Virus record (IMG/VR): IMGVR_UViG_3300012147_000084
Coordinates: 1 to 24,172 of that record
Direction: 5' to 3' (one strand)
DNA length: 24,172 bases
From: a virus
Under the pieces are notes generated by a model. It saw nothing but the letters and a program-made list of their open reading frames with translations, ran no database searches and was not told the origin of the DNA. This document shows, piece by piece, positions 1 to 24,172 of this stretch (position 1 is its first letter; the number at the start of each line of letters is the position of its first letter). A program made the position numbers and the translations under genes.

Positions 1-2
1 AA

Positions 3-65
3 TTAACAGAAGGACCAAGTAAAATAAAGGTGACTAGAAATAATAGACGTAATGTGTGGTCATGA
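3..65 (+). CDS. 3' end of an upstream CDS (partial)
   Basis: One frame is open from the window edge to a TGA at 63-65. It would give a C-terminus ending in RNNRRNVWS and would overlap the next start codon (52) by 14 nt. The other two plus frames stop within the first 22 nt. Too little is visible to name a family. Confidence 0.35.
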   Translation, partial: LTEGPSKIKVTRNNRRNVWS

Positions 66-354
66 GTGTATTTCATGTCCATTTAACTTCTTTAGTGAAG
101 AATCAAATGAAGCTCAGAATATGGGTTGTCTACCAGAACCATTTGACATTAAATCAATATATGAAAAACTAAACGGTGTATGGGGTTGTCATGATACGTC
201 TGAAGAAGAGGGAAATCTAAAACCTTGTATAGGATTTATACAATGGATGAAATCAAAAGGTACACCAATTAAAATTAAGGGTAAAACTATTGTAGATTAT
301 TCAAGATGGAATGAAGACCCAGAATATTTTAAACTTAATGATTTGGATAGTTGA
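52..354 (+). CDS. Cys-rich hypothetical protein, 100 aa
   Basis: This is a small acidic protein I do not recognise. Cysteines cluster at the N-terminus (CGHECISC) and recur mid-protein, so a small metal site is possible, but no known zinc-finger spacing is convincing. The ATG at 52 is the only sensible start. The gene sits just upstream of the alarmone hydrolase, and that gene's promoter begins inside its last codons. Confidence 0.65.
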   Translation: MCGHECISCPFNFFSEESNEAQNMGCLPEPFDIKSIYEKLNGVWGCHDTSEEEGNLKPCIGFIQWMKSKGTPIKIKGKTIVDYSRWNEDPEYFKLNDLDS

Positions 355-373
355 AATTTATTTCGTACATTTA
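343..373 (+). promoter_or_regulatory. Bacteroidetes-type promoter for the alarmone hydrolase
   Basis: TTG at 343-345 and TACATTTA at 366-373 are separated by 20 nt, matching TTG-N19/20-TAnnTTTG. The start codon at 389 follows an A-rich leader. Confidence 0.6.
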
Positions 374-388
374 CAAAAAATAATAATA

Positions 389-895
389 ATGGTATTTACA
401 GAAAAAGATTATAAAGAAGCTAGGATGATTGCTATCCAAGCACACGGCTTACAAACGTATGATGAGATTTATCCATACGTTAAACATATTGATGATGTTG
501 TTGATGTTCTTAGACGATTTGGTTATAGTGGTAAATATATTATTTCTGCTTATCTTCATGATATTATCGAAGACACCGCATTATCTTATAATAAGGTTAA
601 GGGACGTTTTGGTATTGAAGTTGCTGAAATGGTTTACTGTGTAACTGATGAGTTAGGTAGAAATAGAGCAGAAAAGAAGGTTAAGACCCTTCCTAAGACT
701 GCATCTAACCCTAACGCTATCGAGTTAAAGTTAGGTGATAGAATTGCCAATATTGAACACGGTGGTAAGATTGATATGTATGCTAAAGAGTATGGTCAAT
801 TCCATGGTGCTTTATTCTTAAACACACCAAAAGACGGTTTAGTAATGTGGAATCATTTAGAAAAATTATTAGAGTTAGAAGTAGAAGAAGTATAG
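389..895 (+). CDS. HD-domain small alarmone hydrolase (MESH1/SpoT-hydrolase type)
   Basis: This 168-aa protein has the RelA/SpoT-type HD hydrolase signatures in order: an early His in the YPYVKHIDDV segment, the HD motif in AYLHDIIEDT, and ELKLGDRIANI, followed by MYAKEY. Its length is close to stand-alone MESH1-like enzymes, and no synthetase domain is present. The family removes the 3'-pyrophosphate of (p)ppGpp. Some members also reverse pyrophosphorylation of the tRNA 3' CCA end by toxSAS toxins. I chose ATG 389 over an upstream in-frame ATG (311) because the promoter at 343-373 lies between them and the HD fold starts at 389. In a phage it could blunt the stringent response or protect tRNAs; that role is inferred. 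Confidence 0.8.
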   Translation: MVFTEKDYKEARMIAIQAHGLQTYDEIYPYVKHIDDVVDVLRRFGYSGKYIISAYLHDIIEDTALSYNKVKGRFGIEVAEMVYCVTDELGRNRAEKKVKTLPKTASNPNAIELKLGDRIANIEHGGKIDMYAKEYGQFHGALFLNTPKDGLVMWNHLEKLLELEVEEV

Positions 896-925
896 TATAT
901 TATTTAATGTAAAATTAAAATTAAA

Positions 926-2338
926 ATGAAAATAAAAGAAATTTTTGATGAGATTGCTGCTGAGAGTGGTGATAAAGTAAAGATGTCAATTCTTACTAAA
1001 TATAACGATAATGAGTTACTTAAGAAAGTATTATATCTATGTAAGTCAAAGCGAGTAAGGTTTTACATTAAACAAATTCCAGAATATACTAGAGATTCTA
1101 CGATTACAAATGATTTAGAATTTGTTGTTAGTGAGTTGAGTCATATTTCAGAAAGACACGTTACTGGTGGTGATGCAACTAGGTTTTTACTTGATTTATT
1201 ATCAACACTAGAACCAGATGATGCTTATATTATTGAACGTATTATAGATAAAGACCCAAAAATTGGTATGGGTACAACATATATCAATAAAGTTATGGTT
1301 GGACTTATAGAGAAAACACCTTATATGGGTGCGGTTTCTTTTAATGAGGGTAAAGCTAAGAAAATATTCGATAAGGGTGCTAAAGGTTTATCTCAAATTA
1401 AAATGGATGGTAGATATTGTAACGCAATAGTTCTTGATGGTAAGGTTCAAATGGAAAGTAGAGCTGGTGAACCAACAATTCTTACAAACGCTAAATTTAT
1501 TGGTGATTTAGAGTTATTTGATGACTGCGTTCTGAATGGTGAATTAACAATGGATAGTGTTCCTCGTTACATATCAAATGGTATTATCGCATCACTTATT
1601 GATATTCTTAAGGGTACTGAAAATCGTTCTGATGAAGAAAATGCAATAAAAATTATTAGTTTTGAAGAAAAACATGGTAGTTTTGATGATGCTTTATCAA
1701 AAATAATTTATACAGTTTGGGATACTATAACTTTAGAAGATTATTTGGTTAAAAAATCAAAAACACCTTATGATGAGCGTTTAATTAATCTTAAACAATT
1801 AATTTATGGTGCTAAACCATCAATGGTTAAATTAATTGATTATAAAGAGGTATCAACATACGCTGAAGCTATGGAGCATTTTCAAGAAGTTTTAGCAACA
1901 GAGATTGATGGTGTACCAATGGAAGGTACTATTCTTAAAGCTTTAAAAGGTGAATGGAAAGACGGTAAACCAACTTGGCAAATTAAAATGAAATTAGAAA
2001 TGACTGTTGATTTACGCATAGTTGGTTTCAATTATGGTAAGAAGGGTACTAAAAATGAGTTTTTAATTTCTAGTTTCTTATGTGAGTCAGAAGATGGGTT
2101 AGTTAAAACTCGTCCTCAAGGTCTTAAAGAAGATATGATGGAATATGTTACTAGAAATCAAGATTCGTTACTACAAAAAGTCTTACAATGTAAATGTAAT
2201 GGTTTATCACATGATTCAGATGGTAATTATTCTTTAATGTATCCAGCGTTTGAATTAATTAGAGATGATAAAGACACATGTGATACATTAGAGTCAATCA
2301 GAGAGATTGAAGATATGGTTAAAAATTTAATTAAATAA
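926..2338 (+). CDS. ATP-dependent DNA ligase, T4 gp30-like
   Basis: This 470-aa protein is collinear with T4 gp30 (487 aa), including the N-terminal DNELLKKV-type segment. The nucleotidyltransferase lysine is K159 in the motif KMDGRY, at the same residue number as I recall for T4. Motif III is represented by LNGELTMD, motif IV by MEGTILK and motif V by IKMKLEMTVDLRIVG. A C-terminal OB-fold region with a CKCNG segment follows. It seals nicks in duplex DNA during replication and repair. Two family positions differ: motif I reads KxDGRY instead of KxDGxR, and motif III has Asn where Asp is usual. Both are compatible with activity. The gene follows the alarmone hydrolase by 30 nt and is probably co-transcribed. 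Confidence 0.93.
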   Translation: MKIKEIFDEIAAESGDKVKMSILTKYNDNELLKKVLYLCKSKRVRFYIKQIPEYTRDSTITNDLEFVVSELSHISERHVTGGDATRFLLDLLSTLEPDDAYIIERIIDKDPKIGMGTTYINKVMVGLIEKTPYMGAVSFNEGKAKKIFDKGAKGLSQIKMDGRYCNAIVLDGKVQMESRAGEPTILTNAKFIGDLELFDDCVLNGELTMDSVPRYISNGIIASLIDILKGTENRSDEENAIKIISFEEKHGSFDDALSKIIYTVWDTITLEDYLVKKSKTPYDERLINLKQLIYGAKPSMVKLIDYKEVSTYAEAMEHFQEVLATEIDGVPMEGTILKALKGEWKDGKPTWQIKMKLEMTVDLRIVGFNYGKKGTKNEFLISSFLCESEDGLVKTRPQGLKEDMMEYVTRNQDSLLQKVLQCKCNGLSHDSDGNYSLMYPAFELIRDDKDTCDTLESIREIEDMVKNLIK

Positions 2339-2340
2339 AA

Positions 2341-2520
2341 ATGGTTGAAATAATATTAATACTTGTAGCGATTATATTAGGAATAATACTTATCGCAGTT
2401 CTATATACTGCGTATAAAATATACATAGTTAAACGTAAAATAGAACGTAAAGGTCTTGAAATTATATCACTAAAGGCTCTTGGTGATGAAATTAAAAAAA
2501 TGAAAAATATAAAAAAATAA
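2341..2520 (+). CDS. Small single-pass membrane protein, 59 aa
   Basis: An ATG two nt after the ligase stop opens a 59-codon frame ending at 2520. Residues 2 to about 25 are almost entirely hydrophobic (VEIILILVAIILG onward), followed by a basic segment (KRKIERK) and a Lys-rich tail. This predicts one N-terminal membrane helix with a cytoplasmic tail. No family is recognised. Tight spacing to the ligase suggests co-transcription. Confidence 0.6.
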   Translation: MVEIILILVAIILGIILIAVLYTAYKIYIVKRKIERKGLEIISLKALGDEIKKMKNIKK

Positions 2521-2521
2521 A

Positions 2522-2552
2522 TTAGTAATATCTAAAAAAATTATTACCTTTG
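2522..2552 (+). promoter_or_regulatory. Promoter with extended upstream box
   Basis: TTAGTAATATC at 2522 precedes TACCTTTG at 2545-2552 by 23 nt. It resembles the TTAGGNATAWCGAA promoters elsewhere in the window (7608, 14597, 14701, 16463, 23375). Confidence 0.65.
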
Positions 2553-2581
2553 TTGAATAAATAATAAAAATAAAAATAAAA

Positions 2582-2956
2582 ATGAAAAATTTAGTATTAG
2601 TATTATTAGTATGGTTAGTATCCATGGTTTCAGTCGCACAATCAGATTCAATTAGACCTAGTGATTCGGTTAAAACAAGTTTTGGTGGTTACGTATCTGT
2701 TGGTATGTCATTATCTAGTGGAAATGATTTACATTCAAACACATTTGCGAGTCTTGAAGGTGGTATATGTAGAGATAATTTCTCAGTTGGTATATCTTTA
2801 GGACGTGGTAATTTTAGTGGAATTAACAGTACTGATAATATACGTAACTATTGTTATGAGATTAAAACAAACACAACTTTTCCATTGGGTAAATTAAATG
2901 GTAATATACTTTTAGGTTATGGTGGTTATTTTAATACTAAAAATATGTTTATATAA
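2582..2956 (+). CDS. Secreted outer-membrane-like protein, stopped early by in-frame TAA
   Basis: This 124-aa product has a clear signal peptide (MKNLVLVLLVWLVSMVSVAQ) followed by alternating polar/hydrophobic, Gly- and Ser-rich segments typical of small outer-membrane beta-barrels. Translation as written ends at TAA 2954-2956. The same frame stays open for 35 more codons and ends in SPWIGFNF, a terminal aromatic typical of Bacteroidetes outer-membrane proteins. The shortened product would lack the last strands. It is either a nonsense mutant, a sequencing error or a recoded stop. The gene is driven by the promoter at 2522-2552. Confidence 0.7.
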   Translation: MKNLVLVLLVWLVSMVSVAQSDSIRPSDSVKTSFGGYVSVGMSLSSGNDLHSNTFASLEGGICRDNFSVGISLGRGNFSGINSTDNIRNYCYEIKTNTTFPLGKLNGNILLGYGGYFNTKNMFI

Positions 2957-3064
2957 TATGGTGTCGGTGTTTCATATACAAAAGGTTCACTCACATATGG
3001 TATATTATATAGTAATTGGGAAAAATTAGATTATATAAGTCCATGGATTGGATTTAATTTTTAA
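2957..3064 (+). other. In-frame continuation of the outer-membrane-like gene after TAA
   Basis: Directly after the stop the frame reads YGVGVSYTKGSLTYGILYSN and ends at TAA 3062-3064 with a C-terminal Phe. The continuation has the same beta-barrel character as the upstream part, so the intact gene was very probably 2582-3064 (160 codons including the internal TAA). Confidence 0.75.
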
Positions 3065-3082
3065 ACTTAAATTTAATATAAG

Positions 3083-4141
3083 ATGAATAAGAAATTAATA
3101 AAAATGCCAAGTATCGACCAGTTTAGAAATGTTGTGTCTAACATAAATAGAGCGTTTAACTTTATTGGTTTGGATGATAATGGTGATGGTATTTATGATG
3201 TAACGTTAAAGAAACCAGTAATAACATTTAAAGGTAGAACTAAATGTCATGGTACTAATGGTGGTGTTTCTTTTAATGCTAAAAATGGTATTTGGGCACA
3301 ATCAAAAAATGATATAATAACACCACAAAAAGATAATGCTGGTTTTGCATTTTTTGTTGAATCTAAAGAAAGGTTTTTTGATGATTTATTTCGTCAAATT
3401 ATTATTAAAAACTCTTTAGAGTTAAACGATAATACTATAACTATTTATGGTGAATGGTGTGGTGCGAATATACAAAAGACGGTTGCTTTAGTTAATCTAC
3501 CAAAGTCTTTTTTTATATTTGGTGTTAAAATAACACCACATACTGAAAATGATGAAGAATTAAAAGATAAACCAGCATATTGGGTTGACCATTTTTATTT
3601 AAATCATAAAGATGAAAATATATTTAATATTGATGACTTTGGTGTTAAATCAATAGAAATAGATTTCAATATGCCTCAATTAGTTCAAAATGAATTGTCT
3701 GAAATAACATTAGGTGTTGAAAAAGAATGTCCAGTTGCATTAGCATTTGGTCACTCTGGAATTGGTGAAGGTGTAGTTTGGTCTGCTGAATATAAAGGTG
3801 TTGTACATAGATTTAAAGTTAAGGGAGACCTCCACGCTGGAAAATCTAAAGTTATCACACTTAAAAAGGTTGATGATGCGAAAATAAATAAAATTATTGA
3901 ACTTGCTGAAAAAGTAACACCTACATGGAGATTAAGTCAAATGCTAACTGAGGCTTGTGATTTAATGAATGGTACCACATTAGATAGGGGTAAAATGGGT
4001 GATTTTATCAGATTGGTTATAAACGATATAATCAAAGAAGATATGGACTTATTGGTTGAGGCTGGTTTAGAACCAAAAGATATTGGTAAATATGTTTCAG
4101 ACATTAGTAGACGTTATTTCTTTGACCAAGAATTAATCTAA
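3083..4141 (+). CDS. T4 Rnl2-type RNA ligase
   Basis: This 352-aa protein carries the nucleotidyltransferase motifs of the Rnl2/RNA-editing ligase family. Motif I is KCHGTN with nucleophile K54 (T4 Rnl2 has KIHGTN). Motif III is IYGEWCG at 121-127, motif IV GEGVVW at 228-233 and motif V FKVKGD at 244-249. Such enzymes seal 3'-OH/5'-phosphate nicks in structured or duplex RNA, for example broken or cleaved tRNAs. The C-terminal about 45 residues (from KMGDFIRLVINDIIKED) form a helical module that is repeated in frame just after the stop. Neighbouring 2H phosphoesterase and RlaP-type nucleotidyltransferase genes fit an RNA-repair context. An internal Met at residue 8 is an alternative start. 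Confidence 0.9.
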   Translation: MNKKLIKMPSIDQFRNVVSNINRAFNFIGLDDNGDGIYDVTLKKPVITFKGRTKCHGTNGGVSFNAKNGIWAQSKNDIITPQKDNAGFAFFVESKERFFDDLFRQIIIKNSLELNDNTITIYGEWCGANIQKTVALVNLPKSFFIFGVKITPHTENDEELKDKPAYWVDHFYLNHKDENIFNIDDFGVKSIEIDFNMPQLVQNELSEITLGVEKECPVALAFGHSGIGEGVVWSAEYKGVVHRFKVKGDLHAGKSKVITLKKVDDAKINKIIELAEKVTPTWRLSQMLTEACDLMNGTTLDRGKMGDFIRLVINDIIKEDMDLLVEAGLEPKDIGKYVSDISRRYFFDQELI

Positions 4142-4306
4142 CCTATTGATATCAAAAAAATGGGTGATGTTATTAGATGGGTTATAAACGATATAATCAA
4201 AGAGGAAATGGACACGATGGTTAGTAATGGTGTTGAACCTAAAGAAGTAAATAAATACATTTCTACTAGAGTTAGAGAAATGTTTATGAAAAAACAAGAA
4301 TTATGA
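3992..4306 (+). repeat. Tandem duplication of the RNA ligase C-terminal module (165-bp period)
   Basis: Unit 1 starts at 3992 and unit 2 at 4157, both with AAAATGGGTGAT, an offset of 165 nt (55 codons). Both share GGTTATAAACGATATAATC, and their translations align (VINDIIKE, EPK, TR/SR, QEL ending). Unit 1 ends in TAA at 4139-4141, which interrupts the shared frame. Confidence 0.85.
4160..4306 (+). CDS. Orphan copy of the RNA ligase C-terminal module, 48 aa
   Basis: In the same frame as the RNA ligase and after its TAA, the sequence codes for a second copy of the C-terminal helical module (MGDVIRWVINDIIKEEMD through MKKQEL). ATG 4160 gives a 48-aa product. The TGA at 4304-4306 overlaps the next ATG (4303) as ATGA, a coupling arrangement that suggests this frame is translated. 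It could be made separately, by readthrough of TAA 4139, or be the remnant of the ancestral C-terminus. Confidence 0.5.
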   Translation: MGDVIRWVINDIIKEEMDTMVSNGVEPKEVNKYISTRVREMFMKKQEL

Positions 4307-4506
4307 TTAAACAAAAAGTATACAAATTAAAAGAAGCAGCAGAAGTGGGTAAAGATATGCCACTTCCAAAAGGTCAAGAAATTGAAATAGTTATGGATGT
4401 GGTATATGTTAATGGTAATATGGTACCACCAGCAATGCAAGCTTTATTTTATTCTTGGTTAACGATGAACCCTCATTTATTTGAAGATGTTACTAGAAAT
4501 TGGTAA
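4303..4506 (+). CDS. Hypothetical protein, 67 aa
   Basis: This is a small soluble protein with no recognised domain. It has an N-terminal KQKVYKLKEAAE segment and a C-terminus rich in aromatic residues. The start overlaps the upstream stop by 4 nt (ATGA), and the next gene begins 4 nt after its stop, so it belongs to the RNA ligase-PARP operon. Confidence 0.6.
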   Translation: MIKQKVYKLKEAAEVGKDMPLPKGQEIEIVMDVVYVNGNMVPPAMQALFYSWLTMNPHLFEDVTRNW

Positions 4507-4510
4507 AATA

Positions 4511-4783
4511 ATGGATGATAATTTTAAATTAAGAAGTGGTAAATATGTTGGTAAATCTGTTGCTTGGTTAAAAGAGAATGATATGAATTATTTAGAATGG
4601 ATGGTTGGAAATAGACCAGAAATGTTAAAAGATTCTTCACCAAAAAAAGCAACTAAAGTAGAATTTAGGGATTCACCACCTACAGCTATGGTTTTAAATA
4701 CTAATTTTGATAATGAAGGTCCAGCACCTAATTCGATTCCGTATTTGAAAAAAATGGAAGAAGATAATAAAAAAGATAAATAA
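4511..4783 (+). CDS. Small protein with exonuclease-X-C-terminal/DUF3820-like motif
   Basis: This 90-aa protein contains KLRSGKYVGKSVAWLKENDM followed by YLEWM. That motif resembles the C-terminal domain of exodeoxyribonuclease X and DUF3820 proteins (G-K-Y/H-x-G-K ... YL-W). No nuclease catalytic domain is present. ATG 4511 is preferred because an upstream in-frame ATG (4481) lies inside the preceding gene. The C-terminus is charged and probably disordered. It ends 2 nt before the PARP start. Confidence 0.5.
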   Translation: MDDNFKLRSGKYVGKSVAWLKENDMNYLEWMVGNRPEMLKDSSPKKATKVEFRDSPPTAMVLNTNFDNEGPAPNSIPYLKKMEEDNKKDK

Positions 4784-4785
4784 TT

Positions 4786-6096
4786 ATGATTGAGAAAGAA
4801 AATGGTTTAAAATTCGCAAAATTAATTCATGTATCTGTCGATAACGGTAAAACGGATAATAGCAATAAAGTCTACATCATGGAAGAGCAAAGTGATGGTA
4901 GGATAAAGTGTGAATATGGTAGAGTAGGTAAAGTTCTAGTAACTGTCTATAAAAAGTCACATGAGTGGTCAAAAATATATAAACAGAAACTATCAACAAC
5001 AAAGGGTTATACTGATGTTACTGAATTGTTGACTGAAGTAGTTGTAGACGATGATTCATCTGAACCAAAAGATAATAAAGTTGAGAAGATTAAAGATGTT
5101 GTTGTTAAGAAATTGATTGAGGAATTGATGGCATTTGCTAATAAATCTATTCAGTCAAACTATAAAGTTACACAAGAGGCTGTTTCTGAACAACAAGTAT
5201 TGGCGGCTCAAGAAGTAATTACTAGTATTTCATCATTGATGAGTATTGGTGTTAATATAAAACATATTAACGATATGTTATTAAAATTATTTACAATTAT
5301 TCCACGTAAAATGGATAATGTTAGACATCATTTAATTTTAGATATCGTTGATAACGATTCGTTGAGTGAAGCTCAGACAATCATTGATAGTGAGCAATCA
5401 GCATTAGATACTATGGGTGGTCAAGTTGAGTTAATTAAACAACAACGAGAAGCTACTGCAAAAGCTAAAGAGATTAAAGAAAGTGGTAAGGAAGCTGTTA
5501 TTGATGATGTTAATATTCTTGACCAAATGGGGTTAAGTATTGAGGTTGAAAATGATAATGAAACTTTGGAACTTATCAAGAAATTGATGGGACCTAATTC
5601 TAATCAAATGAAAAAAGTGTATAAAGTTATTAATAACAAGACACAAGGTAAATTTGATAAAAACATGGCTAAGGCTAAGGTTAAGAAGAAAAGATATTAC
5701 TTCCATGGTTCTAGAAATGAGAATTGGTTTAATATTATGCAAACTGGATTACTTATTAGACCTTCTGGAGCAGTACATAATGGTTCAATGTTTGGTGATG
5801 GTATATACTTTGCTGATAAAGCTCAGAAATCAATTGGATATACATCACTTAGGGGTTCTTATTGGACCAAAGGTGGTAATGATAAAGCATTTTTAGCTTT
5901 ATTTGATGTTCATTTAGGTAATCAAAAAGAAATATTACATCACGACTCTAGTTGTTATAAATTATCTCAAAGTGTTTTGAAAAAAGACGATTACGATAGT
6001 GTATTTGCTAAGGGTGGTGCTGATTTAAGAAATAATGAATTTATAGTGTATAATGCAGCACAATGTACTGTATCACATTTAATTGAAATTAATTAA
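4786..6096 (+). CDS. PARP-family ADP-ribosyltransferase with N-terminal WGR-like domain
   Basis: This 436-aa protein has a PARP2/3-like layout. The N-terminal region (about 1-85) resembles a WGR domain: KVYIMEEQSDG, then YGRVGK at 44-49, where Tyr replaces the first Trp. A helical region at about 100-265 could be the PARP regulatory domain. The catalytic ART fold has the complete H-Y-E triad: H307 in FHGS, Y341 in GDGIYFADKA and E418 in NNEFIVY. PARPs transfer ADP-ribose from NAD+; an H-Y-E triad usually indicates polymer formation, and WGR domains sense nucleic-acid ends. Its place between an RNA ligase and a 2H phosphoesterase suggests a nucleic-acid-repair or NAD+-linked role. Targets cannot be told from sequence. 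Confidence 0.88.
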   Translation: MIEKENGLKFAKLIHVSVDNGKTDNSNKVYIMEEQSDGRIKCEYGRVGKVLVTVYKKSHEWSKIYKQKLSTTKGYTDVTELLTEVVVDDDSSEPKDNKVEKIKDVVVKKLIEELMAFANKSIQSNYKVTQEAVSEQQVLAAQEVITSISSLMSIGVNIKHINDMLLKLFTIIPRKMDNVRHHLILDIVDNDSLSEAQTIIDSEQSALDTMGGQVELIKQQREATAKAKEIKESGKEAVIDDVNILDQMGLSIEVENDNETLELIKKLMGPNSNQMKKVYKVINNKTQGKFDKNMAKAKVKKKRYYFHGSRNENWFNIMQTGLLIRPSGAVHNGSMFGDGIYFADKAQKSIGYTSLRGSYWTKGGNDKAFLALFDVHLGNQKEILHHDSSCYKLSQSVLKKDDYDSVFAKGGADLRNNEFIVYNAAQCTVSHLIEIN

Positions 6097-6107
6097 AATT
6101 AATTAAG

Positions 6108-6347
6108 ATGGAAAATTTTAAATTTGAAACATTAAAAGAAAAATATATCAAATTATTATCTTCAAAAATTAGTATATCTAAAGAAGATTTAACTGATAAT
6201 GAATTGACGTTAATTAATGAATCTTTTGAGTTGTTCCAAGAAAAAATTGACGAAATTAAAATTATTTCGGATGATTTAAAAAGAGTTAACATTGAATTAG
6301 TTAATTTAAAATCAATGAATGATGATTCAACTAATGATTATGATTAA
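6108..6347 (+). CDS. Small acidic coiled-coil protein, 79 aa
   Basis: This Lys/Glu-rich helical protein, with hydrophobic residues every three to four positions through most of its length, predicts a coiled coil or helical hairpin. It begins 11 nt after the PARP stop and is followed by another co-directional gene. No family is recognised. Confidence 0.55.
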   Translation: MENFKFETLKEKYIKLLSSKISISKEDLTDNELTLINESFELFQEKIDEIKIISDDLKRVNIELVNLKSMNDDSTNDYD

Positions 6348-6359
6348 AAATAAAATAAA

Positions 6360-7073
6360 ATGGAAAATATATTAAAGACTGGGTATGATTGGTGTTTTGA
6401 ATGTTCAATAAGAATTATAAATCTTGAAGATTGGGAAACTTCTCTATCATCAAAAGATGAATCTTATTATAAAGAAAAGATAAGTTTAGTAGAGTTCTAT
6501 AAACGTTTAGATGCTTGTGTTGTTAAATCCAAATCAATGCCTAGGAAAACAGAAATGTTTTTAGAGTATAGAATGTATGGTTTGGTTCCGTATAACATAT
6601 CTCCAATACAGCAAGGTATTCAATTTGGACATGCAGTTGTAGATTATGGTAGAATGGTGGAAGGATTTGATAAATATAATGCAATTTATAAAAAGTTCGC
6701 TGATGAGGATAAAACATTTATCATATTAAATGGTGGTACAACTAATAATAATGAATCTAAGTTAGGTTCTATTAATATTCATATGAAAACTATGGAAGAA
6801 GCTGGTGTACTATTACAAACATTTTATGAACCAGATTTAGGTGACCAATTAACAGCCATTGCATTTTTGGTTGATGAGAGGGTGTTTAATAAAGAGTTAT
6901 ATCCAGATTTTATAGCTGAAACAATTCCTTGGTCTAAGAAAAAACCAAGTGAAGCTGCCATTTCTCAGTTAGATGCTAAAAATAACAAGAACTACTTAGC
7001 TTGGGAAGAAAAGATTGGTGGTGGAAAGAATGCTTTCTTAAGAACGTACTTAAAAAACCTTAGATTAGCTTAA
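6360..7073 (+). CDS. Conserved phage protein, possible PTH2-like fold
   Basis: In this 237-aa protein, residues about 71-175 recall the peptidyl-tRNA hydrolase 2 fold. There is an N-terminal strand, then IQQGIQFGHAVVDYGRM (compare the Q..HA helix of PTH2). A helix MKTMEEAGVLLQTF follows, and then EPDLGDQLTAIAFLVDE, which resembles the DAGxTQxxxxTxT segment. PTH2 enzymes release peptides stuck on tRNA. The match is by pattern only and the flanking N- and C-terminal extensions are unassigned, so this could be another alpha/beta fold. The gene is 2 nt upstream of the 2H phosphoesterase. Confidence 0.4.
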   Translation: MENILKTGYDWCFECSIRIINLEDWETSLSSKDESYYKEKISLVEFYKRLDACVVKSKSMPRKTEMFLEYRMYGLVPYNISPIQQGIQFGHAVVDYGRMVEGFDKYNAIYKKFADEDKTFIILNGGTTNNNESKLGSINIHMKTMEEAGVLLQTFYEPDLGDQLTAIAFLVDERVFNKELYPDFIAETIPWSKKKPSEAAISQLDAKNNKNYLAWEEKIGGGKNAFLRTYLKNLRLA

Positions 7074-7075
7074 AC

Positions 7076-7600
7076 ATGCAAGATAAAATAATAATAAGTG
7101 GTAAAATTATTTTTGAACCACAAGACATAACAACTAAACACGGAAAGCAATCTTCATGGAAGAAGATTGCAATGGTGTTCATTGATGGTGATGTATGTGA
7201 TTATTATGCATGGTTTATTCAAAGAAGATATAGTATAGTTATAAATCCACCAATTAGAGGTGCTCATATATCATTTATAAATGATAGTATTGTAGACTTA
7301 AGACAAAACGGTAAACTATCTAAAGAAGAAGTTGAGTTAAATTGGTTAAGTGTCAAAAATAAATGGCATGGTAAAGAAATAAATATAACATTGGATTTAG
7401 ACCCACGTTCAAATTATGAACACTGGTGGTTAAATATTCCAAATGAAGATAGAGATGATTTACAAAGTATACGTAATGAGTTAGGTTTGGGTAGACCATA
7501 CTTCGGAATGCATATGTCATTGGGGTATGTTCACCCAAAATATATTGAACATTCAAAATATATTGTTGATTGTTTAATAAAAGGTTTTATAAATAAATAA
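7076..7600 (+). CDS. 2H phosphoesterase superfamily protein
   Basis: This 174-aa protein has two H-x-S motifs about 80 residues apart, HIS at 64-66 (RGAHISFIND) and HMS at 146-148 (GMHMSLGYV), the two-histidine signature of 2H phosphoesterases. Such enzymes open 2',3'-cyclic phosphates or cleave 2',5' or cyclic oligonucleotide bonds. Substrates range from RNA ends to cyclic-nucleotide immune signals (the T4 Acb1 anti-CBASS protein is a 2H enzyme, though I see no close similarity to it). With the RNA ligase and RlaP-type gene nearby, RNA end healing is a reasonable inference. It is the last gene before a new promoter at 7608. Confidence 0.7.
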   Translation: MQDKIIISGKIIFEPQDITTKHGKQSSWKKIAMVFIDGDVCDYYAWFIQRRYSIVINPPIRGAHISFINDSIVDLRQNGKLSKEEVELNWLSVKNKWHGKEINITLDLDPRSNYEHWWLNIPNEDRDDLQSIRNELGLGRPYFGMHMSLGYVHPKYIEHSKYIVDCLIKGFINK

Positions 7601-7607
7601 AATAAAA

Positions 7608-7639
7608 TTAGGTATATCGAATTAAGTTTAGTACCTTTG
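7608..7639 (+). promoter_or_regulatory. Promoter with TTAGGNATAWCGAA upstream box
   Basis: TTAGGTATATCGAA starts at 7608 and TACCTTTG occupies 7632-7639, an offset of exactly 24 nt that is also seen at 14597, 14701, 16463 and 23375. It drives the lipoprotein gene. Confidence 0.75.
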
Positions 7640-7665
7640 AAATCTAAAGTATAAATAATTAAAAT

Positions 7666-7893
7666 ATGAGAAGAATAATAATAGTGTTAGGATTAGGGTT
7701 AGGAATGATGAGTTGTAGTGTATCTACATCTGGTAATGTAGATGTTGATTCTAACGACATTAAATATGTGAGAGATAGTAGAACTAATTTATGTTTTGGT
7801 ATTGTCGCATCAAGAAAATCTTTTAGTACAGCTACAACTGGGTTAGGGGTTACATGTGTACCATGTGAAAGTGTTAAACATTTAATTAAGTAA
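7666..7893 (+). CDS. Small lipoprotein, 75 aa
   Basis: A hydrophobic N-terminus (RRIIIVLGLGLGMMSC) ends in a lipobox-like MMSC, so the mature protein would be lipidated at Cys17. A conserved-looking segment (SRTNLCFGIVASRK, then CVPCESV) with three further Cys follows. The pattern resembles small lipoproteins seen in other Bacteroidetes phages and prophages. No function can be assigned; a surface role such as exclusion is possible. Confidence 0.6.
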   Translation: MRRIIIVLGLGLGMMSCSVSTSGNVDVDSNDIKYVRDSRTNLCFGIVASRKSFSTATTGLGVTCVPCESVKHLIK

Positions 7894-7894
7894 T

Positions 7895-8131
7895 ATGAAT
7901 GTATTAGAAATGTTAGTTGGTCGTAAAATGTTAGTAATGACTGATATGAACGTTGAAATTGAGTTAGAAATAAAGTCAGTTAAAGAAAGTATAAGGACAA
8001 TACAGATTACTCCAGATACTAAAGAAAATGATTATTGGGGTGAGACTTCCCAAGAATTATCCTACTACGTTATTTTTACCAATGACTCTACTAAGACCTT
8101 TAAAAGTTTAAATCAGATAAATATTATATGA
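7895..8131 (+). CDS. Hypothetical protein, 78 aa
   Basis: This small beta-rich protein (VEIELEIKSVKES, SYYVIFTNDSTK) has no recognised family. It starts one nt after the lipoprotein stop and overlaps the next gene by 4 nt, so it is in the same operon. Confidence 0.6.
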   Translation: MNVLEMLVGRKMLVMTDMNVEIELEIKSVKESIRTIQITPDTKENDYWGETSQELSYYVIFTNDSTKTFKSLNQINII

Positions 8132-8325
8132 AAGTAAACTTTAGAAATTATCAAGGGTTAGCTGGTGAATTAGATACACTACTTATTTGTGAATCTATCT
8201 GTGGTCATTCTATATCTAGGTTATATTCAACACAATACCCATTTAAAATATTTAAACTTAGATTTGCTAAGAAGAGGTTAATGAAAGAAATGGAATTATT
8301 AACTGGTAAGAAAATTACAGAATAG
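8128..8325 (+). CDS. Hypothetical protein, 65 aa
   Basis: A small basic protein starting at an ATGA overlap with the preceding stop. It has no recognised domain. It ends just before the promoter at 8327. Confidence 0.55.
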   Translation: MKVNFRNYQGLAGELDTLLICESICGHSISRLYSTQYPFKIFKLRFAKKRLMKEMELLTGKKITE

Positions 8326-8326
8326 T

Positions 8327-8357
8327 TTGTTTTATTAGAATAAGTTTTGTACCTTTA
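8327..8357 (+). promoter_or_regulatory. Bacteroidetes-type promoter for the nucleotidyltransferase N-half
   Basis: TTG 8327-8329 and TACCTTTA 8350-8357 are separated by 20 nt; the gene starts at 8385. Confidence 0.7.
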
Positions 8358-8384
8358 CATCTCACAAATAAAACTAAATAAATT

Positions 8385-9107
8385 ATGACATACGAATACT
8401 TAAAAGAAAACGGTTTAATACTTTTTGAGACAGTAATAGGTAGTCAAGCTTATGGAACTCAAACACTAACATCAGATATTGATGAAAAATTTGTGTATAT
8501 ATTACCAGAGGATAATATTTTAGGTACTAAATATGTTGAACAAGTTAATGTAACAAAGGATAAAACTGGTTGGGAATTAAAAAGATTTTTAGAATTAATG
8601 GGTACTAGTAATCCAACAGTTTTAGAGTTATTAAACTCTCCCGAAGATTGTATCATAACAAAACATCCATTATTTGATTTAATTCTTGAAAATAAAGATG
8701 AATTTATAACAAAAGGGTGTAAGAATTCATTTGCTGGTTATGCCATTCAACAAATTCAAAAAGCTAAAGGTCTTAATAAGAAACAAAATTGGGAGAAAGA
8801 TAAAGTAGCTAGAAAAGATGTTTTAGATTTCGTCTATGTTATTCAAGATGAGAAAACTATTCCCCTAAAGAAGTGGATGGTTGATACTGAGTTAGAAATT
8901 AAGTTTTTTGGTGTTGTTAAAATGTCAAACGCTAGAGACATGTATACTCTTTATTATGATTGGGATGCACATAAATGTTTTTCTAATAATATATCAGACG
9001 AAGATAAAGAAAAATATAAATTAATTTTAAAAGAATTAGGTAAACCATTTGGGTTGGGTTATAAAGGTTTAGCTAAAGTTGGTGGTAATGAAGAAAACCC
9101 AGAGTAA
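8385..9107 (+). CDS. RlaP/YcgL-type nucleotidyltransferase, N-terminal half
   Basis: This 240-aa fragment contains the Pol-beta-type active site GSQAYGTQTLTSDID (S20 and the D31-x-D33 pair) of the COG3541/RlaP family of RNA-repair-associated nucleotidyltransferases. It runs through KFFGVVKMSNARDMYTLYYD and ends after GLGYKGLAKVGG. The missing C-terminal part, beginning SNQLRLSSIPKGE, is encoded at 10150-10632 after a 1-kb cassette. The last codons lie in the stem of a bidirectional terminator. Each half has its own promoter, so two polypeptides could assemble into one enzyme. Alternatively the gene is simply disrupted. Confidence 0.82.
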   Translation: MTYEYLKENGLILFETVIGSQAYGTQTLTSDIDEKFVYILPEDNILGTKYVEQVNVTKDKTGWELKRFLELMGTSNPTVLELLNSPEDCIITKHPLFDLILENKDEFITKGCKNSFAGYAIQQIQKAKGLNKKQNWEKDKVARKDVLDFVYVIQDEKTIPLKKWMVDTELEIKFFGVVKMSNARDMYTLYYDWDAHKCFSNNISDEDKEKYKLILKELGKPFGLGYKGLAKVGGNEENPE

Positions 9108-9118
9108 ATCTGGGTTTT
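9094..9118. terminator. Bidirectional terminator between convergent genes
   Basis: A perfect 10-bp stem (AAAACCCAGA / TCTGGGTTTT) has loop GTAAA. A-tract and T-tract flanks make it work in both directions. The stop of the nucleotidyltransferase half (9105-9107) is in the loop, and the HNH gene ends at 9117 from the other side. Confidence 0.85.
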
Positions 9119-9701
9119 AATATTTTGGTCTATTTAAATTACCTTCATAAATCACACCGTTTATCTCTCTTGTAGTTGCCCATAGTGGTCTTAGATTAGA
9201 TAATGCGTTAACAAGTTTAATGTCAGAATATTTATTGAAATTAGTAACTCCGATGACGTGGTCTATATGCCATTCACCATAATTACCCCACGTCATCCCA
9301 TCACTAAAAAGAGATTCTAAATGGTTTTTAAGGTCTAAAGCTGAATAACCTAATACATCAATAGTATGTCCTTCTTTTTTCATTCCTAACCTCTTTAAAG
9401 TATCTGATAATAACCCCCTCCATCGAACGGTAAAAGGGTTTCGTTTATAATAATTATTCTGTATTGTCCTTATTTTTTCTGGGTTATTTTTAGCGTATTC
9501 TTTATTATATCCTGGGTTATTATCACTCCATCGTTTTTTAGCTCCCTTAACTTTATCTAAATTTTGTTTTCGATATTCTTTAGCCTCTATACGTCTACAA
9601 CTACGACATTGTGAACGTAACCCATTTGGTCCGTTTTTCTGAACACCATATTCACATAATGGTTGTTCTATATTACATTTACAACAAACTCTAGTTTCCA
9701 T
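9117..9701 (-). CDS. HNH homing endonuclease
   Basis: This 194-aa protein has an N-terminal zinc-binding CxC...CRSC region (VCCKCNIEQ, SQCRSCRR), a basic linker, and an HNH core in GEWHIDHVIGV followed by ALSNLRPLWATTRE. This is the layout of phage HNH endonucleases. It lies inside a plus-strand nucleotidyltransferase gene that it appears to interrupt, consistent with homing. Its start overlaps the upstream ribbon-helix-helix gene by 11 nt, suggesting translational coupling and repression control. Confidence 0.87.
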   Translation of the reverse strand: METRVCCKCNIEQPLCEYGVQKNGPNGLRSQCRSCRRIEAKEYRKQNLDKVKGAKKRWSDNNPGYNKEYAKNNPEKIRTIQNNYYKRNPFTVRWRGLLSDTLKRLGMKKEGHTIDVLGYSALDLKNHLESLFSDGMTWGNYGEWHIDHVIGVTNFNKYSDIKLVNALSNLRPLWATTREINGVIYEGNLNRPKY

Positions 9702-9852
9702 GGTTAATTGTATTAAAATGTTGTCCCAACAACCAATTTATTAGTTGTGACTTATTGATACCATCTTTAACAAGTTGGTTATGATTTTCTTCTGAAATGG
9801 TAATAGACAACTTCCCTTTCTTTTCTTCTAGTGTTTTTGATTTTCTTCCCAT
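9691..9852 (-). CDS. Ribbon-helix-helix DNA-binding protein, 53 aa
   Basis: The minus-strand ATG at 9852 opens a 53-codon frame: a basic N-terminus (MGRKSKTLEEKKG), a beta strand KLSITIS, then helices ENHNQLVKDG and NKSQLINWLLGQ. This is the Arc/MetJ/CopG ribbon-helix-helix pattern. It overlaps the HNH start, so it is probably an autorepressor or targeting partner of the endonuclease. A TATATTTA box lies upstream on the minus strand (around 9870). Confidence 0.65.
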   Translation of the reverse strand: MGRKSKTLEEKKGKLSITISEENHNQLVKDGINKSQLINWLLGQHFNTINHGN

Positions 9853-9915
9853 GATACTTATTGTTTATAACTATAAATATATAGGAAACTAGTAAAAGTA
9901 ATACTAAGGCGAATT

Positions 9916-10050
9916 TTATTTATCTTTTTTATTAAAATGGTTAGTAAGTAATGAATCAATTAATTTAGATTTATTATAATTTCCCTCTTCAAGTTGTTTA
10001 AGTATTTCTGGTGATAGTGCCACACTAATTTTTTTAATAATTTTAGTCAT
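9916..10050 (-). CDS. Second ribbon-helix-helix protein, 44 aa
   Basis: The minus-strand ATG at 10050 opens a 44-codon frame: MTKIIKKISVALSPEILKQL, then EEGNYNKSKLIDSLLTNHF. A strand is followed by two helices, as in small RHH repressors. It is the most upstream gene of the inserted minus-strand cassette. The region between it and the nucleotidyltransferase C-half promoter is AT-rich and may hold its operator. Confidence 0.6.
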   Translation of the reverse strand: MTKIIKKISVALSPEILKQLEEGNYNKSKLIDSLLTNHFNKKDK

Positions 10051-10104
10051 AATATTTTATTTTAAATATAGATAAAATAACTTAAAAATAAATAGGTTGA
10101 CGTG

Positions 10105-10135
10105 TTTACGGAACCAAATTTATTTTGTACCTTTA
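10105..10135 (+). promoter_or_regulatory. Promoter for the nucleotidyltransferase C-half
   Basis: TACCTTTA at 10128-10135 is a strong -7 box. The -33 element is poor: TTTAC lies at the right distance and a TTGAC (10097) lies too far away. Transcription would start just before ATG 10150. Confidence 0.55.
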
Positions 10136-10149
10136 CTAAAAATAATATT

Positions 10150-10632
10150 ATGATGAAAAATAAAAATAAAGAAAATTACGGTGAATCAAACCAACTACGA
10201 TTATCATCAATACCAAAGGGTGAGGAACCTATTTGTAATATTGTTTATAATAAAGATGCTTATTCAAGTCATTGTAAAGACTTTAAAGAATATCAAGAAT
10301 GGATTGAAAATAGAAATGAGCAACGATATGTTGACACAAAACAACATGGTCAAAAGATTGATGGGAAAAACATGATGCATTGTATTAGACTTATTAGAAT
10401 GGCTCAAGAGATTGGTAGAGGTGATGGAATCATTGTTAGAAGACCAGATGCTAAATATTTACTATCTATTAGACATGGAGAATTAGATTTAGATGAATTA
10501 ATTGGTGAAGCTGAACTAGAAATTGAAAATATGCATAAAATATTTGATGCTTCATCTTTACCAAATAAAATTGATGTTGAATTGGTTAATAAATTATTAG
10601 TTAAGATTAGAAGAGAATTCTATCAATTATAA
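10150..10632 (+). CDS. RlaP/YcgL-type nucleotidyltransferase, C-terminal half
   Basis: This 160-aa polypeptide starts at the tandem ATGATG (10150). After a short new N-terminus (MMKNKNKENYGE) it enters SNQLRLSSIPKGE and NIVYNKDAYSSHCKDFKEY, then RYVDTKQHGQKIDGKNMMHC and RRPDAKYLLSIRHGELD. This is the C-terminal part of the same COG3541/RlaP-type family whose N-terminal half ends at 9107. It lacks the GSxxYGT...SDxD site, so alone it cannot be a nucleotidyltransferase. The end overlaps the convergent GIY-YIG gene by 10 nt. Residues upstream of 10150 in this frame fall within the promoter, so they are not expected to be translated. Confidence 0.8.
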   Translation: MMKNKNKENYGESNQLRLSSIPKGEEPICNIVYNKDAYSSHCKDFKEYQEWIENRNEQRYVDTKQHGQKIDGKNMMHCIRLIRMAQEIGRGDGIIVRRPDAKYLLSIRHGELDLDELIGEAELEIENMHKIFDASSLPNKIDVELVNKLLVKIRREFYQL

Positions 10633-10946
10633 AATGGATTGTTTTTAAGTAGGAAGTTGATGGTTTCATCAGCTTCTTCACAGTCTTTAATAAATGAAGA
10701 TAATTCATCATTAGATAATTTTCTCCATTCATTTTTGGCTTCGGTAAGTGTTCGATACTTTCTATGTAATGAACGTTCAACCTTTAAATAGTTATCTGAT
10801 TGATATGAATCTACTAGTGTGATTTTATTATCGTTTCCAGTAGACAACTGTTTAAGTCTTTTGATTGGGTCATTCTTAGTTACCCCAATCTTATACGCTT
10901 CAGTACCAGTATCACTAACTGATAACATTAAATATACATATCCCAT
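10623..10946 (-). CDS. GIY-YIG nuclease of the T5orf172/MUG113 type
   Basis: This 107-aa protein begins MGYVYLM and continues with YKIGVTKND, RLKQLSTGN, a VERSLHRKY motif and EWRKLS. These are the GIY-YIG landmarks of the T5orf172/MUG113 family. ATG 10946 is preferred over an upstream TTG because it starts directly at the first strand. Such genes are usually mobile-element or phage nucleases. It is convergent with the nucleotidyltransferase C-half. Confidence 0.75.
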   Translation of the reverse strand: MGYVYLMLSVSDTGTEAYKIGVTKNDPIKRLKQLSTGNDNKITLVDSYQSDNYLKVERSLHRKYRTLTEAKNEWRKLSNDELSSFIKDCEEADETINFLLKNNPFYN

Positions 10947-10971
10947 ATGTAATAATAACAATAAATAAACT

Positions 10972-11017
10972 AATTGTCAAGTTTTTTTAAAAAAAATGTG
11001 AAAAAAACTTGACAATT
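10972..11017. repeat. Perfect 17-bp inverted repeat with divergent TTGAC boxes
   Basis: AATTGTCAAGTTTTTTT (10972-10988) is the exact reverse complement of 11001-11017. The right arm holds the TTGACAATT of the leader 1 promoter; the left arm presents the same box leftward toward the GIY-YIG gene. It may also act as a hairpin terminator. Confidence 0.8.
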
Positions 11018-11038
11018 GGAAAACTTTTCGTACCTTTG
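11009..11038 (+). promoter_or_regulatory. Strong promoter of tRNA unit 1
   Basis: TTG 11009-11011 within TTGACAATTGG is followed after 19 nt by TACCTTTG 11031-11038, a consensus Bacteroidetes promoter. The upstream box is almost identical to that of tRNA unit 3 (20408). Confidence 0.85.
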
Positions 11039-11076
11039 TGTATATTTAATAATAAAACAAACAAAAAATAGAAAAA

Positions 11077-11157
11077 ATGAAAACTTTAAACACACAATTG
11101 GTCCTTTTAAACTTATGTTTACTATTAGTAGTAAACATGACGGGTCTTGTCTGTTAA
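11077..11157 (+). CDS. Leader peptide 1 (Leu/Val/Cys-rich), 26 aa
   Basis: The peptide MKTLNTQLVLLNLCLLLVVN ends MTGLVC. Of 26 residues, 9 are Leu (5 TTA codons), 4 Val and 2 Cys. The tRNAs downstream are Cys(GCA), Val(TAC), Leu(TAA)-like and Leu(TAG). The gene lies between the unit 1 promoter and a terminator placed 2 nt before tRNA-Cys. Its codons 21-23 include GACGGG, which can pair with the terminator's 5' arm. This is the layout of an amino-acid attenuator leader. All three such leaders start MKT. The proposed role is sensing charged tRNA-Leu/Val/Cys by ribosome stalling; translation is inferred. Confidence 0.7.
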   Translation: MKTLNTQLVLLNLCLLLVVNMTGLVC

Positions 11158-11194
11158 AAGAAGTAAATACTTTTAAAACAAACAGAAGCCCGTC
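11139..11194 (+). promoter_or_regulatory. Putative antiterminator of attenuator 1
   Basis: GACGGG (11139-11144) pairs with CCCGTC (11189-11194), the 5' arm of the terminator. Outer pairing is extended by CTT with AAG and by CTGTT (11151-11155) with AACAG (11181-11185), about 14 bp with small bulges. This structure and the terminator exclude each other. Confidence 0.65.
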
Positions 11195-11218
11195 TAAATT
11201 ATTAGATGGGCTTTTTTT
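11187..11218 (+). terminator. Attenuator terminator 1
   Basis: The stem AGCCCGTCT / AGATGGGCT (one G-T pair) with an 8-nt loop is followed by seven T. It ends 2 nt before tRNA-Cys, so tRNA expression requires readthrough. Confidence 0.88.
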
Positions 11219-11220
11219 AT

Positions 11221-11292
11221 GCTCCAATGACCGAGTGGTTTAGGTGACGGTTTGCAAAACCGTTTACGCATGTTCGAATCATGCTTGGAGCT
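11221..11292 (+). tRNA. tRNA-Cys (GCA)
   Basis: The acceptor is GCTCCAA/TTGGAGC with discriminator T. The anticodon stem ACGGT/ACCGT has loop TTGCAAA, giving anticodon GCA. No CCA is encoded. It is the first tRNA of unit 1. Confidence 0.92.
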
Positions 11293-11300
11293 CAAATATT

Positions 11301-11342
11301 AAAGTATAAATAATAAAGTATAAATAATAAAGTAGAAATAAT
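11301..11342 (+). repeat. Three tandem 14-bp repeats
   Basis: AAAGTATAAATAAT occurs twice and AAAGTAGAAATAAT once, directly upstream of and overlapping the ATG at 11341. They form an A-rich leader similar to the repeats before 18452. Confidence 0.8.
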
Positions 11343-11502
11343 GGAAATAGAAGAATTTAAAGTTATAATCAGAGGTTCTCTTGATGGTTCAATAAAAAGG
11401 TTCAGAGATGAAAAACAATTGGTTGAGAAAGAAGAAATTAAAATAAGAACGTTAAAAATTAAAAATATTATAAAAGTAATTTTTAATAAAAGTAAAAATT
11501 AA
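11341..11502 (+). CDS. Small basic protein, 53 aa
   Basis: ATG 11341 opens a 53-codon frame (MEIEEFKVIIRGSLDGSIKR and onward), Lys- and Ile-rich. No family is recognised. It lies between tRNA-Cys and another small gene in tRNA unit 1 and is probably read through from the unit 1 promoter. Confidence 0.5.
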   Translation: MEIEEFKVIIRGSLDGSIKRFRDEKQLVEKEEIKIRTLKIKNIIKVIFNKSKN

Positions 11503-11507
11503 GTGTT

Positions 11508-11825
11508 ATGTTAAATGTTAGGAGAGAATTTTTAGTAAATAGAGATGAAACTGGTAGAGAAGTTGTTTTTTACCCACAAACTGGTAAGAAATATTATGTT
11601 GAATTCATCGAACCAAGGAATTTTAAAAGTTCATGGGGTGATATAGACCCAGCAACAAAAAAAATGACTGGTTCATATGGTAATAAAACAAAAGGTGCTA
11701 TTACTCCTAACGAATCCTTAATAACAAAGGAAAATGGTTTCAGTGAAATTGTTGAAGGTAAAGGTAGTCCTTATTATAATATTGATGTGTTACATAATAA
11801 ATGGAAAAGAGATAATGGTTACTAA
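11508..11825 (+). CDS. Hypothetical phage protein, 105 aa
   Basis: This small beta-rich protein (KKYYVEFIEP, WGDIDPATKKMTGSYG, NESLITKENGF) resembles proteins of unknown function in Bacteroidetes phages. Its stop overlaps the following ATG (11815). Confidence 0.6.
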   Translation: MLNVRREFLVNRDETGREVVFYPQTGKKYYVEFIEPRNFKSSWGDIDPATKKMTGSYGNKTKGAITPNESLITKENGFSEIVEGKGSPYYNIDVLHNKWKRDNGY

Positions 11826-11940
11826 AGATGATGAAACTTTAATATTAGAAATTAATGATAAGTTTGATAGATTAATTAGGATTAAAAAAATTAGAAATAT
11901 TAAAAAAGTGAAAAAATGGTTATTGATAAAAACAAAGTAA
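11815..11940 (+). CDS. Very small basic protein, 41 aa
   Basis: ATG 11815 overlaps the end of the upstream gene, and its own end overlaps the next gene's ATG (11916), a chain of translational overlaps. The peptide (MVTKDDETLILEINDKFDRL, then a Lys/Ile-rich tail) predicts a single helix. It has no known family and may be spurious. Confidence 0.4.
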   Translation: MVTKDDETLILEINDKFDRLIRIKKIRNIKKVKKWLLIKTK

Positions 11941-12233
11941 AAATTGAATTATATAAATCTAAGGTAAGTGCTTACATTAGTCATTATATGTATGGTAATG
12001 TATATTACACAGTTGAAATGGCAGATGGTAAGTTTCAATTTCCGATTGAAACAGTTGATACTCATGAAGAAAAGGTTAAGTGTGAAAATGGTAAGACTAA
12101 AATAGTGGTAATTGTTGATGATTTATCAAGTGATTTAGGTTCAACAACATTTAGTGCTGAAATTAAAGCATCTGAATTGAATAGATGGATTGTTAAAGCA
12201 ATCGATAAAGATAAGTTTATAAAGGTAGGTTAA
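11916..12233 (+). CDS. Hypothetical phage protein, 105 aa
   Basis: A beta-rich protein with YYTVEMADGKFQFPIETVD and, near the end, TTFSAEIKASELNRWI. It has the look of a conserved phage hypothetical but no function is known. It ends 11 nt before tRNA-Val. Confidence 0.65.
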   Translation: MVIDKNKVKIELYKSKVSAYISHYMYGNVYYTVEMADGKFQFPIETVDTHEEKVKCENGKTKIVVIVDDLSSDLGSTTFSAEIKASELNRWIVKAIDKDKFIKVG

Positions 12234-12244
12234 TCCTACCAAAT

Positions 12245-12317
12245 TGGGATATAGCTCAGTGGAAGCAGCATCTCCTTTACATGGAGAAGGTCGTAGGTTC
12301 GAATCCTACTATCCCAA
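12245..12317 (+). tRNA. tRNA-Val (TAC)
   Basis: The acceptor is TGGGATA/TATCCCA with discriminator A. The anticodon stem TCTCC/GGAGA has loop TTTACAT, giving TAC. The T arm is GTAGG-TTCGAAT-CCTAC. It belongs to the Leu/Val/Cys unit. Confidence 0.9.
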
Positions 12318-12323
12318 CAATAT

Positions 12324-12377
12324 GCTCCGATAGTGGAACTGGTAGACACGCTATTTGAAATTAATTAAACTAAATAT
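12324..12377 (+). pseudogene. Orphan 5' half of a tRNA-Leu-like gene
   Basis: GCTCCGA followed by a class II D arm (GTGGAACTGGTAGACACGC) is a tRNA-Leu-type 5' half. After it the sequence turns AT-rich and runs into the next tRNA. No TCGGAGC 3' acceptor partner was seen in the window. It is a remnant, or one half of a trans-split gene whose partner is elsewhere. Confidence 0.6.
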
Positions 12378-12451
12378 GGTCCCGTAGCCCAATAGGCAGA
12401 GGCATCGAGCTTAAACCTCGTACAGTGTGGATTCGAATTCCATCGGGACTA
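12378..12451 (+). tRNA. tRNA-Leu (TAA)-like with short variable loop
   Basis: The acceptor is GGTCCCG/CGGGACT with discriminator A. The anticodon stem TCGAG/CTCGT has loop CTTAAAC, giving TAA, which reads UUA. The variable loop is only about 5 nt, although bacterial tRNA-Leu is class II, so the charged amino acid is uncertain. Confidence 0.75.
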
Positions 12452-12511
12452 CTAATATAAATTTTTAAATAAAAGACACGTTGTTTATATTTATTTAAAA
12501 ACTTGTAGTAT

Positions 12512-12593
12512 GCAGATATGGGGGAATTGGTAGACCCGTTGCATTTAGAATGCAATGCCGAATGGCGTGAGAGTTCGAGTCTCTTTATCTGTA
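12512..12593 (+). tRNA. tRNA-Leu (TAG)
   Basis: The acceptor is GCAGATA/TATCTGT with discriminator A. The anticodon stem TTGCA/TGCAA has loop TTTAGAA, giving TAG. There is a class II variable arm (TGCCGAATGGCG) and a T arm with loop TTCGAGT. Confidence 0.9.
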
Positions 12594-12627
12594 CGACTTT
12601 TTTATTTTTATGGTATATTTATAGTAT

Positions 12628-13533
12628 ATGAAATTAATTGAAATATATCAACAAGTAATAACTGAACAATTAATATTTGAAAATTCATCTATTATATTAA
12701 ATGAGGTTTTTATATTATGTGAATCTAAAGATGAAAATACATTTGAATGGGATATTACCAAAGAAAAGATTGATAAATCAAAAGAAGGTATTAGTAGTAA
12801 AAAACAAGCTGAAAAGTATTTAAATATGTTTTTGGATAAGATTAAATCTTTACCAAAATCAATAAAAGTTAAATTAACCAAATATGCATTAATATCCTTA
12901 ATTACTGTTATAGGTGTTAATTCAGTTGATTCTATAATTTCATCTAAAGCTCCAGAAATTAAACAAGAATTATCACTACACTTTAAGAACTTGAATATGG
13001 AGGTTCCAGAAGAAGTTCAATCTAATCCAACAATATCATCTGATAGTCTTAAATTATTCCTAAAACGTGAGGAAGGTTCTGTTAAAGAAAAAGGTAATCC
13101 AGTACTTAATGCATATAGATTAGGTGATGGTATGATAACTATTGGGTGGGGACATGCTGAAAAAGAAAATAAATCCAAATATGCATTAGGACAATCAATA
13201 GATATAAATGTTGCACAACAATTATTTAATGATGATGTAGAAGAAGCTGAAAATGGTTTGAATAGAATCTTCAAACAATGGAAACATAAAGGTATTGATG
13301 TTAAGATTGACCAAAACATGTATGATGCAATGACTTCTATGATTTTCAATATGGGTATTGGTAACTTCAGAAAATCAGAATTCATTCAAGAAGTTAAGAA
13401 AAATAACTTTGAAGCTGCAAAAGATTTAATACCACAAACAAATGTAACATATGCTGGTCATATACCTAGAAGAGCATTAGAAGCTGAAATGTTCGGAAAA
13501 GGAATGAATAATTTACAAATAGCTAAAATATAG
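12628..13533 (+). CDS. GH24 (T4-type) lysozyme with N-terminal membrane extension
   Basis: In this 301-aa protein, residues about 140-301 form a GH24 lysozyme domain: KREEG with E149, then GDGMITIGWGH with D167 and T171, matching the Glu-Asp-Thr triad. IFNMGIGNFRKS and IPRRALEAEMF match later family motifs. Residues 1-125 are an extension with a hydrophobic stretch at about 84-101 (TKYALISLITVIGVNSV). This could be a membrane anchor or export segment. It hydrolyses peptidoglycan, either for lysis or as part of the particle. A TATATTTA box (12614) lies just upstream, after tRNA-Leu(TAG). Confidence 0.85.
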   Translation: MKLIEIYQQVITEQLIFENSSIILNEVFILCESKDENTFEWDITKEKIDKSKEGISSKKQAEKYLNMFLDKIKSLPKSIKVKLTKYALISLITVIGVNSVDSIISSKAPEIKQELSLHFKNLNMEVPEEVQSNPTISSDSLKLFLKREEGSVKEKGNPVLNAYRLGDGMITIGWGHAEKENKSKYALGQSIDINVAQQLFNDDVEEAENGLNRIFKQWKHKGIDVKIDQNMYDAMTSMIFNMGIGNFRKSEFIQEVKKNNFEAAKDLIPQTNVTYAGHIPRRALEAEMFGKGMNNLQIAKI

Positions 13534-13550
13534 ATAAAATATAGATAATT

Positions 13551-14348
13551 ATGTTAAACGAAAAATTAGTATTAAAAGATTATAGCACATATATAGAGAT
13601 AGTATCAAATTCCTATTTAAACGCAAAAGATTATGATGAATCAGTTACCAATCATTGGGAATCGTTAAATAAATCCAACCATCAATTATTTAAAAGATTA
13701 TTATCTAAAGTAGATGTTATATTTACAACTAATAATAAATCTAAAGTTGGTTCTATTAATATTAATGGGCGAGACTTTAAAATTATGTTTTTAAATTCTA
13801 ACGAAGAGTATAAAACTCAAAGTGAAATGAAAACATCGTTTGAAGAAACTGGAATTTTAAAAATAAGTGTAGATTATTCTGAACATCCATATTTTAGTGT
13901 TGAGGATAATATAATATTTAGAACTGTTCATGACTACATTGCACACATATTAGGAAATTATAATTTTGGTGGTAAAGGTGAAATAGCTTGTTATAATTTA
14001 CATGCAAAAATGGCACCACAAAATGCAATACCAGCATTATTTACTGAAGTAGTTGGTCAAGCAGCAACAACTGTTGCTACTGGTTCTTTCCCTAAACAAA
14101 AGATTGTAATATTAAATGGATTTGATTTTTATAATGTAGGTGTTATAGATGATGATAATTATGAAATAATTAATAAGCAATTAGTTAAAAAGGGTGAGGA
14201 AGTTATAAATAATAAAGTAGATACTAGTAGTCGTGAAGAACCTAAAGCAATACACGCATTAGATAAAGATTCAGAAAAAGAGTTGGATTTATCACATTTT
14301 ATTAGAAAAAGTTTAAAAAGTAAACTTCTAGAAATCAGAACTTTATAA
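13551..14348 (+). CDS. Conserved phage protein with HDYIAH and TEVVGQ motifs
   Basis: This 265-aa protein has a central region with spaced conserved-looking motifs: FRTVHDYIAHILG, GEIACYNLHAKMAP, ALFTEVVGQA and FPKQKIVILNGFDFYNVG. It matches my recollection of a widespread uncharacterised phage family. The His/Glu pattern could be a metal site, but no standard protease motif is present. The C-terminus is charged. It lies 17 nt after the lysozyme, so it is probably co-expressed. Confidence 0.6.
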   Translation: MLNEKLVLKDYSTYIEIVSNSYLNAKDYDESVTNHWESLNKSNHQLFKRLLSKVDVIFTTNNKSKVGSININGRDFKIMFLNSNEEYKTQSEMKTSFEETGILKISVDYSEHPYFSVEDNIIFRTVHDYIAHILGNYNFGGKGEIACYNLHAKMAPQNAIPALFTEVVGQAATTVATGSFPKQKIVILNGFDFYNVGVIDDDNYEIINKQLVKKGEEVINNKVDTSSREEPKAIHALDKDSEKELDLSHFIRKSLKSKLLEIRTL

Positions 14349-14377
14349 AAAACATTTAAAAAAAGATTAAAAAAGAC

Positions 14378-14408
14378 TTGTTTTTTCAGTACTTTGTGTG
14401 TACCTTTG
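14378..14408 (+). promoter_or_regulatory. Promoter of tRNA unit 2
   Basis: TTG 14378-14380 and TACCTTTG 14401-14408 are separated by 20 nt. It precedes leader peptide 2. Confidence 0.82.
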
Positions 14409-14433
14409 TATATATATTTAAAAACAAAACAAA

Positions 14434-14517
14434 ATGAAAACTAATAACAACATATTTGAATTCTTTATAGCCGAGGCCGATTTTAGCCTAGGAAGGTCAA
14501 GTAATGTCATGTGTTAA
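14434..14517 (+). CDS. Leader peptide 2 (Phe/Glu/Ala/Asp/Ser), 27 aa
   Basis: The peptide is MKTNNNIFEFFIAEADFSLG followed by RSSNVMC. Its core FEFFIAEADFS is made of Phe, Glu, Ala, Asp, Ser and one Ile. The tRNAs downstream are Phe(GAA), Glu(TTC) twice plus a Glu-like one, a tRNA with CGA (Ser codon), Asp(GTC) twice and Ala(TGC). Codons 20-23 hold GGTCAAG, complementary to the terminator's 5' arm. It starts MKT and ends in Cys-stop like leader 1. It is a putative attenuation leader; translation is inferred. Confidence 0.7.
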   Translation: MKTNNNIFEFFIAEADFSLGRSSNVMC

Positions 14518-14553
14518 CTATTTAGTTTAATAATATTGATAATTAGCTTGGCC
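14495..14553 (+). promoter_or_regulatory. Putative antiterminator of attenuator 2
   Basis: GGTCAAG (14495-14501) pairs with CTTGGCC (14547-14553) with one U-G wobble. The pairing extends by TAAT (14502-14505) with ATTA (14542-14545) across a single bulge. It competes with the terminator. Confidence 0.65.
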
Positions 14554-14573
14554 GAAACGCCAAGCTTTTTTTT
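14545..14573 (+). terminator. Attenuator terminator 2
   Basis: The stem AGCTTGGC / GCCAAGCT with loop CGAAAC is followed by a run of eight T. Confidence 0.9.
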
Positions 14574-14596
14574 GTTTATAAAAATAAAAATAAACA

Positions 14597-14628
14597 TTAG
14601 GTATAACGAAATAAAATACATACCTTTG
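14597..14628 (+). promoter_or_regulatory. Promoter P1 before tRNA-Phe
   Basis: TTAGGTATAACGAA at 14597 and TACCTTTG at 14621-14628, offset 24 nt. Transcripts from here include the boxA-like motif. Confidence 0.75.
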
Positions 14629-14643
14629 TAACAACAACAACAA

Positions 14644-14660
14644 CGTACTTTGACATAATT
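14644..14660 (+). promoter_or_regulatory. boxA-like antitermination element, unit 2
   Basis: CGTACTTTGACATAATT resembles the CTTTGACATATTGG sequence in Bacteroidetes rRNA operon leaders, the presumed NusB/NusE boxA. Similar copies lie at 17603 and 20741. Confidence 0.55.
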
Positions 14661-14700
14661 AATAACGATAAAAAAATAAATTAATTTATTTTAAAAAACA

Positions 14701-14732
14701 TTAGGTATAACGAAATAAAATACATACCTTTG
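14701..14732 (+). promoter_or_regulatory. Promoter P2 before tRNA-Phe
   Basis: An identical copy of P1: TTAGG at 14701 and TACCTTTG at 14725-14732. Transcription would begin a few nt before tRNA-Phe (14752), bypassing the attenuator and boxA. Confidence 0.75.
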
Positions 14733-14751
14733 TAACAACAAAATAAATAAT

Positions 14752-14824
14752 GGTTCTGTAGCTCAGTTGGTAGAGCATCGCATTGAAGATGCGAGTGTCA
14801 AGGGTTCGACTCCCTTTGGAACCA
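14752..14824 (+). tRNA. tRNA-Phe (GAA)
   Basis: The acceptor is GGTTCTG/TGGAACC (two wobbles) with discriminator A. The anticodon stem TCGCA/TGCGA has loop TTGAAGA, giving GAA. It is the first tRNA of unit 2. Confidence 0.93.
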
Positions 14825-14875
14825 CAATAAAAATAAGTCTTAAATATCCTATGAACAAGATAGGGGACTATAAAT

Positions 14876-14948
14876 GTTCCAGTGGACAAACGGTTAAGTC
14901 GTCTGCCTTTCACGTAGAAGATTGCGAGTTCGAATCTCGTCTGGAATA
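14876..14948 (+). tRNA. tRNA-Glu (TTC), copy 1
   Basis: The acceptor is GTTCCAG/CTGGAAT with discriminator A. The anticodon stem TCTGC/GTAGA has loop CTTTCAC, giving TTC. The T arm is GCGAG-TTCGAAT-CTCGT. A small CCTAT/ATAGG hairpin precedes it. Confidence 0.9.
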
Positions 14949-15106
14949 CTAGAGCGGTTTACTTACCAGAATCGAAGGGTATTGGTTTACGAAAAAACCA
15001 TAAACACAATTTAATGAAAATTTAAATGTTGTATGATTCGGTGGTCTTGTACGTTCTATCAAGAACGTTCCTAGGGGGTGTCACTCTAAGGCAGTACCTC
15101 TTAAAT
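14949..15106 (+). other. Intergenic spacer between tRNA-Glu genes
   Basis: These 158 nt have no ORF or recognisable tRNA. A clear hairpin ACGTTC-tatca-AGAACGT lies around 15051-15068, and TTGGTTT pairs with AAACCA near 14982. They may be processing structures or an unknown small RNA. Confidence 0.3.
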
Positions 15107-15178
15107 GCTCCCATCGTCTAACGGTTAGGACGTTACCTTTTCAAGGTAGAAACGAGAGTTCGATTCTCTCTGGGAGTA
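15107..15178 (+). tRNA. tRNA-Glu (TTC), copy 2
   Basis: The acceptor is GCTCCCA/TGGGAGT with discriminator A. The anticodon stem TTACC/GGTAG has loop TTTTCAA, giving TTC. The T arm is GAGAG-TTCGATT-CTCTC. Confidence 0.9.
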
Positions 15179-15183
15179 CTATA

Positions 15184-15208
15184 AAACAATTACTGTAATT
15201 GTTTTTTT
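15184..15208 (+). terminator. Possible rho-independent terminator inside the tRNA array
   Basis: AAACAATTA / TAATTGTTT has a 3-nt loop and a run of seven T. It is AT-only and weak, and if active it would need antitermination (boxA 14644). Confidence 0.55.
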
Positions 15209-15248
15209 AGAAACCATGAGATAGGTTTACAGACTTAAATTGTGGTTC

Positions 15249-15318
15249 CGTGTGCTCGTCTAATGGATAGGACAACTACTTTCGGTAGTAAATTTGGGTT
15301 CGAGTCCCAAGCACACAA
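15249..15318 (+). tRNA. Aberrant tRNA, Glu-like, with shortened anticodon loop
   Basis: The six inner acceptor pairs GTGTGC/GCACAC are perfect, but the first pair is C-A. The D arm (GTCTAATGGATAGGAC) is of Glu type and the T arm is TTGGG-TTCGAGT-CCCAA. The anticodon arm reads ACTAC-TTTCG-GTAGT, a perfect stem with a 5-nt loop. With a 7-nt loop (CTTTCGG) the anticodon would be TTC. It is 70 nt long, shorter than normal. Confidence 0.6.
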
Positions 15319-15566
15319 CAAACCATCGATGTGTATGGTAACTTTGTATCTTAGTTACCCCAATTCGAAAGTGTTCACTAGAGACTAACAAGTTTCTAAA
15401 CATTATTAGTAAAGTCAAAGATGCCAGTTCGGGTTTTTAGTAGAAAACCACTAGTGGAGGTTTGGTAATCACAATGGGTTAGTCCCATGGAGATACTGTG
15501 AAAACTGAAAACATCATATTAGTGTCCCCTCAATAGGTTCTTACACAAGTCGGTTATGAGAGGGTG
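15319..15566 (+). ncRNA. Structured spacer, possible small RNA
   Basis: No ORF or tRNA is visible in 248 nt, but inverted repeats are numerous: GGTAAC/GTTACC near 15338, CACTAG paired with CTAGTG about 80 nt later, GGTTTT/AAAACC and ATGGG/CCCAT. No match to the group I intron core was found. Confidence 0.35.
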
Positions 15567-15650
15567 GATTAAGTAGCTCAGTTGGTTAGAGCAAGAGTCT
15601 CGAAAGTGTAAATGAACTCGTGGTCGTTGGTTCGAGTCCAACCTTAATCT
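15567..15650 (+). tRNA. Interrupted tRNA (CGA if spliced), 10-nt insertion in anticodon loop
   Basis: The acceptor is GATTAAG/CTTAATC, the D arm GCTC/GAGC and the T arm GTTGG-TTCGAGT-CCAAC, all perfect. The anticodon stem is AGAGT/ACTCG with a 17-nt loop. Removing AGTGTAAATG at the canonical 37/38 intron position restores loop CTCGAAA with anticodon CGA (Ser codon UCG). The body is class I, unusual for Ser. Leader 2 contains Ser. Confidence 0.7.
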
Positions 15651-15721
15651 CAAACGCCCAAGTAGCTAGAGTTACGTCTAGTATGGGTTTTGAGTATGAC
15701 TGTTAGGAAAGACTAACATAC

Positions 15722-15792
15722 GGTCTCATTGTCTAATGGCTAGGATATATCACTGTCGATGATAGGGTCGGGTTCGACTCCCCGTGGGACCG
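15722..15792 (+). tRNA. tRNA-Asp (GTC), copy 1
   Basis: The acceptor is GGTCTCA/TGGGACC with discriminator G. The anticodon stem TATCA/TGATA has loop CTGTCGA, giving GTC. Confidence 0.9.
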
Positions 15793-15799
15793 CCAAAAT

Positions 15800-15872
15800 G
15801 GAGATGTAGTACAATTGGTAGTATGCCTCGTTGTCTGCGAGACGGTTGTGGGTTCGAGTCCCATCATCTCCG
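15800..15872 (+). tRNA. tRNA-Asp (GTC), copy 2
   Basis: The acceptor is GGAGATG/CATCTCC with discriminator G. The anticodon stem CCTCG/CGAGA (outer pair mismatched) has loop TTGTCTG, giving GTC. Position 37 is T, where a purine is usual. Confidence 0.85.
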
Positions 15873-15986
15873 CTAGGTGTTACACAAATCCTATGGGAAT
15901 ACCCATATAGGGAACACGTAAAGTAGATTAGATAAATTGATAGCGACTTGTATTTAAGTGTAATAAAGATACGAAATCTAATATTT
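15873..15986 (+). other. Structured spacer
   Basis: There is a compact hairpin CCTATGGG-aata-CCCATATAGG flanked by GTGTT/AACAC (15876-15917), then TAGATT paired with AATCTA around 15926-15980. There is no ORF. It could be a processing signal or a small RNA. Confidence 0.35.
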
Positions 15987-16059
15987 GGGGATGTAGCTCA
16001 ATTGGTTGAGCATTACCTTTGCAAGGTAAAGGATGTGAGTTCGAGTCTCATCATCTCCA
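15987..16059 (+). tRNA. tRNA-Ala (TGC)
   Basis: The acceptor GGGGATG/CATCTCC includes the G3-U70 pair that defines alanine identity, with discriminator A. The anticodon stem TTACC/GGTAA has loop TTTGCAA, giving TGC. Confidence 0.95.
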
Positions 16060-16077
16060 CTAAAAAAAATAAATACA

Positions 16078-16263
16078 ATGGGAAATTTTAGATTTGAACT
16101 TGGTATAGATTATTATTTAGAAAATGGTACCATAGTATATACTGATGTGTATTTGAGAAATAGAGGGACTTGTTGTGGTAGTAATTGCAGACATTGTTGT
16201 TTTGAACCATCAAATACCAAAGGTAATAAAGTTTTACAAGAAAATTACGATAAAGAGTTGTAA
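16078..16263 (+). CDS. DUF5522-like small Cys-rich protein, 61 aa
   Basis: The sequence GIDYYLENGTIVYTDVYLRN followed by RGTCCGSNCRHCCFEP closely resembles the DUF5522 pattern of Bacteroidetes proteins (DYY...VFTEKYHLKRGYCCGxGCRHCP). Four Cys and one His in CCGSNCRHCC suggest metal binding. Its function is unknown. It follows tRNA-Ala and would be read from the tRNA unit. The next promoter starts in its last codons. Confidence 0.7.
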   Translation: MGNFRFELGIDYYLENGTIVYTDVYLRNRGTCCGSNCRHCCFEPSNTKGNKVLQENYDKEL

Positions 16264-16288
16264 AATTAAAATTTTATTAGTACATTTG
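16258..16288 (+). promoter_or_regulatory. Bacteroidetes-type promoter
   Basis: TTG 16258-16260 and TACATTTG 16281-16288, spacing 20 nt, upstream of the 49-aa gene. Confidence 0.7.
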
Positions 16289-16305
16289 TTAAAATAAATA
16301 ATACG

Positions 16306-16455
16306 ATGAGAAAAAAAGTTTTACAGTTTATTGCGAACAAAATTATAGTTGTTATTAATGACACGTCAAATAAAGATATGATTTTTTATTATTATAATCT
16401 TGGTTGTACTTTAGATGCGTATTCTATCGAATTTCATAATATTTATTTAGATTAA
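16306..16455 (+). CDS. Small hypothetical protein, 49 aa
   Basis: ATG 16306 lies 18 nt after a good promoter and opens a 49-codon frame (MRKKVLQFIANKIIVVINDT and onward, ending SIEFHNIYLD). No family is recognised. The promoter and spacing are the main support. Confidence 0.55.
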   Translation: MRKKVLQFIANKIIVVINDTSNKDMIFYYYNLGCTLDAYSIEFHNIYLD

Positions 16456-16462
16456 TAAAAAG

Positions 16463-16494
16463 TTAGGAATATCGAATTAAGTTTAGTACCTTTG
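16463..16494 (+). promoter_or_regulatory. Promoter with TTAGGNATAWCGAA box
   Basis: TTAGGAATATCGAA at 16463 and TACCTTTG at 16487-16494. The 32 nt differ from the copy at 7608 by one base. Confidence 0.78.
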
Positions 16495-16535
16495 TAATGT
16501 AAGTAAATTAATTATAAATAAATAAAATAAATAAA

Positions 16536-16868
16536 ATGAGTAAATTCGCAAACGAGTTATCAGCTTCTGACAAATCAATCAAAGCAAAAAGAGCTAAAAT
16601 GCTAGAAGACACAACTGTTATTGAAGTTGAGTCTTTTCTTCAAAATTTAAAGAGGGAAAAACTACAGTTAAATAATAAGTTAAACAATTTAACTGATTTA
16701 GCACCAGATAATACATATTCTCTAAGACCAGGTTCTAAGGAGTTTAATGCTGGAGAATGGGTGAAAGAATTGCATTTAACAAAAATGGAAATTGCACTTA
16801 AAGATATTGAGTTAGTAGAAGCTCAAGGTATATATGATGAGTGGTTTGGTGATGAAACTAAAGGTTAA
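16536..16868 (+). CDS. Coiled-coil phage protein, 110 aa
   Basis: A mainly helical, charged protein: MSKFANELSASDKSIKAKRA, then FLQNLKREKLQLNNKLNNL with heptad character, and a short central segment (YSLRPGSKEFNAGEW). It looks like a conserved phage structural or accessory protein but is not recognised. It is expressed from the promoter at 16463. Confidence 0.65.
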   Translation: MSKFANELSASDKSIKAKRAKMLEDTTVIEVESFLQNLKREKLQLNNKLNNLTDLAPDNTYSLRPGSKEFNAGEWVKELHLTKMEIALKDIELVEAQGIYDEWFGDETKG

Positions 16869-16877
16869 TTAAAAAAT

Positions 16878-17456
16878 ATGAAAAAGATTTATCTCGCTAA
16901 ATCAAATAATGCCAACCCGAATATTTTATATAAAGTTCGCTCTATTTTAAGTAAATTTAATGTTGAAGTTGTCGAGTATTCTGGTGGAAGTTATTCACAT
17001 GATTTATTATTAAGTTGTGATGAGTTAATAGTTATACCAGATATATCTAAAACTTATAATGAAATGTTCAGTCATGAATTTTATGTACCTTTAGGTAAAG
17101 GCTTACATGACCAAATAGATGTATTTAAGTCTGAGAGTAATTTAGATAATATTTTTATTGTAACAGAGTTTGATGATGTTTCTGTTCGTGGTTTTTGTTA
17201 TGGTTTTAATTATGATTATAAAGATGGGTATATAATACAAATTCAAGATGAAGATGATTATAAAAATTATTCACATATTTTGATTGATAAAGACTCAGCT
17301 TTGATATCACCATGGTGTTATGAATTATATTTGAAAGAAATTCATAAGTTAAAAGATGAGTCATGGGTTTCAGACTGTTTAAATGAATCTATTGATAATA
17401 ATGTTAAACATTTAAAAAATGAAAAATTTAAATATCTTTTAATAAAAACATTGTAA
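16878..17456 (+). CDS. Hypothetical protein, 192 aa, possible nucleoside-deoxyribosyltransferase-like fold
   Basis: The N-terminus (KKIYLAKSNNANP, then ILSKFNVEVVEYSGG and LLLSCDELIVIPD) has the strand-helix-strand pattern of nucleoside 2-deoxyribosyltransferase or DUF4406-type Rossmann folds, where a D/S segment binds the nucleotide. The later part is unassigned. The similarity is weak and by pattern only. The next promoter's TTG overlaps its last codon. Confidence 0.45.
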   Translation: MKKIYLAKSNNANPNILYKVRSILSKFNVEVVEYSGGSYSHDLLLSCDELIVIPDISKTYNEMFSHEFYVPLGKGLHDQIDVFKSESNLDNIFIVTEFDDVSVRGFCYGFNYDYKDGYIIQIQDEDDYKNYSHILIDKDSALISPWCYELYLKEIHKLKDESWVSDCLNESIDNNVKHLKNEKFKYLLIKTL

Positions 17457-17481
17457 AATTAAAAAAAGATTTGTACCTTTG
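17451..17481 (+). promoter_or_regulatory. Promoter of the 17.5-kb tRNA unit
   Basis: TTG 17451-17453 and TACCTTTG 17474-17481, spacing 20 nt. It precedes a tRNA-like element and a boxA-like motif. Confidence 0.75.
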
Positions 17482-17519
17482 TAATATAAATTAAATAACA
17501 TCAAAACTATTTAATTTTA

Positions 17520-17612
17520 ATGGGGATTAGCTTTAAGTTTAGAGCAAACGAGCGAAAGCAGTTAATGGTTGTTGGTATCGAATCCATCATCCCCTCAGTA
17601 AACGTTTTTTGA
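17520..17612 (+). CDS. Possible leader ORF overlapping a tRNA-like element, 30 aa
   Basis: ATG 17520 opens MGISFKFRANERKQLMVVGI (then ESIIPSVNVF) and stops at TGA inside the boxA-like motif. It holds the same promoter-proximal position as leader peptides 1-3 but has no MKT start and no terminator after it, so it may be a chance frame across a tRNA-like sequence. Confidence 0.25.
   Translation: MGISFKFRANERKQLMVVGIESIIPSVNVF
17521..17596 (+). pseudogene. Degenerate tRNA-like element
   Basis: The acceptor TGGGGAT/ATCCCCT (first pair T-T) and D arm GCTT/GAGC are tRNA-like. The anticodon region AACGAGCGAAAGCAGTT pairs only AAC/GTT around a GC-GAAA-GC mini-hairpin. The T loop is TATCGAAT (8 nt). 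It is probably not a functional decoder; a decoy or pseudo-tRNA is possible. Confidence 0.5.
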
Positions 17613-17621
17613 CATATTGGA
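17603..17621 (+). promoter_or_regulatory. boxA-like antitermination element, 17.5-kb unit
   Basis: CGTTTTTTGACATATTGGA shares TTTGACATATTGGA with the copy at 20741 and with Bacteroidetes rRNA leaders. Confidence 0.6.
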
Positions 17622-17786
17622 AATAATATTATATGTATACGGATAATGTCCGTTCATATTAAATATTTTTATTATATATTAGGTACGGTTCAGTCCATAT
17701 ATCAAAAGATGTTATATTACATAACACGCCTATATATAATAGAAATTTAGGTGAGCTCATAGTAGAAGAGGTTAATTCTACTAAAT

Positions 17787-17859
17787 GGTAAGGTAGCTCA
17801 GTTGGTTAGAGCAAGGGTGTAATAGCTGGGGGTCGGATGTTCGAATCATCCCCTTACCA
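17787..17859 (+). tRNA. tRNA of normal length with unpaired anticodon stem
   Basis: The acceptor GGTAAGG/CCTTACC, D arm GCTC/GAGC and T arm GGATG-TTCGAAT-CATCC are perfect, and the length (73 nt) is normal. The anticodon stem strands AGGGT and CTGGG do not pair. The loop would be GTAATAG (nominal anticodon AAT). It may be a decayed or non-decoding tRNA. Confidence 0.6.
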
Positions 17860-17882
17860 CTTGGTTTTCGAAACGCTATATG

Positions 17883-18041
17883 GCATTAATGATTAAGTTC
17901 ATCGGAATTAGTGGTTGTACACAAAAAACGTGTACGTAATCCGTCAATGCAACGGCCCACCCAAAAAAATTGATAATGGGATATGTAAAGATGTAGTTCG
18001 TCCTACATTGAGTCTAGGCAGCATATCTGACGGCATTATCA
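17883..18041 (+). ncRNA. Structured RNA upstream of the interrupted tRNA-Leu
   Basis: Two domains are visible. In 17883-17950, GCATT/AATGC encloses CGGAaTTA/TAATCCG and GTACAC/GTGTAC. In 17971-18041, TGATAATG/CATTATCA encloses GATATG/CATATC and ATGTAG/CTACAT. The second ends 2 nt before a tRNA acceptor. No ORF is present. Identity is unknown. Confidence 0.55.
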
Positions 18042-18043
18042 TA

Positions 18044-18180
18044 GTCGCTATGGTGGAAGTGGCATACACACCGCACTAACCCGTCTCTATTGAGACTAGC
18101 TCTAGATTAATCATTTAGGTTTATGGGGTGAAAAGTGGGCCATTGATTCTGGTTTGTAGGTTCGAATCCTTCTAGGGACA
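18044..18180 (+). tRNA. Interrupted class II (Leu-like) tRNA
   Basis: The 5' part GTCGCTA-TG-GTGGAAGTGGCATACACAC has a Leu-type D arm. The 3' part has a variable arm (CCA/TGG around TTGATTC), T arm GTAGG-TTCGAAT-CCTTC and acceptor TAGGGAC with discriminator A, pairing 6 of 7 with the 5' acceptor. CACT/AGTG may be the anticodon stem. The span is 137 nt versus about 87 normal, so about 48 nt are inserted, including a GTCTC/GAGAC hairpin. Confidence 0.55.
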
Positions 18181-18187
18181 CTAAATA

Positions 18188-18282
18188 ATATTGATAATAA
18201 GAGAACAAGCAGCACTAGCCATGTTGGAATTATAACCAGCTTAGGTCAAAAATTATAAGCTTGTGACTTTTATTATCAATAT
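18188..18282 (+). ncRNA. Structured RNA with 13-bp closing helix
   Basis: ATATTGATAATAA (18188-18200) pairs perfectly with 18270-18282. ACAAGC/GCTTGT and GTTGG/CCAGC lie inside. There is no U-tract, so it is not a simple terminator. It follows the interrupted tRNA-Leu; the function is unknown. The remaining sequence to 18347 shows nothing. Confidence 0.55.
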
Positions 18283-18347
18283 ATTATAATTCATTGATTA
18301 TTAATTAGTTATAGTGTAAAATAAATGATAAAAAGTTTTAAAAACAC

Positions 18348-18378
18348 TTGACTTTTGAGTTTAAAGTTCGTATATTTG
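18348..18378 (+). promoter_or_regulatory. Bacteroidetes-type promoter
   Basis: TTG 18348-18350 (in TTGACTTTTG) and TATATTTG 18371-18378, spacing 20 nt. It is followed by a long A-rich leader with repeated AAGTATAAATAAAT units before ATG 18452. Confidence 0.78.
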
Positions 18379-18451
18379 TAGTGTAAGAAAGTAGTATAAA
18401 TAAGTATAAATAAATAAGTATAAATAAATAAGTAAAAGTAAAAAAAAAAGT

Positions 18452-19078
18452 ATGGCAACACCAAGAAAAACAAAAGCAAGTGCTACGACTGAAATCGTAT
18501 TAGGACAAGCTGCAAATCAAATCGCTAAAGCGGTTATTGAATTAAATAATGCTACAACAACTGTAGGTAAATTGGCTTTAAAAGCTGAAGACATGACTTT
18601 ATTAGTAGCTAATAAAGAAGAAGAAATCGCTGCATTGACAGTTGAGTATACTGAGAAAGAACGTCAGTTAAAAGTAGACTTAGAGTTATCTTTTAAATCT
18701 AACACTGAAAAAGTTGTTAACGAACATTTAGCTAGTAAAAATTATACTGCAATTTCTGTTAGTGAACTGATTGAGTTAAAAGATGAGTTATCAACTTCTA
18801 AATCTAATATTGATTCTAGAATAGAAAAAGAGGTTTCTACTGAAACAACAAGAATGAAATATAATTATGAGAATGAAGTTAAATTGATTCAATCTGAACA
18901 TAAAGCTATTTCTGCTGATAATTCAGCTAAAATTGGAACATTGGCTAGTCAAAACAAGTTCTTAGAAGAACAAGTTACTAAATTGTATTCACAATTAGAT
19001 GCTGAAAGAGCTGCTAGTATTGAAAGAGCAAAAGCTGCTTCTGTTGGTTCAATCAACGTTTCACCTTCTGGTAAATAA
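18452..19078 (+). CDS. Long coiled-coil phage protein, 208 aa
   Basis: A helical, Ala/Glu/Lys-rich protein starting MATPRKTKASATTEIVL, with long heptad stretches (AEDMTLLVANKEEEIAALT, SQNKFLEEQVTKLYSQLDA) and a Gly/Ser tail (SVGSINVSPSGK). Its strong promoter and balanced codon use suggest high expression, perhaps as a structural or scaffold-like protein. No family is recognised. Confidence 0.7.
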   Translation: MATPRKTKASATTEIVLGQAANQIAKAVIELNNATTTVGKLALKAEDMTLLVANKEEEIAALTVEYTEKERQLKVDLELSFKSNTEKVVNEHLASKNYTAISVSELIELKDELSTSKSNIDSRIEKEVSTETTRMKYNYENEVKLIQSEHKAISADNSAKIGTLASQNKFLEEQVTKLYSQLDAERAASIERAKAASVGSINVSPSGK

Positions 19079-19129
19079 TTAACAATAAGCTATGTGGGGA
19101 ACTGCATAGCATTATTGCAAAAGGAATGA

Positions 19130-19260
19130 AAGATTATTTCAGCAAACAAAACTGAAAGCCCTTTTAAAGCCGTGGTCGTGGGTTCGAGTCCCACTCTGAG
19201 AAACCCTATGGGGGTCTTAGGTAGCTCAGTTGGTAGAGCACGTTCAAAAAAAATAATCTT
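19130..19260 (+). tRNA. Putative circularly permuted tRNA gene
   Basis: The 3' half comes first: T arm GTGGG-TTCGAGT-CCCAC (19178-19194), then acceptor TCTGAGA (19195-19201) and A. After a 12-nt linker comes a 5' half: TCTTAGG (19215-19221), TA, and D arm GCTCAGTTGGTAGAGC. The two acceptor strands pair at all seven positions (two wobbles). AAGATTATTT (19130-19139) before the 3' half is perfectly complementary to AAATAATCTT (19251-19260) after the 5' half, in the place of the extended anticodon stem. The anticodon cannot be read with confidence. Confidence 0.6.
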
Positions 19261-19270
19261 GTCCTTTTAT

Positions 19271-19388
19271 ATGGAAATAGCTTAATTGGTAGAGCGTTAT
19301 CTCTAAATGCGTTTGTGATGTTCGATTCATCTTTAATATGGTAACATGACGTAAGGTAAATATTTAGGTTCGAGTCCTAATTTCTGTA
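19271..19388 (+). tRNA. Interrupted tRNA with about 46-nt insertion in the anticodon loop
   Basis: The acceptor ATGGAAA (19271-19277) pairs at all seven positions with TTTCTGT (19381-19387). The D arm is GCTT/GAGC, the anticodon stem TTATC/GGTAA (19297-19301 and 19355-19359), and the T arm TTAGG-TTCGAGT-CCTAA. The loop region is 53 nt instead of 7. The insertion itself contains a T-arm look-alike GATGTTCGATTCATC. Position 33 would be C and the anticodon is unclear. Confidence 0.65.
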
Positions 19389-19390
19389 CG

Positions 19391-19622
19391 GGTTTCCTTG
19401 TTTTGAAAAACAAGGTGGTGGTAGTCGGAGGTTTACTCTGACCCAAAAATAAACTTTATCGATGAGGTTTATTTGGTGTTTAGAAAAAGGTGATGTGTGT
19501 TAAGCTTATATTAAATGTGTCAGTATTAATGCTAAGAAGATAATAGGTTAGCAATCATAGTTTAGCAATAGTTATTCAAGCTATGATAATTAGTCCGAAA
19601 TATAGAAAGTAACTACATCACC
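19391..19622 (+). ncRNA. Structured RNA region after the interrupted tRNAs
   Basis: Hairpins follow in series: CCTTGTTTT/AAAACAAGG, GTCGGAG/CTCTGAC, AATAAAC/GTTTATT. Then a domain is closed by GGTGATGT (19489-19496) and ACATCACC (19615-19622), with ATCATAG/CTATGAT inside. There is no ORF and no TTCGA T loop. It is an unknown RNA, or heavily altered tRNA remnants. Confidence 0.5.
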
Positions 19623-19641
19623 CTAAACATTTTTAATTTTA

Positions 19642-19649
19642 TACCTTTA
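19642..19649 (+). promoter_or_regulatory. Promoter -7 box TACCTTTA
   Basis: A clear -7 box 39 nt before ATG 19688. No convincing TTG lies 20 nt upstream; that position falls in the end of the structured RNA. Confidence 0.5.
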
Positions 19650-19687
19650 TTTCCAATTTTTATAAATTTTAATATATATATATAGAT

Positions 19688-19873
19688 ATGGGAGGTAACA
19701 CTTATGGTGATAAAGGTATAACTAAAAAAATAGCTGAAATTACTAAACAATTAAAAAATTTAAATGTTCAAAAAAATGAGTTATCTTCAAAGATAAATAT
19801 ATTAAATAAAGAATTATTAAAATATACATCTGGTGAGATTTCACCAAATCAAAAAACTATTTTTGATTTATAA
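19688..19873 (+). CDS. Small coiled-coil protein, 61 aa
   Basis: After MGGNTYGDKGI the protein is a helix with heptad pattern (KKIAEITKQLKNLNVQKNEL, then SSKINILNKELLKY) and a short tail. No family is recognised. It has its own -7 box and precedes the UVR-motif gene's promoter by a few nt. Confidence 0.6.
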   Translation: MGGNTYGDKGITKKIAEITKQLKNLNVQKNELSSKINILNKELLKYTSGEISPNQKTIFDL

Positions 19874-19904
19874 TTGGATTTTATTATTATAATGTGTACA
19901 TTTG
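19874..19904 (+). promoter_or_regulatory. Bacteroidetes-type promoter
   Basis: TTG 19874-19876 and TACATTTG 19897-19904, spacing 20 nt, upstream of ATG 19937. Confidence 0.72.
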
Positions 19905-19936
19905 TATAAGGATTAACATTTAAAAAAATAAAAATT

Positions 19937-20389
19937 ATGAGTACATTTGATGAATTATTTGAATCGTTTTTTGGAGGTAATAAACCAAAGAAAAAGAAAA
20001 AAAATATTAATAAAGAAGATGAAGAGTTTCAATCTAAATCTAAAGACTTTATAGATATGTTATCCAATATGAAAGATAATAATGAAATGGATGATATGTC
20101 TGAAATGAATAGAGAGGTTGAGAAATTAGGTGAACCAGATATTATAGATGTATACATGGAAGATGATATATACGTTAAGAAAAGTGTTTGGCATACTGAA
20201 ATGGGTGATATTATAAAAACTGAAATATCTGAGGAACCATTTGATGTAGATAAAATTTTAATTGATGGTCATGAAACCTCCTTAGATGATGATGACCTTT
20301 TAACTCAATTAGATAAAGCTGTATCTGATGAAAATTATGAGAAAGCGGCTGAATTACGTGATAAAATAAGAGAAGAAAAAAAAGATTAA
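19937..20389 (+). CDS. Acidic protein with C-terminal UVR motif, 150 aa
   Basis: The N-terminus MSTFDELFESFFGGNKPKKK is followed by a charged region and a small beta-rich part (IYVKKSVWHTEMGDIIKTEI). Residues about 125-148 (LDKAVSDENYEKAAELRDKI) match the UVR motif found in UvrB, UvrC and McsA-like proteins, which mediates protein-protein contact. No nuclease or helicase domain is present. It may bind a host or phage partner. Confidence 0.6.
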   Translation: MSTFDELFESFFGGNKPKKKKKNINKEDEEFQSKSKDFIDMLSNMKDNNEMDDMSEMNREVEKLGEPDIIDVYMEDDIYVKKSVWHTEMGDIIKTEISEEPFDVDKILIDGHETSLDDDDLLTQLDKAVSDENYEKAAELRDKIREEKKD

Positions 20390-20407
20390 AAAAAGATTAG
20401 AAAAAGC

Positions 20408-20438
20408 TTGACAATTGGGAAAAGATTTAGTACCTTTG
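20408..20438 (+). promoter_or_regulatory. Strong promoter of tRNA unit 3
   Basis: TTG 20408-20410 in TTGACAATTGGG and TACCTTTG 20431-20438, spacing 20 nt. The upstream box is nearly identical to that of unit 1. Confidence 0.83.
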
Positions 20439-20492
20439 TAATGTAGTTAGAAAGATAAGTAAAAAAAAATATTAAAATAATAGAACTTTTAC

Positions 20493-20500
20493 TATCTTTG
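20493..20500 (+). promoter_or_regulatory. Second -7 box TATCTTTG before leader 3
   Basis: TATCTTTG 43 nt before the leader ATG could be a tandem promoter. No TTG at the expected distance. Confidence 0.45.
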
Positions 20501-20542
20501 TACATATTTAATAGAAAGAAATAAATTAAAAAAAAAGAAAAA

Positions 20543-20650
20543 ATGAAAACAACAGTAATGACATATCAAACGAAACAGTATACGAAGGGTGGGCAACCGC
20601 AACCTAAATCGACTGGGCGTGTCATGTTGTTTGACTTGACAAATATATAA
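20543..20650 (+). CDS. Leader peptide 3 (Thr/Gln/Tyr/Gly/Pro), 35 aa
   Basis: The peptide is MKTTVMTYQTKQYTKGGQPQ followed by PKSTGRVMLFDLTNI. Seven Thr, four Gln, three Gly, two Tyr and two Pro make 18 of 35 residues. The tRNAs downstream are Pro(TGG) twice, Gln(TTG), Tyr(GTA), Thr(TGT) and Gly(TCC), plus one with unreadable anticodon. Four Lys are also present (one in the MKT start). Codons 24-26 contain ACTGGGC, complementary to the terminator 5' arm. Codon choice (CCG, ACG, TCG, GGG) differs from neighbouring genes, as expected if RNA pairing constrains it. It is a putative attenuation leader. Confidence 0.7.
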   Translation: MKTTVMTYQTKQYTKGGQPQPKSTGRVMLFDLTNI

Positions 20651-20679
20651 GAATTTTAAATAATCTTATAAGGCCCAGT
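20612..20679 (+). promoter_or_regulatory. Putative antiterminator of attenuator 3
   Basis: ACTGGGC (20612-20618) pairs perfectly with GCCCAGT (20673-20679), the 5' arm of the terminator. A TATAAGA/TCTTATA hairpin lies between. Confidence 0.65.
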
Positions 20680-20705
20680 TCAGAGAAATCTAAACTGGGT
20701 TTTTT
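20674..20705 (+). terminator. Attenuator terminator 3
   Basis: The stem CCCAGTTCAGA / TCTAAACTGGG (one mismatch) with GAAA tetraloop is followed by six T. Confidence 0.9.
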
Positions 20706-20740
20706 GCGTTTATGGAATCTTCACCAATCAAAAGAAGAAA

Positions 20741-20759
20741 CGTTATTTGACATATTGGA
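20741..20759 (+). promoter_or_regulatory. boxA-like antitermination element, unit 3
   Basis: CGTTATTTGACATATTGGA lies between terminator 3 and the first tRNA-Pro. Confidence 0.6.
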
Positions 20760-20804
20760 TTAAAATTTAAGTTACACGTAAACTCAAGAAGGAATGTGAA
20801 TTAT

Positions 20805-20879
20805 CGGGATATGGACTAACGGCTAAGTCACTCCGTCTGGAGCGGAGGCATCATGCAAGTTCGAATCTTGCTATCCCGA
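20805..20879 (+). tRNA. tRNA-Pro (TGG), copy 1
   Basis: The acceptor CGGGATA/TATCCCG with C1-G72 and discriminator A is typical of Pro. The anticodon stem CTCCG/CGGAG has loop TCTGGAG, giving TGG, with an unusual C at position 33. Confidence 0.85.
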
Positions 20880-20882
20880 CCT

Positions 20883-21028
20883 TGTTGTGTAGTTTAACAA
20901 AGGCAACTATAAGTACTAATAATTATTAACTGAGAAGTACAATCAGTGAAAGGTGTTAGAAAAGTAGTCGCAGAATTAGAATATGGGCAGATAGGCCACA
21001 GATATAGGTGCAAACCCTATCACAATAA
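20883..21028 (+). tRNA. Interrupted tRNA with long insertion
   Basis: The 5' part is TGTTGTG-TA and D arm GTTTAACAAAGGCAAC. The 3' part is T arm ATAGG-TGCAAAC-CCTAT and acceptor CACAATA (21021-21027) with A. The acceptor strands pair at all seven positions (one wobble). About 95 nt separate D and T arms instead of about 23. AGTAC/GTACT and ACTGA/TCAGT helices lie in the insertion. T54-T55 is changed to TG. The anticodon cannot be read. Confidence 0.5.
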
Positions 21029-21032
21029 TTAA

Positions 21033-21104
21033 CGGGGATGAGTTGTAATGGTTTGCATACACCACTTGGACTGGTGAGGAAAAGTTCGATTCTTGCATCC
21101 CCGA
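21033..21104 (+). tRNA. tRNA-Pro (TGG), copy 2, weak T stem
   Basis: The acceptor is CGGGGAT/ATCCCCG with discriminator A. The anticodon stem CACCA/TGGTG has loop CTTGGAC, giving TGG. The T stem is AAAAG/CTTGC, with two mismatches. Confidence 0.82.
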
Positions 21105-21166
21105 CTTGTAGACTGTTATTAATACATAGGTGCGTTGGTATCAACGGATGCGTAGAATTAAATTAT

Positions 21167-21239
21167 TGTCCCATGGTGTAATTGGCAACACGTTCGGTTT
21201 TGAGCCGAAAGAGTCTAGGTTCGAACCCTAGTGGGACAA
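21167..21239 (+). tRNA. tRNA-Gln (TTG)
   Basis: The acceptor is TGTCCCA/TGGGACA with discriminator A. The anticodon stem TTCGG/CCGAA has loop TTTTGAG, giving TTG. The T arm is CTAGG-TTCGAAC-CCTAG. Confidence 0.93.
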
Positions 21240-21276
21240 CCCTTGACTTTTTTGTACTATTGTGTATATTATACAT

Positions 21277-21912
21277 ATGAGGAAAGAAAATAATATTCAT
21301 TACTTGTATAAGACTACTTGTAATGTAAACAACAGATACTATATCGGTATGCATTCAACCAATGACTTGGAAGATGGGTACATGGGTAGTGGTAGGAGGC
21401 TTAGAGCTTCCATAAGTAAACATGGTGATGATAACCACACTAAAGAGGTGTTAGAGTTCTTTGGGACTAGGGAGCTTCTGATTGAAGCTGAAATAGAAGC
21501 AATCACAGATGATATGATTACGGATAAGGACTGTATGAATCTAATGGGAGGTGGAACGGGAGGTTATATAAGCGAGCAACATTACCAACTAACATCTAAA
21601 CTTGGTGGTGATAAACATGCTGAACGAATGAAGAATGATAAGGAATATAGGAATAAAACACTATCGACCTTATCCGATAATAGCAAGAAGGTACATGAAG
21701 AAGGTAAGGTTAAGTTACCAACGTTTAGTGGGTTAACACATTCGGATGAGTCTAAAGAAAAGATGAGTAATAAGGCCAAGGAAAGAGTTGGTGAAAAGAA
21801 CTCACAATTTGGTACTTGTTGGATAACCAAGGAGGGTCATGGTAATAAGAAGATTAAAAAAGAAGTTCTTGATTTCTATATAGAACAGAATTGGGAGAAG
21901 GGAAGAAAATAA
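21277..21912 (+). CDS. GIY-YIG homing endonuclease with NUMOD3 domain
   Basis: This 211-aa protein has an N-terminal GIY-YIG domain: HYLYKTTCNVNNRYYIGMHS, then GSGRRLRASISKHG and a conserved Glu-rich helix (LLIEAEIEAI). A NUMOD3-type DNA-binding tail follows (FSGLTHSDESKEKMS, then NSQFGTCWITKEG). This is the SegA/I-TevI layout. ATG 21277 is preferred to an upstream GTG (21262). It sits between tRNA-Gln and tRNA-Tyr, so it may home into tRNA spacers. Its last about 60 residues are paralogous to the product of 23422-23829. Confidence 0.9.
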   Translation: MRKENNIHYLYKTTCNVNNRYYIGMHSTNDLEDGYMGSGRRLRASISKHGDDNHTKEVLEFFGTRELLIEAEIEAITDDMITDKDCMNLMGGGTGGYISEQHYQLTSKLGGDKHAERMKNDKEYRNKTLSTLSDNSKKVHEEGKVKLPTFSGLTHSDESKEKMSNKAKERVGEKNSQFGTCWITKEGHGNKKIKKEVLDFYIEQNWEKGRK

Positions 21913-21973
21913 CGAGTAAATTTTATATTTTTAACTAGTACTTAACCTTCTAAGGGGTAAATAAAAATAAAAT

Positions 21974-22055
21974 GGGGGTACGCCAAAGTTGGAGAGTTGG
22001 GACGGTCTGTAAAACCGTTGCGTAAGCTGAGTAGGTTCGATTCCTACTACCCTCA
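21974..22055 (+). tRNA. tRNA-Tyr (GTA)
   Basis: The acceptor is GGGGGTA/TACCCTC with discriminator A. The anticodon stem ACGGT/ACCGT has loop CTGTAAA, giving GTA. The variable arm is class II. Confidence 0.93.
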
Positions 22056-22109
22056 CGGTATGCTGTTAGATTTTAAGCTTCTTTTACCTAGAAGGTAAAA
22101 AATCAATTT

Positions 22110-22181
22110 GCTCCTAAAGCATAAACGGTGATGTGCTAGTCTTGTAAACTAGAGAACTCAGTTCGATTCTGAGTAGGAGCT
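22110..22181 (+). tRNA. tRNA-Thr (TGT)
   Basis: The acceptor is GCTCCTA/TAGGAGC with discriminator T. The anticodon stem CTAGT/ACTAG has loop CTTGTAA, giving TGT. A TTTTACC/GGTAAAA hairpin lies 10 nt upstream. Confidence 0.93.
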
Positions 22182-22226
22182 CAAATTAATTTCGACTTAG
22201 CTTTTTAGCTTTTCGTTATAATAAAT

Positions 22227-22308
22227 GCGGTAGAGGTTCTAGTGGAAGAACACTGGCCTTCCAAGTCAGATAAAGTTCACATCGTAGGTTCGAATCCTAT
22301 CATCCGCT
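22227..22308 (+). tRNA. tRNA-Gly (TCC) with mispaired acceptor and enlarged variable loop
   Basis: The anticodon stem CTGGC/GTCAG has loop CTTCCAA, giving TCC. The D arm is GTTC/GAAC, the T arm GTAGG-TTCGAAT-CCTAT and the discriminator T. The acceptor GCGGTAG/CATCCGC is mismatched at two positions, and the variable loop is about 14 nt (usual 5). The 5' acceptor pairs perfectly with a tRNA 3' end 1.1 kb downstream (23357-23363), so this may be a recombinant of two tRNA genes. Confidence 0.75.
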
Positions 22309-22348
22309 TATTTTAGTCGTTTCCCATATTTCGATATATTTATAATAA

Positions 22349-23275
22349 ATGATAAATATGAAAAAATGGGCACGAGAAGAAGAGAATATGTTAATTTCCT
22401 TACTGAAAGAAGGGAAGACATATTCTCAACTTTGTAATTATTTAGATGTATCAGATGGTACTCTAAGGTCTAAATTAAATAAGTTAAATGTAAATAAAAC
22501 TACATTTAATGAACAAAAAAAAGAATGTGAATATTGTGGTTCTGAATTTGAGGTTAACATTAATAAACGGTGTGATAGAGATAGGAAATATTGCAATCAT
22601 AGTTGTTCTGCTTATGCTACAAATATTAAGTTAGGTAAAAATGTACATAATAATAAAAATAATAAATGTTTAAATTGTAGTAACGAGTTAAGTAAATATC
22701 TAAAATATTGTGATAACACATGTTACTCTAAATATAAAGAAATGTTAATTTTTAATAAAATTGAAAATGGTGACACCAAACAATATGAAGGTCGTTACAA
22801 AAAATATTTAATTCATATTCATGGGGATAAGTGTATGGAATGTGGTTGGGCTAGTGTAAATAAAACAACTGGTAATGTACCTATAGAAATGGACCATGTT
22901 GATGGTAATTCAGAGAATAATTCATTAACTAATTTAAAATTATTATGTCCTAATTGCCATTCTCTAACGTCAACATATGGTTCCTTAAATAAGGGTAATG
23001 GTAGAAACGAAAGGAAAATATATAGAAATTATATTAAGGGTTTAGAGTTAGATAAATTAATAGAGGAAAAACAAAAATTGAACGGTGAATATATTAAACC
23101 AATAATTATCAAAAAAGATATATATGACCCTAAGGATAATAGAAAAGTTGAGAGACCATCGTATAAACAACTTATTACTGAAATAAGTGAGTTGGGGTAT
23201 TCTGGTACTGGTAGAAAATATGGCGTTAGTGATAATGCAATAAGAAAATGGGAAAAACAATATGAAAAAATATGA
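22349..23275 (+). CDS. HNH endonuclease with flanking helix-turn-helix segments
   Basis: This 308-aa protein has an N-terminal HTH-like segment (WAREEENMLISLLKEGKTYS, then LCNYLDVSDGTLRSKLNKL) and two zinc ribbons (CEYCGSEF...CNHSC and CLNCSNEL...CDNTC). The HNH core is CMECGWASVNKTTGNVPIEM followed by DHVDGNSENNSLTNLKLLCP. A C-terminal HTH segment follows (KQLITEISELGYSGTGRKYG). ATG 22349 and 22358 are both possible starts. It lies between two tRNA segments with complementary acceptor strands, consistent with insertion into a tRNA locus by homing. Confidence 0.88.
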   Translation: MINMKKWAREEENMLISLLKEGKTYSQLCNYLDVSDGTLRSKLNKLNVNKTTFNEQKKECEYCGSEFEVNINKRCDRDRKYCNHSCSAYATNIKLGKNVHNNKNNKCLNCSNELSKYLKYCDNTCYSKYKEMLIFNKIENGDTKQYEGRYKKYLIHIHGDKCMECGWASVNKTTGNVPIEMDHVDGNSENNSLTNLKLLCPNCHSLTSTYGSLNKGNGRNERKIYRNYIKGLELDKLIEEKQKLNGEYIKPIIIKKDIYDPKDNRKVERPSYKQLITEISELGYSGTGRKYGVSDNAIRKWEKQYEKI

Positions 23276-23307
23276 GTATGTTTTCGGTGTTAATACAACT
23301 AAGGTGT

Positions 23308-23364
23308 TGAAACACAGTAACCTACTGAGTACGTATAAAGTGGGTTCGAACCCCATCTACCGCT
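23308..23364 (+). pseudogene. 3' part of a tRNA, no local 5' half
   Basis: A T arm GTGGG-TTCGAAC-CCCAT (23340-23356) and acceptor CTACCGC (23357-23363) with T are clear. A class II-like variable region lies upstream (AGTA/TACT), after TTGAAACAC, which may be an anticodon remnant. The only matching 5' acceptor seen is GCGGTAG at 22227, on the other side of the HNH gene. Confidence 0.6.
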
Positions 23365-23374
23365 CTATAATAAA

Positions 23375-23406
23375 TTAGGAATATCAGAAAGTATTTATTA
23401 CCTTTA
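23375..23406 (+). promoter_or_regulatory. Promoter with TTAGGAATATC box
   Basis: TTAGGAATATC at 23375 and TACCTTTA at 23399-23406, offset 24 nt as in the other members of this class. Confidence 0.72.
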
Positions 23407-23421
23407 CAAAAAATATATATT

Positions 23422-23829
23422 ATGAAAGAGGGAAAAAAAATAACTGGTTTTGCTGTTAGAAATGCTGAGGGTCGAAAAGATATTGCAACAAGAGGTGGTT
23501 TAGCTTTTAAATTAAAACTTGATAACGACCCAATATTAAAAAAAGCTAATGATGACCATTTATTAGACCAATCAAATAAAAATTGGAAAAATACTAATAC
23601 AAGGTCTAAAATGATTAAAAATTTAGATTGGAGCGGTAAAAAACATTCTGATGAAACTAAATCTAAGATTAGTAAAAGCATGAAAGGTGCTGGTATCGGT
23701 TCAACTAACTCACAATATGGTAGTTGTTGGATTACTAGAGGTGGTGAAAATAAAAAGATTAAAAAAGAAGATTTAGATACATTTGAGAAACAAGGATGGG
23801 AAAAAGGTCGTAAAACGGCTTCTAAATAA
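23422..23829 (+). CDS. Stand-alone NUMOD3-type DNA-binding protein, 135 aa
   Basis: The C-terminal about 65 residues (WSGKKHSDETKSKISKSMKG, then NSQYGSCWITRGGENKKIKK and GWEKGRK) are clearly paralogous to the tail of the GIY-YIG endonuclease at 21277. No GIY-YIG or HNH catalytic motif is present. The N-terminus (KKITGFAVRNAEGRKDIATR) is different. It could be a regulator or competitor of the endonuclease, or the remnant of one. It has its own promoter. Confidence 0.7.
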   Translation: MKEGKKITGFAVRNAEGRKDIATRGGLAFKLKLDNDPILKKANDDHLLDQSNKNWKNTNTRSKMIKNLDWSGKKHSDETKSKISKSMKGAGIGSTNSQYGSCWITRGGENKKIKKEDLDTFEKQGWEKGRKTASK

Positions 23830-23842
23830 AATAAAAATATAT

Positions 23843-23993
23843 GGGGTTGCTTTGAGTGTGGGAACTCAACCTACTGGAGGGTGCAATGTGATAAGGTTGA
23901 AAAGTGATGGATTTAGAAAGTACGTATTATCTTAATCAGTAGCGAAGTAAAAGTATCTTTTATTAGATATTGGTTCGATTCCCCTCAACCCCA
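23843..23993 (+). tRNA. Interrupted class II tRNA with about 55-nt insertion in the anticodon loop
   Basis: The acceptor GGGGTTG (23843-23849) pairs perfectly with CAACCCC (23986-23992), discriminator A. The D arm is TTGAG-TGTGGGAA-CTCAA. The anticodon stem CTACT(G)/(C)AGTAG (23871 and 23938) encloses 62 nt instead of 7. A class II variable arm follows (AAAAG/CTTTT), and the T loop is TTCGATT with an imperfect stem. It would be Ser- or Leu-type; the anticodon is not readable. Confidence 0.65.
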
Positions 23994-24017
23994 CTAAAAT
24001 AATTTTAATCCAATATG

Positions 24018-24048
24018 TTGTTTAATCCAAATATTTTTATTACCTTTA
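24018..24048 (+). promoter_or_regulatory. Bacteroidetes-type promoter
   Basis: TTG 24018-24020 and TACCTTTA 24041-24048, spacing 20 nt, 17 nt before ATG 24065. Confidence 0.72.
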
Positions 24049-24064
24049 TAAAAAATAAGGCATT

Positions 24065-24172
24065 ATGAATAAAAATATAGAATCAAGAAACGACAAGAGG
24101 GAACAACATGGATTATGGGAAAAGTATTGGTCTAATGGTCAACTAGAATATAAAGGCAATTACGTTAATAGT
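24065..24172 (+). CDS. MORN-repeat/YwqK-like protein (partial, runs off the window)
   Basis: The first 36 codons are visible. HGLWEKYWSNGQLEYKGNYV is a MORN-type repeat unit (G-x-W-x-x-Y-x-x-N-G-Q-L-x-x-x-G) of the kind in YwqK-family antitoxin-like proteins. More repeats are expected beyond the window edge. Confidence 0.7.
   Translation, partial: MNKNIESRNDKREQHGLWEKYWSNGQLEYKGNYVNS

What the first reader, a model, noticed from the sequence alone, without database searches (positions are those of the whole stretch)
11077..11218. Attenuator 1: Leu/Val/Cys leader with about 14-bp antiterminator, terminator 2 nt before tRNA-Cys
Fifteen of 26 leader residues are Leu, Val or Cys. GACGGG-CTT-CTGTT in the leader pairs with AACAG-AAG-CCCGTC overlapping the terminator 5' arm. 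The terminator's U-tract ends directly at the tRNA, so transcription must pass it to make tRNA-Cys.
Basis: seen in the sequence. Interest (0 to 1): 0.8.

Follow-up and report, generated by a model that had tools for sequence, protein, structure and literature searches.

The report
Phage tRNA arrays with codon-sensing attenuators
A virus of bacteria appears to switch on each of its tRNA gene clusters through a short "test" peptide whose codons need exactly the tRNAs encoded in that cluster, so the virus makes replacement tRNAs only when ribosomes run short of them; the same layout recurs in many unrelated large phages.

Summary
The 26-codon leader (11077-11157; 15 Leu/Val/Cys), the antiterminator and a terminator abutting tRNA-Cys are all present and far beyond chance. 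The window holds two more such units, each matching its own array. A composition-blind rule found 48 leader-terminator-tRNA units in viral contigs, three complete 635-735 kb phage genomes and two cultured phages (Gundel_1, phi17:2), then 13 more leaders, including five homologs of this one. Leaders match their own array, not others (27 clusters: 0.44 vs 0.20; 0 of 20,000 permutations). They match only in the translated frame and mainly upstream of the predicted ribosome-release switch. Antiterminator and terminator covary. Caulobacter/Brevundimonas jumbo phages carry an analogous leader. Best explanation: ribosome-mediated (trp-type) transcription attenuation that senses shortage of charged tRNAs and controls the tRNA genes themselves. 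The mechanism class is known. Its use on phage tRNA arrays, with one leader sampling several isotypes, was not found in the papers searched. No wet-lab evidence exists.

The parts
10972..11017 (+). perfect 17-bp inverted repeat overlapping the upstream promoter region (role unknown)
   Evidence: the repeat finder
11031..11038 (+). promoter -7 element TACCTTTG (Bacteroidetes TAnnTTTG type) of unit 1
   Evidence: consensus as stated for flavobacteria in PMC9723704
11077..11157 (+). leader peptide 1 MKTLNTQLVLLNLCLLLVVNMTGLVC
   Evidence: homologs in L187, L188, L217, L223, L237
11086..11133 (+). sensor codons (residues 4-19, mostly Leu/Val/Cys)
   Evidence: matching codons lie mainly before the predicted switch codon
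11139..11155 (+). antiterminator 5' segment, in the distal part of the leader ORF
11181..11194 (+). antiterminator 3' segment, overlapping the terminator 5' arm
11184..11218 (+). intrinsic terminator 1 with U-tract
11221..11293 (+). tRNA-Cys(gca), first gene of array 1
12245..12594 (+). tRNA-Val(tac), tRNA-Leu(taa), tRNA-Leu(tag), rest of array 1
14401..14408 (+). promoter element of unit 2
14434..14517 (+). leader peptide 2 MKTNNNIFEFFIAEADFSLGRSSNVMC
14494..14503 (+). antiterminator 5' segment of unit 2
   Evidence: z -2.7
14545..14573 (+). intrinsic terminator 2
14621..14732 (+). two duplicated promoters (14621, 14725) downstream of terminator 2, which could bypass attenuator 2
14752..16060 (+). 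array 2: Phe, Glu, Glu, Glu, one undetermined, Asp, Asp, Ala
20431..20500 (+). promoter elements of unit 3 (20431 and 20493)
20543..20650 (+). leader peptide 3 MKTTVMTYQTKQYTKGGQPQPKSTGRVMLFDLTNI
20610..20619 (+). antiterminator 5' segment of unit 3
   Evidence: z -2.8
20671..20705 (+). intrinsic terminator 3
20805..22308 (+). array 3: Pro, Gln, Tyr, Thr, Gly

Best explanation
Each unit is a ribosome-mediated transcription attenuator that controls a phage tRNA array according to how well ribosomes can decode the codons those tRNAs serve. Transcription starts upstream and a ribosome begins the leader peptide. If charged tRNAs for the sensor codons are scarce, it stalls in the first two thirds of the leader; the distal leader RNA stays free, pairs with the 5' arm of the terminator, and RNA polymerase reads through into the tRNA genes (sometimes also the cognate aminoacyl-tRNA synthetase). 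If all sensor codons are read quickly, the ribosome reaches the stop codon, covers the antiterminator segment, the terminator forms and transcription stops before the first tRNA. One leader samples several isotypes, so a shortage of any one can turn on the array (OR logic). Shown by computation: the anatomy, the leader-array match, its restriction to the translated frame and mainly to the pre-switch part, the predicted switch position, covariation. Inferred: translation, stalling, termination and readthrough in cells, and the biological trigger (tRNA loss through host shut-off or anticodon nucleases).
For: 48 rule-selected units. In 27 non-redundant clusters, match to own array is 0.44 vs 0.20 permuted, 0 of 20,000; isotype coverage 0.95 vs 0.63; in each of 8 genomes the true pairing is the single best permutation, including 1 of 5040 twice; stratified test 0 of 100,000. 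Translated frame 0.585 vs 0.211; other two frames show no enrichment. Match 59% before the predicted switch vs 19% expected, 23% vs 18% after it. Terminator 5' arm predicted sequestered while the ribosome is early in the leader and freed near its end in nearly all; own antiterminator duplex -11.4 vs -6.9 to -7.7 kcal/mol for crossed pairs, 0 of 20,000. Five homologs of unit 1 keep Leu/Val/Cys, with covariation in antiterminator and terminator. Codon choice: Ile(tat) arrays use ATA 18 of 24, Ile(gat)-only arrays 2 of 10, Fisher p 0.006 (sequences not fully independent). Natural swap: L086 has one merged Tyr/Glu/Ile/Gly/Ala array and one merged leader, L049 and L087 have two arrays and two leaders. 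Poly-Gln leader, then Gln tRNAs, then a GlnRS/GluRS-family synthetase in L064.
Against: No transcript, ribosome-profiling or reporter data. At equilibrium the full terminator usually beats the antiterminator, so the switch must act co-transcriptionally. Attenuator 2 is followed by two promoters that could bypass it. Some leader residues match no downstream tRNA (Lys in leader 3, Asn in leader 1). No 1:2 protector hairpin overlapping the antiterminator segment is seen, unlike trp. L084's second leader was mis-started by the rule and its first has no good antiterminator (z +1.5). 11 of 48 duplexes are weak (z > -1).
Confidence: 0.87

Rival explanations
1. The short ORFs are not regulatory; they resemble their arrays because of shared genome composition, and the terminator merely ends upstream transcription.
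For: Short ORFs and terminators are common in AT-rich DNA; the equilibrium fold favours the terminator in most units.
Against: Within-genome permutations control for composition; the match is confined to the translated frame and mainly to the pre-switch stretch; antiterminators covary; the rule gives 1 hit with no match in 80 bacterial loci with 67 tRNAs.
Confidence: 0.03
2. The leader RNA senses uncharged tRNA directly by codon-anticodon pairing, as in a T-box, without a ribosome.
For: The sensed molecules are tRNAs and the leader carries their codons.
Against: Codons form one open frame with start and stop, several isotypes in a row, stop codon 17-47 nt before the terminator; no T-box match in Rfam; the predicted switch depends on ribosome position.
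Confidence: 0.03
3. The same attenuator anatomy, but the signal of interest is amino-acid starvation of the host rather than loss of tRNA itself.
For: Classical attenuators respond to amino-acid supply through charging (Elf and Ehrenberg, PMC1183508); some arrays carry a synthetase.
Against: The regulated product is tRNA, not biosynthesis enzymes; grouping of unrelated amino acids in one leader follows the tRNA genes, not pathways. Charged-tRNA level integrates both signals, so this is partly compatible with the best explanation.
Confidence: 0.2
4. Stalling has the opposite sign: it promotes termination, so arrays are on when tRNAs are plentiful.
For: Sign is inferred from structure only.
Against: The predicted antiterminator is free when the ribosome is upstream and covered near the stop codon in nearly all units.
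Confidence: 0.04

Closest known systems
trp/his/leu-type ribosome-mediated transcription attenuators of amino-acid operons
   Same: leader peptide with regulatory codons, distal antiterminator segment, overlapping intrinsic terminator, ribosome-position switch
   Different: controls tRNA genes of a phage; product and sensed molecule are the same kind; one leader samples 1-10 isotypes; no protector hairpin seen, so untranslated RNA is predicted to read through
Leader-peptide attenuators in flavobacteria (PMC9723704)
   Same: same host phylum and promoter type; attenuation reported upstream of amino-acid biosynthesis operons
   Different: cellular biosynthesis genes, not tRNA arrays
T-box riboswitches
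   Same: respond to tRNA charging and control translation-related genes
   Different: bind uncharged tRNA directly; no Rfam match here and no ribosome needed
Phage tRNAs as counter-defence (PMC10264068, PMC11555353)
   Same: phage tRNAs replace host tRNAs destroyed by defence nucleases
   Different: those papers describe the tRNAs or a strong promoter, not a feedback switch

Membership tests
Ribosome-mediated (trp-type) transcription attenuator | short leader ORF enriched in regulatory codons tied to the genes controlled | tested here: met
Ribosome-mediated (trp-type) transcription attenuator | intrinsic terminator between leader and first structural gene | tested here: met
Ribosome-mediated (trp-type) transcription attenuator | mutually exclusive antiterminator using the distal leader ORF and terminator 5' arm | tested here: met
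Ribosome-mediated (trp-type) transcription attenuator | protector (1:2) hairpin giving termination without translation | tested here: not met
   with the whole leader free the terminator arm is predicted sequestered; this feature belongs to trp proper and is not taken as required of every attenuator
Ribosome-mediated (trp-type) transcription attenuator | leader translated in vivo and readthrough rising on stalling | not testable with these tools
   needs experiment; translated-frame restriction is indirect support
T-box riboswitch | T-box and specifier architecture | tested here: not met
   no Rfam match other than tRNA in the window at gathering thresholds
Known Rfam amino-acid operon leaders | match to a curated leader family | tested here: not met

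The most novel reading that the evidence does not exclude
A widespread, perhaps convergent class of phage tRNA-supply sensors: each tRNA array carries its own multi-isotype codon sampler with OR logic, on by default if translation fails, serving as an inducible defence against host tRNA destruction or depletion; present in Bacteroidetes phages, huge phages and Caulobacter jumbo phages, and possibly KVP40-type vibriophages, whose leader has 19 of the 20 amino acids.
Probability: 0.5. Interest if true: 0.93.

Novelty: new variant of a known kind. Interest (0 to 1): 0.88.

Why it matters
Why phages carry tRNAs, and how their expression is controlled, is a long-standing question. These leaders state in sequence which shortages a phage monitors, array by array, and predict that phage tRNAs are made on demand. 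Cultured phages (phi17:2, Gundel_1, phiCbK) make it directly testable. The leader/array match also gives a way to find phage attenuators and to read likely tRNA-targeting pressures from genomes.

Tried and rejected
Equilibrium folding of complete leaders does not discriminate, because the terminator wins in most; it was replaced by co-transcriptional folding. A distant DNA search of leader 2 finds nothing: leaders diverge fast, so neighbouring proteins were used to reach relatives. Intended negative controls: T4, Aeromonas phage 65, Serratia phage BF and crAss001 gave no unit; Xanthomonas XbC2 one spurious hit without match; KVP40 and CcrColossus turned out positive-looking and were followed up. 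KVP40 is only suggestive, because its array has nearly all isotypes and any leader would match. T-box and pure-composition explanations rejected (see rivals). Ten literature searches found no precedent, but only open-access papers are held.

Full report
WHAT IS THERE. The window is an IMG/VR virus record of 24,172 bases. Its promoters are of the TAnnTTTG type, the sigma-A consensus of flavobacteria (PMC9723704), and its DNA ligase is closest, among the annotated phage records searched, to Cellulophaga phage phi17:2 at 49.7% identity. The finding is exact: leader ORF 11077-11157, antiterminator segments 11139-11155 and 11181-11194, terminator 11184-11218, tRNA-Cys at 11221. The antiterminator alone folds at -19.6 kcal/mol (z -4.8) and the terminator at -19.2 (z -6.9). 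No TAnnTTTG promoter lies between 11038 and tRNA-Cys.

THE KEY POINT. The leader's Leu, Val and Cys are the isotypes of array 1 (Cys, Val, Leu, Leu). The window has two more units: leader 2 (FEFFIAEADF) before Phe, Glu x3, Asp x2, Ala, and leader 3 (TYQTKQYTKGGQPQP) before Pro, Gln, Tyr, Thr, Gly.

RELATIVES. Loci near related proteins, three complete huge-phage genomes (LR745206, LR756501, LR756502; taken from memory to be from the huge-phage study PMC7162821, not checked) and cultured phages show the same layout. Examples: HKNFSKSHKWF before His, Phe, Trp, Lys; YNDYCIND before Ile, Cys, Asp, Asn, Tyr; QQIQQQQ before three Gln tRNAs; in phi17:2, IQRLHLQELEQP before Pro, Glu, Gln, His, Leu, Leu, Arg. 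In phi17:2 a second leader, annotated as hypothetical protein gp077 and probably starting at an internal GTG, reads TKTGITVIDKTKGARA before Ala, Lys, Ile, Gly, Met, Asp, Thr, Val, Arg. A further scan gave five direct homologs of leader 1, such as MKTINNILVLNLCLLLVVVSFGLC and MKTSLTNLVLVLCLLVADWVGFAC. Four precede Cys-Val-Leu arrays; the fifth precedes Cys near the end of its contig. The scan also gave a further type, MRTINIHMISISNWRRNS, before His, Trp, Ile, Ser, Asn, Arg.

STATISTICS. A rule that ignores composition (terminator before a tRNA, ORF stop up to 50 nt upstream of the stem) gave 48 units in the first set. After clustering leaders to 27, own-array match is 0.44 against 0.20 in permutations, 0 of 20,000 as high. 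Within each of eight genomes the true assignment is the best of all permutations, and the stratified test gives 0 of 100,000. The match holds in the translated frame (0.585 vs 0.211) and not in the other two frames, which argues for translation. It lies before the predicted switch (59% vs 19% expected) and largely not after it (23% vs 18%).

RNA SWITCH. With a ribosome early in the leader, the terminator's 5' arm is predicted to be paired by the distal leader; with the ribosome near the stop codon it is free. Own leader-arm duplexes are stronger than crossed ones (0 of 20,000). In six homologs of unit 1, both antiterminator and terminator show changes on both sides of 5 pairs; none of 500 shuffles reached the antiterminator count and one reached the terminator count, and every slid control is lower. 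The equilibrium fold of the whole region favours the terminator, so the switch must be kinetic, as is usual for attenuators (own knowledge).

SUPPORTING DETAILS. Arrays with Ile(tat) use ATA in the leader; Ile(gat)-only arrays mostly use ATT (18 of 24 vs 2 of 10 ATA, p 0.006; not fully independent). When two arrays are merged in one phage (L086) the leaders are merged too. The poly-Gln unit of L064 is followed by a synthetase of the Glu/Gln family, and the Leu unit of L056 lies in a region with a class I synthetase of the Ile/Leu/Met/Val group.

BEYOND BACTEROIDETES PHAGES. CcrColossus, chosen as a control, carries MMTYRNNVRQIRVRQFN before Val, Ile, Gln, Asn, Arg tRNAs with a -26.9 kcal/mol antiterminator. 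Related leaders occur in Papperlapapp, Kikimora, CcrBL10, CcrSC (with Phe in both leader and array) and phiCbK. KVP40-type leaders are suggestive only. crAss001, T4, Aeromonas 65 and Serratia BF gave none. 80 bacterial loci with 67 tRNAs gave one non-matching hit, but these loci were centred on GlnRS, so host tRNA operons were not surveyed.

LITERATURE. Ten searches of the open-access library found no description. The phiCbK genome paper reports that Rfam found only tRNAs, and the huge-phage paper does not mention attenuation or leaders. Subscription papers and preprints are mostly not covered, so absence is not proof.

LIMITS. All evidence is computational. Unit 2 has two promoters after its terminator and could be partly constitutive. 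The trigger (amino-acid limitation, host shut-off, or anticodon nucleases) is inferred.

Noticed in passing
window 14589-14741: A 49-nt promoter-containing sequence is duplicated (98% identical) between terminator 2 and tRNA-Phe; it may bypass attenuator 2.
   Followed up: partly
window 10972-11017: Perfect 17-bp inverted repeat AATTGTCAAGTTTTTTT just upstream of and overlapping the unit 1 promoter region; CTTGACAATTGG also occurs upstream of unit 3.
   Followed up: no
window 3083-4141 and 8385-9107: RNA ligase and an RlaP-type RNA-repair nucleotidyltransferase family protein, plus a PARP-domain protein at 4786-6096: possible tRNA repair or counter-defence set.
   Followed up: no
window 12322-12360, 18040-18180, 19216-19390: tRNA-like fragments, or tRNAs with insertions in or near the anticodon arm (the Rfam tRNA match at 19271-19388 spans 118 nt); degenerate, split or intron-bearing tRNAs are possible.
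   Followed up: no
window 15567-15651 and 21033-21105: tRNA of unclear anticodon (ARAGORN 'cg', loop CTCGAAA) and a tRNA-like sequence missed by ARAGORN with a TGG-type loop.
   Followed up: no
L049:7377-8192: Huge phage encodes a Thg1-family tRNA-His guanylyltransferase next to its tRNA arrays.
   Followed up: no
L060:4586-4735: ARAGORN reports two tRNAs with anticodon cta (labelled Pyl), reading TAG, in the 735-kb phage LR756501: possible stop-codon suppressors.
   Followed up: no
L074:3443-3562: phi17:2 gp077, annotated as a hypothetical protein, is probably a leader peptide with a wrong start codon.
   Followed up: yes
L094 (reverse strand, position 5084): KVP40 leader of 37 residues contains 19 of 20 amino acids before a nearly complete tRNA set; homologous leaders in ValKK3, F86 and K566.
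   Followed up: partly
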